A DNA stretch of 64,000 nt from Dysosmobacter sp. (GTDB lineage: Bacteria; Bacillota; Clostridia; Oscillospirales; Oscillospiraceae), in the NCBI GenBank assembly GCA_022778785.1, contig JALFSO010000009.1:23085-87084 (forward strand), in the 5' to 3' direction. Position numbers and translations under genes: made by a program. Position 1 is the first letter of the stretch. The number at the start of each line of letters is the position of its first letter. Below, piece after piece: positions 1 through 64,000 of the stretch. Under the pieces are notes generated by a model that worked only from the letters and a program-made list of their open reading frames with translations, was not told the DNA's origin and ran no database searches.

Positions 1-1472
1 TCCGCCAGATCCTGGATGTAGACGTTGGCGGCGTGCTCCGTCAGGTTCCGCTCCATGGCCTTGTAGATGTCCGTGCGGCTGGCGTCGTCCTTCTCGTTGA
101 GGGCCTGCTGGAACAGGGCGTCGTAGTCCGCGTTGTTGTAGTTGATGAAGTTCTTGCTGTAGTCGGAGGTGAACCGCTCCAGCAGGGCACGGGCGGTCAT
201 GTTGGAGGCGTCCACGCCCACCACCGTGGTCTGGAAGTTCCGGCCCACGTACACGTCGCTGACCCAGGTGTTCCAGTCCACCAGATTGATGGTGGCGTTG
301 ACGCCGATGCCCTTCAGCTGCTCCACCAGCACCTCGGCGGTGTCGATGTGGGGCTGATAGTTGGAGGGAACGGTGATGGTCAGATCAAAGCCGTCGGGAT
401 AGCCGGCCTGGGCCAGAAGCTCCTTGCCTTTTTCCACATCCCGGGTGTAGTAGTCGGTAAGGCTGTCATCAAAATACTTGCCGAAGGTGGGGTACATGCT
501 GGAGCCGATGGCCTTGCCGTGGCCGTCGCCGATGAAGTCCAGGATCTCCTGCTTGTCCACGGCGTAGCACAGGGCCTGCCGCACCAGCTCATTGTCCAGG
601 GGGGCCACGGCGTTGTTCAGATACAGAGCCTGCACCAGATTCATGGTGCCCTCCAGAATGGTGTATCTGTCACCCAGCTGGGCCACCTGGGTGGAGGTCA
701 GGTGGGCGCAGAAGTCCACGGCGCCGCTCTGAAGCGCCTGGACCAGGGCGTCAGCGTTCTCGATGATCTTGAAGGTCACCTTGTCCAGATACGCGGGGGT
801 GCCCCAGTACTCGTCAAATTTCTCCAGTACGATGGACTCCTGGGGCGTCCGGGACACGAACTTGAACGGTCCGGTGCCCACGGGGGCGTCGTCCTGTCCG
901 TCATAGTCCCTGGGCAGGATGGCGGTGGTCAGATAGGAAAGGAACTCATTGTCCGCTTCCTTCAGTGTGATGACGACGGTGCTGTCGTCCGCGGCCTCTA
1001 CCGCCTGGATATTGGAAAACGCCTCCACCAGGGGCTTCTCTCTCCCCGTGGTGTCGGCGCAGCGTTCAATGGAATATACCACATCGTCCGCAGTCACCGA
1101 CGCTCCGTTGTGGAACTTCACGCCCTCACGCAGAGTGAAGGTGTAGGTGGTCCCATCCTCGGACTCCTCATACTTTTCAGCGACCGCGGGAATCAGATCT
1201 CCGTCTGAAGTGGGCTTCATCAGGCCCTCAAAGACATTAAATAAGACCTCTTTGGTTCCTGCCGCCACCGCCAGGTGAGGGTCAAGACTGTTGTCCAGGT
1301 CCTGCGCGATGGCCACCGTGATCTCATTGCTGACCGGTGCCGTCGCGCTGGCAGAGCCGCTGCTCTGGTTCGCTCCCTGAGACCCCGCCGCCTGGCTGCT
1401 GTCTCCGCATCCGCTGAGTACAGTGCTCAGGAGGGCCGTCAGAAGCAGGAGTGCTAAAATACGCTTCTTCAT
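1..1472 (-). CDS. ABC transporter solute-binding lipoprotein, peptide/nickel family 5 (3' end cut off by window edge)
   Basis: Extracytoplasmic solute-binding protein of the DppA/OppA/NikA type (SBP family 5), which captures peptides or similar ligands for an ABC importer at the outer face of the membrane. About 490 codons are in the window and the C-terminus lies beyond base 1. The start is ATG at 1472 with AAGGAG 8 nt upstream. Residues 1-22 form a lipoprotein signal (MKKR, hydrophobic stretch, LSGC with Cys22), then a Ser/Ala/Gln-rich tether. Family features follow: a VKFHNG segment, a SYLTTAILP stretch, and LCYAVDKQEILDFIG. No permease or ATPase partner is visible; they may lie beyond the left edge. 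The ligand cannot be told from sequence. Confidence 0.9.
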   Translation of the reverse strand, partial: MKKRILALLLLTALLSTVLSGCGDSSQAAGSQGANQSSGSASATAPVSNEITVAIAQDLDNSLDPHLAVAAGTKEVLFNVFEGLMKPTSDGDLIPAVAEKYEESEDGTTYTFTLREGVKFHNGASVTADDVVYSIERCADTTGREKPLVEAFSNIQAVEAADDSTVVITLKEADNEFLSYLTTAILPRDYDGQDDAPVGTGPFKFVSRTPQESIVLEKFDEYWGTPAYLDKVTFKIIENADALVQALQSGAVDFCAHLTSTQVAQLGDRYTILEGTMNLVQALYLNNAVAPLDNELVRQALCYAVDKQEILDFIGDGHGKAIGSSMYPTFGKYFDDSLTDYYTRDVEKGKELLAQAGYPDGFDLTITVPSNYQPHIDTAEVLVEQLKGIGVNATINLVDWNTWVSDVYVGRNFQTTVVGVDASNMTARALLERFTSDYSKNFINYNNADYDALFQQALNEKDDASRTDIYKAMERNLTEHAANVYIQDLA

Positions 1473-1600
1473 GGTTCTTTCTCCTTACATTTCGTAGCCG
1501 CCGCCCATAGGCGGTCGGCCCGACAGAATTCGGCTCTATTCACTTGTAAAGCAACTGTTCGGGTGTCACTTTCACCCGTGAACAAGCCGTTTGCGGCAAA

Positions 1601-1640
1601 ATGCCGCCTTACGGGACGCCACTGTCCCGCAAGACGGCAT
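1601..1640 (-). terminator. Long hairpin between the AI-2E gene and the solute-binding protein gene
   Basis: A 17-bp stem (1601-1617 with 1624-1640) has no break on the leftward RNA if two G-U pairs are allowed, with a 6-nt loop. It is followed leftward by a short T run (ATTTTG). It may terminate the AI-2E transcript, or be the first helix of the solute-binding protein leader, whose promoter overlaps its right edge. The rest of the leader (1473-1600) holds further small inverted repeats but no ORF I can support. Confidence 0.45.
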
Positions 1641-1667
1641 TGTACACGAATCCTTTGAAAATTACAA
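1639..1667 (-). promoter_or_regulatory. Promoter of the solute-binding protein gene
   Basis: Reading leftward, -35 TTGTAA (1667-1662), a 17-nt spacer and -10 TACAAT (1644-1639). It implies a 5' UTR of about 160 nt before the ATG at 1472. Confidence 0.6.
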
Positions 1668-1700
1668 GCCCCTGGCAGAAAAAACAGAACTTTCCGCTCC

Positions 1701-2918
1701 TCATTCCTCCCGCTCCTGCTGAGGCACGTCGGTGCGGTAGGCCGCGGTGTTCTCCGGCATCCCCCGTTCCCGCAGGCGGGTCCGGGTGAGGAAGGACACG
1801 AAGGCGTACAGGCAGGCGAACACCGGCACGCCGAAGAACATCCCCGGCAGGCCGAAGAAGCTGCCGCCCGCCAGAATGGCGATGATGACCCACAGGCTGG
1901 ACAGGCCCGTCTTGTCCCCCAGGATCTTGGGGCCGATGACGTTGCCGTCCACCTGCTGAAGGATGATGATGAAGATCAGGAAGTACACCGCCCTGATGGG
2001 ATTGGCCAGCAGGATCAGGAAGATGCTGGGAACGGCGCCCAGAAACGGTCCGAAGAAGGGAATGATATTGGTGACGCCCACGATCACCGACACCAGCGGC
2101 GTATAGGGGATCTGCAGGAACCGGCAGACAAAGAAGCAGATGACGCCGATGATGAGGGAGTCCAGCAGCTTGCCCCGGACGAAGCCGGAGAAGATCCGGT
2201 CTACCTTGTGGATGCCCCGGAACAGCCAGTAGGTCTTCTCCAGGGGGACGAAGCCGTAGACCAGCTTCCGGGCATGGGCTGCGCACCGCTCCTTGGTGGA
2301 CAGCAGGTACACTGACACGATGACGCCCACCACCAGATCGCTGACGAAGCCCACCGCCTGGAAGATGCCGCCGGATACGGCGGTCATCAGCATCTGGGCC
2401 TGGGGCAGGACCTCCTTGGTGAGCCAGTTGGTCATCTCCTTGTAGTAGGTGTTCATCTGGGTGGCCACCCAGGCCTCCACCGCCGGATTCTGCTCCAGCA
2501 GATGGGCGATCCAGCCGCTGATGATGTTATAGTAGTTCTCCAGATTGCTGAACAGCTGGAAGATGCTCTTGTACAGCTCCGGCAGCAGGAAGGACAGCAG
2601 CAGCCACGCCGCCGCGCAGATCATGGCCCAGGTCAGCAGCAGGCTCACTGCCCGGGGGATCGGGGCGCACATCCGGCCCTCCGCACTGGCCCGGTCCACG
2701 CTTCTGTGGAAGAATGCCTCCTCCCAGAAATTAACGGTAGGGGCCAGCAGATAGGCGATGAGGGCGCCGTAAAAAATTGGCTGCATCGCCCCGGACAGAA
2801 TGCGGAAAAAGGACACTGCCGCCCGGCTCCCGAACAGGGTATCATAGAACAGCAGGATGGCCGCCACCGTGGCGAATACAGTGATCCCCGCCTGCCAGTC
2901 GAATAGTTTGTGTTTCAA
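1701..2918 (-). CDS. AI-2E family transporter (PerM/YdiK-type membrane protein)
   Basis: A 405-residue polytopic membrane protein of the AI-2E exporter/PerM family (PF01594). Family members include sporulation protein YtvI, sodium antiporters and an AI-2 exporter, so the substrate is not predictable. Visible: hydrophobic hairpins near residues 10-60 and 90-115, a long soluble central segment, then the family-typical C-terminal membrane block with GVTNIIPFFGPFLGAVPS and VDGNVIGPKILGDKTGL. The start is TTG at 2918, supported by AAGGGGG 7 nt upstream. It is transcribed divergently from the lipid kinase gene across a 171-bp gap. The C-terminal tail is charged. Confidence 0.88.
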   Translation of the reverse strand: MKHKLFDWQAGITVFATVAAILLFYDTLFGSRAAVSFFRILSGAMQPIFYGALIAYLLAPTVNFWEEAFFHRSVDRASAEGRMCAPIPRAVSLLLTWAMICAAAWLLLSFLLPELYKSIFQLFSNLENYYNIISGWIAHLLEQNPAVEAWVATQMNTYYKEMTNWLTKEVLPQAQMLMTAVSGGIFQAVGFVSDLVVGVIVSVYLLSTKERCAAHARKLVYGFVPLEKTYWLFRGIHKVDRIFSGFVRGKLLDSLIIGVICFFVCRFLQIPYTPLVSVIVGVTNIIPFFGPFLGAVPSIFLILLANPIRAVYFLIFIIILQQVDGNVIGPKILGDKTGLSSLWVIIAILAGGSFFGLPGMFFGVPVFACLYAFVSFLTRTRLRERGMPENTAAYRTDVPQQEREE

Positions 2919-2998
2919 GGCCGTGCCCCCTTATGCCGCAAAAGTGTTACGAATCCGTTAATTTCTTCGTTTTTCATTGTACACGCCGGCGGATGGAA

Positions 2999-3027
2999 TT
3001 GCAATCCCGTATTTCCCGTGCTATACT
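2999..3027 (+). promoter_or_regulatory. Promoter of the lipid kinase-Nudix operon
   Basis: -35 TTGCAA (2999-3004), 17-nt spacer, -10 TATACT (3022-3027) preceded by TGC (extended -10). The gene starts at 3090 with TAGGGAG just upstream. Confidence 0.7.
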
Positions 3028-3089
3028 ACAGGCGAAACCTATTTAACACTATTTTAACATTTTTTCGGAAATTTTTAGGGAGTTTTATC

Positions 3090-3974
3090 ATGTCGAAAAA
3101 GCTTCTTTTTATCGTGAATCCCACCTCCGGGAAAAAACAGTCCCGCAGTCCCCTGTTTGACGCGGTCTCCATCTTCTCCGATGCCGGTTATCTGGTGAAG
3201 GTCCACCTCACCACCGCCCCGGGAGACGCCACCCGGACCGTCCTCAACGAGGGAAAGCGGTATGACATCATCGTCTCCTCCGGCGGCGACGGTACTCTCA
3301 ACGAGACCATTGCCGGATTGATGCAGCTGGACAAGCGCCCCCTGCTGGGCTATCTCCCCCGTGGCAGCACCAACGACTTCGCCGCCAGCCTCCATCTGTC
3401 CTCCAACCCCGTGAAGGCCGCCCAGGCCGTCATGGAACAGCGTCTCCAGATGCTGGACATCGGCCACTGGAATGAACGGTACTTCGTGTACGTGGCGTCC
3501 TTCGGTGCCTTCACCCGCAGCTCCTATGCCGCCCCCCAGGCCGCCAAGAACGCCTTGGGGCACTTCGCCTATATTCTGGAGGGCATGAAAGATCTGAACA
3601 CCCTCCGGCCCTACAAAGTCCGTCTGACGGCGGACGGAGAGGTGCTGGACGGAGAGTATCTGTTCGGTGCCGTGTGCAATTCCACTTCCATCGGCGGGCT
3701 GATGAAGCTGAACCCCGAGCGGGTGGTACTGGACGACGGCAAGTTCGAGATGCTGCTGATCCCTTCCCCCAAGACGGCTATGGATCTGCAGAACCTGATT
3801 CTGGCTCTGCTGAACCAGCAGTACGACTCCGAGGGTCTCATCTTCCGCCATGTCTCCTCCGTCACCGTAGAGCCGGGGGAGGACCTGCCCTGGTCTCTGG
3901 ACGGCGAATACGCCCCCAGCGCCCAGCGGGTGGAGATCACCAACCAGCAGGCGGCGCTGAAGTTCCTGCTGTGA
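3090..3974 (+). CDS. Diacylglycerol kinase-family lipid kinase (YegS/DgkB-type)
   Basis: A cytosolic 294-residue lipid kinase of the DAGK catalytic family (PF00781), likely phosphorylating diacylglycerol or a related lipid to recycle it into phospholipid synthesis. Motifs: N-terminal VNPTSGK (residues 9-15), the nucleotide-binding SGGDGT (64-69) and LPRGSTNDFA (89-98), where Ser replaces the usual second Gly of GTxND. The C-terminal beta-rich lobe carries the family LDGEYAP motif. The start ATG at 3090 is chosen because of the TAGGGAG ribosome site and the homology start; in-frame codons upstream lie before or inside the promoter. It overlaps the next gene by four bases. Confidence 0.9.
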   Translation: MSKKLLFIVNPTSGKKQSRSPLFDAVSIFSDAGYLVKVHLTTAPGDATRTVLNEGKRYDIIVSSGGDGTLNETIAGLMQLDKRPLLGYLPRGSTNDFAASLHLSSNPVKAAQAVMEQRLQMLDIGHWNERYFVYVASFGAFTRSSYAAPQAAKNALGHFAYILEGMKDLNTLRPYKVRLTADGEVLDGEYLFGAVCNSTSIGGLMKLNPERVVLDDGKFEMLLIPSPKTAMDLQNLILALLNQQYDSEGLIFRHVSSVTVEPGEDLPWSLDGEYAPSAQRVEITNQQAALKFLL

Positions 3975-4579
3975 CGGCGGCGGAGTTCGCCGCCCGTTGG
4001 GGCGGCCACGTGCCGGGTCCCATGGGGGTCCGCCGCCGGTTTGCGGTGCTCATCCCCCTGGTGGAAGCGCCGGACGGACTGCGTCTTCTGTTTGAGGTCC
4101 GGGCAGCCGGACTGCGGCAGGGCGGCGAGGTCTGTTTCCCCGGCGGACGGGCGGAACAGGACGAATCCGCCTTGGACTGCGCCCTGCGGGAGACCCGGGA
4201 GGAGCTGTCCATTCCCCGGGAGGAGATCCGCGTGCTGGGGATGACGGACTATCTGCTCCACCAGCGGGGCTTTCTCCTCCAGCCGGTGGTGGGACTGGTG
4301 TCCCCCGCCGGGATGGCCGCCCTGTCCCCCTCCCCCGCCGAGGTGGCGGAGGTCTTCACCGTGCCTGCGGACTTCTTCCGGGACACGGAACCGTCCCTGT
4401 ACCGCTACGGCTTGACCCCCAACATCCCGCCGGATTTCCCCTACGATGCCATCGGCATCGGGCCGGACTATCACTGGGGTGCCGGTGAGGTGGAGGTGCC
4501 GGTGTGGCGCTATGAGGAGCACGTCATCTGGGGCATGACCGCCCGCATCCTGCGGGACATGCTGGGGCAGATGGAATGA
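3971..4579 (+). CDS. Nudix hydrolase, CoA pyrophosphatase type
   Basis: A 202-residue Nudix hydrolase probably cleaving CoA or CoA derivatives to phosphopantetheine and 3',5'-ADP. The Nudix box spans residues 59-81: G59, E65 and RETREEL (73-79) place the metal-binding glutamates correctly. Just before it, LRQGGEVCFPGG (48-59) resembles the extra signature of the CoA-specific (YeaB/NUDT7) subgroup. The start is GTG at 3971 inside the kinase stop (GTGA overlap), consistent with translational coupling; the reading frame is open further upstream but that part is antisense to nothing and overlaps the kinase. Ends just before a strong hairpin. Confidence 0.85.
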   Translation: MTAAEFAARWGGHVPGPMGVRRRFAVLIPLVEAPDGLRLLFEVRAAGLRQGGEVCFPGGRAEQDESALDCALRETREELSIPREEIRVLGMTDYLLHQRGFLLQPVVGLVSPAGMAALSPSPAEVAEVFTVPADFFRDTEPSLYRYGLTPNIPPDFPYDAIGIGPDYHWGAGEVEVPVWRYEEHVIWGMTARILRDMLGQME

Positions 4580-4628
4580 TCCCCCATATCGATCCTTCTA
4601 TTCTGGAAGAAGGCCGCACATGAAAACA

Positions 4629-4657
4629 ACACGCCCGCCGGTCCCCCGGCGGGCGTG
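4629..4657. terminator. Bidirectional terminator between convergent genes
   Basis: Perfect 13-bp GC-rich stem (4629-4641 with 4645-4657), 3-nt loop. Leftward RNA continues into TGTTTTC, so it best serves the PhnD-like gene; rightward it follows the Nudix gene. Confidence 0.75.
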
Positions 4658-4664
4658 TCTCTGT

Positions 4665-5549
4665 TCAGTTCCCAAATTCCAGACGCCGCAGGCCGTCCAG
4701 ATCCGACGGCTCCATGGGGGCGTAGTCCGCCGCGCCCATTGCCGCCCGCGCCGTCTCCGGACTGTCGAAAGCATTCTCCAACGCCGATGCCAGGGCGGTC
4801 CGGAATCGCGCCGTTTGCAGTTCCGTCCGCTCCGGCGTCACCGCCGCTACCCAGGTGAACAGCGGCTCCGTCTCCCCGATGCTCTGTCCATCCGCCGCCA
4901 TCTCCTCCGGCAGGGGAAACAGGTCGATCTCCTCCTCTGACGCGGCCCGCAGCAGCGTCTCCCAATCATCGTAAATGGTGACGTCGGACAGATCCGCCAC
5001 GCCGTCTCCCTCGTACCGGTCCTCCAGCCACAGCTCCAGGCACCGGTATCCCCCATCGGAGTCCTCCGCCAGCACGCCCCACCGTGCCCGGTCCAGCTCC
5101 GTCCAGGTGAGGTCCCGTCGCTCCGCCTGCTTGGCCAGCTGTGCGCCGTAGTCCGACGGTCCGGCGCAGATCTCCACCCGGAGGGACTCTCCCAGAACAG
5201 GCACGGCGTCCCGGCTGAGACGGACGAAGTCCGATGCCGGCAGGAACGCCAGATCCACGCCGCCGTCCTCCAGAGCCTGAATGGTGGCGGCGTGGGAGGT
5301 TCCGAAGGTGACGGACAGTTCCTCTACCTCCACCCCCTCCGGCGCCAGCAGCTCCGGCAGGGCCGCCATGGCCTTCCGGGCGGCGGCGGTGTCCAGATCC
5401 CTGGGCAGCTCCACCGCCAGGGTGTCCAGTTTCAGGATCGTCTCCTCCTGTGAGGAAGACACAGCCGGTTCCGGCGTCTTCCGCCGTCCGCAGGCGGACA
5501 GCAGGCACAGCGTCAGGACGAGGACTGCGGCGAGGGTGCGTTTGTTCAT
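4665..5549 (-). CDS. PhnD-like solute-binding lipoprotein (phosphate/phosphonate-type)
   Basis: A 294-residue lipoprotein resembling the substrate-binding subunit of phosphonate/phosphite ABC importers (PF12974 type II fold). Signal: MNKRTLAAVLVLTLCLLSACG, with LSAC as lipobox. Core family features are an FGTSHAATIQALEDGGVDLAFLPASDFVRL segment (split here only for description) and a later WTELDRARWGVLAED-like block. The start is ATG at 5549 (AGAGGAG 6 nt upstream), not the longer in-frame start. No phn permease or ATPase lies nearby, so it is an orphan; it might serve a distant transporter or sense a ligand. The sequence is strongly acidic. Confidence 0.75.
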   Translation of the reverse strand: MNKRTLAAVLVLTLCLLSACGRRKTPEPAVSSSQEETILKLDTLAVELPRDLDTAAARKAMAALPELLAPEGVEVEELSVTFGTSHAATIQALEDGGVDLAFLPASDFVRLSRDAVPVLGESLRVEICAGPSDYGAQLAKQAERRDLTWTELDRARWGVLAEDSDGGYRCLELWLEDRYEGDGVADLSDVTIYDDWETLLRAASEEEIDLFPLPEEMAADGQSIGETEPLFTWVAAVTPERTELQTARFRTALASALENAFDSPETARAAMGAADYAPMEPSDLDGLRRLEFGN

Positions 5550-5585
5550 AGAACTCCTCTTTTCTCTCAAAAACGCCATTGGCGG

Positions 5586-5614
5586 TGGACAGGTCCGGTA
5601 TCTTCTGCTAAAAT
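5586..5614 (+). promoter_or_regulatory. Promoter of the cupin gene
   Basis: -35 TGGACA (5586-5591), 17-nt spacer, -10 TAAAAT (5609-5614) preceded by TGC. It gives a leader of about 115 nt before ATG 5736. The leader contains a 9-bp inverted repeat (5634-5642 with 5689-5697). Confidence 0.7.
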
Positions 5615-5735
5615 AAGGGTGCGGTTTTCCATGCCGGGACAGCGCCGTCCTTTTCCGGAGGGCTGTCCGGCAGGCATTATTTTATCACCTGTCCCGGTCC
5701 GGCACAAGGCCGGGCGGAAAAGGAGCGAGAAGGTC

Positions 5736-6080
5736 ATGTATACACTGTCTGAAAACTGTCCCATCAATGAGGTCTGCGTCCAGGGCGGCAAGGGTCTCAC
5801 CAAGCTGAAGGAGCTGGCCACGCCGGAGCAGATGTACAACCACGTCCGGCTGTTCAAGCACATCACGCTGAATCCCGGCTGCTCCATCGGCTATCACACC
5901 CATGAGCACGAGACGGAGTTCTACTACATCCTCAAGGGCGAGGCCCTGTTCAGCGACAACGGCAAGGAGGTCATCCTCCACGCCGGCGATGTCGCCGCCA
6001 CCGGCTACGGTGAGGGCCACAGCCTGGAGAACCAGTCCCAGGAGTCCATGGAGCTCATCGCCCTCATCGTCACGGAGTAA
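5736..6080 (+). CDS. Small single-domain cupin protein
   Basis: A 114-residue cupin (PF07883-like), a metal-binding beta-barrel. Motif 1 holds H54, H56 and E61 in GYHTHEHETEFYYILKGEA, and motif 2 has GEGHSLENQ with H95, giving the usual His/His/Glu/His metal site. Such stand-alone cupins act as isomerases, dioxygenases or ligand-binding proteins, so no reaction is assigned. The start ATG 5736 is chosen by homology and an AAAGGAG about 11 nt upstream. It has its own promoter and is closed by the strong terminator at 6105, so it is monocistronic. Confidence 0.85.
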   Translation: MYTLSENCPINEVCVQGGKGLTKLKELATPEQMYNHVRLFKHITLNPGCSIGYHTHEHETEFYYILKGEALFSDNGKEVILHAGDVAATGYGEGHSLENQSQESMELIALIVTE

Positions 6081-6104
6081 GCTGCCGCTGAGGAACCGCG
6101 CGCC

Positions 6105-6136
6105 ATCCGCCGTTTGCAAAAACGGCGGATTTTTCC
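6105..6136 (+). terminator. Rho-independent terminator after the cupin gene
   Basis: Perfect 11-bp stem (6105-6115 with 6120-6130), GCAA tetraloop, then TTTTCC. Confidence 0.9.
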
Positions 6137-6251
6137 TATTCTTTCGAAAGATTTTTCGTTCCCCATTCGTATCCCTTATGAGAGCGACAGAGCGGGAGGC
6201 GCCGAACATGGCCCGGCCCCTCTCCTTCGGCCATGGCTCTCGAAGGAGCTG

Positions 6252-6749
6252 ATGATTTTGTACGAAAATGAGCGAGCCCGGGAGTTGGTGGACCGGTATG
6301 CCGACACCATCCTCCGTCTGAGCTATACCTATCTGAAAAACACCCACGACGCCCAGGACATCTGTCAGGACGTGCTGGTGAAGCTGCTGACGGAGCCCCG
6401 GACCTTTGAAAGCCCCGACCATGAGCGGGCCTGGGTCCTTCGGGTCACCGCCAACGCCTGCAAGGACCTGCTGAAAAGTGCCTGGCGGAAGCGCACCTGC
6501 GGTCTGGACGAGTCTCTTGAGGTCCCCGCCCCGGAGGCGGAGGACGGCAACGTCCTGGCGGCGGTGAACGCCCTGCCGCCCCGGTACCGGGCGGTGATCT
6601 ACCTCTATTACTATGAGGGCTACCAAGCGGCAGAGATCGGGCAGATCCTGGGCATCCCCACCGCCACCGTCCACACCCGGCTGGCCCGTGGCCGGGAGCG
6701 GCTGAAACTGGAATTGGGAGGAACGGAATATGGACAGCAGACAGTTTGA
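6252..6749 (+). CDS. ECF-type RNA polymerase sigma factor (DUF4179-associated)
   Basis: A 165-residue sigma-70 family factor of the extracytoplasmic-function class. Region 2 runs over residues 10-75 (DTILRLSYTYLKNTHDAQDICQDVL-type core) and region 4 over about 105-155 (LPPRYRAVIYLYYYEGYQAAEIGQIL helix-turn-helix). It should direct RNA polymerase to promoters for envelope or stress genes under control of its membrane partner encoded immediately downstream. ATG 6252 lies only 3 nt after AAGGAG; TTG 6258, two codons on, has better spacing and may be the real start. The gene overlaps the next by 20 nt. A possible self-regulated promoter (CGTA near 6168) was seen but is weak. Confidence 0.88.
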   Translation: MILYENERARELVDRYADTILRLSYTYLKNTHDAQDICQDVLVKLLTEPRTFESPDHERAWVLRVTANACKDLLKSAWRKRTCGLDESLEVPAPEAEDGNVLAAVNALPPRYRAVIYLYYYEGYQAAEIGQILGIPTATVHTRLARGRERLKLELGGTEYGQQTV

Positions 6750-7788
6750 ATACCGGCAGGACCTGGACGCCCTGCATTTTACGGAAGAACAGAAATCCCT
6801 GCTGGCGGAGCGGGTCTCCGCCGCGGTGAAACAGGCCGTCCCCCGGCGGCGCCATCCTGTCCGGCGGATCGTCGTTCTGGCCGCGGCGGCGGCCATGGCG
6901 CTGATGGTAGGTGCCGGAGCCGCCGGAGGGCTGGGCACTGTGTCGGAGATCTTCGCCCCCATCTTCGGCGGCTCCGTAGCCCAGACGGAGGTCATCAACA
7001 AGATCGGACGGCCCGTCGGCGCGTCCGATACGGACAACGGCGTCACTATCACCGCCGACGCCATCATCGGCGACAAGTACAACGCCTGCGTCGTCTTCAC
7101 CATCCGCCGGGATGACGGCACGGCCCTGCTGCCGGAGGGCGTTGACGCCCGGAATCTGCTGATGGGCGGCTTCGGCGGCGTGACGGTGAACACCCCGGGC
7201 GGAAGCCACGGCAGCGCCTGGTTCCTGGCAGACCCCGCCGATCCCGCCGCCGTACAGCTGGTGGAGGCTCTCTCCTCTGACCGGCCGATGACCGGCAGCA
7301 CAGCCGCCGCGGAGTTTGAGGACCTGTGCCGCTGGGATGACGTCAGCGGCGAGGCTGTCCCTGTGGCGGAGGGACACTGGAAATTCCGGTTTCGCATGGA
7401 CTACGAAGATTCCTCCGTCACCCTGGGCGGCGGTGAAACCTTTGAACAGGGCAGCATGACCTTCACCATTGACGAGATCACCGTCTCCCCTGTGGCGGTG
7501 CAGGTATCCTATGTTGTGGACAGTGAAGTTCAGTGGAGCAACGCCCCCAGTGGCCGGGAGGACCCGGCGGACGCCCGCCAGGTGGAGCGGTATCTGGAGA
7601 ATGCGGAGATCCTGCTGACCAAAACCGACGGTACAGTCATCGACCTGTCCTCCTCCGGCGGCAGTATCAAACCGGAGAACGGCGTCACTGTCTGCACCAA
7701 GGGCAGCATGATGGAGGAAATTATCCCCCTGGAGGAGTTGGCCAGCATCTCCGTAGGCGGCGTGGTGTACGATATCCCGCAGACATAG
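6730..7788 (+). CDS. DUF4179 membrane-anchored anti-sigma-type protein
   Basis: A 352-residue protein with a short cytoplasmic N-terminus (residues 1-45, rich in charged residues), one membrane helix (about 46-66, VVLAAAAAMALMVGAGAAGG) and a large extracytoplasmic domain of the DUF4179 family. Proteins of this family sit beside ECF sigma genes and are thought to hold the sigma factor at the membrane until a signal arrives. The start ATG 6730 has GGGAGG 7 nt upstream inside the sigma gene; the 20-nt overlap points to co-translation. The extracellular signal is not known. Confidence 0.82.
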   Translation: MDSRQFEYRQDLDALHFTEEQKSLLAERVSAAVKQAVPRRRHPVRRIVVLAAAAAMALMVGAGAAGGLGTVSEIFAPIFGGSVAQTEVINKIGRPVGASDTDNGVTITADAIIGDKYNACVVFTIRRDDGTALLPEGVDARNLLMGGFGGVTVNTPGGSHGSAWFLADPADPAAVQLVEALSSDRPMTGSTAAAEFEDLCRWDDVSGEAVPVAEGHWKFRFRMDYEDSSVTLGGGETFEQGSMTFTIDEITVSPVAVQVSYVVDSEVQWSNAPSGREDPADARQVERYLENAEILLTKTDGTVIDLSSSGGSIKPENGVTVCTKGSMMEEIIPLEELASISVGGVVYDIPQT

Positions 7789-7802
7789 GGGATACATGTA
7801 TG

Positions 7803-7842
7803 ACAGGAGGCCCGGCCAATGGCCGAGCCTCCTGTGTTTTAT
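7803..7842 (+). terminator. Terminator of the sigma/DUF4179 operon
   Basis: A 15-bp stem (7803-7817 with 7821-7835, one mismatch), 3-nt loop, followed by GTTTTATT. The T run overlaps the stop codon region of the convergent HAAS-FtsW gene. Confidence 0.8.
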
Positions 7843-9176
7843 TCCGCGCTCACTGTTTCCGCCCCGGCGGGCGTGAAAGCCGGGCCATGCTGCCACGCCG
7901 GGAGATGGGCCTCCCGCAGCGGCGACAGTGCCGCGCCGATGAGCGCCATATGCACCATCGTGTTGAGATTTCCCACCAGCAGCGGAAATGTGGCGGACCA
8001 CAGCACAAATCCCAGATTCGTCGCCGCCGCCATAGCCGCCTCCAGCCCCACGGACGCCGCCACCGCCAGAACCATGGCGCGGCCCATGGGGTCCTTCAGC
8101 CGCATACCCCGGCGGAGCAGCCAGACTACCAGCAGGGCTGTGGCGGCCATCAGCAGCAGGAAGGGCAGCCAGCCCAGCTTGTGGATCGCGGTGGTGAGCA
8201 GGAAGCTCCTTCCCCCCTCCGGCACGATCTGTTCATAGGGATAGCCGCTGTAGACGGGGCCCATGGTCCCCTCGCCCAGCCATCGGGCCCCGGCCAGTGC
8301 CCGCCGGACCATCATGGCCTGATAGCCGCTGCCCATCGGGTCCAGCTCCGGGTGGAGCGCCATCAGCAGGCGGCTCCGGCCAAACCCCGTCCAGACAAGT
8401 CCCGCCACGGCAAAGACCAGGAGCATCGCCGTGCCGCAGACCAGTGTCAAAGCCTGTTTTTTCGCCACCCCGTACCAGTCATGACAGACGGCCATGCACA
8501 GCAGGAGAAGGCCTACTGCCATCAGCCGCACGCCGCCCCAGACGGCGGGGGCCATCAGGGCCAGAGCCGTCAGCGGCACGCCGCCCAGCAGGGACGCCGC
8601 CAGTCCCGTCCAGCCCATCCCCCGCCAGGCACAGAGCCACAGGGCGTATGTCAGAGGATAGAACTCCACCAGATACCGGGTGTAATAGGACGCGCCATTC
8701 ACATTAGGCGACAGCGCCAGCGAGCAGGCGGACAGCAGAAGGATGCCGATGTACACCGCCCTTCCGTGACGGCAGAGGGTAGTATAATCCCCAAAATACG
8801 CTGCCAGCAGGCAGACTGTCCCCAGGCACAGGGCCCCCGCCGTCCGGAGGGGATTGCTCCCGTCCCAGAGCCAGCCCGCCGTCAGCCACACCCGCAGGAA
8901 GCCTCCGGCGAGGGCCAGGGCCACGGTCAGGGCCAGCAGTCCCCACTGGGGTGCGGGACGGTGCAGGCCATCCAGGGCCGCGCCGGTCTCCGCCGGGTCC
9001 CCCATCTGCCGGACGGTCTCCGCCGCGGCGTCCTCCTCCGTCATACCCGCCGCCCGGCAGTCCTCCAGCTGCTCCAGCAGATGCTCCCGCAGTTCCTCCC
9101 GCAGGGCGGGACGGGCCCGTCTCCAGCGGACATGGGTCAGGACCTGTTCCAGATAGTCCGTCAGCTTGTCAGGCAA
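7839..9176 (-). CDS. HAAS-domain FtsW/RodA/SpoVE-like membrane protein
   Basis: A 445-residue protein with an N-terminal helical HAAS (permease-prefix) domain over residues 1-70, then roughly ten membrane helices resembling the SEDS family (FtsW, RodA, SpoVE). SEDS proteins polymerise peptidoglycan glycan strands; here the C-terminal half keeps SEDS-like spacing (residues ~310-430, ending FPLLVGNLNTMVHMALIGAALS) but is divergent, so enzymatic activity is uncertain. The start is TTG at 9176, 8 nt inside the padR gene, with GGGAGG upstream. HAAS domains typically occur next to PadR regulators, as here, suggesting that PadR controls this protein and possibly senses its state. Confidence 0.75.
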   Translation of the reverse strand: MPDKLTDYLEQVLTHVRWRRARPALREELREHLLEQLEDCRAAGMTEEDAAAETVRQMGDPAETGAALDGLHRPAPQWGLLALTVALALAGGFLRVWLTAGWLWDGSNPLRTAGALCLGTVCLLAAYFGDYTTLCRHGRAVYIGILLLSACSLALSPNVNGASYYTRYLVEFYPLTYALWLCAWRGMGWTGLAASLLGGVPLTALALMAPAVWGGVRLMAVGLLLLCMAVCHDWYGVAKKQALTLVCGTAMLLVFAVAGLVWTGFGRSRLLMALHPELDPMGSGYQAMMVRRALAGARWLGEGTMGPVYSGYPYEQIVPEGGRSFLLTTAIHKLGWLPFLLLMAATALLVVWLLRRGMRLKDPMGRAMVLAVAASVGLEAAMAAATNLGFVLWSATFPLLVGNLNTMVHMALIGAALSPLREAHLPAWQHGPAFTPAGAETVSAE

Positions 9177-9507
9177 GGCAGGTCCCTCCCCTCAGCACCC
9201 GGTCCACCGCGCCGGAGAAGGTCCGCCACTCCGTCTCCTTCTCCGCCAGGGCATCCCGTCCCGCATCCGTCAGGTGATAGTATTTCCGGGGCCGTCCGCC
9301 CTGGCTCTCCTCCACCCACGAAGTCACCAGCCCCTTTTCCTCCAGCCCGTGGAGCAGGGGATACAGCGTCCCCGCCTTCAGGTCAAAGGTGTGGTCGGAC
9401 CGGCGGCGCAGCTCCTCGATCATCTCGTAGCCGTACAGGTCCTCCCCCTCCAGCAGCTTCAGCAGCAGCATTCCCGTGCTGCCCGCCAGCAGGCTCCTGT
9501 CCACCAT
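9169..9507 (-). CDS. PadR-family transcriptional regulator
   Basis: A 112-residue winged-helix repressor. It shows the PadR core: LLAGSTGMLLLKLLEGEDLYGYEMIEEL, then LKAGTLYPLLHGLEEKGLVTSW and the wing GGRPRKYYHLTDAGR, followed by a short dimerisation helix. The start is ATG 9507 with AGGGAG about 9 nt upstream. It is the first gene of a two-gene leftward operon with the HAAS-FtsW gene. A perfect palindrome overlaps its promoter (separate entry), so autorepression is likely. The inducing signal is unknown; related PadR/HAAS pairs often answer to envelope stress, which is inference only here. Confidence 0.9.
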   Translation of the reverse strand: MVDRSLLAGSTGMLLLKLLEGEDLYGYEMIEELRRRSDHTFDLKAGTLYPLLHGLEEKGLVTSWVEESQGGRPRKYYHLTDAGRDALAEKETEWRTFSGAVDRVLRGGTCLA

Positions 9508-9523
9508 ACTATATCGTCTCCCT

Positions 9524-9569
9524 ATATATAGAATATCTATATATTAGTCCGAAGCACTTCAAAAGTCAA
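9524..9569 (-). promoter_or_regulatory. padR promoter with overlapping palindromic operator
   Basis: Leftward -35 TTGACT (9569-9564), 17-nt spacer, -10 TAATAT (9546-9541). A perfect inverted repeat, ATATATAG-N5-CTATATAT (9524-9544), covers the end of the -10 and the predicted start point. This is where an autorepressor would bind. Confidence 0.7.
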
Positions 9570-9575
9570 TCCTCT

Positions 9576-9603
9576 TTTCTTTTTCCACCGCCTGTGGTAA
9601 ACT
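9576..9603 (+). promoter_or_regulatory. Candidate promoter of dus-sigma-anti-sigma operon
   Basis: Extended -10 TGG-TAAACT (TAAACT at 9598-9603) with only a poor T-rich -35 near 9575-9580. Transcription would begin about 30 nt before ATG 9638. Confidence 0.4.
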
Positions 9604-9637
9604 AATCGTAATTCTGTGAAAAGCTGAGGTCTTCTCC

Positions 9638-10606
9638 ATGCAAATCGGTTCCGTCACCATCGACTCCAAGCTGGCCCTGGCCCCCATGGCCGGAGTCACC
9701 GACGCCGCCTTTCGGCAGATCTGCTCCGAGCTGGGGGCGGGCTATACCTATACCGAGCTGATCTCCTCCAAGGCCCTGGTGTATCAGGATAAGAAGACCC
9801 GGACGCTGCTGATGCCCTTCCCCGGCGAGCATCCCTTCGCCGTCCAGATCTTCGGCAGCGACCCGGTGTGCATGGCGGAGGCGTCTCAGATCGCCGTGGC
9901 GCTGTCCAGCGCCGACGTGCTGGACATCAACATGGGCTGTCCCATGGGGAAGATCGTCAACAACGGCGACGGCTCCGCCCTGATGAAGGCCCCGGAAAAG
10001 GCCGCTCGCATCGTGGAGGCGGTGGTAAAGGCCTGTCCCGTGCCGGTGACGGCCAAGTTCCGCCGGGGCTGGGACATGGGGCACTGCAACTGTGTGGAGT
10101 TCGCACAGATGTTGGAGCAGGCAGGGGTCTCCGCCGTGGCGGTCCACGGCCGCACCCGGGCCCAGATGTACGGCGGCGCCGCCGACTGGAACTGCATCCG
10201 GGCGGTGAAGGAGGCGGTCCATGTGCCGGTCATCGCCAACGGGGACATCTTCCGCCCGGAGGACGCCGCCCGCATTTTGCAGCACACCAAGGCCGACATG
10301 GCCATGATCGGACGGGGCTGCTTCGGCAATCCGTGGCTGTTCCAGCAGGCGAAGGCCGTGCTGGAGGGCCGTCCCGTGCCGCCTCTGCCGCCGCTGAAGG
10401 AGCGGTGCGACACCGCCGTCCGGCAGATCGAGCTGGCGGTCCAACAGCACGGCGAGCGGGTGGCGGTGCTGGAGGCCCGGAAGCAGTACTGCTGGTATCT
10501 CAAGGGCGTGCCCCACGCCGGATACTACAAGGAACAGATCGTGAAGATGAACACCCTGGAGGACGTCTACGCCGTCACCAGGGGCATCCAGCGGGACCTG
10601 ACATAA
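9638..10606 (+). CDS. dusB: tRNA-dihydrouridine synthase (DusB-like)
   Basis: A 322-residue flavoenzyme that reduces specific uridines in tRNA to dihydrouridine using NADPH. An FMN-binding TIM barrel fills residues 1-240: LALAPMAGVTDAAFR (12-26), the catalytic cysteine C101 in INMGCPMGKIV, K and R in TAKFRRGW, AVHGRTRAQMY, and the phosphate-binding ANGDI/MIGRG segments. A helical tRNA-binding tail ends in GVPHAGYYKEQI. Length matches the family. The ribosome site (GAGGT) is weak. It is followed after 16 nt by an ECF sigma gene, so the three genes 9638-12232 are probably one operon, an arrangement not explained by the enzyme's role. Confidence 0.93.
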   Translation: MQIGSVTIDSKLALAPMAGVTDAAFRQICSELGAGYTYTELISSKALVYQDKKTRTLLMPFPGEHPFAVQIFGSDPVCMAEASQIAVALSSADVLDINMGCPMGKIVNNGDGSALMKAPEKAARIVEAVVKACPVPVTAKFRRGWDMGHCNCVEFAQMLEQAGVSAVAVHGRTRAQMYGGAADWNCIRAVKEAVHVPVIANGDIFRPEDAARILQHTKADMAMIGRGCFGNPWLFQQAKAVLEGRPVPPLPPLKERCDTAVRQIELAVQQHGERVAVLEARKQYCWYLKGVPHAGYYKEQIVKMNTLEDVYAVTRGIQRDLT

Positions 10607-10622
10607 GAAACGGGAGGTCGTT

Positions 10623-11255
10623 ATGAAATCACCGCCCAGCGTATCCCCGGAACAGGAGCGGGCCTGGATCGACGCCGCCAGAGGCGGCAGCCAGGACGCC
10701 TTTGAAGCTCTGGTCCATCTGTATGAGAAAAAAGTTTTCGCCCTCACCAGCCGTCTGTGCGGCGATCCGGAGGACGCCCGTGAAGCGGCCCAGGAGGCGT
10801 TTCTGGCGGCGTGGCAGGGCCTGCCCTTCTTCCGGGGGGACGCCAGCTTCTCCACATGGCTGTACCGTCTCACCAGCAACGCCTGCATGGATCTGCTGCG
10901 CCGGGAACAGCGCCGGACCTCCGCCGCCGGTCCCTCCCTGGACGACGAGGAGGTCAACATCGACGTCCCCTCGCCCATGGAGAGCCCCCAGGAGGCGGCG
11001 GAGCGCCGGGAGCTGCGGGAGGCCATCGAGAAGGGGCTTCAGTCCCTGCCGCCGGACTACCGGGCGGTGCTGATCCTCCGGGAGCTGCACCAGCTGGCCT
11101 ACGACGAGATCGCCCAAACGGTGGACGTCGATCTGGGCACGGTGAAGTCCCGCATCAGCCGGGGACGGAAGCTGCTCCGAAAATTTCTGCTGGAGACCGG
11201 GAACTTTTCACCGCCCCGGCCGTCTAAAGAGACAGGAAAGGAGGGTAGCCAATGA
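10623..11255 (+). CDS. ECF sigma factor (SigW-like)
   Basis: A 210-residue extracytoplasmic-function sigma factor. Region 2 covers about residues 20-95 (AFEALVHLYEKKVFALTSRL, AREAAQEAFLAAW, STWLYRLTSNACMDLLRRE) and region 4 about 135-190 (LPPDYRAVLILRELHQLAYDEIAQTV with DLGTVKSRISRGRKLL). The C-terminal 20 residues are a polar tail. ATG 10623 follows CGGGAGG by about 5 nt. The stop overlaps the downstream anti-sigma start by ATGA, so the two are translationally coupled. Regulon unknown. Confidence 0.92.
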   Translation: MKSPPSVSPEQERAWIDAARGGSQDAFEALVHLYEKKVFALTSRLCGDPEDAREAAQEAFLAAWQGLPFFRGDASFSTWLYRLTSNACMDLLRREQRRTSAAGPSLDDEEVNIDVPSPMESPQEAAERRELREAIEKGLQSLPPDYRAVLILRELHQLAYDEIAQTVDVDLGTVKSRISRGRKLLRKFLLETGNFSPPRPSKETGKEGSQ

Positions 11256-12232
11256 AATACTGTGCGGAATATGGCGCCCTTCTGGACGCCTTTGTGGACG
11301 GCGAGCTGTCCCCTGACGACAGCGCCCGCGTCCGGGAGCATCTGAAGACCTGCGGCGGCTGCCGGTCCTATGTGGACGCCGCCCTGGCCATCCGGGACGC
11401 CTTTCCCGACGAGAACGACGCAGAGGTCCCGGAGGACTTCGCCGCCGTGGTCATGACGGCCATCAGCTCCGGCGCAGCCCCCCGGGAGACGGTGCCGCCA
11501 CGGACTGAGCCTGAAACTGAACCTTCCCAGACGCCTGCCCGGCGCAGGGGCTGGAAAAAGATCCTGCTGCCGCTGGCAGCCTGCTTCGCCGTGGCCGTGC
11601 TGGTCCGGGGCATCCCCCTGGGCGGCGCTTCCAGCGGGTCCGCCGCCTCCCCCAGCGCCGCCATGGACACCGCGGCAGCGACGGCTGCGCCCCCCGCCGA
11701 CGCGGAGGCCGAAAGTCCGGCAGTCTACGCCGGAGCGGCGCAGGAGTCCGCCCTGGACGCCCAGGAGGCCGCTCCCGCCGCCGGAGAACCGGAAGTGGGG
11801 GTGGAAGAGCGCGCCGCGGCCACGGAGAAGAACGTCTTCTACACCGCTTCCCAGTCTGCCGGCAGTGCGGAGACTTCGGACAGCGGCGCTCCAACGGAGG
11901 ACACAGCAGACGGCGCCGCTCCCACCGCGGGCGCGGAGACCGTTGCCCCCGCCGCAGCCGGCGGCACCTTTGCAGCGGCCAGCGCGGAGAGCAGCAGCGG
12001 CCGGTCTGTCTCCGTGACGCTGAACGCAGAGCAGCGGAAGGCCCTCGGCAGCCTGCTGGAGCGCTTCGTTCTGACAGAGGCGGGCCCCCCCGCCGTCTAC
12101 CGGCTGACAGAGACGCAGCTCCATGACTTTCTGGCGGAGCTGGAGCGGCTGGACATTGCCGCCACGGTGACGGAGCCGTCCGACGGCAAGGCGTCCGGCG
12201 GAGGCCTGCTCTACGTCTCCCCGGCGGATTAA
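11252..12232 (+). CDS. Zinc-finger (ZAS-type) membrane anti-sigma factor
   Basis: A 326-residue single-pass protein that should hold the upstream sigma factor inactive. The N-terminal zinc-binding anti-sigma domain has H30, C34 and C37 (HLKTCGGC) plus C4. A membrane helix lies at about 103-120 (ILLPLAACFAVAVLV). The outside part is a long Ala/Glu/Pro/Ser low-complexity stalk (about 125-250) and a small folded end domain (SVTLNAEQRKALGSLL, LTETQLHDFLAELERL). It overlaps the sigma gene by 4 nt and is followed by a perfect-stem terminator. The stalk length is unusual and may be the site of regulated proteolysis. Confidence 0.85.
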   Translation: MKYCAEYGALLDAFVDGELSPDDSARVREHLKTCGGCRSYVDAALAIRDAFPDENDAEVPEDFAAVVMTAISSGAAPRETVPPRTEPETEPSQTPARRRGWKKILLPLAACFAVAVLVRGIPLGGASSGSAASPSAAMDTAAATAAPPADAEAESPAVYAGAAQESALDAQEAAPAAGEPEVGVEERAAATEKNVFYTASQSAGSAETSDSGAPTEDTADGAAPTAGAETVAPAAAGGTFAAASAESSSGRSVSVTLNAEQRKALGSLLERFVLTEAGPPAVYRLTETQLHDFLAELERLDIAATVTEPSDGKASGGGLLYVSPAD

Positions 12233-12249
12233 CGGGGAAATGTCCTTTC

Positions 12250-12287
12250 AGAGGGAATCGCGTTTTGCGCGATTCCCTCTTTACTTT
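12250..12287 (+). terminator. Terminator of the dus-sigma-anti-sigma operon
   Basis: Perfect 13-bp stem (12250-12262 with 12268-12280), loop TTTTG, then TTACTTT. Its T run doubles as the -35 of the queT promoter. Confidence 0.88.
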
Positions 12288-12308
12288 CCCCGCCGCCTGT
12301 GTTAAACT
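12280..12308 (+). promoter_or_regulatory. queT promoter
   Basis: -35 TTTACT (12280-12285), 17-nt spacer, -10 TAAACT (12303-12308) preceded by TGT. Predicted start near 12315, leaving a leader of about 165 nt. Confidence 0.65.
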
Positions 12309-12315
12309 GCTTCCC

Positions 12316-12472
12316 GACAGGTTTCCACACCCTGTCCAAGCGCCGCTGCGCGGCGTTCGTTCGGCAAAATGGACATTTGCCGTTCTCTAAACAAAAAATG
12401 GAGGCTGCGCGGGCCTTTTCCCGTGCTCTTTTGCTGTGCGTCACAGGGCCTCCGAATTTTCAGAAGGAGGTC
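12316..12472 (+). promoter_or_regulatory. Structured queT leader; candidate preQ1 riboswitch acting on translation
   Basis: At the 5' end is a 6-bp hairpin (GACAGG 12316-12321 with CCTGTC 12331-12336) with loop TTTCCACAC. Then come a CGCCGC/GCGGCG hairpin (12341-12355) and a 7-bp hairpin (12362-12368 with 12376-12382). The loop of the last, TGGACA (12370-12375), is fully complementary to TGTCCA (12333-12338). Near the gene, GCCTCC (12448-12453) can pair either with GGAGGC (12400-12405) or with the Shine-Dalgarno GGAGGTC (12466-12472), a classic on/off arrangement. preQ1-III riboswitches are known before queT in related bacteria; assignment to that class here is inference. Confidence 0.55.
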
Positions 12473-12479
12473 TTTTTTC

Positions 12480-13004
12480 ATGTCCAAATCCCGTTTCACC
12501 GTCCAGCAACTGGCGCTGGCCGGCGTCATCGCCGCACTGTACGCGGTGATGTCCTACTTCGCTTCCATCTTCGGCGTGGCCTACGGCCCCATCCAGTGCC
12601 GGTTCTCCGAGGCGCTGTGCGTCCTGCCCTTCTTCCTCCCCGCCGCCACGCCGGGACTGTTCATTGGATGTCTGGCGGCCAATCTGCTGAGCCCCTACGG
12701 CGCGCTGGACGTCATCTTCGGCTCCCTGGCCACGCTGCTGGCGGCGCTGTGGACCCAGCACACCCGCCGCAAGTGGCTGGCGCCCCTGCCGCCGGTGATC
12801 TGCAACATGGTGCTGGTGGGCGGCCTTATCGCCTTCTACGAGACGGGCTTCTCCGGCGCCTTCTGGGCCGCCTTCGTCTACAACGCCGTCACCGTGGGCA
12901 TCGGCGAGGCCATCGCCTGCTATGTGCTGGGTGGACTGCTGCTGCGCTATCTGCCCCAGATCACCTCCCTGCGGAAGTATCTCACTCTGCGGGAGAGTAT
13001 GTAA
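12480..13004 (+). CDS. queT: QueT-family ECF transporter S component (queuosine precursor uptake)
   Basis: A 174-residue integral membrane protein of the QueT family (PF06177), the substrate-binding subunit of an energy-coupling-factor importer for preQ1 or another queuosine precursor. About five to six helices: an N-terminal QQLALAGVIAALYAVMSYFA segment, FSEALCVLPFFLPAATPGLFIGCLAANL, and a conserved YNAVTVGIGEAIACYVLG. It needs the shared EcfA/A'/T module, which is not in the window. ATG 12480 has GGAGG 9 nt upstream, and that ribosome site can be sequestered by the leader, consistent with regulation by precursor level. Confidence 0.88.
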   Translation: MSKSRFTVQQLALAGVIAALYAVMSYFASIFGVAYGPIQCRFSEALCVLPFFLPAATPGLFIGCLAANLLSPYGALDVIFGSLATLLAALWTQHTRRKWLAPLPPVICNMVLVGGLIAFYETGFSGAFWAAFVYNAVTVGIGEAIACYVLGGLLLRYLPQITSLRKYLTLRESM

Positions 13005-13019
13005 GAAATTCTGCCGCAT

Positions 13020-13060
13020 GGAAAAGCCGCCGGAGGCCTTTTGGCCCCCTGCGGCTTTCC
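13020..13060. terminator. Hairpin between convergent queT and a small gene
   Basis: Stem 13020-13030 with 13051-13060 (one bulged A) and an inner GGCC/GGCC part around TTTT. Leftward RNA ends the stem in TTTTCC; no T run follows on the right. Position between convergent stops supports a terminator role. Confidence 0.5.
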
Positions 13061-13066
13061 GCACCC

Positions 13067-13246
13067 TCAGTGCAGGTCGGACATGAGGTTGTCCAGCGTG
13101 TGGTCCACGGCGACACCCATTTTTTGGATCCGTTTTCCCACCTGGGTCTTCATGGGCCGCTGTCCTCTGGTCACTATCATGCCCACGGTCATGCCGGCCA
13201 TCACGCCGGCGCCCATTCCGAACCAAAATCCGGTTCCTTTTTTCAT
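13067..13246 (-). CDS. Small single-helix membrane protein (59 residues)
   Basis: Not a recognised family with certainty. The protein begins MKKGTGFWFGMGAG, has a Gly/Met-rich membrane helix (about residues 6-26, ending MIVTRG) and a basic to amphipathic tail ending DHTLDNLMSDLH. The shape resembles YtxH-like small envelope proteins. Support: ATG 13246 has AAAGGAG 9 nt upstream, codon use matches neighbours, and the gene sits neatly between the queT hairpin and the next promoter. Function unknown. Confidence 0.65.
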   Translation of the reverse strand: MKKGTGFWFGMGAGVMAGMTVGMIVTRGQRPMKTQVGKRIQKMGVAVDHTLDNLMSDLH

Positions 13247-13319
13247 CTTCAGTCACTCCTTTATCGGCCTGACGGTAGTATTGACGGAAACGCCGGAAAA
13301 AAACAAGGAGGAATTTGGT

Positions 13320-13348
13320 TTGCCAAACAGCGCTGTGCTCTATATAAT
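13320..13348 (+). promoter_or_regulatory. Promoter of the phosphatase-GNAT gene
   Basis: -35 TTGCCA (13320-13325), 17-nt spacer, consensus -10 TATAAT (13343-13348). One of the best promoters in the window. Confidence 0.85.
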
Positions 13349-13385
13349 AGAGTCATAAAATCAAAACAATATTGGAGATGCTTTT

Positions 13386-14483
13386 ATGACGAGGATCTAT
13401 CTCATCCGCCATGCCGAGGCGGAGGGCAATCTGTACCGCATCGCCCAGGGGCAGTACGACAGCCTGGTGACGGACCGGGGCATGCGGCAGATCGCAGCCC
13501 TGGAAAAACGGTTTGAGGGCGTCCGGATCGACGCTGTGTACAGCAGCGACCTCTACCGCACCTGCGTGACGGCGGGGGCGCTGTACATCCCCCGGCGGCT
13601 GCCCCTTCACCGGATGCCCGCCCTGCGGGAGATCTGCGTGGGCGAGTGGGAGCAAAAGACCTGGGGCGAGATCGCCCAGCGGTGGCCGCAGGAGATGGTG
13701 CTGTTCAACACCCGTCTGGACCTGTGGTCCGCCGAAGGCGCGGAAACGGCGGAGCAGGTCCGGGACCGGATGCTGTCCGCCCTGCGGGAGATCACGGCGG
13801 CCAACGACGGCAAGACCGTGGCGCTGTTCTCCCACGGCTGCGCCATCCGCATTCTGCTGGCCACCATCCAGGGCTACTCCATCGCCCAGGTGGGCGAGAC
13901 GCCCCTTGGCACCAACACGGCGGTGTCCCTGGTGGAATCCGACGGTGACGGCTGGCGAGTGGTGTTCCGGGACGACGCCTCCCATCTGACCGGCGATCTG
14001 ACCCGGAAGCGGGGCGGCCCCCGCCCTCTGGATCCGGGTCTCATTTTCACTGCTCTGTCCGACGCCGGACAAGCTGACCGTCTCCGGGCCTTTGCCGGGG
14101 AAAACGGTCTGGATCCGGAGCCGCTGATCCGGGACAATGCCAGCCGTCCGGTGTTTCTAGGAGAACTGGACGGTGCCGTGGTGGGCGCGCTCCAGCTGGA
14201 CGAACCGCGGGAGGCGGAGAGGAAGCGTGGCTGGATCACCCTGTGCCATATCGCGGCGGGCCGCCGGAAGCACGGCTACGGCGTCCAACTGCTGGGCCAG
14301 GCGGTGGCCCACTACCGCCCGCTGGGCCGGGAGGCCCTGTGCGCCGCCGTGTCCGGAGACGACGGGGACGCCCTGCTCTTTTGCGGGGAGTACGGCTTCC
14401 ATCCCACCGGCGAGGTGACGCCGGAGGGGCTGCGGGTGCTGGAGAAGGACATTGCCTTCCATCCTCTGAAAAGTTTTTCTTGA
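13386..14483 (+). CDS. Histidine phosphatase (phosphoglycerate mutase-like) fused to GNAT acetyltransferase
   Basis: A 365-residue two-domain protein. Residues 1-195 are a histidine phosphatase: catalytic RHAEAEGN with H9, a Glu in LREICVGEWE, and the second His in FSHGCAIR. Residues ~215-362 look like a GNAT N-acetyltransferase: a central FLGELDGAVVGALQLD strand pair, then the acetyl-CoA loop AAGRRKHGYGVQLL and a closing GFHPTGE. The phosphatase likely acts on a small phosphorylated metabolite and the GNAT on an amine, but substrates are unknown. It has a consensus promoter and a TTGGAG ribosome site. The stop codon lies inside the -35 of the next promoter. Confidence 0.85.
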   Translation: MTRIYLIRHAEAEGNLYRIAQGQYDSLVTDRGMRQIAALEKRFEGVRIDAVYSSDLYRTCVTAGALYIPRRLPLHRMPALREICVGEWEQKTWGEIAQRWPQEMVLFNTRLDLWSAEGAETAEQVRDRMLSALREITAANDGKTVALFSHGCAIRILLATIQGYSIAQVGETPLGTNTAVSLVESDGDGWRVVFRDDASHLTGDLTRKRGGPRPLDPGLIFTALSDAGQADRLRAFAGENGLDPEPLIRDNASRPVFLGELDGAVVGALQLDEPREAERKRGWITLCHIAAGRRKHGYGVQLLGQAVAHYRPLGREALCAAVSGDDGDALLFCGEYGFHPTGEVTPEGLRVLEKDIAFHPLKSFS

Positions 14484-14508
14484 CAAACTCTCTGAAAGCA
14501 CTTAAAAT
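14480..14508 (+). promoter_or_regulatory. Promoter of the riboswitch-controlled cation antiporter
   Basis: -35 TTGACA (14480-14485, perfect), 17-nt spacer, -10 TAAAAT (14503-14508). The -35 overlaps the TGA stop of the upstream gene. Confidence 0.85.
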
Positions 14509-14554
14509 ACCTTACACATTGCAGATTACGGCATTTTCCCCGAAAATTGGAAAC

Positions 14555-14663
14555 ATAAAGGGAGTAGCCTGCGTGCCGGCCACGTCCGGTGCGTGACGCG
14601 TCTTCGTCATCACGGCGGCTGGAACAGCCGTCCGGAGCGCGTCGAACAGCGGCGAGACTTTAT
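14555..14663 (+). ncRNA. yybP-ykoY manganese riboswitch aptamer
   Basis: Recognised by the conserved core GGGAGTAGC (14560-14568) near the 5' end, the TCATCACGGCGGC region in the middle and GCGAGAC (14652-14658) near the 3' end. The closing helix pairs ATAAAG (14555-14560) with CTTTAT (14658-14663). This class binds Mn2+. The 3' half of the closing helix is also the 5' arm of the following terminator, so Mn2+ binding should prevent termination and switch the antiporter on. Confidence 0.85.
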
Positions 14664-14731
14664 TGTACGCAGGAACGGCACCGTATAGTTGGTGGTCCCC
14701 TGCATACAATAAAGTCCCGCCGTACTTTTTT
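14650..14731 (+). terminator. Riboswitch-controlled intrinsic terminator
   Basis: Long stem GACTTTATTG... (14656-14673) with 14699-14716, one mismatch, extended by CGGC/GCCG after an internal loop, then six T (14726-14731). It is mutually exclusive with the aptamer closing helix because 14658-14663 belongs to both. Confidence 0.88.
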
Positions 14732-14748
14732 GAGAGGACAGGATACGT

Positions 14749-15702
14749 ATGGACATTTTTTGGACAGTCCTTCTGTTTTTGCTGGGACTGGTGCTGATCG
14801 TCAAGGGCGGCGATTGGTTCCTGGACGGCGCCGTCTGGATCGCCGAGACCACCGGCGTGCCCCGGTTCATCATCGGCGCCACCGTGGTGTCCCTGGCCAC
14901 CACCCTGCCGGAGTTGACGGTGTCCGCCACCGGCGTTATGAAGGGCGAGGTGGATCTGGCGGTGGGCAACGCCGTGGGCTCCGTCACCGCCAATCTGGGC
15001 CTGATCCTGGGCATCTCCATCGTCTGCATTCCCGCCGTGGTCAGCAAGAAGCAGTTCAATCTCAAGGCCGTCCTCATGGCGCTGGCGGCGGGATTGCTGA
15101 TGGTACTGTGCCGGGGCGGTGTACTGCCTGTGGCCCCCAGCCTGCTGCTGTTCGTCATCTTCGCCCTGTATCTGTGGAACAACATCCAGGACGCCCGCAC
15201 CAGCATGGCCGATCACCAGGAACACCACGGAAAGCACCGGGTCTCCCGGCGGCAGATGGCCCTGAAGCTGTTCCTGTTCGCCATCGGCATCGCCGCCATC
15301 GTCAGCGGTTCCCAACTCCTCATCACCTACGGCAGCGAGCTGGCGCTGCTGCTGGGTGTGCCCTCCAGCATCATCGGCGTCACGCTGGTGGCGGTGGGCA
15401 CCTCCCTGCCGGAGCTGGTGACCACCGTGACGGCCATCATCAAGAAAGAGGCGTCCATGTCCGTGGGCAACATCATCGGCGCCAACGTCATCGACCTGAC
15501 GCTGATTCTGCCCGTCTGCTCCATGCTCTCCGGCGGCACCCTCTCCATCGCCGCCCAGACCACCGCCCTGGACCTGCCGGTGTGCCTGCTGCTGTGTCTG
15601 GTGTCCGTCCTGCCGCCACTGCTGAAGGGACGATTTTACCGCTGGCAGGGTGTGCTGATGCTGGTCCTGTACGCCGCCTATATGGTAGTGCTGGTGGCTT
15701 GA
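14749..15702 (+). CDS. CaCA-family cation/H+ or cation/Na+ antiporter, probable Mn2+/Ca2+ exporter
   Basis: A 317-residue antiporter of the calcium:cation superfamily (YrbG-type, PF01699 twice). Two inverted alpha-repeats are clear: GATVVSLATTLPELTVSATG with VGNAVGSVTANLGLILG (about residues 43-90) and GVTLVAVGTSLPELVTTVTA with VGNIIGANVIDLTLILP (about 205-250), each with the ion-binding Glu. A His-rich loop (DHQEHHGKHR, about 154-163) joins the halves and may sense metal. The family usually moves Ca2+; the Mn2+ riboswitch directly upstream argues for Mn2+ efflux as a physiological role. ATG 14749 has AGAGGA 10 nt upstream. Confidence 0.88.
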   Translation: MDIFWTVLLFLLGLVLIVKGGDWFLDGAVWIAETTGVPRFIIGATVVSLATTLPELTVSATGVMKGEVDLAVGNAVGSVTANLGLILGISIVCIPAVVSKKQFNLKAVLMALAAGLLMVLCRGGVLPVAPSLLLFVIFALYLWNNIQDARTSMADHQEHHGKHRVSRRQMALKLFLFAIGIAAIVSGSQLLITYGSELALLLGVPSSIIGVTLVAVGTSLPELVTTVTAIIKKEASMSVGNIIGANVIDLTLILPVCSMLSGGTLSIAAQTTALDLPVCLLLCLVSVLPPLLKGRFYRWQGVLMLVLYAAYMVVLVA

Positions 15703-15718
15703 AAACATATGATCCTTG

Positions 15719-15760
15719 AACGGCGTGGATGTCCAAAGGCATCCTCGCCGTTGCCTTTTT
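15719..15760 (+). terminator. Terminator after the antiporter gene
   Basis: 13-bp stem with one T-T mismatch (15719-15731 with 15740-15752), 8-nt loop, then CCTTTTT. The right arm overlaps the -35 of the first his promoter. Confidence 0.8.
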
Positions 15761-15779
15761 CCGGGGGCTGTGGTAAAAT
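15751..15779 (+). promoter_or_regulatory. Histidine operon promoter P1
   Basis: -35 TTGCCT (15751-15756), 17-nt spacer, -10 TAAAAT (15774-15779) preceded by TGG (extended -10). Confidence 0.6.
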
Positions 15780-15832
15780 CCCGATAAAAGCCGCGGAATA
15801 TCGGGCTGCTTTTGTGCAATCCAGAGATTTTT

Positions 15833-15881
15833 ATTTGATATCGAACTATCACTTTACTTTGTTATCAAATTGAAGTATTCT
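15833..15881 (+). promoter_or_regulatory. Histidine operon promoter P2 with inverted-repeat operator candidate
   Basis: An AT-rich island holds -35 TTTACT (15853-15858), 17-nt spacer and -10 TATTCT (15876-15881). A perfect 8-bp inverted repeat, ATTTGATA (15833-15840) and TATCAAAT (15863-15870), separated by 22 nt, flanks the -35. The right half lies inside the spacer, where a repressor would block polymerase. No T-box or histidine-rich leader peptide was seen. Confidence 0.45.
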
Positions 15882-15938
15882 ATGCATAGGAACAACCGTG
15901 CAGTTTTGTCATCTCTATTGTCAAGCGAGGGGTTTCCA

Positions 15939-17531
15939 ATGGAACTGGATCTGAATATTCTCAAGCCTCAGGAGCAGGCCGCCCTGCGGCTGCGGTTTTT
16001 GTACGAGGGCGCAGGCTACCGCAAATACCACATGGGCCGGTTCGAGGAATACGGCCTGTATCAGGAGAACCGGCGGTTTCTCTCCAGCGAGCAGGTCATC
16101 ACCTTTACGGATCTGGACGGCCGTCTGCTGGCTTTGAAGCCGGACGTGACGCTGTCCATCGCCAAGAACGCCCAGCCGGGTCCGGCGGAGTGCCTGCGGT
16201 ACTACTATTCCGAAAACGTCTACCGCCCCAATCTGGAGAGCCACACCTTCCAGGAGATCAGCCAGATGGGCGTGGAGTGCGTGGGCACCGTGGACCAGGA
16301 CGCCGTGGAGCAGGTGGTGTCCCTGGCGGCGGACACCCTGGCGGCCATGGGCGCGGACCACGCCCTGGAGCTGAGCCACATGGGCTTCGTCACCGGTCTG
16401 CTGGATGCGGTGGGGGCCCCCGCCGCCATCCGGCCCCAGCTGCTGGTGTGCGTCCGGGACAAGAACGCCCACGATTTGCAGGAGATCGCCGGAAAGGCGG
16501 GGCTGTCCCGCCAGGGCATCGACGCCCTGCGGCGGCTGACAAGCCTGTCCGGCGAGTGGCGGACGGTGCTGGCTGCGGCGGAGCCTCTGGCCCTGAATGC
16601 TGCCATGGGAGATGCACTGACGGAGCTGCGGGCCGTCTGCGAGGCGCTGGAGGCCAAGTGCAAGGCGAACGCTCTGACCCTGGACCTGTCCCTGGTGAAC
16701 GACATTGCCTACTACAATGGTCTGGTGATCCAGGGCTATCTGGCGGGGCTGCCCCGCCCCGTGCTGCGGGGCGGACGGTACGACCCCCTGCTGGAGCAGT
16801 TTACCCCCGGCGCCCGGGCCATCGGCTTCGGCGTGTATCTGGACGAGATGGAGCGCCTCAGCGCCCCGGCGGCTCCGGTGGAATCCGGCGCCCCGGCGGA
16901 GAAGGTGATGCTGAACGTGGCGCTGCCCAAGGGCCGTCTGGGCGACAAGGTGTACAATCTGCTGGCGGGCGTGGGCTACGGCTGTCCCGAGAACTACGCC
17001 GACACCCGGAAGCTGGTGGTGGAGAACCGGGAGGCGGGCATCCGCTACTTCCTGGTGAAGCCCAGCGACGTGGCCATCTACGTGGAACACGGCGCGGCGG
17101 ACATCGGCATCGTGGGAAAGGACATTCTGGCGGAGTCCGGCGCCGACGTGTACGAGCTGCTGGACACGGGTCTGGGCAAGTGCCGGATGTGCGTGGCCGG
17201 ACCCAAGGACTTTGAGGACGATCCCGGCCGCACTCTGCGGGTGGCCACCAAGTTCACCAACATCGCCAAGAGCTACTACGCCGCCCAGGGGCGGGACATC
17301 GACATCATCCATCTCAACGGCTCCATCGAGCTGGCTCCCATTCTGGGACTCAGCGACGTCATCGTGGACATTGTGGAGACCGGCACCACCCTGCGGGAGA
17401 ACGATTTGAAGGTCGTGACGGAGTTCATGCCCATCTCCGCCCGGCTCATTGCCAACCGGGGCAGCTATCAGTTCAAGCGCCGGGAAATCGACACCCTCCT
17501 GGGCAAGCTGGCGGAGGTGATCGGAAAATGA
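15939..17531 (+). CDS. hisZG: HisZ-HisG fusion: ATP phosphoribosyltransferase with its regulatory subunit
   Basis: First enzyme of histidine synthesis, joining ATP and PRPP. Residues 1-~308 are HisZ, a histidyl-tRNA synthetase-like regulatory subunit (FTDLDGRLLALKPDVTLSIAK, RYYYSENVYRPN, GGRYDPLLEQF). An Ala/Pro linker (~309-323) leads to a complete short-form HisG (324-530): LPKGRLGDKVY, GIVGKDIL, and the PRPP loop DIVETGTTLRENDL. The two are normally separate genes forming a hetero-octamer; here the frame is open throughout with no stop or frameshift. ATG 15939 is chosen by GAGGGG 6 nt upstream. hisD follows with an ATGA overlap. Confidence 0.92.
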   Translation: MELDLNILKPQEQAALRLRFLYEGAGYRKYHMGRFEEYGLYQENRRFLSSEQVITFTDLDGRLLALKPDVTLSIAKNAQPGPAECLRYYYSENVYRPNLESHTFQEISQMGVECVGTVDQDAVEQVVSLAADTLAAMGADHALELSHMGFVTGLLDAVGAPAAIRPQLLVCVRDKNAHDLQEIAGKAGLSRQGIDALRRLTSLSGEWRTVLAAAEPLALNAAMGDALTELRAVCEALEAKCKANALTLDLSLVNDIAYYNGLVIQGYLAGLPRPVLRGGRYDPLLEQFTPGARAIGFGVYLDEMERLSAPAAPVESGAPAEKVMLNVALPKGRLGDKVYNLLAGVGYGCPENYADTRKLVVENREAGIRYFLVKPSDVAIYVEHGAADIGIVGKDILAESGADVYELLDTGLGKCRMCVAGPKDFEDDPGRTLRVATKFTNIAKSYYAAQGRDIDIIHLNGSIELAPILGLSDVIVDIVETGTTLRENDLKVVTEFMPISARLIANRGSYQFKRREIDTLLGKLAEVIGK

Positions 17532-18814
17532 TCCGTATTCTGGATTTCAACGTCCTCCGTCCCCAGGATATCCTGAACCGGGACATCCGGGCGGAGGAGG
17601 ACGTCAGCGCCGCCGTGGACGCCATTCTGGCGGACGTGCGGCAGAATGGCGACGCCGCGCTGCGGCGGTACGCGGAGAAGTTCAACGGCGCGGCGCTGGA
17701 CCGTCCGGAGGTCACGCCGGGGGAATGGGACGCAGCGGTGGATTCCGTGGACCCGGACTTTCTGGAGACGCTTCGGCAGGCTGCGGACAACATCCGGGCC
17801 TTCCATGAAAAGCAGGTCCATGAAAACTTCGTCCTCACCCGGCCTGACGGCGTGCTGATGGGCCAGCGGTACACCCCCATCGAGAAGGTGGGCATCTGCA
17901 TCCCCGGCAGCCCCGTCACCTTCCCCTCCTCTGTTCTGATGAACGCCATCCCCGCCAGCATCGCCGGGGTGACGGACATCATCATGGTGACGCCGCCGGA
18001 CAAAAACGGCGCCATCAGCGCCGAGGCGCTGGCGGCGGCCCGTCTGGCGGGCGTGACCCGGGTGTTCAAAATGGGCGGAGCCCAGGCGGTGGCCGCCCTG
18101 GCCTACGGCACGGAGACCGTGCCCAGGGTAGATAAGATCGTGGGGCCCGGCGGCGTCTTCGTGGCCACCGCCAAGCGGAAGGTCTTCGGCACCGTGGCCA
18201 TTGACATGATCGCGGGTCCCAGCGAGATTTTAGTGGTGGCGGACGGCAAGTCCGACCCCCGGTGGGTGGCAGCGGACCTGCTGTCCCAGGCGGAACACGA
18301 CGTGCTGTCCTCCGCCGTGCTGGTGACGGACAGCCGTCCCCTGGCCGAGACCGTTCAGGCGGAGCTGGAGGTCCAGTTGGCCCAGCTTCCCCGGGAGGAT
18401 GTGGCCCGTCAGTCCATCGACACCAACGGCCGCATCATCGTCACCGACGATTTGGACAAGGCGGTGGAGGCCGTCAACATCATCGCGCCGGAGCATCTGG
18501 AGCTGTGCGTGGACGAACCCTTCACCCTGCTGGGCAAGGTGAAGAACGCCGGCAGCATTTTCCTGGGCCGCCGGGCGTCGGAGGCTCTGGGAGACTACTT
18601 TGCCGGTCCCAACCACACCCTGCCCACCTCCGGCACCGCCCGGTTCTCCAGTCCCCTCAGCGTGGATGATTTCGTGAAGAAGTCCAGCTTTCTCTACTAC
18701 AGTGAGGAGGCTTTGCAAAAAGCCGCGCCCCGGGTGGCGGATTTTGCGGAGCGGGAGGGCCTCCACGCCCACGCCCGCAGCGTCACCATCCGGACGGAAA
18801 CACAAGGAAAGTGA
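17528..18814 (+). CDS. hisD: Histidinol dehydrogenase
   Basis: A 428-residue zinc enzyme that oxidises L-histidinol to histidine in two NAD-dependent steps, the end of the pathway. Signature features: MGGAQAVAALAYGTETVPRVDKIVGPGG-type NAD region, AGPSEILVVAD, and the zinc ligands in DLLSQAEHD. Later GPNHTLPTSGTARFSSPLSVDDF and the C-terminal EGLHAHARSV complete the active site. Length is typical (about 430). The ATG overlaps the hisZG stop by four bases and is preceded by a strong GGAGGTGAT inside that gene. Confidence 0.96.
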   Translation: MIRILDFNVLRPQDILNRDIRAEEDVSAAVDAILADVRQNGDAALRRYAEKFNGAALDRPEVTPGEWDAAVDSVDPDFLETLRQAADNIRAFHEKQVHENFVLTRPDGVLMGQRYTPIEKVGICIPGSPVTFPSSVLMNAIPASIAGVTDIIMVTPPDKNGAISAEALAAARLAGVTRVFKMGGAQAVAALAYGTETVPRVDKIVGPGGVFVATAKRKVFGTVAIDMIAGPSEILVVADGKSDPRWVAADLLSQAEHDVLSSAVLVTDSRPLAETVQAELEVQLAQLPREDVARQSIDTNGRIIVTDDLDKAVEAVNIIAPEHLELCVDEPFTLLGKVKNAGSIFLGRRASEALGDYFAGPNHTLPTSGTARFSSPLSVDDFVKKSSFLYYSEEALQKAAPRVADFAEREGLHAHARSVTIRTETQGK

Positions 18815-18824
18815 GGTACGCGCC

Positions 18825-19892
18825 ATGAGTCGCTTTTTATCCCCTGAGTCTGCCGCCCTGGAGCCCTATACCCCCGGCGAGCAGCCCCAGAATATCCCCT
18901 ATAACAAGCTGAACACCAACGAGAGCCCCTTCCCCCCCTCCCCCAAGGTCCTGAAGGCCCTGTCCCGGGCGGAGATGCTGAAACTGAACCTATACTCCGA
19001 TCCCACCTGCGCCCGGCTGTGCGGCGCCGTGGCGAAACGGTATGAGCTGCGGACGGAGCAGGTGGCCGTGGGCAACGGCTCCGACGAGCTGCTGAGCTTC
19101 GCCTTCCGGGCCTTCTGCGGCACCGGCAAGGGCTGCGCCTTCCCGGACATCACCTACGGCTTCTATCAGGTCTGGGCCCAGTACTACGGGCTGGACGCCA
19201 CGGTCATCCCCCTGCGGGAGGACTTCACCATCGCCGTGGACGACTACATGGACTATCCCGGCACCATCTTCCTGGCCAATCCCAACGCCCTCACCGGCAT
19301 CGCCCTGCCCCGGACGGAGATCCAGCGGCTGCTGGAGGCCAACCCGGACCGGGTCGTAGTGGTAGACGAGGCCTACGTGGACTTCGGCGGCGAGAGCTGC
19401 GTCCCCCTGCTGTTCCGGTATGACAATCTGCTGATCATCCAGACCATGTCCAAGAGCCGCTCCCTGGCCGGCGGGCGCATCGGCTTTGCCCTGGGCAGCC
19501 CGGACCTCATCGCCGACATCAACCGGGTGAAGTACAGCTTCAACCCCTACAACGTCAACCGGCTCAGCATCGTGGCCGGCGCGGCGGCCATGGAGGACGA
19601 GCCCTACTTCCAGCAGTGTACCGCCGCCATTCAGAAGAACCGGGCGTGGACGGTGCGGGAGCTGACGGCCCTGGGCTTCACTGTTCTGCCCTCGGAGGCC
19701 AACTTCATCTTCGCCAAGTCGGATAAAATTCCCGGCGGCGAGCTGTACCGGAAGCTGAAGGAGAACGGCATTCTGGTGCGCCACTTCGACGCGCCGGAGC
19801 GCATCACGGACTACTGCCGCATCACCATCGGGTCCCTGGAGCAGATGGTGGAGCTGGTGGATGAGATCACCCGTCTGCTGGAGGAGGTTTGA
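18825..19892 (+). CDS. hisC: Histidinol-phosphate aminotransferase
   Basis: A 355-residue PLP enzyme (aminotransferase class I/II) converting imidazole acetol phosphate to histidinol phosphate with glutamate. PLP features: ANPNALTG (151-158, a variant of NPNNPTG), DEAYVDF (181-187) and the Schiff-base lysine K210 in QTMSKSRSLAGGRIG, with R218 after it. ATG 18825 is chosen by GTGAGG about 8 nt upstream and the homology start; it lies 10 nt after hisD. Confidence 0.95.
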   Translation: MSRFLSPESAALEPYTPGEQPQNIPYNKLNTNESPFPPSPKVLKALSRAEMLKLNLYSDPTCARLCGAVAKRYELRTEQVAVGNGSDELLSFAFRAFCGTGKGCAFPDITYGFYQVWAQYYGLDATVIPLREDFTIAVDDYMDYPGTIFLANPNALTGIALPRTEIQRLLEANPDRVVVVDEAYVDFGGESCVPLLFRYDNLLIIQTMSKSRSLAGGRIGFALGSPDLIADINRVKYSFNPYNVNRLSIVAGAAAMEDEPYFQQCTAAIQKNRAWTVRELTALGFTVLPSEANFIFAKSDKIPGGELYRKLKENGILVRHFDAPERITDYCRITIGSLEQMVELVDEITRLLEEV

Positions 19893-19894
19893 CC

Positions 19895-20482
19895 ATGCGG
19901 AACGCGGAGATCCGGCGGGACACCGCCGAGACCCGGATCGTCCTGTCTCTGGACCTGGACGGCACCGGAAAGAGCGCCATCGACACCGGCTGCGGCTTTC
20001 TGAATCATATGCTGACCCTGCTGGCCCGCCACGGGGACTTCGATCTCACCGTCACCTGTCACGGCGACACGGAGGTGGACTACCACCACACCGTGGAGGA
20101 CATCGGCATTGCCCTGGGCCAGGCCTTCACCTCCGCCCTGGGCGACAAGCGGGGCATCGTCCGGTACGGCCAGTTCCTGCTGCCCATGGACGAGACGCTG
20201 GTGCTGTGCGCCGTGGATCTGTCCGGCCGGGACTATCTTGGGTGGGCGGTGGAGCTGCCCGCCCAGAAGGTGGGCGACTTCGACACGGAGCTGGCCAAGG
20301 AGTTCTGGCTGGGCTTCGTCCGAAACTGCCCCTGTTCCCTCCACTTCCGGCAGCTGGCGGGAGAGAACACCCACCACATTCTGGAGGCCGCCTTCAAGGG
20401 CGCGGGCCGTGCGCTGAAGATGGCCGTGGCCATGGACCCCAGGCATCTGAACGACATCCCCAGCACCAAAGGGACCCTGTAA
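19895..20482 (+). CDS. hisB: Imidazoleglycerol-phosphate dehydratase
   Basis: A 195-residue manganese enzyme dehydrating imidazoleglycerol phosphate to imidazole acetol phosphate. It is the stand-alone dehydratase without the phosphatase half found in enterobacterial HisB. Metal-binding histidine clusters are intact: GFLNHML, VDYHHTVEDIGIALG and GENTHHILEAAFKGAGRAL, with the C-terminal STKGTL. ATG 19895 has GAGGAGG 7 nt upstream; a TTG two codons earlier is in frame but too close to that site. The missing phosphatase is supplied by hisJ at the end of the operon. Confidence 0.96.
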   Translation: MRNAEIRRDTAETRIVLSLDLDGTGKSAIDTGCGFLNHMLTLLARHGDFDLTVTCHGDTEVDYHHTVEDIGIALGQAFTSALGDKRGIVRYGQFLLPMDETLVLCAVDLSGRDYLGWAVELPAQKVGDFDTELAKEFWLGFVRNCPCSLHFRQLAGENTHHILEAAFKGAGRALKMAVAMDPRHLNDIPSTKGTL

Positions 20483-20495
20483 AGGAGGAGCTGCT

Positions 20496-21107
20496 ATGAT
20501 CGCCATTGTGGATTACGGCGTGGGGAATCTGTTCTCCCTGTCCTCCAGTCTGAAGGCCCTGGGCCTGGAGGCGGAGATCACCCGGGCCCCTGCCCGGCTC
20601 CGGGCGGCGGACCGCATCATCCTCCCCGGCGTGGGCGCCTTCGGCGACGCCCGCCGGAAGCTGGACGACACGGGCCTTGTCCCCGTCATCCAGGAGGAGG
20701 CGCAGCGCAAGCCCCTGCTGGGCATCTGCCTGGGGATGCAGCTGCTGTTCGACCGCAGCTTCGAGTACGGCGAACACGCCGGCCTGGGCCTGATCCCCGG
20801 CGAGGTGGCGGACCTCCGCGACGATCTGACAGACAAGACCCTGAAGGTCCCCCACATGGGCTGGAACAGCCTGCAGATCGTCCGGGACGATCCCCTGTTT
20901 CAATATTTCAAGGACGGCGAGTACGTCTATTACGTCCACAGCTTCTACGCCCGGAACTGCGCCGACAGCATCCTGGGCACCTCTCAGTACGGCAATGTGG
21001 CCGTCACCGGTGCGGTGCGGAACGGGAACGTCTACGGCACCCAGTTCCACCCGGAGAAGTCCGGCGACGCGGGACTGCGGCTGCTGAAGGCGTTTTCGGA
21101 GCTGTGA
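20496..21107 (+). CDS. hisH: Imidazole glycerol phosphate synthase, glutaminase subunit
   Basis: A 203-residue class I glutamine amidotransferase that feeds ammonia to HisF. The nucleophile is C78 in GICLGMQLL, with the partner His and Glu in TQFHPEKSGDAGL; the oxyanion loop is LPGVGAFGDA (43-52) as in other HisH. ATG 20496 follows AAAGGAGGAG. It is separated from its partner hisF by a flavin-type gene and hisA, which is common in this pathway except for the flavin gene. Confidence 0.96.
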   Translation: MIAIVDYGVGNLFSLSSSLKALGLEAEITRAPARLRAADRIILPGVGAFGDARRKLDDTGLVPVIQEEAQRKPLLGICLGMQLLFDRSFEYGEHAGLGLIPGEVADLRDDLTDKTLKVPHMGWNSLQIVRDDPLFQYFKDGEYVYYVHSFYARNCADSILGTSQYGNVAVTGAVRNGNVYGTQFHPEKSGDAGLRLLKAFSEL

Positions 21108-21130
21108 CGCATGAAAAGGAGAAGTCTGCT

Positions 21131-21604
21131 ATGAGAAGAAAAGACCGGGAAGTGACGGACCCCCAGCGCATTGAGGAGATCATCTCCGCCTGCCACTGCT
21201 GCCGTCTGGGCTTCTGCGACGGCGGAAAGCCCTACATCGTCCCCCTGAACTTTGGCTTCTTCCGCCGGGAGGACGGCGGCTACACCTTCTATTTCCACAG
21301 CGCCCGAGAGGGCCGGAAGCTGGATCTGGTCCGGCAGACCGGTTGGGCCGGATTCGAGCTGGACACCGGCTATCAGATCCACGAGGGTGACACCGCCTGC
21401 GACTACTCCGCCGCCTTCCAGAGCGTCATCGGCGGCGGAAAAGTCTCCATCGTGGAGGACCCCGCCGAGAAGGAGACGGCCCTCCGGCTCCTGATGGCCC
21501 ACATGGCCGGGGACCGGCCCTGGTCCTTCACCCCCCAGATGCTGGCCTCCGTGTGCGTCATCCGTCTGGACACGGAGGAGCTGTCCTGCAAGGTACACCT
21601 GTGA
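21131..21604 (+). CDS. Pyridoxamine 5'-phosphate oxidase-like flavin-binding protein inside the his operon
   Basis: A 157-residue split-barrel protein of the PNPOx-like/NimA group (PF12900-type). Visible: RRKDREVTDPQRIEEIISAC at the start, LGFCDGGKPYIVPLNFGF, YFHSAREGRKLDLV and the C-terminal VCVIRLDTEELSCK. Members bind FMN, F420 or haem, and some reduce nitroimidazoles; the physiological substrate is usually unknown. ATG 21131 is chosen by AAGGAG 9 nt upstream; the open frame from 21104 overlaps hisH. It has no known step in histidine synthesis, so it is either carried along or has a protective or regulatory role. Confidence 0.8.
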   Translation: MRRKDREVTDPQRIEEIISACHCCRLGFCDGGKPYIVPLNFGFFRREDGGYTFYFHSAREGRKLDLVRQTGWAGFELDTGYQIHEGDTACDYSAAFQSVIGGGKVSIVEDPAEKETALRLLMAHMAGDRPWSFTPQMLASVCVIRLDTEELSCKVHL

Positions 21605-21634
21605 CCATCATTCCGCCGTAAAGGAGCGAACATC

Positions 21635-22351
21635 ATGCAGATCTTTCCCGCCATCGACCTGTCCGGCGGACAGGTGGTCCGCCTGTATCAGGGGGACTAC
21701 GACCAGATGACCGTCTACGGCCAGGACCCCTGTGCCGCCGCCCGGACATTCCTGGAAGCCGGCGCCAAATACCTCCATCTGGTGGACCTGGACGGTGCCA
21801 GAGACGGCACCACCGCCAACTTTGACTCCATCGCCGCCATCGCCCGCCAGGGCGGACTGTACATCGAGGTGGGCGGCGGCATCCGCACCGAGGACCGCAT
21901 CCGCCAGTATCTGGACCTGGGGGTGGGCCGGTGCATCCTGGGCACCATCGCCGTGAAGGACTTCGCCTTCACGGAGCGCATGGCCCAAAAGTACGGCGGC
22001 CGGATCGCCGTGGGCGTGGACGCCCGGGACGGGTACGTGGCCGTTAACGGCTGGAAGGAGTTGTCCCGGGAGCGGGGCGTGGACTTCTGCCGCCGTCTGC
22101 GGGACGCCGGGGTCCGCACCGTCATCTACACCGACATCAGCCGGGACGGCGCCGAGCGGGGCACCAATCTGGAGGTCTACCGAGAGCTGGCGGAGATCAG
22201 CGGACTGGACATCACCGCCTCCGGCGGCGTCAGTTCCCTGGAGGAGCTGCGGGCCCTGCGGGATATGGGCACCGGGGCCGCCATTCTGGGCAAGGCCCTG
22301 TACACCGGACGGCTGGACCTGAAGACGGTGCTGGCGGAATTTCAAGACTAA
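21635..22351 (+). CDS. hisA: ProFAR isomerase (phosphoribosylformimino-AICAR-P isomerase)
   Basis: A 238-residue TIM barrel catalysing the Amadori-type isomerisation of ProFAR to PRFAR. Catalytic aspartates are D8 (PAIDLSGGQVVRLYQGD) and the Asp in YTDISRDGAERG. Phosphate-binding segments VGGGIR and ASGGVSS are present in their usual places. Length is normal. ATG 21635 has AAGGAG 9 nt upstream. Confidence 0.96.
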   Translation: MQIFPAIDLSGGQVVRLYQGDYDQMTVYGQDPCAAARTFLEAGAKYLHLVDLDGARDGTTANFDSIAAIARQGGLYIEVGGGIRTEDRIRQYLDLGVGRCILGTIAVKDFAFTERMAQKYGGRIAVGVDARDGYVAVNGWKELSRERGVDFCRRLRDAGVRTVIYTDISRDGAERGTNLEVYRELAEISGLDITASGGVSSLEELRALRDMGTGAAILGKALYTGRLDLKTVLAEFQD

Positions 22352-22368
22352 AAAGCGAGGCGAGGACA

Positions 22369-23124
22369 ATGCTGGCAAAGCGCATCATCCCCTGTCTGGA
22401 CGTACGGAACGGACGGGTGGTCAAGGGCGTCAACTTCGAGGGTCTGCGGGACATGGCGGACCCGGTGGAGATGGCCCATTTCTACAACACCTCCGGCGCC
22501 GACGAGCTGGTGTTCTACGACATCACCGCCTCCGCCGAGGGCCGCACCCTGTTCACCGACGTCCTCCGCCGGGTGGCCAGTGAGATCTTTATTCCCCTGA
22601 CGGTGGGCGGCGGTATCAACACTGTGGACGATTTCGACCGGGTGCTGAAGTGCGGTGCCGACAAGGTCAGCGTCAACTCTGGTGCCATCCGGGACCCCTC
22701 CCTCATCGGCGTGGCGGCCCGGAAGTACGGCGACCAGTGCGTAGTCCTCAGCATGGACGTGAAGCGGGTGGACGGTCAGTTCCGCCTGTTCGCCAAGGGC
22801 GGCCGGGAGTACACCGGCATCGACGCCATGGACTGGGCGGTGAAGGGCGTGGCCAGCGGCGCGGGGGAGATCGTGCTGAACTCCATCGACACCGACGGCG
22901 TAAAGCAGGGCTTTGACCTGGAGATGCTGGACACCCTGGCATCCAAGGTCAGCGTCCCCATCATCGCCAGCGGCGGCGCGGGCAAGAAGGAGGACTTTGC
23001 GGAGCTGTTCCGCCATCCCGGCATCGACGCGGGACTGGCAGCCTCCATTTTCCACACGAAGCAGGTGGATATCCAGGATCTGAAGCGGTATCTCCGGGCC
23101 CAGGGCGTGGAGATGCGGGTATGA
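22369..23124 (+). CDS. hisF: Imidazole glycerol phosphate synthase, cyclase subunit
   Basis: A 251-residue TIM barrel that joins HisH-derived ammonia to PRFAR, giving imidazoleglycerol phosphate and AICAR. D11 (IIPCLDVRNGRVVKGVNF) and the second Asp (in YTGIDAMDW, usually AxD) mark the active site; VGGGINTVDD and ASGGAGKKEDF bind phosphates. The N-terminal gate and DITAS motif are present. It starts 17 nt after hisA. A 57-nt gap with no visible element precedes hisIE. Confidence 0.96.
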   Translation: MLAKRIIPCLDVRNGRVVKGVNFEGLRDMADPVEMAHFYNTSGADELVFYDITASAEGRTLFTDVLRRVASEIFIPLTVGGGINTVDDFDRVLKCGADKVSVNSGAIRDPSLIGVAARKYGDQCVVLSMDVKRVDGQFRLFAKGGREYTGIDAMDWAVKGVASGAGEIVLNSIDTDGVKQGFDLEMLDTLASKVSVPIIASGGAGKKEDFAELFRHPGIDAGLAASIFHTKQVDIQDLKRYLRAQGVEMRV

Positions 23125-23181
23125 CATACAAAAGCCGGGGCGGGCTGTGTGTCCCGGAGATGAAAAAGGAGAGCAAGACCC

Positions 23182-23817
23182 ATGGAACTGAAATTTGACG
23201 AAAAGGGACTGATCCCCGCCATCGTCCAGGACCACTACACCAAGGAGGTCCTGACCCTGGCCTATATGAACCGGGAGAGCCTGGCCATCACCATCGATGA
23301 GCGGCGGACCTGCTTCTGGAGCCGCAGCCGTCAGGAGCTGTGGCGCAAGGGCGACACCTCCGGCAACGTGCAGCACGTGGTGTCCATCACCGCGGACTGC
23401 GACGGCGACGCCCTGGTGGTGGAGGTGGTGAAGGACGGTCCCGCCTGTCACACCGGCGCGGAGAGCTGCTTCTTCAACCAGCTGTACCTGTCTGACGAGC
23501 TGAAGCAGTTCAGCTACGAGGGACTGTACCGGCTGATCCAGGGCCGGAAGACCACCCCCAAGGAGGGCAGCTACACCACCTACCTCTTTGACAAGGGCCT
23601 GGACAAGATCCTGAAAAAGGTGGGCGAGGAGTGTACCGAAGTCATCATCGCCGGACGCAAGGAGGACAAGGATGAGACCATCTTCGAGATTGCCGACCTG
23701 ACCTACCACGTCATGGTGCTGATGGTGCAGATGGGTATTTCCGTGGAGGACATCACCCGGGAGCTGGAGAAGCGCCACGTGGTGGACCACAAGGTGAAGC
23801 AGGAGCGGATGCAATGA
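23182..23817 (+). CDS. hisIE: Bifunctional phosphoribosyl-AMP cyclohydrolase / phosphoribosyl-ATP pyrophosphatase
   Basis: A 211-residue fusion performing steps two and three. HisI occupies residues 1-~105: [29 protein letters not shown], metal ligands in [11 protein letters not shown] and [10 protein letters not shown]. HisE follows (~110-200): [35 protein letters not shown] and [10 protein letters not shown], the all-alpha MazG-like fold. This fusion is widespread. ATG 23182 has AAAGGAG upstream. The stop overlaps hisJ by ATGA. Confidence 0.96.
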
Positions 23818-24641
23818 CCCCCGCCTGCTGCTCCGTCCACACCCACTCCGTCCTCTGCGACGGCAAAAGCACCCTGGCGGAGATGGCGGAGGCGGCCTTT
23901 GCCGCCGGTGTGCGGTATTTCGGTGTCTCCAGCCACAGCCCCACGCCCATTCCCTACGACGCGGGCAACGTCCTGCCGGAGGACCTGACGGCGTACCGTC
24001 AGGCGGTGCTGAGCCTTCGGGAGACCTATGCCGGGCGGATGGAGGTGCTGCTGGGCATCGAGTGGGACAGTCAGTCCTTGGACGCTCCGCCGCCGTGGCT
24101 GGATTACTGGATTGGCTCCGTCCACAACCTCCGGGACCCCCGCACCGGGGGGTACCATGCCATGGACTGGGACGTGGAAAAGCTGCTGGCCTGCCGGGAT
24201 GAGATGTTCGGCAGGGACCTGTGGGCCATGATTCGGGGGTACTACGCAGAAGTCGGCGCTATCGCCGCCCGGCGGCCCACGATTCTGGGTCATGTGGACC
24301 TGATCACCAAATTCAACGAGGGCGGTGCCCTGTTTGACGAGGACGATCCCCGTTACCGGTCCGCCGCGCTGGATGCCCTCCACCGGGCGGACCCCGATGC
24401 CACGGTGCTGGAGATCAACACCGGCGCCATGGCCCGGGGCTACCGGACGGTGCCCTATCCCGCCCTGTTTCTGCTGAAGGAATGGCGGGAGATGGGCGGG
24501 CGCGTCATCCTCACTGCTGACGCCCATACGGCGGACGGCATCGTCTATGGATACGATGCCGCCGGGACGCTGGCTCGGGAGACGGGCTTCCGGGAGAGTG
24601 TCGTACTGACCCGACAGGGCTTTGTACCCTGTCCGCTTTGA
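23814..24641 (+). CDS. hisJ: Histidinol-phosphatase, PHP family (HisJ/HisK type)
   Basis: A 275-residue PHP-domain metal phosphatase that removes phosphate from histidinol phosphate, the step missing from the monofunctional HisB. Metal ligands: [12 protein letters not shown] (H9, H11), SSHSP, GIEWD, SVHN, GHVDLI and TADAHTAD in the correct order. It overlaps hisIE by four bases, so it closes the operon and completes the pathway from PRPP and ATP to histidine. A strong terminator follows at once. Confidence 0.92.
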
Positions 24642-24648
24642 ATGAACA

Positions 24649-24682
24649 TGCCGCCGGAGAGTGTCTCTCCGGCGGCAGTTTT
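24649..24682 (+). terminator. Terminator of the histidine operon
   Basis: Perfect 13-bp stem (24649-24661 with 24665-24677), TGT loop, then GTTTTC. Confidence 0.9.
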
Positions 24683-24760
24683 CATGGGATTTCCAGGAAA
24701 ATCAGGCTTTTTTGACAAGTCCGGCGGGGAAAACCGGCCCCCTTTTGTCCTGTCTGCCGC

Positions 24761-24789
24761 TTGTGGAACATTGTCCGGACTGATAAAAT
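24761..24789 (+). promoter_or_regulatory. Promoter of the HAD hydrolase gene
   Basis: -35 TTGTGG (24761-24766), 17-nt spacer, -10 TAAAAT (24784-24789). Confidence 0.55.
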
Positions 24790-24848
24790 ATCATCGGATT
24801 ATGTGTAAGACCGCAGGATCTGCTGATACTATGTAAAGGGGTATGTTC

Positions 24849-25502
24849 ATGTTTCAGACCGTGATTTTTGACCTGGACGGGACGCTGCTCAACACCATCG
24901 ACGATCTGACCGCCGCCGGTAACTATGTCTGCCAGCGCAACGGCTGGCCCACCCACACGGTGGAGGAGTTCAAGCTGATGGTAGGCCACGGCATCCCCAA
25001 TCTGGTGTCCCAGTTCTCTCCGGCGGAATTCCGCAGCCCGCTGCTGCTGATGTCCACGCTGTCCCAGTTCTCCGAGTATTACGGCAAGCACAATATGGAC
25101 AGGACCGTCCCCTATGACGGCATTCCGGAGCTGCTGGCATCTCTGAAGGAACAGGGCGTCCGGATGGCCGTCTACTCCAACAAGGCCGACGAGTTCAGCC
25201 AGGTCATCGTGCGGCACTACTTCCCCGGCGTCTTCGATCTGGTGCTGGGCAAGGTGTCCGGCCTGCCGGTGAAGCCCGATCCCACCGGTGTGAAGCGCAT
25301 TCTGGAAAAGCTGGGTGCCGACGCCGCCTCCACCCTGTACGTGGGCGACAGCGACGTGGATATGCAGACCGCCCACAATGCCGGTCTGACGGCCTGCGGC
25401 GTCACCTGGGGCTTCCGGTCCCGGGAGGAGCTGGCGGGCGAGCATCCCCGCTTCCTGGCGGACACCCCGGCGGAGCTGCTGGGCCATGCCCTGGGCGAGT
25501 AA
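24849..25502 (+). CDS. HAD-family hydrolase, phosphoglycolate phosphatase-like
   Basis: A 217-residue HAD phosphatase (subfamily IA). Motif I DLDGTLLNT with nucleophile Asp9 and acid Asp11, motif II YSNK, motif III lysine in PVKPDPTG, and motif IV GDSDVDMQTA are all intact; a four-helix cap lies between residues 15 and 85. Such proteins act on phosphoglycolate, PPi or sugar phosphates; the exact substrate is not determinable. ATG 24849 is preferred over 24843 because AAGGGG would be 7 nt rather than 1 nt away. Monocistronic. Confidence 0.9.
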   Translation: MFQTVIFDLDGTLLNTIDDLTAAGNYVCQRNGWPTHTVEEFKLMVGHGIPNLVSQFSPAEFRSPLLLMSTLSQFSEYYGKHNMDRTVPYDGIPELLASLKEQGVRMAVYSNKADEFSQVIVRHYFPGVFDLVLGKVSGLPVKPDPTGVKRILEKLGADAASTLYVGDSDVDMQTAHNAGLTACGVTWGFRSREELAGEHPRFLADTPAELLGHALGE

Positions 25503-25514
25503 TCCCGATTATTG

Positions 25515-25556
25515 AAAAAACGGACGTATGCCGCAATGGCATGCGTCCGTTTTTTA
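25515..25556. terminator. Bidirectional terminator between convergent genes
   Basis: Six A, an imperfect CGGACGTATGCC/GGCATGCGTCCG stem, then six T; works in both directions. Confidence 0.92.
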
Positions 25557-25565
25557 TATCCGTAT

Positions 25566-26096
25566 TCACCGCAGCCAGCGGCGGCGGAGCCGGTTCCTCC
25601 AGAGGGCGCTGAGCCGGTGGAGCATGGCGTCCGTCAGCAGGAACACCAACTCCATCAGTACCACCGTGGCGGCCATCAGGGCAACGGAGGTGGTCCGGAA
25701 CTCCTGCACCAGCGCTTCCATCTGAAAGAGGAAGATCAGCAGGGCGTAGAGCGCCGCCATGGAGGCCGTGCAAAGCCCCAGCTTCGCCCCGTACTGCAAG
25801 GCCCGGGGCCGGATGCGGTCCAGGGCGGGCTGGACCGCGGGATACCAGCCCCAGAACAGCCAGACCCCCGCCAGTTCCCGGTCTGCCGCCAGCAGCAGCC
25901 CCAGGATGGCGACAGCGGCGTAGGCGGTGAGGGCCAGTTTCATTCCGAACTCCTCCCGCACCGGCAGCAGCGCCGTCATGGCCAGGATGGGACAGCAGTA
26001 CAGCGCCACCGGGATCACGCTCCCCAGCAGCAGAAACACCGCCGCCAGGGCGCACAGCATCCCGCACAGGGCCAGTTTTCTCGTCTTCTCCCGCAA
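25566..26096 (-). CDS. Small polytopic membrane protein, possibly ECF-transporter S-component-like
   Basis: A 176-residue protein with about five membrane helices: residues 6-28, 34-46, 53-70, 106-125 and 136-158. The opening LALCGMLCALAAVFLLLGSVIP and the SVIPVALYCCPILAMTAL block look like small bacterial S components or biosynthetic membrane proteins, but I do not recognise the family with certainty. The C-terminus is strongly basic (LWRNRLRRRWLR), so it is likely cytoplasmic. The start is TTG 26096, one base after the stop of the LtaS-like gene, with AAGGA about 11 nt upstream. Last gene of the six-gene leftward operon. Confidence 0.65.
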   Translation of the reverse strand: MREKTRKLALCGMLCALAAVFLLLGSVIPVALYCCPILAMTALLPVREEFGMKLALTAYAAVAILGLLLAADRELAGVWLFWGWYPAVQPALDRIRPRALQYGAKLGLCTASMAALYALLIFLFQMEALVQEFRTTSVALMAATVVLMELVFLLTDAMLHRLSALWRNRLRRRWLR

Positions 26097-26097
26097 C

Positions 26098-28008
26098 TCA
26101 GCCCACGTCCTTGTACTTCATCTTGTAGTAGCTCCACCGGCGCATTTTGGCGATGAGGGCCTGCTGGTCCTCCGACAGCTCCGTCTGCTTGCACAGTGTG
26201 CCGTCGCCCTGCTGGCAGACCGTCTTGTGGAGGATGGGCAGTTCCCGGCGGGCCTCCGTCAGGTAAGAGAACCAGGGGCTGGACGCGCCCCGGCCCGTCA
26301 GCTCCAGCACCGTGGCGCCCAGATAGCAGGCGCTGATGGAACCGTCCTCCGGCAGGTCCAGAGCGGACACGGCGTTCTCCCAGTCCAGCTGCTCCGCCGC
26401 CGCGTCGTTGGCCCAGATCACATAGGGCGTCTCGTAGGTGGCGATGAACCGGGAGATGTCGCCGCCATCGGGCTGCATATCCATGCCCAGTTCGTTGTAG
26501 GCCAGACGGCCGTCCCCCAGATAGGGCAGGTGATCGCCGAAGTACACCAGGATCACCGGCTCCTCACGCTGGGCAAAGTAGTCCCGCAGGTCGCCCAGCA
26601 TTTGGTCGGCGTCCCGGACGCCCTCGATATACACCTTCAGCAGCGTCTCCGCCTCCTCAGACAGTTCGGCGGAGGTCTCCACCGGCGGGAATTCATACCC
26701 CGCGCCGTACTTGTCGGCGGTATAGGACATGTGGTTCTGAATGGTGGTCGTGTAGTTGAAGTAGGGTGCGCCGTTCTCCATGGCGGCCTCGAACTTCTCC
26801 TGAATGAGGCCGGTCAGATACTCGTCGGAGACCCAGGTGCCGGTGCCCTTGTACTCCACATTCTCCATCTGGTCGGCAAACAAAATCTCCTGGGCGCCGA
26901 ACCAGCGGTAGACGTTCTCCCGGTTGTAGAACCAGGCGTAGCCCGGGTGCAGGAAGGACGTCTGATAGCCGTCACTCCCGAAGACCCGGAACAGGCTGTC
27001 CAGATTCCGGTTTACCGCCCGGAAGGGGGAGATGGTGCCGGGGGACAGGGTGGCTCCCTGGATGCCCGTCAGCACGTCAAACTCCGTGGCGGCAGTGCCG
27101 CCGGCGAAGCCGGGTACCACCACATGGCCGGAGAGACAATTGGGGTCCGCCTGGATATCGTGGAGATTCTTCAGCGGGTCGTTTTCCTCGCTGTAGGTAA
27201 AGGCATCGAAATCCGTAATGTCCGAGAAGGCCTCGTTCATCACCATGATGACATTGACGTCCTTCCCCAGACCCGCGACATCCCCGGTCTCCCAGCTCTC
27301 CGCCTCGGCACGGGAGTAGCCCTCCGGCTTGTCCACGCCGTACTTGGTGAAGTGGTGGCAGAAGCAGTAGGGGAAGCCCAGCTCGTTGAACATCACCGGG
27401 ATGTACTCCCGGTTGCTGACGGAGAAGGAGTTGTACAGATCGTCGGAGGCGTAGACGGTGAGGATCAGCCCCGCCAGAATGGCGATGGGGGCAATAAAGC
27501 CCAGGAGCCGCGCCCAGACCGTCCGCAGCTTCTCCACCGGGAAGGGCTTGCAGCCAATGAACCGGGACAGCGCCAGCGTGGCCGCCGCCGTCAGGATGAT
27601 CACCGCGATGACGCCCCAGGGCCACTGGATGCTGTAGTCCTTGGTGGCGGAGAAGACCTCCTTCAGCAGGGCGAAGTCCCGGGGGAACACCGGCTCATCC
27701 CGGACCACCAGCTTGATGCGGTTGGCCATGGACAGCACAGCGCAGCCGGTCCCCACCAGACAGGCGGAGGCGAACACGTTGCGGAACAGGAAGGTGAAGG
27801 CCAGCATCAGCGCCCCGATGGGCACACAGTTCAGGATGATCAGCAGCGGCTGGTGCAGGAAGATCCATCCCACCCGCATAAAGCTGTTGGGCTGGATCCA
27901 CAGGCACAGCAGGGTATAGAAACCAGTAAGCAGCACCACCGCCGTCAGGGACAGGGCAAGCCCCATCTGATACTTCGGCGTATGTTTTTCTCGTCTCTGT
28001 CGTTTCAA
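26098..28008 (-). CDS. LtaS-like sulfatase-family phosphoglycerol transferase
   Basis: A 636-residue membrane enzyme of the alkaline phosphatase/sulfatase fold resembling lipoteichoic acid synthase. Five N-terminal helices (about residues 15-35, 50-70, 72-92, 128-150, 167-187) lead to an outside catalytic domain. Probable nucleophile Thr is in GFAGGTAATEFDVLTG; metal ligands include VMNEAFSD near the start of the domain and YFGDHLPYLG near the end; NYTTTIQNHMSY is also family-like. It probably transfers phosphoglycerol to a lipid- or wall-linked acceptor. TTG 28008 has AAAGGAC about 9 nt upstream. Operon context follows a SpoVK-like ATPase by 34 nt. Confidence 0.85.
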   Translation of the reverse strand: MKRQRREKHTPKYQMGLALSLTAVVLLTGFYTLLCLWIQPNSFMRVGWIFLHQPLLIILNCVPIGALMLAFTFLFRNVFASACLVGTGCAVLSMANRIKLVVRDEPVFPRDFALLKEVFSATKDYSIQWPWGVIAVIILTAAATLALSRFIGCKPFPVEKLRTVWARLLGFIAPIAILAGLILTVYASDDLYNSFSVSNREYIPVMFNELGFPYCFCHHFTKYGVDKPEGYSRAEAESWETGDVAGLGKDVNVIMVMNEAFSDITDFDAFTYSEENDPLKNLHDIQADPNCLSGHVVVPGFAGGTAATEFDVLTGIQGATLSPGTISPFRAVNRNLDSLFRVFGSDGYQTSFLHPGYAWFYNRENVYRWFGAQEILFADQMENVEYKGTGTWVSDEYLTGLIQEKFEAAMENGAPYFNYTTTIQNHMSYTADKYGAGYEFPPVETSAELSEEAETLLKVYIEGVRDADQMLGDLRDYFAQREEPVILVYFGDHLPYLGDGRLAYNELGMDMQPDGGDISRFIATYETPYVIWANDAAAEQLDWENAVSALDLPEDGSISACYLGATVLELTGRGASSPWFSYLTEARRELPILHKTVCQQGDGTLCKQTELSEDQQALIAKMRRWSYYKMKYKDVG

Positions 28009-28042
28009 ACAATTCGGTCCTTTCTATGATCTCAGACGCTGG

Positions 28043-29116
28043 TCAGGCCTCCGGCGTCTTTTTGCAGGCTGCCAGCACATCGGCGGATGTCAGCCGCATC
28101 AGGTCCTCACGGCCCACGGTCTCCATGGCCGCCAAGCGGTTGGCCTGGGCTGTCAGGATCTTTTCAAACAGATTCCGGACGCCCCGTGCGTTGCCGAAGG
28201 AGACGGCGTCGGCGCCGGCCTCCTCCAGAGCGTCCTTCACCGTCTCCCGGGCGTCCTCCGCCAGGGTGTAGCAGCCCTTTTCGCACTGTCTCCCGAAGAT
28301 TTGGAGCAGCTCCTCCGGAGTGTAGTCGTCAAAGTGGAGGAAGCGGTTGAACCGGGACTCCAGACCGGGATTGGAGTGGATGAAGTCGTCCATCAGGCCG
28401 TCGTATCCGGCCACGATGACCACCAGATCGTCCCGGTGGTCCTCCATGGCCTTCAGAATGGTGTCGATGGCCTCCTGGCCGAAGTCGTTCTCCGACCGGC
28501 CATTGAGGGCGTAGGCCTCGTCGATGAACAGCACGCCCCCCAAGGCGGAGTCGATGACTTTCCGGGTCTTGATGGCCGTCTGCCCTACGTAGCCCGCCAC
28601 CAGACCGGACCGGTCCACCTCCACCAGCTGTCCCTTGGACAGGATGCCCAGAGAGTGGTAGATCCGGGCCATCAGCCGGGCCACGGTGGTCTTGCCGGTG
28701 CCGGGATTGCCGGAGAACACCATATGGAGGCTCAGGTCCGTGGTAGGCAGGCCGTTCTCCTTCCGGAGACGGTACACCGTCACCAGATTGATAAGATTTC
28801 TGACCTCCTGCTTCACGGCGCCCAGGCCGATGTAGCCGTCCAGTTCCGCCTGGAGATCCTCAATCTTCTCCGGTGGGATCTCCGCCGCGGCTTCTCTGGC
28901 GGCATCGTCCGTCGGGACGGCGGACTGTTTCTCCGGCTTCTCCGGAGCCGGGGCTTTGTCCGGTGCCTTGGGGGCCATCGTCTCCGGTGACGGCGCGGCG
29001 GGCGTTCCCCAGAAGTCGCCGCCCATGTGGCTGAGATTGTTCTCCGTCATGGTGCGGATCACGTCCAGCTGCTGGGCGATGAGCTGGTCTTTTCTGTCGT
29101 CGTTTCTGCGCTTCAT
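28043..29116 (-). CDS. SpoVK/CbbX-type AAA ATPase
   Basis: A 357-residue AAA+ ATPase. The first 85 residues are a variable helical and Pro/Ala-rich lead; the AAA core has Walker A SGNPGTGKTT (135-144), Walker B GGVLFIDEAYAL, a sensor region VIVAGY and arginine finger SRF. CbbX-type proteins remodel Rubisco; in spore formers the relatives (SpoVK) act in spore maturation, the more likely role here. ATG 29116 with GGGAGG 7 nt upstream is preferred over an in-frame GTG at 29131 that would use up that site. It lies 19 nt after the Gx transporter gene. Confidence 0.88.
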   Translation of the reverse strand: MKRRNDDRKDQLIAQQLDVIRTMTENNLSHMGGDFWGTPAAPSPETMAPKAPDKAPAPEKPEKQSAVPTDDAAREAAAEIPPEKIEDLQAELDGYIGLGAVKQEVRNLINLVTVYRLRKENGLPTTDLSLHMVFSGNPGTGKTTVARLMARIYHSLGILSKGQLVEVDRSGLVAGYVGQTAIKTRKVIDSALGGVLFIDEAYALNGRSENDFGQEAIDTILKAMEDHRDDLVVIVAGYDGLMDDFIHSNPGLESRFNRFLHFDDYTPEELLQIFGRQCEKGCYTLAEDARETVKDALEEAGADAVSFGNARGVRNLFEKILTAQANRLAAMETVGREDLMRLTSADVLAACKKTPEA

Positions 29117-29135
29117 GTCTCCGCCTCCCACAGTT

Positions 29136-29648
29136 TTATTTCATCAGGCCGGTCTGTTCCAACGCCCGGAACAGCAGTCCCGCCAGATAGCCCGTCAGGG
29201 TCCCGGACAGCAGCGACACCGCCAGCAGCACCGGCAGATAGGCCAGCGGCGCGGCGTTGCCCAGCGTCACCATGGCCGCCGCCACCTGGCCGCAGTTGTG
29301 GGCGGCGGCGCCGCCCATGGACACGCCGTAAATGGATAGTCTCCGCAGCCGGGACAGACCGATCATCACCAGCATGGCGGATAGGCCCCCCATCAGGGAG
29401 AACAGCAGCGCGTTGAGATTTCCGGCGAACGCCGCCCCCAGGGTACACCGGGCAATGAGGATCAGCATCGCCTGGGTGGGGCCCAGGGCGTACAGGGCGA
29501 AGATGGTCACGATGTTGGCCAGCCCCAGCTTGATGCCCGGCAGGGGGATCAGCAGGCCCAGGGGGATAAAGTTCTCCATGTAGCTGAGGCCCAGGGCCAG
29601 GGCCGTCAGCACGGCGCAGAGGGTCAGCTGCCGTGTGGTCAGTTTCAT
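29136..29648 (-). CDS. Gx transporter family membrane protein (heptaprenyl diphosphate synthase component I-like)
   Basis: A 170-residue membrane protein of the Gx/Hpre_diP_synt_I family (PF07456). Helices with small-residue packing: TLCAVLTALALGLSYMENFIP, LGLANIVTIFALYALGP, TLGAAFAGNLNALLFSLMGG, and GGAAAHNCGQVAAAMVT. Despite the old name, the family resembles ECF-type substrate-binding membrane proteins and often sits beside ApbE and NusG-II genes, as here. ATG 29648 has AGGAGG about 10 nt upstream. Function may be flavin or quinone-precursor related; that is inference. Confidence 0.85.
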   Translation of the reverse strand: MKLTTRQLTLCAVLTALALGLSYMENFIPLGLLIPLPGIKLGLANIVTIFALYALGPTQAMLILIARCTLGAAFAGNLNALLFSLMGGLSAMLVMIGLSRLRRLSIYGVSMGGAAAHNCGQVAAAMVTLGNAAPLAYLPVLLAVSLLSGTLTGYLAGLLFRALEQTGLMK

Positions 29649-29661
29649 ACGCGCCGCCCTC

Positions 29662-30069
29662 CTATCCGATGACCGCGTCCACGGCGGCGTCTTCCGCACC
29701 GCCGGTAAGCTGGATGGAGATGCGGGCGGGCAGGCAGACGATGCTCCGTCCGGCGTGATGGATCTCCCCGGTGTGGACGCAGTCCTGATTGGGGCAGTCC
29801 GACGACGCCACCCGGACGCCCTCCGCCGAGAACTCCACCGTCAGGGAATACCCGCTGCCGCTGTAGGTCCGGGTCTCCGGGGCGGACAGGGCCGTCAGAT
29901 CCACCCGATCCAGCTCCCTGCCGTCGGCGGACACCACCGCCTGGAGCCTGTTCCCCGCGGAGAGGGTCCGGCTCCAGTACGCCCCGCCGGTAACGGCGGC
30001 CAGCAGCAATATCACCGCCGCCACGGCGGCGTCCCACCGGGTGGGGTGCAGTTTAACGGATGATCTCAT
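29662..30069 (-). CDS. NusG domain II-containing exported protein
   Basis: A 135-residue protein with one N-terminal membrane helix (about residues 13-31, AAVAAVILLLAAVTGGAYW) and an outside NusG-II beta domain (PF07009) showing the signature CPNQDCVHTGEIHHAGRSIVCLPARISIQL; paired Cys residues are kept. It is unrelated in role to transcription factor NusG. Start ATG 30069 lies 17 nt inside the apbE gene; longer in-frame starts are less likely. Linked genes suggest work with flavinylated or redox proteins outside the cell. Confidence 0.85.
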   Translation of the reverse strand: MRSSVKLHPTRWDAAVAAVILLLAAVTGGAYWSRTLSAGNRLQAVVSADGRELDRVDLTALSAPETRTYSGSGYSLTVEFSAEGVRVASSDCPNQDCVHTGEIHHAGRSIVCLPARISIQLTGGAEDAAVDAVIG

Positions 30070-31126
30070 AGATATACCCGGCGTCCTCGTTTCGTTCAAA
30101 TTTCTTCTCGAGGCCATCAGTGACCAGCAGACGGCCGTCCGCCGTCACCAGCACCATGTCGAATTCGTACCCCGACCGGCGCCAGAAGTCGATGGCCCGC
30201 TCCTCCCCCATGACGAACAGCGCCGTGGAGAAGGCGTCGGCCATGGTGCCGCCGGTCAGACCGTCGCCGCCGTCCGGGCCCACCGCCGGAGCCACGATGG
30301 TGACGGACAGCAGCCCGCTGTCCGCCGGATATCCGGTGGCGGGATCGATGATATGGTGATAAGTTTGGCCATCCTGCTCAAAATAGCGCTGATAGCCGCC
30401 GGAGGTGATGGCATAGGCGTCCCGCAGGCTGAGTACACCGGTGCAGGAATCCGTATCCTGCGGATCCTGGACCGCCACTCGCCAGGGAGCGCCGTCGGGC
30501 TTTTCGCCATGGGCGTAGACGTTGCCTCCCAAATACGCCAGGGCGGATTCCACCCCCTGCTCCCGGAAGATGGCCTCGACCCGCTCCGAGGCGTAGCCCT
30601 TGGCGATACCGCCCAGGTCGATGGACTGCCCTTCCCCGATAGTCACCTGAGCCGTGTCTCCCCGGTCCTCCACGGCGATGGTCCCACTGTCCACCAGGGG
30701 CAGCAGGCTATCCAGCGTCCCCCGGTCGGGGACGTGCTTTTCGTCGGTGGTGAAACCCCAGGCGTCCATCACCGGGGCAATTGTGATGTCAAAAGCGCCG
30801 CCGGTGTCCTCCGAGAAGGTCCGGGCGCTTTGGATCAGACGCCCTGTCTCCCCGCTGACCGTCACTGGCGCTCCGGCGCCGCTGTTGACGCGAGAGACCT
30901 CACTGTCTCCGTCTGTCCGGTCCAGCAGGGCCTCCAGACGCCGGACCTCCCGGTCCGCCGCGTCTGCCGCCGCCTGGCCGTTTTTGCCGTAGGCGGTGAA
31001 CCGCATCACCGTGTCCATGGCGAAGGTCTCCGTCACGGCGGGCTCCTCCGCTCCGCAGCCGCTCAGTGCGCCGCACAGCAGCGCCGCAGCCAGCGCCAGT
31101 GCGGCCCGTTTCATTTTGCGTGTCAT
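30053..31126 (-). CDS. apbE: FAD:protein FMN transferase (ApbE), lipoprotein
   Basis: A 357-residue exported flavin transferase that attaches FMN to Thr/Ser of target proteins using FAD. Signal with lipobox LSGC (C24). Family blocks: AMDTVMRFTAYG, GGAFDITIAPVMDAWGF, IDLGGIAKGYASERV, GGNVYAHGEKPDGAPWRVAVQDP, HHIIDPATGYPA and the metal-site region TMADAFSTALFVMG. ATG 31126 has AGAGG 7 nt upstream. It heads a leftward operon with a NusG-II protein and Gx transporter. No obvious target flavoprotein is encoded in the window. Confidence 0.94.
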   Translation of the reverse strand: MTRKMKRAALALAAALLCGALSGCGAEEPAVTETFAMDTVMRFTAYGKNGQAAADAADREVRRLEALLDRTDGDSEVSRVNSGAGAPVTVSGETGRLIQSARTFSEDTGGAFDITIAPVMDAWGFTTDEKHVPDRGTLDSLLPLVDSGTIAVEDRGDTAQVTIGEGQSIDLGGIAKGYASERVEAIFREQGVESALAYLGGNVYAHGEKPDGAPWRVAVQDPQDTDSCTGVLSLRDAYAITSGGYQRYFEQDGQTYHHIIDPATGYPADSGLLSVTIVAPAVGPDGGDGLTGGTMADAFSTALFVMGEERAIDFWRRSGYEFDMVLVTADGRLLVTDGLEKKFERNEDAGYIYEIIR

Positions 31127-31212
31127 ATGTCATCCTCTCACGGACATTTTTGTCTTCCGTCCCAGGCTGCATTCCTTGTCCTGCGGACAGTCCGGCACAT
31201 TCAAACAGGCTT

Positions 31213-31241
31213 AGTATACCACACTTTTTTTCGGTTCTCAA
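31213..31241 (-). promoter_or_regulatory. Promoter of the apbE operon
   Basis: Leftward -35 TTGAGA (31241-31236), 17-nt spacer, -10 TATACT (31218-31213) preceded by TGG. It probably drives all six genes to 25566, since gaps are at most 34 nt. Confidence 0.75.
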
Positions 31242-31272
31242 CCGGCAAGCCGCAGTTTTTGGGGTCATCCTC

Positions 31273-31301
31273 TTGCAAAACATGAAAAAGTCTGCTACAA
31301 T
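31273..31301 (+). promoter_or_regulatory. Promoter of the 256-residue membrane protein gene
   Basis: -35 TTGCAA (31273-31278), 17-nt spacer, -10 TACAAT (31296-31301) preceded by TGC. Divergent to the apbE promoter, 31 bp apart. Confidence 0.7.
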
Positions 31302-31372
31302 AACACAATATGTCCCCTGTGTATTTCGCTCAGGGGGACACGCCTGTGAATTCACCTTGGAGGTTACGATAA

Positions 31373-32143
31373 ATGGCTCAGAAACCCAATAAAAAAGGAA
31401 ACGCCCGTGCGCAGAAGGCTGATTCTGTCAACAGCGCCGTCAAGTTTTTGCTGGCCGGCTGCCTGGCAGAGGCGTATCTTCTGGTGCTTCGCAAATACTT
31501 CATCAACGGAAAGCTGGAGCAGGTCGTTCAGTGGGACGGCTATCTCCAGATTATTGTCTACGCGGGGCTGATCATCGCCGCGGCGGGACTTGCCCTGAGA
31601 CTGGTGTTCCGGAAAGAGAAGTCCTGGAAGCAGAGCGCCGGCTGGACTCTGCTGGGCGCCGGCGCATTTCTGGCCGTGGCCAGCTGGCTGGTGCGGAACT
31701 ACGTCTACACGGCCATCACCCCGCTGTGCATCATCGTCCCTGTGGTGATGCTGCTGGGGATTCTTTGGAGCCTGTACGACCGGGAGTGCGTCTACTCCCT
31801 GTCCGTTCTGGGCGTCACGGTGCTGGTGCTGTGGCTCTGCCGCAAGGGCCTGGGCACTGTGGTCTGGAATACCAAGGTCCTGATCGCGGCGGTGCTCTAT
31901 CTGGCCGTCATGGCTGTGGCGGGCGTTCTGTTCTGGAAGGCCGGAAAGGCCGACGGCATGCTGGGCAATGTCCGGATGCTGCCCAAGGGCGCGGACGCCA
32001 TGCCCGTGTACGCCTCCTGCGTGCTGTCCCTGGCCGCGGTGGCCGTGGGGCTGATCAGCACCACCGCCGCTTACTACGCCATCTGGGCCGTCTGCCTGGT
32101 GATCTTTGCGCTGGCGGTGTATTACACCGTCCGTCAGCTTTAA
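31373..32143 (+). CDS. Membrane protein of unknown function (about eight helices)
   Basis: A 256-residue protein I do not recognise. After a basic, polar N-terminus (residues 1-20, KPNKKGNARAQK) there are about seven or eight helices at 22-40, 58-78, 90-107, 113-132, 140-158, 167-188, 212-230 and 234-250. Charged residues cluster in the loops after helices 2 and 6. Its own strong promoter, GGAGG ribosome site 9 nt from ATG 31373 and a clean terminator show it is a real single-gene unit. No partner genes suggest a role. Confidence 0.75.
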   Translation: MAQKPNKKGNARAQKADSVNSAVKFLLAGCLAEAYLLVLRKYFINGKLEQVVQWDGYLQIIVYAGLIIAAAGLALRLVFRKEKSWKQSAGWTLLGAGAFLAVASWLVRNYVYTAITPLCIIVPVVMLLGILWSLYDRECVYSLSVLGVTVLVLWLCRKGLGTVVWNTKVLIAAVLYLAVMAVAGVLFWKAGKADGMLGNVRMLPKGADAMPVYASCVLSLAAVAVGLISTTAAYYAIWAVCLVIFALAVYYTVRQL

Positions 32144-32176
32144 GCGGCTCCTCGTTGTTTCCATCCCGTATGCTCC

Positions 32177-32207
32177 ACTCCCTGCCGTCTTCACGGCAGG
32201 GAGTTTT
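32177..32207 (+). terminator. Terminator of the membrane protein gene
   Basis: Perfect 11-bp stem (32177-32187 with 32192-32202), CTTC loop, then TTTTT. Confidence 0.92.
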
Positions 32208-32250
32208 TCTGTTCCAGAGCCGTGCAGATCCTTTGTCCCGGAAAACGCAG

Positions 32251-32286
32251 AGCGCCCCCGCCGCCCTTTTGGGCGGCGGGGGCGCT
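32251..32286 (-). terminator. pfkA terminator
   Basis: Perfect 16-bp GC stem (32251-32266 with 32271-32286), TTTT loop; leftward RNA continues GCGTTTTCC. Confidence 0.8.
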
Positions 32287-32302
32287 GTCATTCAGCAGAC
32301 AG

Positions 32303-33388
32303 TCAATCGCCGAAGAAGATGCCGATGTCCCGGGCCGTCTGGATCAGAGGATGGTCCGTGGGCAGGAACTTGGTCTGGCTGGCGGCATCCGCCAGGGGGA
32401 CCGCCACGATCTCGCCCTTCTGGATGCCCACCATGTAGCCGTACTGCTTATCCCGGATCAGCTTGGCCGCGGCAGTGCCGAACTGGGTGGCCAGCACCCG
32501 GTCATAGGGGCAGGGAGGGCCGCCTCTCTGATAGTGGCCGGGAATGGTGACCCGGGCCTCCTGACCCAGGGCCTTCTCCAGCTCGCTGGCCAGCCGGTAG
32601 GAGATTGTGGAGTGCTTGCTGTTCTCCTTGGCCCGGCGGCGCTCCTCCTCGGAAAGCTGCTTGTCAGTGACGGACACGGCGCCCTCCGCCACGGCGATGA
32701 TGGAGAAGTTCCGGCCTCTCTTGCGGCGGCTCTCCAGTCCCGCCACGATTTTGTTGAAGTCGTAGGGGATCTCCGGAATGAGGACGACGTCGGCACCGCT
32801 GCCGATGCCTGCGTGGAGGGTCAGCCAGCCGGCGTCCCGGCCCATCAGCTCCACCAGGAAGATCCGGCCGTGAGAGCTTGCAGTGGAGTGAATATAGTCA
32901 ATGACGTTGGACGCGATGTCCACGGCGCTCTGGAAGCCGAAGGTGGTGTCGGTGCCGAAGATGTCGTTGTCGATGGTCTTGGGCAGGGTCACCACGTTCA
33001 TACCGGCGTCCATCAACAGCTTGGCGCTCTTCTGGGTGCCGTTGCCGCCCATGACCACCAGACAGTCCAGGTTCAGCCGGTTGTAGGTGTCCAGCATGGC
33101 GGGCATCAGGTCGTTGCCCTCCTCGTCCACGATGGCCTTGCCGGGGATGTACCGCTGGCGGGAGGTGCCCAGAATGGTGCCGCCCTCCGTCAGGATGCCA
33201 GAGAAGTCCTTGGGCTCCATGAACTTGTAGTCGCCGTCGATGAGCCCCCGGTAACCGTCGTACATGCCGAAGATCTCCACATTGTCCACGTACTGCAGCA
33301 GCGCCTTGCCGACACCTCGGATGGCAGCGTTCAGGCCCTGGCAGTCGCCGCCGCTGGTGACGATGCCCACACGGGTAGTTCGCTTCAT
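32303..33388 (-). CDS. pfkA: 6-phosphofructokinase, mixed-substrate (group III-like)
   Basis: A 361-residue phosphofructokinase converting fructose 6-phosphate to the 1,6-bisphosphate, the committed glycolytic step. Motifs: TSGGDCQGLNAAIRG (11-25), GGNGT (114-118), PKTIDND (136-142) with catalytic Asp, and LMGRDAGW. The pair Gly at the donor-site position of GGNGT and Lys in PKTIDND is the mixed group III pattern, so ATP is the likely donor but pyrophosphate use cannot be excluded. Asn replaces the usual GGD aspartate. ATG 33388 has AAAGGAG 8 nt upstream. Monocistronic. Confidence 0.92.
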   Translation of the reverse strand: MKRTTRVGIVTSGGDCQGLNAAIRGVGKALLQYVDNVEIFGMYDGYRGLIDGDYKFMEPKDFSGILTEGGTILGTSRQRYIPGKAIVDEEGNDLMPAMLDTYNRLNLDCLVVMGGNGTQKSAKLLMDAGMNVVTLPKTIDNDIFGTDTTFGFQSAVDIASNVIDYIHSTASSHGRIFLVELMGRDAGWLTLHAGIGSGADVVLIPEIPYDFNKIVAGLESRRKRGRNFSIIAVAEGAVSVTDKQLSEEERRRAKENSKHSTISYRLASELEKALGQEARVTIPGHYQRGGPPCPYDRVLATQFGTAAAKLIRDKQYGYMVGIQKGEIVAVPLADAASQTKFLPTDHPLIQTARDIGIFFGD

Positions 33389-33428
33389 TGCAATTCTCCT
33401 TTCAGATGATTCTGAAAACCTTTGCCTC

Positions 33429-33457
33429 ATCATATCAGGACATCTTCAGTCCGTCAA
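33429..33457 (-). promoter_or_regulatory. pfkA promoter
   Basis: Leftward -35 TTGACG (33457-33452), 17-nt spacer, -10 TATGAT (33434-33429). Confidence 0.75.
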
Positions 33458-33542
33458 GCTGGATTTTCGCAGATTTTCTCGGTTTTTCGTCCGAAATCTG
33501 AATCAAAAGTTTGGGAAAATGTGCTGTATTGGCAGATTCAGC

Positions 33543-35321
33543 TCACTTTACGAAATCGTTTACGTGAATTTTTATCCGAATTTCAAAAACTCGCTGCCAG
33601 GGGGTCGCCCACTCCGACAGAACGAGGCCGTCCAGGCCGGTGCGCTCCCCGTCTGGAGAAGTGAGGAACTGTCCCTGGGACAGATTCTTCAGCACATCCG
33701 CCGTCTCCCGCTCCATCAGGGACGCCAGCTTCTCCAGCACCGCGGCGGTGTCCGTGCCGGAGGCGGCGAAGTTGTCTGGGTTGCCGCCCAGCTCCTCCCG
33801 CACATAGACGGTGAGCTGGTCCTTGGCCCGGTTCTTGTAGCAGATGTCCTTGAGGAGGGAGTCCGCCAGCGTCCGGATGAAGGCCTGGTTCTGAGCCGTG
33901 GAGCAGGTGCCCTGCTGGCGCAGGCACAGCCACCGGGCCAGCCCGTTGGACAGGGCGATGCCCGTGGCGTTGGCCAGATCGTAGAATCCAGCGTAGCCCA
34001 GCAGCATAGACAGTTCCGTCTTTTTCACCAGCTGGTCCTGGAAGTCCGTGCCGTACTGGTTCCGTGCGGCGTCCATCAGCACCGTGGGGACGCCCTTCTT
34101 TCCGTTCTCCTCCAGAGCGGCGATGAGGTCCCGGATAGCCGTCTTTCGGAACTTGTCCGTGTCCTCCGCCGGGCGGGTCAGCACCAGCACCTGCACGTCC
34201 TCCCCGCCGTCCACGCACTCCGCCCCCAGATAGTCCAGATGGGCGTCCACAATGTCCCGCAGGGGCTGGTGGTCATAGTCGCTGGAGGTGATGTTGCCGT
34301 CGCTACCGAAGTAGCGCACCCGGACTTTGGGCGCGGGACCGGTGTACTCTGTGTCCCCGTAGAGACGGCACACCGCCAGCATTCCGTCCTCGTCAGCACC
34401 GGACAGCACAGCCCCCCGGCCCTCCACCGCCTGCTTCAGCCAGGCGATCTCACTGGTCTGGATGCTGTCCGATGGGGCGGAGTCATCCACGCCGATGAGG
34501 AAATGGACGTTGTCCATCCCTGCCGACGCGGACAGGGCGTGGTCAATGAGCCGCAGCTTCCGCTCCCGGCAGCGATGGTATTGTGCCACCTGCTCCGCCG
34601 TCAGGCCGAAGTCCCCTGCGTTCAGGGGCGCGCCGTCCGGGCCACTGCCGTAATTGGCGGCGATGTTCTCCACCGTCAGGCTATCGCCAGTTAGAGCGGG
34701 GCGGGACGCCATGCTGTAGGCACGGAGGGTTTCGTAGCCCTCCAGATCCCAGCCGTTATAGCCAACGGTAGGGGCCAGACGCATAACAGTATCCATCAGG
34801 TACACCTGATTCTCCCCGTTCGCCAGGGCGGACAGCAGGCCGTCGATGAGCTGGAACTCCGACAGCACCGTGCCGTCGGACAATGTCACGGCCTCCCCGG
34901 AGAAGCTGCGGGAATTCACCAGTCCGCCGGACAGCAGCTGGTCCAGGGACAGGATATACCGGCTGCACCCGGCCTTATTCTGGGCCAGCACCCACTCGTA
35001 CAGCGCCGCCCGGTCACCGTACTGGGTCCCGTTGGGGTTGGGGTCCTGTCCGTCCAGACAGGTGTGGTACAGGGATTCCTCCGGCATGACCACCTCATAG
35101 CCCAGCGACTCCGCCAGATAGACCACCCGGTCCGTGTTCACGGGCCGGTCGTCCAGGGGCACATAGGCGATGGTTCCGGTGCTCTCCCGCTCCGTCACCG
35201 GTGCCGGTATCCGCTCCGGAGCCGCGCCGCAGCCCGCCAGCAGCGACAGGCACAGCAGTCCGCTCAGCAACGGGATGCACAGCAGTCCGCTCAGCAACGG
35301 GATGCACAGCTTCTTCATCAT
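33543..35321 (-). CDS. DUF4127-family lipoprotein
   Basis: A 592-residue exported protein of the DUF4127 family (PF13552), function unknown. Lipobox LAGC with Cys31. The mature part begins with the family hallmark YVPLDDRPVNTDRVVYLAESLGYEV and includes LDQLLSGGLVNSR, DTVMRLAPTVGYNG, HFLIGVDDSAPSD and LTRPAED, suggesting a hydrolase-like fold. The signal peptide carries a perfect 9-residue duplication (CIPLLSGLL at 6-14 and 15-23). Two adjacent ATG codons (35321, 35318) follow AGGAGG; either may be used. No promoter was identified in the 95-bp gap after ybaB. Confidence 0.82.
   Translation of the reverse strand: MMKKLCIPLLSGLLCIPLLSGLLCLSLLAGCGAAPERIPAPVTERESTGTIAYVPLDDRPVNTDRVVYLAESLGYEVVMPEESLYHTCLDGQDPNPNGTQYGDRAALYEWVLAQNKAGCSRYILSLDQLLSGGLVNSRSFSGEAVTLSDGTVLSEFQLIDGLLSALANGENQVYLMDTVMRLAPTVGYNGWDLEGYETLRAYSMASRPALTGDSLTVENIAANYGSGPDGAPLNAGDFGLTAEQVAQYHRCRERKLRLIDHALSASAGMDNVHFLIGVDDSAPSDSIQTSEIAWLKQAVEGRGAVLSGADEDGMLAVCRLYGDTEYTGPAPKVRVRYFGSDGNITSSDYDHQPLRDIVDAHLDYLGAECVDGGEDVQVLVLTRPAEDTDKFRKTAIRDLIAALEENGKKGVPTVLMDAARNQYGTDFQDQLVKKTELSMLLGYAGFYDLANATGIALSNGLARWLCLRQQGTCSTAQNQAFIRTLADSLLKDICYKNRAKDQLTVYVREELGGNPDNFAASGTDTAAVLEKLASLMERETADVLKNLSQGQFLTSPDGERTGLDGLVLSEWATPWQRVFEIRIKIHVNDFVK
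35254..35307. repeat. Perfect 27-bp tandem duplication in a signal peptide
   Basis: Bases 35254-35280 are repeated exactly at 35281-35307. The unit encodes nine residues of the hydrophobic core, so the frame is kept. Confidence 0.95.
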
Positions 35322-35358
35322 TCTGATCCTCCTGTAGAAAAGTCCCGAAAGGCGGAAA

Positions 35359-35389
35359 ACGGCATTCCAAACCGCGTTTGGAATGCCGT
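35359..35389 (-). terminator. Terminator of the dnaX-ybaB operon
   Basis: Perfect 13-bp stem (35359-35371 with 35377-35389), CCGCG loop; leftward RNA continues TTTTCC. The core (GGCATTCCAAA) resembles the hairpins in the 46.2-46.7 kb repeat element. Confidence 0.82.
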
Positions 35390-35416
35390 CCCGTCGTTTT
35401 CATGCAATGTGCGCCC

Positions 35417-35785
35417 TTACAGGCCCAGGCCGCCCAGATTCAGACCGCTGGTCAGGCCCTCCATGCCCTTGTCCATGGCCTCGCCGGCCTGACGCAGAGC
35501 CTCGTTGACGGCAGAGACCACCAGATCCTGGAGCATCTCCACGTCGTCCGGGTCCACGGCCTCCGGCTTGATGGACAGGGACAGCACTTCTTTCTTGCCG
35601 TTGACCGTGGCGGTGACCACACCGCCGCCCACGGTGGCGCTGAACTCCTGAGCCTCCACAGCGGCCTGGGTCTCGTTCATGGCCTGCTGCATCTCCGCGA
35701 TCTTCTGCTGCATCTCCGCCTGACGCTGTGCGCCGGTGGGACGCTTGCTGCCGTTGGAAAAACCACGGCGTGCGCTGTAACTCAT
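35417..35785 (-). CDS. YbaB/EbfC nucleoid-associated protein
   Basis: A 122-residue DNA-binding protein of the YbaB/EbfC family, a small dimer that coats DNA. The first 20 residues are a basic, family-variable lead; [45 protein letters not shown] is the typical long helix and sheet (shown in parts: [28 protein letters not shown]). The end is Gly/Leu-rich. ATG 35785 has AAAGGAG upstream. Position right after dnaX is the standard bacterial order. Confidence 0.93.
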
Positions 35786-35812
35786 AGCTGTTTCTCCTTT
35801 GCTTATTTGATG

Positions 35813-37648
35813 TTATTTGATCTCAATGTTGTCGAACTGACTCCCAAATGCAATGAGGTTCTTTCGCAGGTCCGCCGGGGAGACCTTAGGTGGCTCTCCC
35901 ACCACCAGATGCACCGTCACTGGTCCGCCGGTGAGGGATTCGCCGTTGTCCCGCAGTGCGTTCAGCACCCGGTCGTTGTCCAGACGGCCCTTCACCACGT
36001 CGTCCGGTGCGAACACCGTCACCACGCCGTTGTCCACCGTGCCCCGGCATGCGCCCAGGAAGGCCCGGTACATGGGCGGCAGAGCGCCCTTGCTGCTCTC
36101 CGCCAGCTCCCGCCAGATGGCGGCACCTCCGGCTGAGGGTTCTGTCACTGGTGCGGCGGACGGCTGGGGGATGGAGGGTCCGGCAGACCGCGGGGCCGGA
36201 GCAGGCTCCGTCCGCTCCCAGGGGGCGGGAGCCGGTTGACGGGGCTCCTCCCAGGGGACCGCAGGCTCCGCCGCCATAGGCGGCTCCTCCGGCAGAGGAG
36301 GCTCCTCAGGAAGGGGCGGTTCCTCCCAGGGGACCCGCTCCTCCCGTACCGGCGGCTCCTCCGGCAGAGGAGGTTCCTCCCAAGGAGGGACGTCCGCCGC
36401 CTTGGGGGTTGGTTTTTTCGCCCTGGCCGCGGGCTTCGGCGCGGCAGGCTGTTGGACCACCGGGGCAGGCTCCGGCGCCTGCTGGGTCCGGATGGCCGCG
36501 GGCAGCACCGCCATCCGCTCCTCCAGCCGGGTCATCCGGGCGGCCAAGGCGGTGACGTCGCCGCAGAGGCTTTCATCGCACAGCCGCAGGAGGCACAGCT
36601 CCGCGTCGGTGCGGCGGTTGGCGCTGTAATAGAGATTGGCCGTGGTCTGCTGCAAGGTCATGGACAGGTAGATCAGGCGGCTGGCGGACAGGGCCTTGCC
36701 CAGCCGGTCCAGAGTGGCGGAATCGTATCCGCCGGACAGCAGCGCCGCGCCGCCCTGGGGGGCGGTCTTCCGCAGCAGCAGATCCCGGGTCAGGGTGGAC
36801 AGCTCGCCCAGCACCGCACCCACGTCTTTTCCGCCGGCGTAGAGCTGGTCCAGCAGCAGCAGCGCCGCCTGGGCGTCCCGCTGCGCGATATCTTCCATCA
36901 GCTGGGCGGTCTGGAGATTGCCCGCCAGGCCCAGCACGTCCAGTACCGCCGCGGCGTCCACGGTGCCGCCCGCGGCGGCACACTGGTCCAGCAGGCTCAG
37001 GCCGTCCCGCAGGGCGCCGTCCGCCAGACGGCTCAGCAGCTCCGCGCCGTCGGCGGTCAGAGGGATGCCCTCCTGCCCCGCCACATAGCTGAGGCGCGCC
37101 GCCACGTCCTGGGGCGTGATGCGCTTGAAGGAGAACCGCTGGCACCGGGACAGGATCGTCGCCGGGACCTTGTGCAGCTCCGTGGTGGCCAGAATGAACA
37201 TCAGATGCTCCGGCGGCTCCTCCAGGATCTTCAGCAGGGCGTTAAAGGCGGAGATGGACAGCATGTGCACCTCGTCGATGATGTACACCCGCTTCTTCAC
37301 GTTGGCCGGGGCGTAGATGGCCTCGTCCCGCAATGCCCGGACCTGGTCCACGCCGTTGTTGGAGGCGGCGTCCAGCTCCAGCACGTCCAGAAAGCTGCCG
37401 TTCTCAATGCCCAGACAGGAGGCGCACCGGCAGCAGGGATTGCCGTCCACGGGGTCCTCGCAGTTGACGGCCTTGGCCAGAATTTTGGCGCAGGTGGTCT
37501 TGCCGGTGCCCCGGGTGCCGGTGAACAGATACGCGTGGGAGGTGCGGCCCTCGGCCACCTGCTTCTGCAATGTCTCGGTGATATGGGACTGACCGATGAC
37601 GTCGGCGAACGTCTTGGGCCGCCATTTGCGGTACAGGGCCTGATACAA
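35813..37648 (-). CDS. dnaX: DNA polymerase III subunit gamma/tau
   Basis: A 611-residue clamp-loader ATPase. RFC-like AAA core: YRKWRPKTFADVIGQ (6-20), Walker A GTRGTGKTT, zinc-site cysteines in the CCRCASC cluster, Walker B IIDEVHML, and sensor CQRFSFKRI. Residues ~375-490 are a Pro/Glu-rich linker with several PPLPEEPP-like repeats, then a C-terminal tau-like domain. The start is TTG 37648 with GGGAGG about 9 nt upstream. It lies 44 nt after the SRP RNA. No frameshift site for a short gamma form was sought in detail. Confidence 0.95.
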   Translation of the reverse strand: MYQALYRKWRPKTFADVIGQSHITETLQKQVAEGRTSHAYLFTGTRGTGKTTCAKILAKAVNCEDPVDGNPCCRCASCLGIENGSFLDVLELDAASNNGVDQVRALRDEAIYAPANVKKRVYIIDEVHMLSISAFNALLKILEEPPEHLMFILATTELHKVPATILSRCQRFSFKRITPQDVAARLSYVAGQEGIPLTADGAELLSRLADGALRDGLSLLDQCAAAGGTVDAAAVLDVLGLAGNLQTAQLMEDIAQRDAQAALLLLDQLYAGGKDVGAVLGELSTLTRDLLLRKTAPQGGAALLSGGYDSATLDRLGKALSASRLIYLSMTLQQTTANLYYSANRRTDAELCLLRLCDESLCGDVTALAARMTRLEERMAVLPAAIRTQQAPEPAPVVQQPAAPKPAARAKKPTPKAADVPPWEEPPLPEEPPVREERVPWEEPPLPEEPPLPEEPPMAAEPAVPWEEPRQPAPAPWERTEPAPAPRSAGPSIPQPSAAPVTEPSAGGAAIWRELAESSKGALPPMYRAFLGACRGTVDNGVVTVFAPDDVVKGRLDNDRVLNALRDNGESLTGGPVTVHLVVGEPPKVSPADLRKNLIAFGSQFDNIEIK

Positions 37649-37692
37649 CAGGGCCGCCTCCCTTCGTGAGAATCCAATTTGGGACGCAAAAA

Positions 37693-37838
37693 CTCCTCCG
37701 CATCAAGCTGCGGAACCGGCGCCCTCGCGGCACATGGAACATCCCGCTTAATGCTGCTCGGTTCCCCGCCTGACATGATTCACGGGCATCCATTGCGCGA
37801 GACCGGCTCCGCAGCTTGATACGGAGGAATTCGATAGC
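37693..37838 (-). ncRNA. ffs: Signal recognition particle RNA (small, 4.5S-like)
   Basis: Leftward RNA of about 140 nt. The conserved helix 8 region reads GTCAGG...GGAACCGAGCAGCATTAAG (near 37742-37772 on this strand, split here), the SRP hallmark. The ends pair over about 20 bp: CTCCGTATCAAGCTGCGGA near 37808-37826 with TCCGCAGCTTGATGCGGAG near 37694-37713. The 3' end runs into TTTTT. Its place just upstream of dnaX is the usual one in Firmicutes. No Alu domain is visible, so it is the short form; the 5' end is approximate. Confidence 0.92.
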
Positions 37839-37844
37839 TCTTAT

Positions 37845-37873
37845 ATTCTACTATAAAGATTCCAAATTATCAA
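37845..37873 (-). promoter_or_regulatory. SRP RNA promoter
   Basis: Leftward -35 TTGATA (37873-37868), 17-nt spacer, -10 TAGAAT (37850-37845). Confidence 0.7.
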
Positions 37874-37935
37874 CTAAAAAATACAGGGATTTTAAAATCG
37901 TCTCCGCAAAACGGAAACAGAGGGTGAAAACGCCC

Positions 37936-37964
37936 TTGACAGCGTCCGCCGGAGGGGGCAAAAT
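37936..37964 (+). promoter_or_regulatory. xdhC promoter
   Basis: -35 TTGACA (37936-37941, perfect), 17-nt spacer, -10 CAAAAT (37959-37964, weak). Confidence 0.5.
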
Positions 37965-38004
37965 ACATATAGAATAACTTGGTTTTCAGAGAGGAGCGGC
38001 GATC

Positions 38005-38997
38005 ATGCGGGAATTTTTCCGGACCCTGGTCCACCATCTGGAGGACGGCCAGCCGGCCGTTCTGGTGACGGTGCTGTCCGCCAGCGGCTCCACGCCCCGG
38101 GGCGCGGGGGCCATGATGGCCGTGTTCCCCGGCGGGACGGCCGCCGGCACCATCGGCGGCGGCAACGTGGAATACGAGGCCCAGAAGCTGTCGGCCCGGC
38201 TGCTGGAGAGCGGCGGGAACGCCGTCCGGTCCTTCCGGTTCGTCCAGGGGGACGCCGCCAGTCTGGGCATGGTCTGCGGCGGAGACGTGACGGTCCACTT
38301 CCAGTACCTCCCCGCCGGGGACGATGCCGCCATCGCCGCCTTCCGGCGGCTGATGGAGCTGTCCGGCGGTTCCTCCGGTGCCTGGCTGGTCCGGCAGATC
38401 CGGGACGGACAGGTGACGGGGATGCGGGCGCTGTCGTCGGAGGACCCCATCACCCCGGAGCTGTCCCTCCTGATGAAGGACCGGCCAGAGCAGACGCCGG
38501 AGGGATGGTTCTCCATCCCCGTGGTGCGGCCCGGCAGGGTCTATATCTTCGGCGGCGGCCATGTGTCCCAGGCGCTGGTGCCTGTGCTGGCCCAGGTGGG
38601 CTTCCGTCCCGTGGTGTACGACGACCGGCCGGAATTTGCCTCCCCCGCCCTGTTTCCTCAGGCGGCGGAGACCTTCTGCGGCCCCTTTTCGGAGCTGGAG
38701 CAGCATCTGTCCATTACCGCCGACGACTATGTGGTGGTGATGACCCGGGGCCATCAGGCGGATTACGAGGTGCTGGCCCGGACGCTCCGCAGCGGCGCCC
38801 GGTATCTGGGCTGCATCGGCTCGAAAAAGAAGCTGTCCATCTGCCGGGACCGCCTGCTGGAGGCGGGCTTCACGACGGAGGAGTACAGTGTCCTCCACGC
38901 TCCCATCGGTCTGGCCATCGGCGCGGAGACCCCGGCGGAGATCGCCGTCTCCGTGGCGGCGGAGCTGATCGCCGTCCGGGCGGGGGTGCTGAAGTGA
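38005..38997 (+). CDS. XdhC/CoxI family protein
   Basis: A 330-residue protein of the XdhC/CoxI family, which in studied cases binds, sulfurates and inserts molybdenum cofactor into xanthine dehydrogenase-type enzymes. N-terminal CoxI domain: LVTVLSASGSTPRGAGAMMAV, GTIGGGNVE, and C91 in LGMVCGGDV. C-terminal Rossmann part: VYIFGGGHVSQALVPVL, DDRPEFAS, VVMTRGHQADYEVL, and YLGCIGSKKK. ATG 38005 has GAGGAG 9 nt upstream. No molybdoenzyme or cofactor-synthesis gene is in the window, so its target lies elsewhere. Confidence 0.88.
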   Translation: MREFFRTLVHHLEDGQPAVLVTVLSASGSTPRGAGAMMAVFPGGTAAGTIGGGNVEYEAQKLSARLLESGGNAVRSFRFVQGDAASLGMVCGGDVTVHFQYLPAGDDAAIAAFRRLMELSGGSSGAWLVRQIRDGQVTGMRALSSEDPITPELSLLMKDRPEQTPEGWFSIPVVRPGRVYIFGGGHVSQALVPVLAQVGFRPVVYDDRPEFASPALFPQAAETFCGPFSELEQHLSITADDYVVVMTRGHQADYEVLARTLRSGARYLGCIGSKKKLSICRDRLLEAGFTTEEYSVLHAPIGLAIGAETPAEIAVSVAAELIAVRAGVLK

Positions 38998-39046
38998 AGT
39001 CAGCCCTTCTTTTTGTTGGGGATCCGGCTGTTTTTCCCCTTGTCTG

Positions 39047-39075
39047 TTGCAACTTTCGGGGAAAACTGATATAAT
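39047..39075 (+). promoter_or_regulatory. dCMP deaminase promoter
   Basis: -35 TTGCAA (39047-39052), 17-nt spacer, -10 TATAAT (39070-39075, perfect). Confidence 0.8.
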
Positions 39076-39122
39076 GCCGCCAAACGATACCGAATATCTC
39101 ATTGAACGGGAGGAATCCACCC

Positions 39123-39620
39123 ATGGGCCGCATCAGCAAGGAAAACTACTACCTGGACATCGCGGAGACCGTTCTGGAGCGGTCCACCTGCCTGCGCCGT
39201 CTGTACGGCGCCATCATCGTCAATAACGACGAGATCATCTCCACCGGCTACAACGGCGCCCCCAGAGGCCGGGCCAACTGCGCCGATCTGGGCTACTGCT
39301 CCCGGGAGGCCATGAAGATCCCCCGGGGCGAGCGGTACGAGCTGTGCCGCAGCGTCCATGCCGAGGCCAATGCCATCATCTCCGCCTCCCGCCGGGACAT
39401 GGTGGGCGGTACACTGTATCTGGTGGGCCGGGACGCCCGGACCAAGGCTCTGCTGCCGGACGCCACCTCCTGCTCCATGTGCCGCCGTCAGGTCATCAAC
39501 GCCGGACTGGAAAAGGTTGTCATCCGCCGCTCTCCCACGGAGTTCGAAGTGGTGAACGTGGAGGACTGGGTTCGGGACGACGACTCCCTCCCCACCTTCT
39601 CCGATGAACTGAAGCCGTGA
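39123..39620 (+). CDS. Deoxycytidylate (dCMP) deaminase-family protein
   Basis: A 165-residue zinc deaminase converting dCMP to dUMP for thymidylate synthesis. Zinc ligands: H79 in SVHAEANAI with catalytic Glu, and the paired Cys in SCSMCRR. The substrate-side GYNGAPRGRANC motif is the dCMP deaminase pattern. ATG 39123 has GGGAGG 8 nt upstream; the longer in-frame start at 39102 would sit before that site. The protein may alternatively serve as a ComEB-type protein. Single gene with its own promoter and terminator. Confidence 0.9.
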   Translation: MGRISKENYYLDIAETVLERSTCLRRLYGAIIVNNDEIISTGYNGAPRGRANCADLGYCSREAMKIPRGERYELCRSVHAEANAIISASRRDMVGGTLYLVGRDARTKALLPDATSCSMCRRQVINAGLEKVVIRRSPTEFEVVNVEDWVRDDDSLPTFSDELKP

Positions 39621-39629
39621 GAACGGAAC

Positions 39630-39662
39630 AAATGGCGTGCAGCCCTACTGTACGCCATTTTT
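39630..39662 (+). terminator. Terminator after the dCMP deaminase gene
   Basis: Perfect 9-bp stem (39630-39638 with 39652-39660) extended by CAG/CTG inside, then TT. Confidence 0.75.
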
Positions 39663-39693
39663 CATAAAGATGCGCTTCTTTTTGTGGAAGATA

Positions 39694-39738
39694 TTATGCA
39701 CAATAGGTCTTGCATAAAATTGTGCAGTTTGCTAGAAT
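39694..39738 (+). promoter_or_regulatory. Promoter embedded in two overlapping palindromes
   Basis: -35 TTGCAT (39710-39715), 17-nt spacer, -10 TAGAAT (39733-39738) preceded by TGC. Two perfect inverted repeats surround the -35: TTATGCA (39694-39700) with TGCATAA (39711-39717), and TGCACAAT (39697-39704) with ATTGTGCA (39719-39726). This looks like a regulator site. Confidence 0.6.
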
Positions 39739-39744
39739 ACTATC

Positions 39745-39822
39745 ATCAACCAAACAGGGCGCTTTCAGCCGGGCTTTCGGACAATGTTGTCCGAGGGGTC
39801 GGCTTTTATTGATTTTTTTGCC
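39745..39822 (+). ncRNA. Candidate small RNA
   Basis: About 80 nt from the predicted start of the palindromic promoter to a strong terminator: TCGGACAA (39777-39784) pairs with TTGTCCGA (39787-39794) inside AGCCGG/TCGGCT, followed by TTTTATTG and TTTTTTT. No ORF with a ribosome site is present. It matches no RNA family I know. Bases 39823-39900 hold one further CCGGTG/CACCGG hairpin and nothing else recognisable. Confidence 0.45.
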
Positions 39823-39900
39823 GATTCTCCGGTGTTCTCTCTCCTTTCTCACCGGTGATGCCTTATAAGCGGAAAGGTCTGCCCCCTTCTCCGTACCAGC

Positions 39901-39937
39901 AAAAAAGTGTCCGGATCTGCCCTCCGGACACTTTTTT
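39901..39937. terminator. Strong bidirectional terminator
   Basis: Perfect 14-bp stem (39901-39914 with 39924-39937) beginning with six A and ending with six T, 9-nt loop. It could stop a longer read-through of the candidate small RNA and any leftward read-through from rpsR. Confidence 0.9.
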
Positions 39938-39966
39938 GCGGCCATTTTTCTCGAAGCACATATGAA

Positions 39967-39995
39967 AAGATCCCCGTCCAGCGGACGGGGATCTT
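39967..39995 (-). terminator. Terminator of the rpsF-ssb-rpsR operon
   Basis: Perfect 13-bp stem (39967-39979 with 39983-39995), AGC loop; leftward RNA continues TTCATA after a stem ending in TT. Confidence 0.85.
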
Positions 39996-40005
39996 CTTTT
40001 GATGA

Positions 40006-40260
40006 TCAGTCGGTCACGTAGGGCAGCAGAGCGATCTGACGGGCACGCTTGATGGCCTCGGTCAGCTGACGCTGATGCATGGCGCAGGTGCCGGTGGTTC
40101 TGCGGGGCAGAATCTTGGAACGCTCGGACACGAAACGGCGCAGCTTGGCGGCGTCCTTGTAGTCGATCTGCTCGCACTTTTCCGCGCAGAACTGGCAGAC
40201 CTTGCGGCGCTTACCACGGTTCATGGGGCGAGCGGGCCGGTTTTCACGATCCATAGGCAT
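40006..40260 (-). CDS. rpsR: 30S ribosomal protein bS18
   Basis: An 84-residue small-subunit protein that pairs with bS6 on 16S rRNA. Conserved [37 protein letters not shown] core (shown in family order: YKD, LRRF, ILPRR), and a C-terminal RQIALLPYV. The paired Cys (VCQFC..KC) mark the zinc-binding form. ATG 40260 has GGAGG about 10 nt upstream; a second in-frame ATG (40254) is possible. Last gene of the rpsF-ssb-rpsR operon, the standard order. Confidence 0.97.
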
Positions 40261-40287
40261 GGATGAGTTCCTCCTTCAAAGAATTTT

Positions 40288-40740
40288 TCAGAACGGCAGT
40301 TCGCCGTCCTCCTCGCCGATCTCGGCGAAGTCGGAGTGCCCGTCCGAGGGAGCCATCATAGGCGCCCGACCGGCAGGGGCACTGTAGGCGGGAGCATAAC
40401 CGCCGTCGGAGGCGGCGTCCCGTTTGGAATCACCAAAGTAGACGTTGTCGGCAACGACCTCGGCACTGCGGCGCTTGCCGCCCTCCCGATCCGTCCAGTC
40501 GCGGATCTGCAGACGGCCCTCCACCACGGCCATGCGGCCCTTGGTGAAGTACTTACTGACAAACTCCGCGGTGGAACGCCAGGCAACGATGTCGATGAAA
40601 TCTGTCTCCTTGTCGCCGTTCTGAGACTTGAAATCCCGGTCCACGGCCAGGGAGAAAGACGTCACCGCCGTGCCGCTCTGGGTGCGGCGCAGCTCAGGGT
40701 CCCGGGTCAGACGACCCATCAGGATGATCCTATTCAGCAT
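40288..40740 (-). CDS. ssb: Single-stranded DNA-binding protein
   Basis: A 150-residue OB-fold protein protecting single-stranded DNA in replication and repair. Core MLNRIILMGRLTRDPELRRTQSG at the start, SLAVDRDF, DFIDIVAWRSTAEFV and KGRMAVVEGRLQIRDW. A Gly/Ala/Pro linker leads to the acidic tip DGELPF, which binds partner proteins. It lies 10 nt after rpsF. Confidence 0.97.
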   Translation of the reverse strand: MLNRIILMGRLTRDPELRRTQSGTAVTSFSLAVDRDFKSQNGDKETDFIDIVAWRSTAEFVSKYFTKGRMAVVEGRLQIRDWTDREGGKRRSAEVVADNVYFGDSKRDAASDGGYAPAYSAPAGRAPMMAPSDGHSDFAEIGEEDGELPF

Positions 40741-40750
40741 GGTGTGCTCC

Positions 40751-41047
40751 TTACTCGCCCTTGCAGACGATCAGGGAACGCATGATGCCGTCGGTGATCC
40801 GCAGGATACGGTCCAGCTCTCTGGGGAAAGCGGGCTCGCTGGTGAACGTCATCAGGACGTAGTAGCCCTCTTCTTTGAAGTTGATGGGATAGGCCAGCTT
40901 GCGGGTGCCCCACTCCTCGACCTCAACGGCAGAGCCGTTCTGCTCGGCCAGGGTCTTGAACTTCGCCACCAGAGCGGCGATGCCCTCCTCACCCTGTGCA
41001 GGGTCGATAATGTAGACGACCTCATAATTGGCGGAAACTTTAGCCAT
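40751..41047 (-). CDS. rpsF: 30S ribosomal protein bS6
   Basis: A 98-residue RNA-binding-fold protein of the small subunit. Features: YEVVYIIDPAQGEEGIAALVAKF, WGTRKLAYPINFKEEGYYVLMTF and LDRILRITDGIMRSLIV. ATG 41047 has GGAGGTG 7 nt upstream; the in-frame GTG at 41056 overlaps that site and is rejected. First gene of the three-gene operon. The leader (about 70 nt) holds a small CTCAT/ATGAG hairpin but I could not match the known S6:S18 leader motif. Confidence 0.97.
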   Translation of the reverse strand: MAKVSANYEVVYIIDPAQGEEGIAALVAKFKTLAEQNGSAVEVEEWGTRKLAYPINFKEEGYYVLMTFTSEPAFPRELDRILRITDGIMRSLIVCKGE

Positions 41048-41123
41048 TTTTTGCACCTCCTTTTGGACGAATGGCCCTCATTCGAGATGAGAGCAAGGAT
41101 GCCTGTTTTATACAAGCCTTATT

Positions 41124-41151
41124 ATTATACCGGAAACCAGACGAATGTCAA
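41124..41151 (-). promoter_or_regulatory. rpsF operon promoter
   Basis: Leftward -35 TTGACA (41151-41146, perfect), 16-nt spacer, -10 TATAAT (41129-41124, perfect), as expected for a ribosomal protein operon. Confidence 0.88.
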
Positions 41152-41225
41152 GGTGAATTTTTGAAAATCCACCGGTTTTTTCGTCCGGATGGTTCGGAAA
41201 ACCGTTCTCCGTCCGGACGCGGCCT

Positions 41226-42611
41226 TTACGCCGCGCCGCCGGGCTGCTCCAGCTCCCTCATGGACCGCCTGAACTGCACGGCAAACATGGTGGCCGTGGT
41301 GCAGACCGCCAGAGTGTCCGCCACCGGCTCCGCCAGGAACACGGCGAAGACCTTGTCGGCAAAGAAGTTGGGCAGGATATAAATCAGCGGCACCAGCAGG
41401 ATGATCTTCCGCAGCAGCGCCAGAAACAGCGACGCCTTGGCGTTGCCCAGGGCAATGAAGGTCTGCTGGCAGGCGATCTGGATGCCGAAAATGCCGGTGG
41501 CGGCCATGTAGATCCGCACCGCCCGGACGGCGTAGTCCACCAGGGCCGCGTCGTTGTTGAACAACCGGATGAACACCTGGGGGAACAGCTGCACCAGCGT
41601 CCACATGGTCATGGAGTACACCAGACAGGACGTCAGCAGCGTCTTGAAGGCCGTCCGGACCCGTTCGGCGTTCCGGGCGCCGTAGTTGTAGCTGACGATG
41701 GGCTGGGCGCCCTGGGTCAGGCCCTGCAGGGGCATCAGGGCGAACTGCATCAGACTGGTGAGGATGGTCATTGTGCCCACCGCCAGATCGTCGCCGTATT
41801 TCAGCAGCGAGGAGTTGAAGCACACGGCGATGATGCTCTCGGTGCTCTGCATGATGAAGGGCGCGAGTCCCAGAGCCAGGCAGGGCAGCACCACCCTGGC
41901 GCTGGGACGCAGATTCTCCCTGCGGAGCTTCCACTTGGTTCGGGGGCCCGTCAGGAACCGCAGCACCCACGCGGCGCTGACTGCCTGGGAGATCACCGTG
42001 GCTGTAGCTGCGCCCCGGACACCCATGTGCAGTCCGAAGATGAAGATGGGGTCCAGGATGGTGTTCAGGATGGCGCCGATGAGCACTGTCCGCATGCTGA
42101 TGGTGGTAAAGCCCTGTGCGGTGATGTAGGCGTTCATGCCCAGGGTCACCTGGACGAAAATGGTGCCCAGAGCGTAGATCCGCAGATAGTCCAGGGCGTA
42201 GCCGATGGTGTTGGCGCTGGCGCCGAAGGTCAGCAGCAGCGGCCGGGCAAATACCTGGATCAGCACCGTCAGCACGATGGACACCGTCACCAGCAGGGTG
42301 AAGCAGTTGCCCATGATGCGCTGGGACATCTCAGTGTTCCCCTGTCCCTCCTTGATGGAGGCCCTGGGGGCGCCGCCCATGGCCAGCAGCGCTGCGAAGG
42401 CGGAGATGATCAGGATCACCGGCAGGCACACACCCAGTCCGGTGAGAGCCATCCGTCCCACGGTGTCCGCCGGCGACATGTGGCCGATGTAGATGCGGTC
42501 CACCAGATTGTACAGCATATTGACAATTTGTGACGTAATAGTGGGCAATGCCAGGGAAAACAATAGTTTCCGCACATTCCCCTCGCCCAGATCAACGGCT
42601 TTTCCAGCCAT
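41226..42611 (-). CDS. MATE family efflux transporter (MepA/NorM-like)
   Basis: A 461-residue twelve-helix antiporter of the multidrug and toxin extrusion family, using Na+ or H+ to export cationic drugs. Two MatE halves: residues ~15-175 (LPTITSQIVNMLYNLVDRIYIGH, MGGAPRASIKEGQGN) and ~240-400 (FIMQSTESIIAVCFNSSLL, LTQGAQPIVSYNYGARN). The YNYGA motif is typical of the MepA-like group in Clostridia. ATG 42611 has GGAGG about 5 nt upstream. Substrate range cannot be read from sequence. Confidence 0.92.
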   Translation of the reverse strand: MAGKAVDLGEGNVRKLLFSLALPTITSQIVNMLYNLVDRIYIGHMSPADTVGRMALTGLGVCLPVILIISAFAALLAMGGAPRASIKEGQGNTEMSQRIMGNCFTLLVTVSIVLTVLIQVFARPLLLTFGASANTIGYALDYLRIYALGTIFVQVTLGMNAYITAQGFTTISMRTVLIGAILNTILDPIFIFGLHMGVRGAATATVISQAVSAAWVLRFLTGPRTKWKLRRENLRPSARVVLPCLALGLAPFIMQSTESIIAVCFNSSLLKYGDDLAVGTMTILTSLMQFALMPLQGLTQGAQPIVSYNYGARNAERVRTAFKTLLTSCLVYSMTMWTLVQLFPQVFIRLFNNDAALVDYAVRAVRIYMAATGIFGIQIACQQTFIALGNAKASLFLALLRKIILLVPLIYILPNFFADKVFAVFLAEPVADTLAVCTTATMFAVQFRRSMRELEQPGGAA

Positions 42612-42650
42612 GCCATCGCCTCCATAACAGTTCTAAATTGAACATGAGAT

Positions 42651-42679
42651 ATCATAGCACTATTCCGGTGAAAGGTCAA
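42651..42679 (-). promoter_or_regulatory. MATE gene promoter
   Basis: Leftward -35 TTGACC (42679-42674), 17-nt spacer, -10 TATGAT (42656-42651) preceded by TGC. A small imperfect palindrome (GTTC-N6-GAAC, 42629-42642) lies just downstream, a possible repressor site. Confidence 0.75.
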
Positions 42680-42691
42680 TCCATGTTTCCA

Positions 42692-42719
42692 TTGACAAAC
42701 GACAGAAAAGGTATATAAT
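42692..42719 (+). promoter_or_regulatory. degV-family gene promoter
   Basis: -35 TTGACA (42692-42697, perfect), 16-nt spacer, -10 TATAAT (42714-42719, perfect). Confidence 0.85.
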
Positions 42720-42757
42720 AAAAATAGTATTTGAAATCACATTTGGAGGAGCCGAAT

Positions 42758-43600
42758 ATGACTTACAATATCGTATGTGACAGCAGCTGTGATCTCAAGT
42801 CCACCGAGCTTCAGCCCGGATATCTCCATCTGGAGGTGGTCCCCATGCAGATCACCGTGGGCGACCGGGAGTACCTGGACAACGAGTCTCTGAACGTTCC
42901 CCTGCTGTTGGAGGATATGGCGACGGAGAAGTCCTCCGCCAGGACCGCCTGCCCCTCCCCTGCAGCCTTCGCCCGGGCCTTTGAGAAGGCGGACTGCTCC
43001 GTGTGCTTCACCATCTCCAGCAATCTGTCCGGCACCTACAACGCCGCCGTGCTGGCCCGGGATATGGTGCTGGAGGAGCATCCGGAGAAGAAGATCTGTG
43101 TCATCGACTCCCGCAGCACCGCCGGCGCCATGGTGCTTCTGACCCGGAAGGCCCAGAGCCTTCTGGAGGTGGAGGATCCGGACTTCGACAAGGTCTGTGA
43201 GGAGCTGCGGATCTATCAGGCGTCCCTGCGGACGGTGTTCACTCTGGAGTGCTTCGACAATCTCATCAAAAACGGCCGGATGCGTCCGCTGGTGGGCAAT
43301 CTGCTCCACACCCTGGGCATCCACGTCATTGCCGACGCCACGCCGCAGGGCACCATCCATGTGTCCGGCAAGGCCCGGGGCGAGGCCAAAACCTATCAGG
43401 CCATCGTGGATCTGATGCGGCAGAGCAAAGACTGCGACGGTGCCGAGGTGGTGTTGTCCCACTGCGAGAATCTGCCCGGTGCGCTGAAGCTGAAGGAGCT
43501 GATCCTCCGGGAGCTGCCGGTGAAGGACGTAACACTGGTGTCCTGTCGGGGCCTGACTACCTTCTACGCCATGGAAAAAGGCCTGATCGTAGGCTTCTGA
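42758..43600 (+). CDS. DegV family fatty-acid-binding protein
   Basis: A 280-residue DegV protein. The family binds fatty acids and serves as FakB, handing them to the kinase FakA for phosphorylation and phospholipid synthesis. Features: VCDSSCDLK at the start, SARTACPSPAAF, FTISSNLSGTYNAAVLARDM (the lipid headgroup region) and IDSRSTAGAMVLLTRKA. ATG 42758 follows GGAGGAG. No fakA is nearby. The gene is a single unit between a consensus promoter and a perfect terminator. Confidence 0.92.
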   Translation: MTYNIVCDSSCDLKSTELQPGYLHLEVVPMQITVGDREYLDNESLNVPLLLEDMATEKSSARTACPSPAAFARAFEKADCSVCFTISSNLSGTYNAAVLARDMVLEEHPEKKICVIDSRSTAGAMVLLTRKAQSLLEVEDPDFDKVCEELRIYQASLRTVFTLECFDNLIKNGRMRPLVGNLLHTLGIHVIADATPQGTIHVSGKARGEAKTYQAIVDLMRQSKDCDGAEVVLSHCENLPGALKLKELILRELPVKDVTLVSCRGLTTFYAMEKGLIVGF

Positions 43601-43623
43601 TCAGATATTGCATACGATGATGG

Positions 43624-43662
43624 ACCGCCCGCCGCGGAATGACTTCCGCGGCGGGCGGTTTT
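43624..43662 (+). terminator. Terminator after the degV-family gene
   Basis: Perfect 16-bp stem (43624-43639 with 43644-43659), TGAC loop, then TTT. Confidence 0.88.
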
Positions 43663-43696
43663 GCGCTGTCCGGGGATCTGATTTGGTCACAAACTC

Positions 43697-45085
43697 CTAT
43701 CCCATCCACACACCGATGAGCAGGAAGCCCACCGACAGCGCCAGAAACAGCAGGATCAGCTTCCACGCGTACCGGAACCATCGGTCATAGCCCACGTGGC
43801 CCAGGGCCAGGGCGCCCATCACCACCGCCGCGGTGGGGGTGATGAGGTTCACCAGTCCGGAGGCCGCCTGAAAGGCCGTCACCACCAGGTCGCCGCCCAC
43901 TCCGGCGAACTTTCCCAGGGGCGCCAGAATGGGGACGGACAGCGTAGCCAGCCCCGAGGAGGAGGGGATCAGGATGGTCAGGGGCAGGTACAGCAGGAAC
44001 ACCAACAGTGTGAAGCCCGCCGCGCCGGTGCCGGACAGGGCCGTCTCGCCCCAGTGGAGGATGGTGTCTGTCACGTGGGCGCCGTTCATCACCACGGTGA
44101 TGCCCCGGCTGATGCCGATGATAAACGCCACACCCAGCAAGTCCGCGCAGCCCGCCACGTAGCAGTCCGCCAGCTCCGCCTCCCCCATGCGGTCGATGAG
44201 GCCGATGACGATGCCGCCCACCAGGAACAGGGCCGACAGCTCCGGGAACCACCAGCCCAGCACCGGCAGGGACAGTCCCATCTCGTTGAAGGGGATGACG
44301 CCGTAGACCATGGTCAGGAAGGTCAGGCCGAACACCACCAGGATCCACTTCCGCCTGGTGGTGAGGGGCAGCTGCTCCTGTGCGCTGACGTGGAGCTTTC
44401 CCGCCCCCACGCCCACCACGGAGGCGGTGGGGTCCCGCTTGACCCTGGCGGCGTAGGCCATCACAAACCAGATGGCAGCCCCTTCAAAGGCCAGCCACAT
44501 CAGCACCCGCAGCAGGATCCCCTCTCCCAGGGACACCCCAGCAAAGCCCGACGCGATGCCGGTGGCAAAGGGGTTGACGGTGGAGGCAATGACGCCAGTT
44601 CCCGCCCCCAGCAGGATGACGGAGATGCCCACCACGGCGTCGTAGCCCGCCGCCAGGAACACGGGGATCAGCAGCGGATAGAAAGCCATGGTCTCCTCCC
44701 ACATGCCATAGGTGGTGCCGCCCAGTCCGAAGAACACCATGAGGATGGGGATGAGCCACTTCTCCCGTCCTCCCAGGGAGCGGATGACGCCGGAGACGCC
44801 GGCGTCGATGGCGCCGGTCTTCATCACCACGCCCAGGAAGCCACCCACCATCAGGATGAACAGGCACACGTCCACTGCGTCGTAAAACCCCTCGAAGGAG
44901 GCTTTCAGCACGTCTCCCACTGTGGCGGGGTCCGCCGCCACCGCGTGATAAGTGCCGGACACCGGCACGCCGTCCACATAGTCATAGCTGCCCGCCGGGA
45001 TGAACCAGGTGGCGATGGCCACCAGCACGATCAGCAGCAGCAGGATAGTGTACGCCGTGGGCATGTGAAATTTCAATCTGGCCAC
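43697..45085 (-). CDS. YfcC/DcuC-family carrier, candidate arginine/ornithine exchanger
   Basis: A 462-residue polytopic carrier of the C4-dicarboxylate anaerobic carrier-like family (PF03606, YfcC type) with about twelve helices. Features: FHMPTAYTILLLLIVLVAIATWFIPAGSYDYV (in parts), GGFLGVVMKTGAID, GLGGTTYGMWEETMAFYPLLIP, and SSSGLATLSVPILAPLGKFAGV. In Firmicutes such carriers are found with arginine deiminase genes and are thought to exchange arginine for ornithine; here it directly follows arcB by 14 nt. The start is GTG 45085 with GGAGGGAGG upstream. Substrate is inferred from context only. Confidence 0.82.
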   Translation of the reverse strand: MARLKFHMPTAYTILLLLIVLVAIATWFIPAGSYDYVDGVPVSGTYHAVAADPATVGDVLKASFEGFYDAVDVCLFILMVGGFLGVVMKTGAIDAGVSGVIRSLGGREKWLIPILMVFFGLGGTTYGMWEETMAFYPLLIPVFLAAGYDAVVGISVILLGAGTGVIASTVNPFATGIASGFAGVSLGEGILLRVLMWLAFEGAAIWFVMAYAARVKRDPTASVVGVGAGKLHVSAQEQLPLTTRRKWILVVFGLTFLTMVYGVIPFNEMGLSLPVLGWWFPELSALFLVGGIVIGLIDRMGEAELADCYVAGCADLLGVAFIIGISRGITVVMNGAHVTDTILHWGETALSGTGAAGFTLLVFLLYLPLTILIPSSSGLATLSVPILAPLGKFAGVGGDLVVTAFQAASGLVNLITPTAAVVMGALALGHVGYDRWFRYAWKLILLFLALSVGFLLIGVWMG

Positions 45086-45099
45086 GGGCCTCCCTCCTT

Positions 45100-46098
45100 T
45101 TACTTGCCGATGGTGGCCACCAGAACGGCCTTGATGGAGTGCATCCGGTTCTCCGCCTCGTCGAACACCACGCTGTGCTTGCCCCGGAACACCTCGTCGC
45201 TGACCTCCCGGATATCCACGCCCTTGTCCTGCCACTCCTTGGCCAGCTTCGTCTCAAAGTCGTGGAAGGAGGGCAGACAGTGCATATACAGCACATTGGG
45301 GTTGCCGGTGGCCTTCAGGGTCTCCTCCGTCACCCGGTAGGGGGACAGCAGCTTGGCCCGCTCGGGGATCAGGGCCTCCTCGCCCATGGACGCCCAGATA
45401 TCGCCGTAGATGACGTCCGCGTCCTTGATGTCGTTCATGTTGTCGGTGATCTCAATGAGGCCGCCGTTCTCCCGGGCGGTGGCGAAGGTGGTTTTGATGA
45501 TCTCCGGGTCCATCTCTTTGGCCAGTTTCTCCGGGCCGATGCCCACGAAGTGCATGCCCATCTTGGCGGCGCCGATCATCCAGGCGTAGCACATATTGTT
45601 CCGCACATCGCCGGGGAACACCACCTTTACCTGGTTCAGGGGCTTGTGACAGTGCTCTTCAATGGTCATCATATCTGCCAGGATCTGGGTGGGATGATCC
45701 GCGTCCGTCAGACCGTTCCAAACGGGGACACCGGAGTATTTCGACAGATCCTCCACTACGGACTGCTCGAAGCCACGGTACTCGATGCCGTCAAAGAACC
45801 GGCCCAGCACCTTGGCGGAGTCTTCCAGGGACTCCTTTTTGCCCATCTGGGAGGAGCCTGCGTCCAGATAGGTAACGTGGGCGCCCTCCTGGGTGGCCGC
45901 CACCTCGAAGGAACAGCGGGTGCGGGTGGAGGTCTTCTCAAACAGCAGCACGATGTGCTTGCCCTTCAGGGTGGGATCGCAGATGCCCGCCCGGCGCTTG
46001 GCCTTCAGGTCGTGGCCCAGGTCCAGCAGATAGCGGATTTCCGCGGGGGTGAAGTCCTGTAAGGTCAGAAAGCTTCTGCCTTTTAAATTGACTGCCAT
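45100..46098 (-). CDS. arcB: Ornithine carbamoyltransferase, probably catabolic
   Basis: A 332-residue transferase. In the arginine deiminase route it phosphorolyses citrulline to ornithine and carbamoyl phosphate. Carbamoyl phosphate site FEKTSTRTRCSFEVAA, QMGKKESLEDSAKVLGRF, VWNGLTDADHPTQILADMMT and ornithine/citrulline site MHCLPSFHD are intact. Length fits catabolic ArcB. ATG 46098 is preferred (AAAGGAG 8 nt upstream) over an ATG two codons earlier. The catabolic role comes from the link with arcA. No carbamate kinase (arcC) is in the window. Confidence 0.95.
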   Translation of the reverse strand: MAVNLKGRSFLTLQDFTPAEIRYLLDLGHDLKAKRRAGICDPTLKGKHIVLLFEKTSTRTRCSFEVAATQEGAHVTYLDAGSSQMGKKESLEDSAKVLGRFFDGIEYRGFEQSVVEDLSKYSGVPVWNGLTDADHPTQILADMMTIEEHCHKPLNQVKVVFPGDVRNNMCYAWMIGAAKMGMHFVGIGPEKLAKEMDPEIIKTTFATARENGGLIEITDNMNDIKDADVIYGDIWASMGEEALIPERAKLLSPYRVTEETLKATGNPNVLYMHCLPSFHDFETKLAKEWQDKGVDIREVSDEVFRGKHSVVFDEAENRMHSIKAVLVATIGK

Positions 46099-46164
46099 GG
46101 TCATTTCTCCTTTTGTTCTTCTGGCGGCGAATGCCGCTGGTGTCGGTGGTTGTTTTTCCCTTGT

Positions 46165-46973
46165 CAGGGGGAATTTTGTCCCGTGAGACGGGGTGCGGCG
46201 AAGGTCGCGGGCTTCAAAACCCCCTTTCTCTTTTTCCTGGGAAAAAGAGAAAGCGCCTTTTGATGGTGTCAAGAGAAAAAGGCTCGGCGGCGGCATTTCA
46301 GGCTCCGCCTGAAATGCCTTTTCCCGCCTTTTACGGGGGTTGTTTGGGTGCTGACTTGTCGGATTGCGTCTGCTCAACTGCGTATGGCAGGTTCAGAAGC
46401 TGGGGGTGCTTCCGGATGCCCTTTGCTCCTCTTTTGCTGCCGCACATTGGCAGTTGCGGAAAGATTGTCGGAAGGGGTGGTTCCGGATGGCCCCTGCTTC
46501 TGTTTTGCTGCTATATTCCGGTGGGCATCGAAAGAACGGTGCCAGGGTCTCCTTGAATGCCGGGGTGCGGCAGCAAAAGAGGAGGGCGGTGCATCCGGAA
46601 GGGGCCCGGACTTCCGTTGGTATCAAGAGCGGATACAGGAGGCAAAGCCCTCGACGACCACCGGGCCCAAACCCCGTAATCAGGGCGGGAAAAGGCGTTT
46701 CAAACGAAGTTTGAAATGCCGTCGCCCCACGCCTTTTCTTCTACACCATCAAAAGGCGCATCTTCTTTTCGGCGCAACCAACAGGGGTCCCCCGCCGCAA
46801 CCCGGCGTAGCGGTTGCGGTGGGGAAGAGGAGGGGCAACGGAGCGGTATGAGGGATGCCCTCCCCCGCAGGGCGTCCCGAATATGGCGCAGTTTGACCCG
46901 ACGACGAATGGGGGTTTTGAAGCTGCCGGGCTTCCCCGGCACCCCCGTTTCCACGGGACAAACGCCGCTCTTT
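46165..46973. repeat. ~800 bp imperfect inverted-repeat element between arcA and arcB
   Basis: No convincing gene fills this 874-bp gap. Instead three modules occur on both sides in inverse order and orientation: A (46175-46226 and 46908-46966, sharing TTTGTCCCGTG and GCTTCAAAACCCCC), B (46253-46338 and 46674-46760, sharing GCGCCTTTTGATGGTGT, a GGCATTTC hairpin and CCTTTTCCCGCC), and C (46409-46445 and 46564-46601, sharing CTTCCGGATGC and CTCTTTTGCTGCCGCAC). A ~120-bp GC-rich piece (46775-46900) is only on the right. The centre is near 46505. Confidence 0.8.
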
Positions 46974-48196
46974 TAAGGGTCCTCTCTCCACAGCGGCATG
47001 GACATGCACCGCGGCCCGCCGCGCCCGCGGCTCAATTCCGCGCTGGGGATGACGTGGAGCTTGATCCCCGCCTCCTCCAGAGAGCGGTTGGTGACGTAGT
47101 TCCGGGAGTACACCACCACCTCGCCGGGGGCAATGGCCAGGGTGTTGGAGCCGTCGCTCCACTGTTCCCGGGCGGCGTCGATCTCGCTGCCCTGTCCGCA
47201 GGGGATCAGCGTCACCTTGTCCAGATGCAGGTGCTCCTTCAGAATGTCCTCCAGACGGCCGTCCTCCTGGCGGATCTTCATTTTCCGGTTCTCATCCAGC
47301 TCCATGACGAACACCGTGATCTGCTGGAGAATGTTGGGATGGACGGTGAATTTGTCCCGGTCCACCATGGTGAACACCGTGTCCAGGTGCATGAAGGAGC
47401 GGGTCTTGGGAATATTGAAGGCCAGCACCTTCCGGAAGGTCTCGCTCTGAGACAGCACCGTCTCCGCCAGCTGGTCGATGGAATCCTCTTGGGTGCGCTG
47501 GGAGATGCCCACCGCCAGCACCTCCGGCGACAGGACCAGGATGTCGCCGCCCTCCAGCGAGGACGTCTCGCCCCGGTCATACCAGCGGGGGGCGTTTTTG
47601 TACTCCGGATGATACTGGAAAATGAATTTGCCGAACAGCGTCTCCCGATTCCGGGTGGCGGTGTGCATCCGGTGGATGGACACGCCGGTGCCGATGGTGG
47701 CGAAGGGGTCCCGGGTAAAATACAGGTTGGGCAGCGGGTCCACCGCGAAGGGATAGACATCCCCGGCGGCGGAGACGTAGTCCCCCAGCTTCGCCGTCTC
47801 CTGCCGCAGCTCCGACCGCCGGACGCCGGCCATGCAGGTGTCGATCAGCTCCCGGTCCCCCAGTGAGGAGAGGTACTCCTTCAGGCCGTCCCGCAGGCGC
47901 TCCTCCCGGAGATTCGCCTCGTCCAAAAACTCCCGGATGAACGCCTGACGGACCTCGCTGTTCACCAGGCTCTCCGCCGCCAGATCCGCCAGGTACACCA
48001 CCTCCACGCCGCTGCGCCGCAGACAGTCGGCAAAGGCGTCATGCTCCCGCTGGGCCTCCTTCAGGTAGGGGATATCGTCGAACAGCAGCCGCTCCAGGTA
48101 CTCCGGCATCAGATTCTCCAGCTCCCGGCCGGGACGGTGGAGCATGACCTTTTTCAGCCGTCCGATCTCCGAGGTATTGTGGATTCCAGTCTCCAA
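46973..48196 (-). CDS. arcA: Arginine deiminase
   Basis: A 407-residue amidinotransferase-fold enzyme that hydrolyses arginine to citrulline and ammonia, the first step of the ATP-yielding arginine pathway. Motifs: [26 protein letters not shown] (in parts), [36 protein letters not shown], and the catalytic cysteine C397 in [11 protein letters not shown]. The start is TTG 48196 with AAAGGAG 10 nt upstream. It is followed by arcB, but only after the long inverted-repeat element. Arg-regulator boxes were looked for upstream and not clearly seen. Confidence 0.96.
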
Positions 48197-48313
48197 AATC
48201 TGCTCACTCCTTTGTCAGGATCAAAATGGGTTCCTGGATAGGGTTTCTGAATTTCGGGATTTCATACATGGACGGGGGCGGTTTTTTCGGCGGACGAATC
48301 ACAGCAGAAGAAA

Positions 48314-48348
48314 ACACATCCCCCGGCGGTCCTCGCCGGGGGATGTGT
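48314..48348 (-). terminator. Terminator of the liv operon
   Basis: Perfect 15-bp stem (48314-48328 with 48334-48348), GTCCT loop; leftward RNA continues TTTTCTTC. Confidence 0.92.
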
Positions 48349-48384
48349 CTGCTCCTGTCATATTGGGAACGCGGCCGGGGCCGT

Positions 48385-49098
48385 TTACTTTTTGTGCTTG
48401 CCCAGATAGGCTTCCTTCACCTTGTCGTTGGCCAGCAGCTCCGCGCCGGTGCCGGACATGGTGATGTTGCCCGTCTCCAGCACGTAGGCCAGATCCGCGA
48501 TCTTCAGAGCCATGTTGGCGTTCTGCTCGATGAGCAGCACCGTGACGCCCTGGCGGTTGATCTCACGGATGATGGAGAAAATGTCCTGCACCACCAGGGG
48601 CGCAAGGCCCAGGGAGGGTTCGTCCAGCATCATCAGCTTGGGACGGGACATGAGGGCACGGCCCACCGCCAGCATCTGCTGCTCGCCGCCGGACAGCGTG
48701 CCCGCCAGCTGCCAGCTCCGTTCCTCCAGCCGGGGGAACAGCTGGTACACCCAGCGGATGTCCTTCTCGATGCCGTCCTTGTCCTTCCGGAGGTAGGCGC
48801 CGATCTTCAGGTTCTCCACCACCGTCAGGTCCGGGAACACCCGCCGTCCCTCGGGGGACATGGCGATTCCGGCGCCGATGATCTTGTCGATGGACTTGCC
48901 CAGCAGCTCCTCCCCGTTCCACAGGATGGAGCCGGACTGAGCCTTTACCAGACCGCTGATGGTCCGGAGCATGGTGGACTTGCCGGCGCCGTTGGCGCCG
49001 ATGAGGGTGACGATCTTGCCGTCGGGCACCTCCAGAGAGATGCCCCGGAGGGCCTGGATGCCGCCGTAAGCCACGTGCAGATTTTCGATTTTAAGCAT
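48385..49098 (-). CDS. livF: Branched-chain amino acid ABC transporter, ATPase LivF
   Basis: A 237-residue ABC ATPase energising uptake with LivG. Walker A GANGAGKST (35-43), signature LSGGEQQML, Walker B LMMLDEPSLGLAP, His switch IEQNA. The short AYGGIQALRGISLEV start and missing extra C-terminal helix match LivF. ATG 49098 overlaps livG by 8 nt. Last gene of livJHMGF. Confidence 0.95.
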   Translation of the reverse strand: MLKIENLHVAYGGIQALRGISLEVPDGKIVTLIGANGAGKSTMLRTISGLVKAQSGSILWNGEELLGKSIDKIIGAGIAMSPEGRRVFPDLTVVENLKIGAYLRKDKDGIEKDIRWVYQLFPRLEERSWQLAGTLSGGEQQMLAVGRALMSRPKLMMLDEPSLGLAPLVVQDIFSIIREINRQGVTVLLIEQNANMALKIADLAYVLETGNITMSGTGAELLANDKVKEAYLGKHKK

Positions 49099-49933
49099 CT
49101 TCCGCCACCCCCAGGTACGCGTCGATGACGCGCTGATCGTTCTGGATCTCCGCAGGCGTGCCCTGGGCGATGAGCTTGCCGAAGTCCAGGACGTAAATGC
49201 GGTCGGAGATATCCATGACCAGGTCCATGTGGTGCTCGATGAGGAACACCGTCAGGTTGAATTTATCCCGGATCTCGCCGATAAAGGCCGTCAATTCGTT
49301 GGTCTCTTGGGGATTCATGCCCGCCGCCGGCTCATCCAGCAGCAGCAGCTTCGGCTCCGTGGCCAAAGCCCGGGCGATCTCCAGACGGCGCTGCTTGCCG
49401 TAGGGCAGGCTGGTGGCCAGCTCGTCCTTCACGTCCAGCAGGCCCACCTCGCCCAGCAGCCGCTCCACGTCGGCCCGCTGCTCCGCCTCCTCCTTCCGGT
49501 TGGTGCGGAAGGTGGCGGACAGGAAGCCGTGGGTCACGCGGCAGTGCTTGGCGATCAGCACGTTGTCGAACACGGTCTGGGATTTCCACAGGCGGATGTT
49601 CTGGAAGGTCCGGGCCATGCCCAGCTTGGTGATGACGTCCGGCGTGGGCGCCAGCACCTGGTTGTACTCCCCGGCGTGCTGTCCCTTGTACAGCTTCTTC
49701 ATCTTGCCCTGGGGATGGTTTTCCACGATTTTCTTTCCCTGGAACCACACCGCGCCGTTGGTGGGCTGGTACACGCCAGTGACCACGTTGAACGCCGTGG
49801 TCTTGCCCGCGCCGTTGGGGCCGATGAGGGCCACGATCTCCCCCTGGTTGATCTCCAGGTTCAGGTTATCCACGGCCACCACGCCGCCGAACTGCATGGT
49901 GGCATTTTCAATGCGGAGGATGTTCTCACTCAT
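49091..49933 (-). CDS. livG: Branched-chain amino acid ABC transporter, ATPase LivG
   Basis: A 280-residue ABC ATPase. Walker A GPNGAGKTT, LivG-specific insertion ARTFQNIRLWKSQTVFDNVLIA, signature SLPYGKQRRLEIARAL, Walker B LLLDEPAAGMNPQET and His switch IEHHMDLVMDIS; the C-terminal YLGVAED-type tail is typical. Start overlaps livM by ATGA, so translation is coupled. Confidence 0.95.
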   Translation of the reverse strand: MSENILRIENATMQFGGVVAVDNLNLEINQGEIVALIGPNGAGKTTAFNVVTGVYQPTNGAVWFQGKKIVENHPQGKMKKLYKGQHAGEYNQVLAPTPDVITKLGMARTFQNIRLWKSQTVFDNVLIAKHCRVTHGFLSATFRTNRKEEAEQRADVERLLGEVGLLDVKDELATSLPYGKQRRLEIARALATEPKLLLLDEPAAGMNPQETNELTAFIGEIRDKFNLTVFLIEHHMDLVMDISDRIYVLDFGKLIAQGTPAEIQNDQRVIDAYLGVAEDA

Positions 49934-51039
49934 TTCGCAGCCTCCTTCCCGCGCTTTTTGGAGCGCCGGTCCAGCAGATCCGGCAGCTCCTTGTCACCCA
50001 TGATGCCCTTGCGGAAGAACAGCACGATGACCATGATGATCATGGACAGCACCACCATGCGGAAGCCGTTCTTGAACACGGCAGGCGCCTCGATGAAAAG
50101 GAACTTGCCGGAATCCAAGCCCCGCAGCAGCCACTCGGCGGAGAAGATGTACAGGAAGCTGGCCAGGATGGAGCCGGTGATGGAGCCGATGCCGCCGATG
50201 ACCACGATCAGCAGGATCTCATAGGTCAGGGTGCTCTTGAAGGGCGCCGCCGCGATGGTACCCATGTACATGGCCATCATGCCGCCGCCGATGCCGGCGA
50301 AGAAGGAGCTGATGATGAAGGCCATCCGCTTGTGGTGGGCCAGATTGATGCCCATGGCCTCCGCCGCCACCTCATCGTCCCGGATGGCCTTGAAAGCCCG
50401 GCCGTAGGTGGAGTTGATCAGCAGCAGGATCATGGCGATCATCAGGCCCACCATCACCACATAGGGCGTGGCATGGGAGAAGGTGGGATAGCTCTTCAGC
50501 AGATTGGAGCCGTTGGTGATGGGACCCAGGGCGTTCCACTGGAAGAAGGCCCGCAGGATCTCCGCAAAGCCCAGGGTGGCGATGGCCAGATAGTCGCTCT
50601 TCAGCCGCAGCACCGGCAGGCCGATGAGATAGGCCATCAGCGCCGCCAGCAGTCCGCCGATGAGCAGGGCCGTCAGCATACCCACCACGGTGCCCACCGT
50701 CTCCCCCATGAAGCCGGAGAAGATCTCCGGGATGGAGAACTGGATGGCGCCGCCGTCGAAATACTGGTACACGCCGGCCCGCTTGGCCACGGGAATGGTC
50801 AGCACACCGTAGGAGTAGGCGCCCAGCAGCATGAAGCCCGCCTGTCCCAGGGAGAACAGGCCGGTGAAGCCGTTCAGCAGGTTCATGGACACGGCCACCA
50901 GGGAGTAGACCGTGGCCTTCTTGATGACGGTGACCACGATGTGGTAGCTGGGCAGCGTCAGATCCACGGCGATACAGGCCGCCAGCAGGATCACCAGGAC
51001 CGCCGCCGTGAAAATGGTCTTTTTCCTTGTCATTGTCAT
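49930..51039 (-). CDS. livM: Branched-chain amino acid ABC transporter, permease LivM
   Basis: A 369-residue inner membrane permease with about nine helices, forming the channel with LivH. LivM features: LNGFTGLFSLGQAGFMLLGAYSYG, LKSDYLAIATLGFAEILR, the ATPase-coupling loop GRAFKAIRDDEVAAEAMGIN, and GGIGSITGSILASFLY. ATG 51039 is chosen by AAGGAGGG 7 nt upstream; a longer in-frame start is disfavoured. An extra loop (residues ~85-105, AGVYQYFDGGAIQFSIP) is larger than in E. coli LivM. Confidence 0.94.
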   Translation of the reverse strand: MTMTRKKTIFTAAVLVILLAACIAVDLTLPSYHIVVTVIKKATVYSLVAVSMNLLNGFTGLFSLGQAGFMLLGAYSYGVLTIPVAKRAGVYQYFDGGAIQFSIPEIFSGFMGETVGTVVGMLTALLIGGLLAALMAYLIGLPVLRLKSDYLAIATLGFAEILRAFFQWNALGPITNGSNLLKSYPTFSHATPYVVMVGLMIAMILLLINSTYGRAFKAIRDDEVAAEAMGINLAHHKRMAFIISSFFAGIGGGMMAMYMGTIAAAPFKSTLTYEILLIVVIGGIGSITGSILASFLYIFSAEWLLRGLDSGKFLFIEAPAVFKNGFRMVVLSMIIMVIVLFFRKGIMGDKELPDLLDRRSKKRGKEAAK

Positions 51040-51052
51040 CTTGCTTCCCTCC

Positions 51053-51931
<879 letters not shown>

Positions 51932-52028
51932 GGGAAAACCTCCTGTGGTTGTTCTCTTATCAGGGGACTGGGTCGTCTCGAAAAAACAGCCCGTGCCGCT
52001 CTTTCGAGGCGGCCCAGAAAACGGAGAA

Positions 52029-52064
52029 AAAGGGGATGGCGAGCGGGCTCGCCGCCATCCCCTT
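52029..52064 (-). terminator. Intercistronic hairpin between livJ and livH
   Basis: AAGGGGATGG pairs with CCATCCCCTT around an inner GGCGAGC/GCTCGCC stem; leftward RNA ends TTTTTC. It probably acts as a partial terminator or stabiliser, letting livJ be made in excess over the membrane parts. Confidence 0.75.
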
Positions 52065-52081
52065 TCGCTGAGTTTTACGGA

Positions 52082-53296
52082 TCAGCCAACGGTCTGAACC
52101 TTCACGAAGTCCCAGGCACCGCTCTCGGTGTTGGCGGTCTTGATGAAGGCGGAGTCACGCTTGGCGTCGCCGATATCGTCGAACTCGATGAGGCCGGACA
52201 CGCCCTCATAGGAGACGCCGGGCAGAGCCTCCAGCACGGCGGAGGGATCGGTGCTGCCGGCGGCCTTCAGGGCCTCCAGAGCGGTGAAGTAGGCGTCATA
52301 GCCCATGGCGGTGACAGCGGAGATCATGTCGTTGCCGCCGTTGTTGGTCTTGGCGTCGGCGTTGGAGTTGATCCACTCCTTGATGCCGTTATCGAAGGCC
52401 TCGTTGCCGCCCTCCTGATAGAAGGTGGTGACGAAGATGTCCACGTTGTGGCCCTTGGCGCTCTCAATGACCATGTTGTCGTCCCAGGTGTCGGAGCCCA
52501 GCAGAGCGCCCTCGAAGCCCTGGGCGTCAGCAGCCTCCACGATCAGCTGGGCATAGTTGATGGAGACAGGAGCGAAGATGACGCCCGCGTTGGCGGACTT
52601 GGCGTTGTTGATGTAGGAGACGAAGTTGGCGCTGCCCTCGGGGAAGCTCTCGGCTACCACGGTGCCGCCCAGATCCTCAAAGGCCTGGGTGAAGTAATAG
52701 ACCAGGCCCTGGTCGTAGTCGCTGCCCAGCATGCCCAGAACATAGGCGGTGTCGACGCCCAGTTCATTATAAGCGTAGTTGGCCAGAACGGTGCCCTGGA
52801 AGGGATCCAGGAAGCAGATGCGGAAATAGACGTCGCAGTCAGAGGTGACCTGGGGGTTGGTGCAGGTGACGCCGATGGCGGGGATGCCGGCCTCGGAGAA
52901 CACGGCGCCGCCGGCCATGGACACGCCGGAGCCGTAGGAACCCAGGACCACGGACACGCCGCGGTTCACCAGCTCAGAGGCGGCGGAGGGGCCGTTTTCG
53001 GGAGTAGTGCGGTTATCCACGATCTCCAGCTGGACATCATAGGTCTCGCCGCCGATCTCCACGGTGGGCTGGACATAGTTGGCGTACTGCATGCCCAGGA
53101 TCTCCTTCTTGCCGCCGCCGCCGTTGTCGCCGGTCTGGGGCTCGAAGACGCCGATCTTGACCACCTTGTTGGCGGAATCGCCGGAATTGCCGGATGCTGC
53201 GGCGCTGCCAGATGCGCCGGAGCTGCCAGAGCTGCCGCAGGCAGCCAGGCTCAGGGTCATGGCTGCGGCCATGGCAAGTGCAAAGAACTTCTTCAT
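52082..53296 (-). CDS. livJ: Branched-chain amino acid-type ABC substrate-binding lipoprotein LivJ
   Basis: A 404-residue periplasmic-binding-fold type I lipoprotein. Signal MKKFFALAMAAAMTLSLAACG, lipobox LAAC, then a Ser/Gly/Ala tether. Mature features: KIGVFEPQTGDNGGGGKKEILGMQYANY (in parts), VVLGSYGSGVSMAGGAVFSEAGIPAIG and LLGSDTWDD. The ligand could be leucine, isoleucine, valine or another amino acid or amide. ATG 53296 has AAGGAGG 7 nt upstream. First gene of livJHMGF. Confidence 0.93.
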   Translation of the reverse strand: MKKFFALAMAAAMTLSLAACGSSGSSGASGSAAASGNSGDSANKVVKIGVFEPQTGDNGGGGKKEILGMQYANYVQPTVEIGGETYDVQLEIVDNRTTPENGPSAASELVNRGVSVVLGSYGSGVSMAGGAVFSEAGIPAIGVTCTNPQVTSDCDVYFRICFLDPFQGTVLANYAYNELGVDTAYVLGMLGSDYDQGLVYYFTQAFEDLGGTVVAESFPEGSANFVSYINNAKSANAGVIFAPVSINYAQLIVEAADAQGFEGALLGSDTWDDNMVIESAKGHNVDIFVTTFYQEGGNEAFDNGIKEWINSNADAKTNNGGNDMISAVTAMGYDAYFTALEALKAAGSTDPSAVLEALPGVSYEGVSGLIEFDDIGDAKRDSAFIKTANTESGAWDFVKVQTVG

Positions 53297-53359
53297 AAGT
53301 CTTCCTCCTTCGGATTTGCCGCCCTGCTCCCACAGGACGGCAAAAGAACTATAATTCGC

Positions 53360-53388
53360 ATTTTACGGTATTCCGCCCCGGTTTGCAA
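53360..53388 (-). promoter_or_regulatory. livJ promoter
   Basis: Leftward -35 TTGCAA (53388-53383), 17-nt spacer, -10 TAAAAT (53365-53360). Confidence 0.65.
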
Positions 53389-53461
53389 GGTCAAACCTAC
53401 ACAAGAAATCGATTTTTGATTTCCGGAAAACGGCGGATTTTTTCTGCCGCATCCGGTCAAC

Positions 53462-53532
53462 TGTCCCCATATCGGGGACAGACCTGAATTTGGCCGTGAT
53501 CCGCCCCATTTTGTGTCCGTGTATTGTGGACA
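53462..53532. promoter_or_regulatory. Two matching 19-bp palindromes upstream of livJ
   Basis: TGTCCCCATATCGGGGACA (53462-53480) and TGTCCGTGTATTGTGGACA (53514-53532) share the form TGTCC-N9-GGACA. Their centres are 52 bp apart, about five helical turns. They lie 74 bp and more upstream of the livJ -35, fitting an activator or a looping regulator. The rest of 53297-53681 holds the livJ promoter and the ftsH terminator. Confidence 0.5.
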
Positions 53533-53598
53533 GTCGTTTTGGTGATTTTGCTGAATCAACTCCTTGGATAAATTTCAGGAATCAGTCAAAATAGTGCA

Positions 53599-53634
53599 AA
53601 ATACCCAGCGAAGCCTGCGCTCCGCCGGGTATTT
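53599..53634 (-). terminator. ftsH operon terminator
   Basis: AAATACCC (53599-53606) pairs with GGGTATTT (53627-53634) around a GC-rich inner part; leftward RNA continues TTTTGCAC. Confidence 0.72.
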
Positions 53635-53681
53635 GTCTCGCTTTTTCATGGATCTTTCGCGCTGTCCGCGGACGTACAGTG

Positions 53682-55562
53682 TCAGCCGTCCTGCTCCGGA
53701 GCTTCCAGCGCGGCAGGTTCCTCCGCGGCGTCCTCGCCGAAGACCGCCAGGAACGCCTTCCGGTCCATGGTCTCGTGCTCCAGCAGATACCGGGCCACGG
53801 CCTCCAGCTGATCCCGCTGGCTCTCCAGGATGCTGCGGCAGCGGTCGTAGGCGCCGCCCACCACAGACTTGACCTCCTCGTCGATCTCCGCCGCCACCTG
53901 CTCGGAGTAGCTGCGGCCTTGGGTCATGGTGCGGCCGATGAATACCTCGTCGTGACCGGAGTCGAAGGAGACCGTGCCGATCTTCTCGCTCATGCCGTAG
54001 CTCGCCACCATCTTCCGGGCGATCTGGCTGGCCCGCTGAATGTCGTTGGACGCGCCGGTGGACACGTCGCCCAGCACCAGCTGCTCCGCCACGCGGCCGC
54101 CCAGCAGGGCCACGATCTGGTCCTCCAGATACCGCTTGGAGAGATAGGACCGGTCCTCCTCCGGCAGGGAGATGGTCATGCCGCCCGCCTGACCCCGGGG
54201 GATAATGGTGATCTGGTTCACCGGGTCGTGGTCCGGCAGCATGTGCATCACCACGGCGTGGCCAGCCTCGTGATAGGCCGTCAGCCGCCGCTCGTGCTCC
54301 GGGATCACCCGGCTCCGCTTCTCCGGTCCGGCGATGACCTTGATCTCCGCCTCGTTCAGGTCGGCCATGGTGATATACCGCTGGTCCTTCCGGGCGGCCA
54401 GCAGGGCCGCCTCGTTCACCAGATTCTCCAGGTCCGCGCCGGTAAAGCCCGGCGTACCCCGGGCCACGGCCCCCAGGTCCACATCCTCCGCCAGGGGTTT
54501 ATCCTTCACATGGACGTTGAGGATGGCCTCACGGCCCCGGATGTCCGGCATGCCCACGTAGACCTGCCGGTCGAACCGGCCGGGACGCAGCAGCGCCGGG
54601 TCCAGAACGTCCGCCCGGTTGGTGGCCGCCAGGACCACCACGCCCTCGTTGCGGCCGAAGCCGTCCATCTCCACCAGGAGTTGGTTCAGGGTCTGCTCCC
54701 GCTCGTCGTGTCCGCCGCCCAGGCCGGTGCCTCTCTGGCGGCCCACGGCGTCGATCTCGTCGATGAACACGATGGCCGGGGACTGCTTCTTGGCCTGTTC
54801 AAACAGGTCCCGAACACGGGACGCGCCCACGCCCACGTACAGCTCCACGAAGTCAGAGCCGGAGATGGACAGGAACGTGACCCCCGCCTCGCCGGCCACA
54901 GCCTTGGCCAGCAGCGTCTTGCCTGTGCCCGGAGGGCCCACCAGCAGCACGCCCTTGGGGATGCGGGCACCCAGAGCGATATACTTCTTGGGGTCCTTCA
55001 GGAACTCCACGATCTCCGCCAGTTCCTCTTTCTCCTCGTCCTCGCCGGCCACGTCGTCAAAGGTGATGGTCTTGTCCTTTTCCGAAATGGTCCGGACATG
55101 GGCGGATCCGAACTTGGACATCTTGTCCGGGCCCATGCCGCCGCCCTGGGACCGAATGACCATGAACCAGAACATAAAGCCGATCATCAGGATCATCAGC
55201 AGATAGGGCACCATCTGGAGCCAGACGCTGGTGCTGCTGGCCTGATAATCATAGGCGGTGATGATGCCCTTCTGGGCCTGCTGCACCACCAGCTCCCCCA
55301 GATCGTCCTTAAACCACTGGACGTCATCCAGCTCGTACCGGACCGTGTCCCGGCCGTCGGCCATGGGCTGGTTCAGCTTCATGGTCAGGGTGTTGTCCGA
55401 CACGGTAAAGGCGGACACCCGCTCCTGCACGAACAGCTGGCGCACCTGGGAATAGGTGATCTTCCCCTCGTTGGCCGAGCTCTGCCACAGGTAGGAGATC
55501 CCCATGAGGATGACCAGCATCAGCAGCATAAAGCTGAGATTGGATGTTTTTCCTCGCTTCAC
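53682..55562 (-). CDS. ftsH: ATP-dependent zinc metalloprotease FtsH
   Basis: A 626-residue membrane-bound AAA protease that removes unassembled and regulatory proteins. Two helices (about 9-27 and 112-134) flank an outside domain; AAA module Walker A GPPGTGKT (about 207-214), Walker [18 protein letters not shown] region [12 protein letters not shown]; zinc site HEAGH (about 430) and the third ligand Asp in the DIQRAS region. The start is GTG 55562, overlapping the hpt stop by four bases, with GGAGG 10 nt upstream. End gene of tilS-hpt-ftsH. Confidence 0.96.
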
Positions 55563-56110
55563 TTCGAATAGACCTCCGGTTTCAAAACGCCGATATACGG
55601 CAGATTGCGGTACTGCTGGGCATAGTCCAGCCCGTAGCCCACCACGAACTCATCGGGCACCACGAAGCCCGCCATGTCGGCAGTGATAGCCTTGGTGCGG
55701 CGGGAGGGCTTATCCAGCAGCGTGACGATGGTGATGGACGCGGCGCCCTTGGTCAGCAGATAGTTCTTCAGGAAGGCCAGGGTGTTGCCGGAGTCCAGAA
55801 TATCCTCCACGATGACGATGTCCCGGCCGCTGATGTCCTGCTGGACGTCGTGGGTGATCTGCACCCGGCCGGAGGAGACCGTGGCGTTCTGGTAGGAGCT
55901 GACGGCGATAAACTCCAGATCGCTCTTGACAGGGCAGGCCCGGATCAGGTCCGACATAAACACGAAGCAGCCCTTCAGCACGCCCAGAAACAGGGGATCT
56001 CTCCCCGCGAACCGCTCCGCCAGTTCCGCGCCCATCGCCTGGACACGGTTCTTCAGTTCCTCCTCGGTCACCAGGACTTTCAGGATATCCTTCTCCAGCT
56101 CATTGACCAT
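55559..56110 (-). CDS. hpt: Hypoxanthine phosphoribosyltransferase
   Basis: A 183-residue purine salvage enzyme joining hypoxanthine or guanine to PRPP. PRPP loop [19 protein letters not shown]-like [15 protein letters not shown], and the base-binding KPSRRT and [24 protein letters not shown] (in parts) segments are intact. ATG 56110 is preferred (AGGAG about 8 nt upstream, homology start); the long upstream open frame overlaps tilS. It overlaps tilS by 11 nt. Confidence 0.95.
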
Positions 56111-57476
56111 GGTCCTTCTCCTCCGCATTTCTCTTTGTAATTTGAATGAACCGGCAGGGCTCTCCCCCCGGCAGGAATTCCGTATCCACGCCCAGCCGCC
56201 ACACGGCGGCCAGACGGCCATCGGCATAGATGGCGGGCAGGCGGTCCCGCTCCGTCAGGGAGACGCCCCGGTCCACGCACAGCCGCTTGACGCTGCGGCT
56301 GCCGCCGTTGGTGGACGGCAAAGTCAGCCGTTCCCCCGGCACGCAGGGTGCCGCGGTGACGGTCCCGTTCTCCGTCTCTCTCCGCCGCCGGATGGCAAGG
56401 CCCTCCCCCACCCGATGATCCAGCAGAGTCAGGGTGTAATCCCCCCATCCCAGGGGCTGTCCGGGCAGCAGCTGTACCTCCGTCAGGGGCTGGGGCCGGG
56501 TCTCCAGCACCAGCCACCCCCGGAAAAACCGGGCGGTGACGCCGTGGGGCAGCGCCAGACGCCGTTCCTTTCCGGCGTCGTAATCTGTCAGGTCCAGAAT
56601 GGCGTTGAGGTGGACGGCGCCGATGTCCTTCCGCCCCACGCCCAGCAAGTCAAACAGCCGCAGCAGCATCCGGGGACGGACGCTGGGCGGCGCCTCGTAC
56701 AGTGCCTGCCGGGACAGGGTCACCCGGCCCTTCCGGGCCTCCGCATGGGCGGTGCGCTGCTCCGCCTCCATGTCCAGAGACCGGTCGATAACGCACAACT
56801 GTCTCGCCGTCTCATTGAGATGCTCCACGGCATGGGGATTCAATTGCTTCAGCAGCGGCATGACCTTCAGCCGCAGCAGATTCCGGGCCGCCGCGTCCGG
56901 GTCCGCGTTGGTCTCGTCCTCCACATGGGGGATGTGATGGGCGGCGGCGTAGGCCTCCAGCTCCGTCCGGGTAATCTCCAGAAAGGGGCGGAGGACGCCG
57001 TCCCGGTCCGCCGGAATGCCCGTCAGTCCCTTGACGCCGGTACCCCGCACCAGATTCAGCAGCATGGTCTCCGCGTTGTCATCGGCGTGGTGGGCCGTCA
57101 GAATGACGGCACAGCCCTCCCGCTCTGCTGTCTCCCGCAGGAACGCGTACCGCAGCTTTCGGGCGGCCTCCTCCAGAGAGAGCCCCTCCCGGTCCGCCAG
57201 CGCCCGCACGTCGCCGGAGCCGGAGACAAAGGGGATCTTCTCTGTCTCGCAGTACCGCCGGACGAACGCCTCGTCCCGGTCCGCCGTGGGACGCAGCCGG
57301 TGGTTGAAATGGGCGGCCATGACGGGAAACTTCCCCATCTGCCCCCAGGTATTCATAAAATGCAGCAGGCACATGGAGTCCAGTCCGCCGGAGACGGCGC
57401 ACAGCACCCGGCTCTCCGCCGGAACATGGCACAGGACAAACGTCCGTGCCGCCTCCAGCTCACTCCTCATCGTCAT
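56100..57476 (-). CDS. tilS: tRNA(Ile)-lysidine synthase
   Basis: A 458-residue ATP-dependent enzyme that converts C34 of tRNA-Ile2 to lysidine, needed to read AUA codons. PP-loop SGGLDS (29-34), AAHFNHRLRPTADRDEAFV, GSGDVRAL, EEAARKLRYAFL, TAHHADDNAETMLLNLVRGTG (in parts) and the C-terminal substrate-binding domain. Start ATG 57476 (or 57470) lies 17 nt inside dnaB; its ribosome site is weak, pointing to coupled translation. Confidence 0.94.
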   Translation of the reverse strand: MTMRSELEAARTFVLCHVPAESRVLCAVSGGLDSMCLLHFMNTWGQMGKFPVMAAHFNHRLRPTADRDEAFVRRYCETEKIPFVSGSGDVRALADREGLSLEEAARKLRYAFLRETAEREGCAVILTAHHADDNAETMLLNLVRGTGVKGLTGIPADRDGVLRPFLEITRTELEAYAAAHHIPHVEDETNADPDAAARNLLRLKVMPLLKQLNPHAVEHLNETARQLCVIDRSLDMEAEQRTAHAEARKGRVTLSRQALYEAPPSVRPRMLLRLFDLLGVGRKDIGAVHLNAILDLTDYDAGKERRLALPHGVTARFFRGWLVLETRPQPLTEVQLLPGQPLGWGDYTLTLLDHRVGEGLAIRRRRETENGTVTAAPCVPGERLTLPSTNGGSRSVKRLCVDRGVSLTERDRLPAIYADGRLAAVWRLGVDTEFLPGGEPCRFIQITKRNAEEKDHGQ

Positions 57477-58815
57477 ACCGCTTCTCCAGCGTGGCGAAGG
57501 TGGTGTACTCCGGCTGCCACTTCAGCTCCACTTTTCCGGTCTCACCGTGGCGGTTCTTGGCCACGATGCACTCGGCGATGTTGTGTTTTTCCGAGTCTTC
57601 ATTATAATAGTCGTCCCGGTACAAAAACAGAACGATATCCGCGTCCTGCTCGATGGCGCCGGATTCTCGCAGGTCCGACAGCATGGGCCGCTTGTCGTCC
57701 CGCTTCTCGTTGGCACGGCTCAGCTGGGACAGGCACAGCACCGGCACATCCAGCTCCTTGGCCATGATCTTCAGCATACGGGAGATATCGGACACCACCT
57801 GCTGGCGGCTCTCTCCGCCGTAGCCCTTGCCGCTGCCGGCGGAGGTCATCAATTGCAGGTAGTCGATGACCACCAGGCCCAGATTGTCCAGCCGGCGGCA
57901 CTTGGCGTTCATATCCGCCGCCGACAGCATAGGATTGTCGTCGATGCGGATGTCCAGCCGGTTCAGCACCATGGCGGCGTCCGCGATCTTCTGCCAGTCC
58001 GTCTCCCGGAGGTTGCCGGTCTTCAGACGGACGTTCTCCACAAAGGCCTCCGAGGACAGCAGCCGGGTCACCAGCTGCTCGCTGGACATCTCCAGGGAGA
58101 AGATAGCCACCGTCTTCTGGGAGGACTTTGCAACGTTCAACGCGATGTTCAGGGCGAAAGAGGTTTTGCCCATGCCGGGACGGGCCGCCAGCAGCAGCAG
58201 GTCCGACTTGTTCAGGCCCGTGATCTTGGCATCCACTGCGGACAGGCCGGTGGACAATCCCGGCAGATGGTCCTCGCTCTCGCTCATCTCGCTGAGGCGG
58301 TCCAGCACCTCCGGCAGCACCTGCCGGAGAGGGATCATGTCCTTGGCGCTCTGCCCCCGCCGGATGGCGAAGATCCGCTGCTCCGCCGCCTCCAGGGTAT
58401 CCCCGGCGGTGCCGGTGCCCTCCTGGACCATGGCGGTGATCTCCGAGGCCGCCTGGGCCACCGCCCGCAGCAGCGACTTGTCCCGGACGATCTTCACGTA
58501 CTCCATGACGTTGGCGGAGGTGGGGGTGATCTCCATCAGCTGGACGAGATAGCTGCGGGTGGTGTTCTCGTCGTATGTGCCGTTTTTCTGCATCTCCTCC
58601 GCCACGGTAATGCCGTCCACCGGACGGGCATAGGTGAACATGGAGTAGATGGTCTCGAAGATCTCCCGGTTCTGCCGCAGGTAGAAGTCTCCGGGCTGGA
58701 GCTTGTCCATGACGTCCTTGATGCAGTCCGGGTCGATGAGCATGGAGCCCAGCACCGCCTGCTCCCCCTCCAGGGAGTGGGGCATCTGCCGCAGCAGCAG
58801 ATCTTCATTTGCCAT
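57460..58815 (-). CDS. dnaB: Replicative DNA helicase
   Basis: A 451-residue hexameric helicase at the replication fork. N-terminal domain QMPHSLEGEQAVLGSMLIDPD; RecA-like C-terminal domain with Walker A ARPGMGKTS, FSLEMSSEQLVTRL, LVVIDYLQLM and QLSRANEKRDDKRPMLSDLRESGAIEQDAD (in parts). ATG 58815 is chosen by GGAGGTG 6-7 nt upstream. No intein. It follows rplI by 65 nt, the usual gdpP-rplI-dnaB order. Confidence 0.96.
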   Translation of the reverse strand: MANEDLLLRQMPHSLEGEQAVLGSMLIDPDCIKDVMDKLQPGDFYLRQNREIFETIYSMFTYARPVDGITVAEEMQKNGTYDENTTRSYLVQLMEITPTSANVMEYVKIVRDKSLLRAVAQAASEITAMVQEGTGTAGDTLEAAEQRIFAIRRGQSAKDMIPLRQVLPEVLDRLSEMSESEDHLPGLSTGLSAVDAKITGLNKSDLLLLAARPGMGKTSFALNIALNVAKSSQKTVAIFSLEMSSEQLVTRLLSSEAFVENVRLKTGNLRETDWQKIADAAMVLNRLDIRIDDNPMLSAADMNAKCRRLDNLGLVVIDYLQLMTSAGSGKGYGGESRQQVVSDISRMLKIMAKELDVPVLCLSQLSRANEKRDDKRPMLSDLRESGAIEQDADIVLFLYRDDYYNEDSEKHNIAECIVAKNRHGETGKVELKWQPEYTTFATLEKRYDDEE

Positions 58816-58880
58816 GGATGTCACCTCCGACACCGGGACACGCCATTGATCCGGCGTCCCGCCTTATTTCAGGGAGCGGG

Positions 58881-59327
58881 TCACTCCTCCGCCACGCTGG
58901 CCTTGACGGTGGCCGTCACCTCATAGCCCAGCTTGGCCTTCACCTCGTAGGTGCCGAAGGCCTTGATGGGCTCGTCCAGCACCAGCTTCTGCTTGGGGAT
59001 GTCGATGCCGTACTGGGCCTTCAGGCCCTCGGCGATCTCCTTGGTGGTGACGGCGCCGAACAGCCGTCCGCCGCTGCCGGCCTTGGCGGTGAGCTTCACC
59101 GTGCAGTTCTTCAGCTTCTCCGCGGTGGCCAGAGCCTCCTCCCGCTGGCGCTGCTCCTCGGCCTTGCGGGCCTTCTCCTTCAGGTTCATGGTGTTGATGG
59201 CGTCCGGCGTGGCCAGAACGGCCAGCTTTCGGGGCAGCAGATAGTTCCGGGCATAGCCCTCAGACGCCTCAATGAGCTGGCCCTTCTTGCCCTGGCCCCG
59301 GACGTCCTGCTGTAAGATCACTTTCAT
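58881..59327 (-). CDS. rplI: 50S ribosomal protein bL9
   Basis: A 148-residue two-domain ribosomal protein. N-terminal MKVILQQDVRGQGKKGQLIEASEGYARNYLLPRKLA (in parts) and a long connecting helix rich in Glu/Lys/Ala (residues ~45-75), then the C-terminal RNA-binding domain RLFGAVTTKEIAEGLKAQYGIDI. ATG 59327 has AAAGGAG upstream. It lies between gdpP and dnaB. Confidence 0.97.
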   Translation of the reverse strand: MKVILQQDVRGQGKKGQLIEASEGYARNYLLPRKLAVLATPDAINTMNLKEKARKAEEQRQREEALATAEKLKNCTVKLTAKAGSGGRLFGAVTTKEIAEGLKAQYGIDIPKQKLVLDEPIKAFGTYEVKAKLGYEVTATVKASVAEE

Positions 59328-59390
59328 ATGCGTATTCTCCTTTGATTTGTCAGATAGTTTGGATGGAGGTCCTCTCCGCGGGAGAGGCCG

Positions 59391-61379
59391 TCACTTCTCC
59401 AGATAGTCGTCGATGGCCTGGACCAGCCGGTCCCGCACATCGCTGATGTCGGCGTCCTCAATACGGCCGCCGGCGGTGGTGGAGTTGCCGCCGCCGCCCA
59501 AGGCCTCCAGGATCACCTGGACGTTGATGTCCCCCAGGGAGCGAGCGGACATCTGCACCGCCGTCCCGGACCGGGACAGCACGAAGGACGCCTTGACGCC
59601 CTTCAGCGTCAGCAGCTCATCCGCCGCCTGGGCCGCCGCCACCCTGTCCACCCCGTCCTCGGGGATGGTGGACAGGGCGATGTTGTCATGGATGATCTCC
59701 GCCCGGCGCATGATGTCGTACCGGGTGACGATCTCCGTCAGGTCGTTCTGAAACAGCCGCTGGACGTCCGCCGTGTCGGCGCCCGCCCGGCGGAGATAGG
59801 CCGCCGCCTCGAAGGTCCGTCCGCCGGTGCGCAGGCTGAACCGCTTGGTGTCCAGCACGATGCCCGCCAGCAGGGCGATGGCCTCGTCGTGGAGCAGGTC
59901 CGTGGGCTCCACCAGATAGCCCAGCAGCTCCGTCACCAGCTCCGAGGCGGAGGAGGCGTAGGGCTCGTGGAAGTTCAGCGCCGCGTTCTCGATATAGGAC
60001 GACGCCCGGCGGTGATGGTCGATGACCGCCACCCGGCTGCTGGCCTCCAGGATCTGCCGGGATTCCACGCCGTCAGGCCGGTTGGTGTCCACCACGATCA
60101 GAAGAGCCCCCGGCTGCATCCGCAGAAACGCCTCCTGGGGCGCGACAAAGGTATTCTCATACTCCGGTAGCTTCCGCAGCTGGGACAGCATCTGACCGGC
60201 GGCGTTCTTCTCCAGGTCCAGGACGATCTGGGCCTTCTTTCCCCGCTTCCGGGCGATGCAACACAGGCCCGCCGCGGCGCCCACGGCGTCCATGTCGGCG
60301 TAGCTGTGGCCCATGATATAGATCTGCTGGGCGTCGGTCATCAGCTCGCCCAGAGCGTTGGCCATGACCCGGGATTTCACCTTGGTGCGCTTTTCCGTGG
60401 TCTTGGCCCGGCCGCCGTAGAAGGAGAAGTCCAGCCGGTTCCGCACCACCGCCTGGTCGCCGCCCCGGCTCAGGGCCATCTCCAGAGACAGCTGGGCGTT
60501 CTTGTACAGCCCCGCCATGGTGTCCGCGTCCTTGCCCACGCCGATGGACAGCGTAGGATGGGTGCCCTCATTGACCCGGATCTCCCGGATGGTGTCCAGA
60601 ATGGAGAACCGTTCCGCCGCGAAGTGGTCGAAGTACTGCTCCTCAAACAGGAACAGATAGTGGTCCCGCTCCGTCTTCAGCAGCAGTCCGGTGCCCTCCG
60701 CCCACTTGTTCAGCTTCTCGTCGATCTGGGCCAGGATGGCGCTGCGCTGGGTGTCGGCGCAGGACTTCATCAGATCGTCGTAGTTGTCCACCTGGAAGAT
60801 GGCCATGACGGGCCGGGATGCGTCGTACTTCTCCCGGAGGGCGTCGGCCTCGGTGGTGTCCACCCAGTAGGTGGTGGCCACCAGGTTCTGGCTGCCGTCC
60901 TTGGCCTTGGCCCGGACCAGGCTGCCGTATACCCGGAAGCGCCGATTGTTCATCAGCACCCGCTCCGGGCACTCCTGCTTTCCCTCCAGCAGCCACTGGA
61001 CCTGGAACTCCGGCACCGCGTCCTCCACCCGGATCTCAAACAGATGCTCTCGCACACCGGCCAGCTGGAGGAAGTTCTCATTGCTCCAGATCACCTCGCC
61101 GGTGTCCGGCCGGAACACCATAATGGGCAGCGGCGAGTTGATGAGGGTGGATTTGCTGGCGGTGTCCACGCTGCCGGTGAGGTTGTCGATATATTGCAGG
61201 ATGCCCTGCCTCCGCTTCTGATTGCTGCGGCTGAAGAAAATATACAGTGCCACCGTGACGCAGCCCTCCACAAAAGCCAGCAGCGGCTTAAAGGGGATGG
61301 CCGCCAGGGAGAACAGCACCAGGCAGAAAAAGTACAACTGTAGATTCGGCTCCAGAAGCCGGGACAGTTTTTTGTTCAT
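59391..61379 (-). CDS. gdpP: GdpP-type cyclic di-AMP phosphodiesterase
   Basis: A 662-residue membrane protein that hydrolyses c-di-AMP. Two N-terminal helices (about 13-30, 32-50), a PAS-like domain (~75-165), a degenerate GGDEF domain (~185-310; the motif is RGGDQA, so no cyclase activity) and a DHH/DHHA1 phosphodiesterase. DHH motif GHSYADMDAVGAA (~355-367) keeps the metal aspartates though His-Lys-x-x-Pro is altered to His-Ser-Tyr-Ala; DHHRR (~453) and GGGGNSTTAGG follow. ATG 61379 has a GGGGGAG site. It controls osmolyte and wall balance in related bacteria. Confidence 0.93.
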   Translation of the reverse strand: MNKKLSRLLEPNLQLYFFCLVLFSLAAIPFKPLLAFVEGCVTVALYIFFSRSNQKRRQGILQYIDNLTGSVDTASKSTLINSPLPIMVFRPDTGEVIWSNENFLQLAGVREHLFEIRVEDAVPEFQVQWLLEGKQECPERVLMNNRRFRVYGSLVRAKAKDGSQNLVATTYWVDTTEADALREKYDASRPVMAIFQVDNYDDLMKSCADTQRSAILAQIDEKLNKWAEGTGLLLKTERDHYLFLFEEQYFDHFAAERFSILDTIREIRVNEGTHPTLSIGVGKDADTMAGLYKNAQLSLEMALSRGGDQAVVRNRLDFSFYGGRAKTTEKRTKVKSRVMANALGELMTDAQQIYIMGHSYADMDAVGAAAGLCCIARKRGKKAQIVLDLEKNAAGQMLSQLRKLPEYENTFVAPQEAFLRMQPGALLIVVDTNRPDGVESRQILEASSRVAVIDHHRRASSYIENAALNFHEPYASSASELVTELLGYLVEPTDLLHDEAIALLAGIVLDTKRFSLRTGGRTFEAAAYLRRAGADTADVQRLFQNDLTEIVTRYDIMRRAEIIHDNIALSTIPEDGVDRVAAAQAADELLTLKGVKASFVLSRSGTAVQMSARSLGDINVQVILEALGGGGNSTTAGGRIEDADISDVRDRLVQAIDDYLEK

Positions 61380-61450
61380 CTCTCACTCCCCCCATCTTGG
61401 GAAAGTCCGCCGCCCGTGCCAGGGGGCGGGACATATGCTATCAGAATAAC

Positions 61451-61479
61451 ATTATATCAGGTTCTTTCCCGGTACGCAA
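61451..61479 (-). promoter_or_regulatory. gdpP operon promoter
   Basis: Leftward -35 TTGCGT (61479-61474), 17-nt spacer, -10 TATAAT (61456-61451, perfect). Probably drives gdpP-rplI-dnaB-tilS-hpt-ftsH. Confidence 0.72.
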
Positions 61480-61551
61480 GAGAAAGCGCCGTATCCGCCG
61501 GGATGGAAACCGGTCTGTCCGGCGCCGATTTCTGAAATTTGCAAAAAGATG

Positions 61552-61580
61552 TATACATTGGCAGGGAATTATGGTATACT
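61552..61580 (+). promoter_or_regulatory. rnj promoter
   Basis: -35 TATACA (61552-61557), 17-nt spacer, -10 TATACT (61575-61580) preceded by TGG. It implies a leader of about 425 nt. Confidence 0.6.
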
Positions 61581-61586
61581 AATAAA

Positions 61587-62010
61587 AATCACCAGACGGA
61601 GAGGATCTCCGTTTTCGTCTGTTTTCCATGTATTTTGCTGCGGCGGACGGCATTTCCGCTCAGTTGAATAGAACAACTTCACAGGAGAGACAGGACGACG
61701 TGACCGAACAGACTGCCGGCGATACGGGGCCGGGCATCTGGCCGGACGTCTTACTTTGTGTTGCGCTTTTTTGCCCCCGCAGGCCCTTGGCAGTTGCGGG
61801 AGCCCCGCGGTCTTTGCCCTCCCCGGAGGGCAGGGCCCGATGCGCGGAGGGCTTTCGCATGCCGTTCCATGGCCGACAATGCGCCGGACGCTCCGACGCC
61901 CGTTCCCCTGTCTCTCCCGGAAGTCTTCACACAGAGGCCGGCCCGCGGCGTTTCGCCGCCGGGACCGCGCCCTACATACTCTTGTATTTTGAAAAGGAGA
62001 CATTCCATCT
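61587..62010 (+). other. Long structured leader of rnj
   Basis: About 425 nt with no gene I can support. Near its start is a terminator-like hairpin, CGGAGAGGATCTCCG followed by TTTTCGTCTGTTTTCC (61604-61626). Further GC-rich inverted repeats lie at 61780-61850 and 61930-61965. A GTG-started frame at 61700 with AGGAG upstream runs to 62026, past the rnj start, but its composition is not protein-like. The segment TTGGCAGTTGCGG (61788-61800) also occurs in the arc repeat element. Confidence 0.5.
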
Positions 62011-63675
62011 ATGGCAGAAAAACTGAAAATCATCCCTCTGGGCGGTCTGGACGAGATCGGCAAGAACATGACCGTCTACGAGTACGGCGGTGAGATCATC
62101 GTGGTGGACTGCGGCATGGCCTTCCCCGGTGACGACATGTACGGCATCGACTCCATCATCCCCGACGTGACGTATCTGGTGAAGAACCGCGCCCGTATCC
62201 GCGGCCTGTTCATCACCCACGGCCATGAGGACCACATCGGCGCCATCCCCTACGTGCTGAAGCAGGTGAACATGCCCATCTACTGCACCCGCTTCACCGC
62301 CGGCCTCATCAAGCTGAAGCTGGACGAACACGGCCTCACCAAGTCCACCAAACTCACCACCGTGGAGCCCGGCGAGACGGTGCGGGCCGGCAAGTTCAAT
62401 GTGGAGTTCATCCACGTGAACCACTCCATCGCCGACTCCGTGGCCTTCGCCATCCACACCAAGATGGGCGCGGTGGTCCACACCGGTGACTTCAAGATCG
62501 ACTCCACCCCCATTGACGGCGATGTCATCGACCTGGCCCGCTTCGGCGAGCTGGGCAAGGAGGGGGTCCTGGCCCTGCTGGCGGACTCTACCAACGTGGA
62601 GCGCTCCGGCTACACCATGAGCGAGAGCGTGGTGGGCAAGACCTTCATGCGTCAGTTCACCGGCTGCAAGGACCGCATCATCGTCACCACCTTCGCCTCC
62701 AACGTCCACCGCATCCAGCAGGTGCTGGACGCCGCTGCGGCCTGCGGCCGGAAGGTGGCGGTCACCGGCCGCTCCATGGAGAACATCATGCGGGTATCCA
62801 CGGAGCTGGGATATATGCACCTGCCCAAGAACACCCTGACGGACATCAACAAGATCAAGGGCCTGCCCAAGGACAAGCAGGTCATCGTCACCACCGGCTC
62901 CCAGGGCGAGGAGATGAGCGCCCTGTACCGCATGGCCTTCTCCACCCACAAGCAGGTGGAGATCGGCGCCGGCGACAAGGTCATCATCTCCGCCTCCGCC
63001 ATCCCCGGCAACGAAGTCACCATCGGACGGGTCATCAACGAGCTGTTCCGGAAGGGCGCCACCGTGGTCTATGACCGGGCGGATATGCTCCACGTCTCCG
63101 GCCACGCCTGCCAGGAGGAGTTGAAGATCATCCACGCCCTGACGAAGCCCCGGTTCTTCATCCCCCTCCACGGTGAGCAGCGGATGCTCCAGATCCACAG
63201 CCAGATCGCCCAGCAGATGGGCATGGCCCGGAACCACATCGCCATCGCCGAGAACGGCTCCGTCATCGAGATCACCGCCAAGACCCTGAAGATCAACGGC
63301 TCCGTCCCCGCCGGCGAGGTATTCGTGGACGGCTCCGGCGTGGGCGACGTGGGTGCCGTGGTCATGCGGGACCGGAAGCGTCTGGCCGAGGACGGCATGG
63401 TGGTGGTCGTTCTTCCTGTGTCCTCCCATGACGGCCAGCTCATCAGCCTGCCGGAGATCATCACCCGGGGCTTCATCTACGTGAAGGAGTCCGAGGATCT
63501 GATGAAGGAACTTCAGAGCGTAGCAGAGGATGCCGCCGTGGGCGCCGCCTCCTCCCGCCGCCGCGGCCGGGACGACAGCGACCTGAAGGGCGCTGTGAAG
63601 TCCGCTGTCAGCAACTACCTGTTCAAGACCACCAAGCGGAATCCCATGGTGATTCCGGTGGTGACCCGGCTCTGA
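62011..63675 (+). CDS. rnj: Ribonuclease J
   Basis: A 554-residue metallo-beta-lactamase/beta-CASP RNase with endo- and 5'-3' exonuclease activity, central to mRNA decay and 16S maturation in Firmicutes. Metal motif HGHEDH (70-75), VHTGDFKID, DSTNVERSG, beta-CASP part TTGSQGEEMSALYRMA, VSGHACQEEL and PLHGEQRML. The C-terminal dimerisation domain is present and ends NPMVIPVVTRL. ATG 62011 has AAGGAG about 11 nt upstream. Whether a second RNase J exists elsewhere is unknown. Confidence 0.95.
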   Translation: MAEKLKIIPLGGLDEIGKNMTVYEYGGEIIVVDCGMAFPGDDMYGIDSIIPDVTYLVKNRARIRGLFITHGHEDHIGAIPYVLKQVNMPIYCTRFTAGLIKLKLDEHGLTKSTKLTTVEPGETVRAGKFNVEFIHVNHSIADSVAFAIHTKMGAVVHTGDFKIDSTPIDGDVIDLARFGELGKEGVLALLADSTNVERSGYTMSESVVGKTFMRQFTGCKDRIIVTTFASNVHRIQQVLDAAAACGRKVAVTGRSMENIMRVSTELGYMHLPKNTLTDINKIKGLPKDKQVIVTTGSQGEEMSALYRMAFSTHKQVEIGAGDKVIISASAIPGNEVTIGRVINELFRKGATVVYDRADMLHVSGHACQEELKIIHALTKPRFFIPLHGEQRMLQIHSQIAQQMGMARNHIAIAENGSVIEITAKTLKINGSVPAGEVFVDGSGVGDVGAVVMRDRKRLAEDGMVVVVLPVSSHDGQLISLPEIITRGFIYVKESEDLMKELQSVAEDAAVGAASSRRRGRDDSDLKGAVKSAVSNYLFKTTKRNPMVIPVVTRL

Positions 63676-63683
63676 GCGGGCTT

Positions 63684-63981
63684 AAAGGGAGGGGACTTGC
63701 GCCCCCCTTTAGATTCCCCCTCGCCAGTGACATCGGTCACTGGCGCCGCCGCCCAGGGCGGCTGGGGTCTCGGTATTTTTCCGACGTACACGCCGCCGGA
63801 AAAATGATTACGGCGTATTCTTTTGCCCGGAGGGCAAAAGAACCGGGAACCTGCGGTTCCCTCAGGCTGTCGAAAAAGTCCGATGGACTTTTTCGACAGC
63901 CTTCACAATGCCTCGCTTTTCTGCCCGCGCAGCGGGCCGAAAAGCTGCCGCTGCGCGGCGCAAACGCCTGCTGACACAGGC
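63684..63981. repeat. Array of nine consecutive hairpins at the right edge
   Basis: In about 300 bp, with no supported gene, nine inverted repeats follow one another. Among them are 63684-63710 (AAAGGG/CCCTTT, probable rnj terminator), 63723-63744 (9 bp), 63748-63762, 63776-63804, 63818-63842 (11-bp perfect stem), 63845-63861 (7 bp), 63865-63901 (17-bp perfect stem), 63923-63937, 63947-63959, and the short 63966-63981 followed by TTTTT. The array runs to the window edge and may continue. Confidence 0.85.
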
Positions 63982-64000
63982 TTTTTGCAGGCATTCAATC

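Follow-up and report, generated by a model that had tools for sequence, protein, structure and literature searches.

The gap between arcA and arcB in the stretch of 64 000 nucleotides analysed here (the window) is probably filled by one copy of a dispersed mosaic element of nested palindromes, likely non-coding, that belongs to Oscillibacter/Dysosmobacter and relatives and has paired, inward-facing ends that could fold into an intrastrand triplex. Copies of the element are dispersed, their ends occur as inward-facing pairs, and the three tracts that would make up the three strands covary locally. The relevance of triple-helical DNA in living cells is still debated, and mirror covariation is the triplex equivalent of the compensatory base changes used for RNA.

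The element in the arcA–arcB gap

In minus-strand order, arcA (46973–48196, minus) is followed by the element and then by arcB (minus, boundary at about 46098). A nested inverted repeat occupies the gap and, judged by its outermost matching ends, the copy in the window extends from about 46175 to 46962, some 10 bp short of the stop codon of arcA. The first-pass annotation had described a large imperfect inverted repeat here, and this was confirmed as being far above chance, both by the nested arms and by single-strand folding. The arms pair 46175–46200 with 46937–46962 (73% complementary), 46196–46228 with 46906–46938 (79%), 46243–46328 with 46684–46769 (76%, over 86 nt) and 46396–46452 with 46558–46614 (75%); folded as single-stranded DNA, 46167–46968 gave −222.8 kcal/mol, with z = −12.6 against 20 dinucleotide shuffles. 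Both B hairpins were located in the window, as were the arm runs that had been quoted, GCTTCAAAACCCCC and GCGCCTTTTGATGGTGT. Repeat depth changes sharply near 46170 and 46965, falling away on the depth profile, so the limits originally assigned to the inverted repeat coincide with the borders of a unit that is itself repeated; taking the depth profile, own-genome BLAST and inverted repeats together, the whole dispersed element, which has no assigned strand, was placed at 46167–46968.

The left half of the element reads on the plus strand. Its outer arm (46175–46223, from inverted repeats) begins TTTGTCCCGTG and carries small G+C-rich hairpins and a TTCAAAACCCCC box, the hairpin modules varying in other copies. 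The left triplex motif (46224–46282), identified by the positions of its parts and by covariation of R and R′, consists of a tract Y, CTTTCTCTTTTTCC (46224–46237), a tract R, GGAAAAAGAGAAAG (46240–46253), a spacer box S (46254–46270) and a tract R′, AAGAGAAAAAGG (46271–46282), which is an exact mirror of the R stretch GGAAAAAGAGAA. The left B box (46287–46329, an inverted repeat) contains a hairpin, GGCATTTCAGGC/GCCTGAAATGCC (46292–46318), followed by TTTTCCCGCC; by eye, the stem letters of this box change in matched fashion among other copies. The central array (46396–46614, not assigned to a strand) was recognized from direct and inverted repeats and motif maps, and holds units of about 71 bp in both orientations, those at 46403–46440 and 46474–46511 being direct and that at 46558–46614 inverted; the number of units differs from copy to copy.

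On the minus strand, the right half contains a B box hairpin with TTTTCCC (46687–46727, an inverted repeat) and an R-S-R′ stretch (46732–46770), identified from positions and from a weak covariance-model match (L044 3816–3872, minus, 23 bits). Here R is GAAAAGAAGA (46761–46770), S occupies 46743–46760, and R′ is AGAAGAAAAGG (46732–46742), mirroring R over 10 nt as AGAAGAAAAG; the R and R′ sequences are unlike those of the left end, yet are likewise mirrored. Beyond them lie an alternative end module, module X (46784–46907, minus), detected by a change in depth, by genus matches to query positions 591–750 and by a pattern search, and the right outer arm (46908–46962, minus, from inverted repeats), which carries the end nearest to arcA. 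The mirrored A-B-C...C′-B′-A′ order proposed in the first-pass annotation therefore holds as a symmetry, but an imperfect one, because the extra module X of about 124 bp stands in for the right-end Y arm; with that arm lost, the full motif is possible only at the left end in the window. By eye, relatives of module X also stand alone in related genomes.

A likeness of the B hairpin to a terminator hairpin at 35359–35389 had also been noted; it consists in a similar stem, GGCATT...AATGCC. The sequence at 35359–35391 is a single hairpin, CGGCATTCCAAACCGCGTTTGGAATGCCG, near genes named dnaX and ybaB in the earlier annotation, and could be a relic of a B box or a chance likeness.

Dispersed copies and mosaic structure

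The genome from which the window comes (2.49 Mb in 121 contigs) gave 198 overlapping BLAST matches to the element, and, besides the copy in the window, contained 30 repeat bodies of at least 380 bp and up to 1.3 kb (29 own-genome stretches), when an interrupted copy in L025 is taken as one. Among the readings initially offered, a small non-coding mobile repeat fits best, given the many copies, the clean boundaries (198 BLAST matches with sharp depth edges, the observation suggested as a check) and the patchy sites in relatives, although movement itself does not follow from these data.

The copies are mosaics, in which outer G+C-rich hairpin modules, an end module, box B and a central array are followed by the same parts in reversed order. 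The outer hairpin modules differ between copies, the central units measure about 70 bp, and at some ends, including the right end in the window, module X takes the place of the outer hairpin arm. In some copies of the own genome, module X has a further module of about 115 bp (ACACCGTCGCGGCATTGCG...GGCGGCGCTTCGCC) nested inside it (L016, about 25–130; L029, about 1330–1460; L032, about 1330–1440), and this 115 bp module is found at arcA–arcB of another species (L059). It looks like a further dispersed element, and its presence within module X in one place and at arcA–arcB in another fits growth by nesting.

Within the own genome the copies are much alike (DNA mostly 70–90% identical), while relatives yielded short matches only, and one pattern of box S is present in 10 of the 61 genomes of the genus and absent from the own genome. 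These sequence comparisons suggest that copies may undergo turnover or homogenization within each genome. At least 18 contig ends of the own assembly carry such elements, which may therefore be one reason why these gut bacterial genomes assemble badly.

A protein-coding element appears unlikely. When six overlapping open reading frames were compared with the other own copies, long matches were few, those listed being only 28–46% identical, and the Pfam search gave no match for five of the six; a frame of 77 amino acids (46393–46626, minus) was stop-free in 16 of the 20 matches covering at least 80% of it. A gene for a small protein of about 50 amino acids, of one family, lies between the ends in L025 (9263–10575, contig C40 of the own genome) and in L234 (1500–2242, another genus of the family), where it adjoins an HTH_26 gene. 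No Pfam family scored over the cut-off for this protein, and the gene is possibly cargo or a chance insertion; we rejected it as the element's own gene because just five of 30 loci of this small protein had an end-module match (E ≤ 0.001) in the stretch examined.

The end module and its inward pairing

From outside to inside, the end module consists of the pyrimidine tract Y, a short loop, its purine complement R, the box S, mostly 17–19 nt long, and R′, the mirror of R. This motif, which had escaped the first-pass annotation, is the most informative feature of the element. Adjacent end modules (those within 1.2 kb of each other) face inwards in 39 of 39 pairs, 36 of them distinct, at distances of 264–768 bp; the count is based on the best 50 of 90 own-genome matches and the best 84 of 106 genus matches, in which three genus elements are duplicated. 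Two separate insertions in mirror order, as had been suggested for the arcA–arcB gap, are refuted by this result: with all adjacent pairs facing inwards, it is the mirrored pair that forms the unit.

Covariance model R1, which detects the end module, matched 47 of the 61 genus genomes. It gave at least 53 matches for the own genome and at least 76 for another; these per-genome counts are lower bounds, because scoring was limited to 88 candidates in each genome. Across the order, 20 of 197 genomes, the own genome included, and 15 of 111 genera had matches, which were mostly weak. In the genus, 13 of 21 pairs (11 of 18 without three repeated pairs) displayed an end polarity, with S ending GGTCC at one end and GGTGG or GGTGT at the other; the pairs of the own genome did not show this polarity.

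Versions with a short spacer, in which R and R′ are separated by about 5–6 nt, occur in other genera (L144, L146, L148, L243, L247 and L249), an example from L249 being GAAAAGAAAGAGAAGAACCAAGAGAAAGAAAAG. A bacterial hairpin ending AAAGAAAAGTAACCAAAAGAAAAGG may be of the same short-spacer R/R′ kind.

Mirror covariation of R and R′

We collected 229 hairpins with an exact homopurine arm from all the loci examined. Without any filter, the 193 distinct hairpins divided into 75 favouring the mirror, 45 favouring the direct order, 62 ties and 11 that are their own mirror; this set reads each palindrome from both sides, so that the outer reading, which has no R′, serves as a control. Filtering on box S, a step blind to R′, selected 70 of the 229, of which 61 are distinct. 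Perfect mirrors (up to 12 nt, the offset being free within 3 nt) made up 52 of these 61 modules, and 55 fitted the mirror better than the direct order, four fitted both equally, two had a self-mirrored R and none fitted the mirror worse. With one module for each distinct R, 26 of 31 were perfect mirrors.

Alignment A1, comprising 26 rows of the 35 modules listed, gave mirror identity between R and R′ in 242 of 260 cells, compared with a mean of 191 and a maximum of 222 when R′ was permuted (0 of 2000 permutations as high), at most 150 when R′ was slid and at most 194 in the direct order. In all but one of its ten column pairs, A-A and G-G are both represented. The complementarity of Y and R in A1 was partly built in by the exact-hairpin search, whereas a larger set, the best 84 of 106 covariance-model matches (54 of them distinct), is free of this, exact hairpins not being required; the model for it had A1 as its training set and takes the letters of R′, but not their covariation, into account. 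In these 54 rows, the mirror cells of R and R′ agree in 515 of 538 cases, compared with a mean of 428 and a maximum of 453 in 1000 permutations, 316 in the direct order and 208–329 when slid; the Y–R cells are Watson–Crick pairs in 537 of the 538 cells with letters, with no T-G and one C-A.

The two ends of a single element provide a further comparison. Where they differ in R, the local mirror identity exceeded the identity across the ends in 11 of 12 genus pairs and in eight of ten own-genome pairs, the rest being ties. R′ therefore changes in step with its local R, and this three-strand covariation spans many species and, within single genomes, the two ends of one element. However many dyad relations are combined, the copies that result are direct or reverse-complementary and never mirrored; the large palindrome is thus no explanation for the mirror, whereas a third strand can account for it.

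An explanation in which A-rich purine runs are alike merely through composition, mutation and shared descent, with no third strand, must be weighed against these numbers. The tracts are about 80% A, and the identity expected by chance is correspondingly high (0.75 with R permuted; 428 of 538 cells with rows permuted); moreover, the copies are related by descent and the permutations ignore the tree. However, row permutation, sliding and the direct order all fall well short of the observed agreement, matched A-A and G-G both occur at nine of ten column pairs, and local identity beats identity across the ends, and we consider such a by-product highly improbable.

Outside the genus, the 34 matches comprised eight fitting the mirror better, five fitting the direct order better, 14 ties and seven without a clean hairpin. 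In L175 (1139–1208), R contains a non-purine (AAAATAGAAA) and R′ has one at the mirror-image position as well (AAAGACAAAA); this joint change falls outside the A/G code.

Possible folded forms of the ends

At each end, a Y–R hairpin on one strand with R′ laid back along R would correspond to a class II, purine-motif intrastrand triplex, and the opposite strand would offer the corresponding pyrimidine-motif (class IV) alternative. The order that defines class II in the available sections of PMC4666352, Y-R-R′ along a single strand, is found at the left end in the window, the right end being without Y. The antiparallel third-strand match of this class (A.A, G.G) is also present (515 of 538 cells; 52 of 61 modules perfect), whereas the second loop, mostly 17–19 nt, is longer than the 1–6 or 0–10 nt of published class II searches.

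The same sections of PMC4666352 report triplex formation in vitro for a bacterial repeat of class II, and the evidence for bacterial triplexes given there rests on in vitro folding, abundance and instability. Points against a triplex are that in vivo footprinting of BoxC/TMECO gave no support for a stable one, and that the stability of purine-motif triplexes is driven by G-G-C triplets (both from the sections available of PMC4666352), while the R tracts here are A-rich. Since, from this source, purine-motif triplexes cannot form in RNA, single-stranded DNA would be the molecule of first choice. The G.T opposition that box S keeps in 52 of 54 rows hints that the strand with Y-R-R′ may be the folded one.

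The same ends might instead act in RNA, as a bidirectional 3′-end stabilizer or terminator that sets arcA against arcB by means of a U.A-U RNA triplex. RNA is able to adopt intrastrand triplexes of the pyrimidine type (PMC4666352, in part). Owing to the inverted arrangement of the ends, read-through transcription from either side would place the class IV tracts, ordered as pyrimidine strand, Y and R, at the downstream end of the transcript, making such a device independent of direction. The locus is compatible with this role, since a minus-strand transcript from arcA to arcB has the intact left end downstream. In addition, 20 of 28 flanking gene 3′ ends overlap the element or are no more than 7 nt away from it, compared with four of 27 gene 5′ ends. 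On the other hand, the element occurs in all types of spacer: the 19 classified spacers of 22 elements were 10 tandem, five convergent and four divergent by a rough codon-usage gene caller, a distribution similar to that of the 37 spacers in the window (22, seven and eight) and so indicating no preference for pairs of gene ends. These gene-context counts are only a pointer, as the caller is not free of errors (in L044, it picked the strand opposite to that of arcB). The Y–R stem, with no T-G and one C-A in 538 cells, does not show the wobble pairs that would be expected in an RNA stem, where G-U is usually tolerated, and the G.T of box S speaks for folding of the other strand. Finally, a search of the window and four element loci against Rfam 15 gave no match over the gathering score inside the element. 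We therefore regard an RNA-level device as unlikely.

Under the preferred reading of the ends as DNA triplexes, selection would preserve the folded, three-stranded DNA. Less firmly, the fold could be a means of persistence or spread, for example as a substrate for a nuclease or transposase, or for replication-repair acting on single-stranded DNA, and the bodies of the elements would be homogenized later within each genome. A broader proposal, which we put forward only tentatively, is that the elements are genus-wide mobile DNA with triplex-defined ends, in which selection acts on the third strand and a candidate transposition or copying enzyme recognizes the paired ends. Neither a transposase (PF01797 search) nor a target duplication (flanks inspected by eye) was tied to the element, which counts against mobility. 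The natural variants of R and R′ are available for testing the function of the third strand.

One specific route to mobility would be that of a REPIN-like, non-autonomous element, the inverted, structured ends of which are moved in trans, as single-stranded DNA, by a Y1-type (RAYT/IS200) transposase. The inverted doublet architecture (39 of 39 pairs inward, 36 distinct) is in line with this, as is the weak correlation between Y1_Tnp and end-module counts in the 61 genomes (Spearman 0.38, p 0.003), a value that ignores kinship and completeness. The own genome, however, contains a single Y1 fragment, which is below the cut-off and has a stop codon; some genomes rich in end modules (G020, G060, G006 and G051) have no Y1 matches, and none of the 12 Y1 loci examined has an end-module match. 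We consider this route rather improbable, and the RAYT/IS200 transposase (PF01797) was rejected as the driver on account of the sub-cut-off fragment and the 12 loci.

Comparison with known repeats

BOX is a modular intergenic repeat, and the present element resembles the bacterial interspersed mosaic elements, BOX and MITEs in being modular and intergenic, with variable internal units and nested palindromes. MITEs are given as shorter than 200 bp in the available part of PMC2229807, whereas the unit here is about 790 bp, other whole bodies measure 0.4–1.3 kb, and the ends are three-strand motifs. From among the features of MITEs (inverted ends, a target duplication and a length below about 200 bp), we found the inverted ends only; inspection of the flanks by eye revealed no duplication.

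Intrastrand triplex repeats (BoxC/TMECO) and inverted-doublet mobile repeats are already known. As described in the accessible text of PMC4666352, PIT/BoxC/TMECO share with our element the order Y-R-R′ on one strand, with a homopurine R and an antiparallel A.A/G.G third strand, and dispersed copies, at times in inverted pairs. Searches for them used loops of 1–6 or 0–10 nt, whereas here the second loop is long and may pair with itself. They differ further in that the A-rich tracts here vary by species, R′ tracking R, and that the motifs pair inwards around a body of 0.3–0.8 kb, in Oscillospiraceae. With REPINs and their RAYTs, as covered by the part of PMC3116915 available, the element shares an inverted doublet of structured ends, high copy number and an extragenic location; it is distinguished by a far larger body, a variable internal array and ends of triplex type rather than simple hairpins, and no linkage to RAYT was found in the own genome or at the 12 Y1 loci.

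Among the papers listed in the literature searches, with most subscription journals outside their scope, none described these repeats from Oscillibacter or reported DNA triplex repeats in which the third strand covaries; neither ‘Oscillibacter’ nor ‘covari’ occurs in the text of PMC4666352. What is new in relation to that literature is the combination of genus-wide elements bounded by two triplex motifs that pair inwards, a second loop that is long, and covariation of the third strand.

The same site in relatives

Named relatives of ArcA identify the genus as Oscillibacter/Dysosmobacter. In 26 genus genomes, including the own genome (of 30 loci), the arcA–arcB gap measures 21–960 bp, and several of the long gaps have the same architecture in different letters. 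The 80 named loci include 71 in which arcB lies downstream of arcA, across gaps of 15–961 bp; an end-module match, of a diverged version, lies in the gap in 15 of these 71 named genomes, and 46 of the 56 without one have gaps of 133 bp or less. On an ArcA tree built from these 71 loci and the window, presence of the element at 16 of 72 tips requires 12 changes, at least seven of them forced by starred branches, although gain and loss are indistinguishable on the tree; shuffled presence labels required 14.6 changes on average, with 19 of 500 shuffles as low as 12. A starred close pair differs at this site, L113 having a match in a gap of 230 bp and L139 a gap of 21 bp.

Some sites are shared or repeatedly used. 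In two species (L181 and L183), an element directly follows the stop codon of apparently the same gene, which we take to encode an Era-like GTPase.
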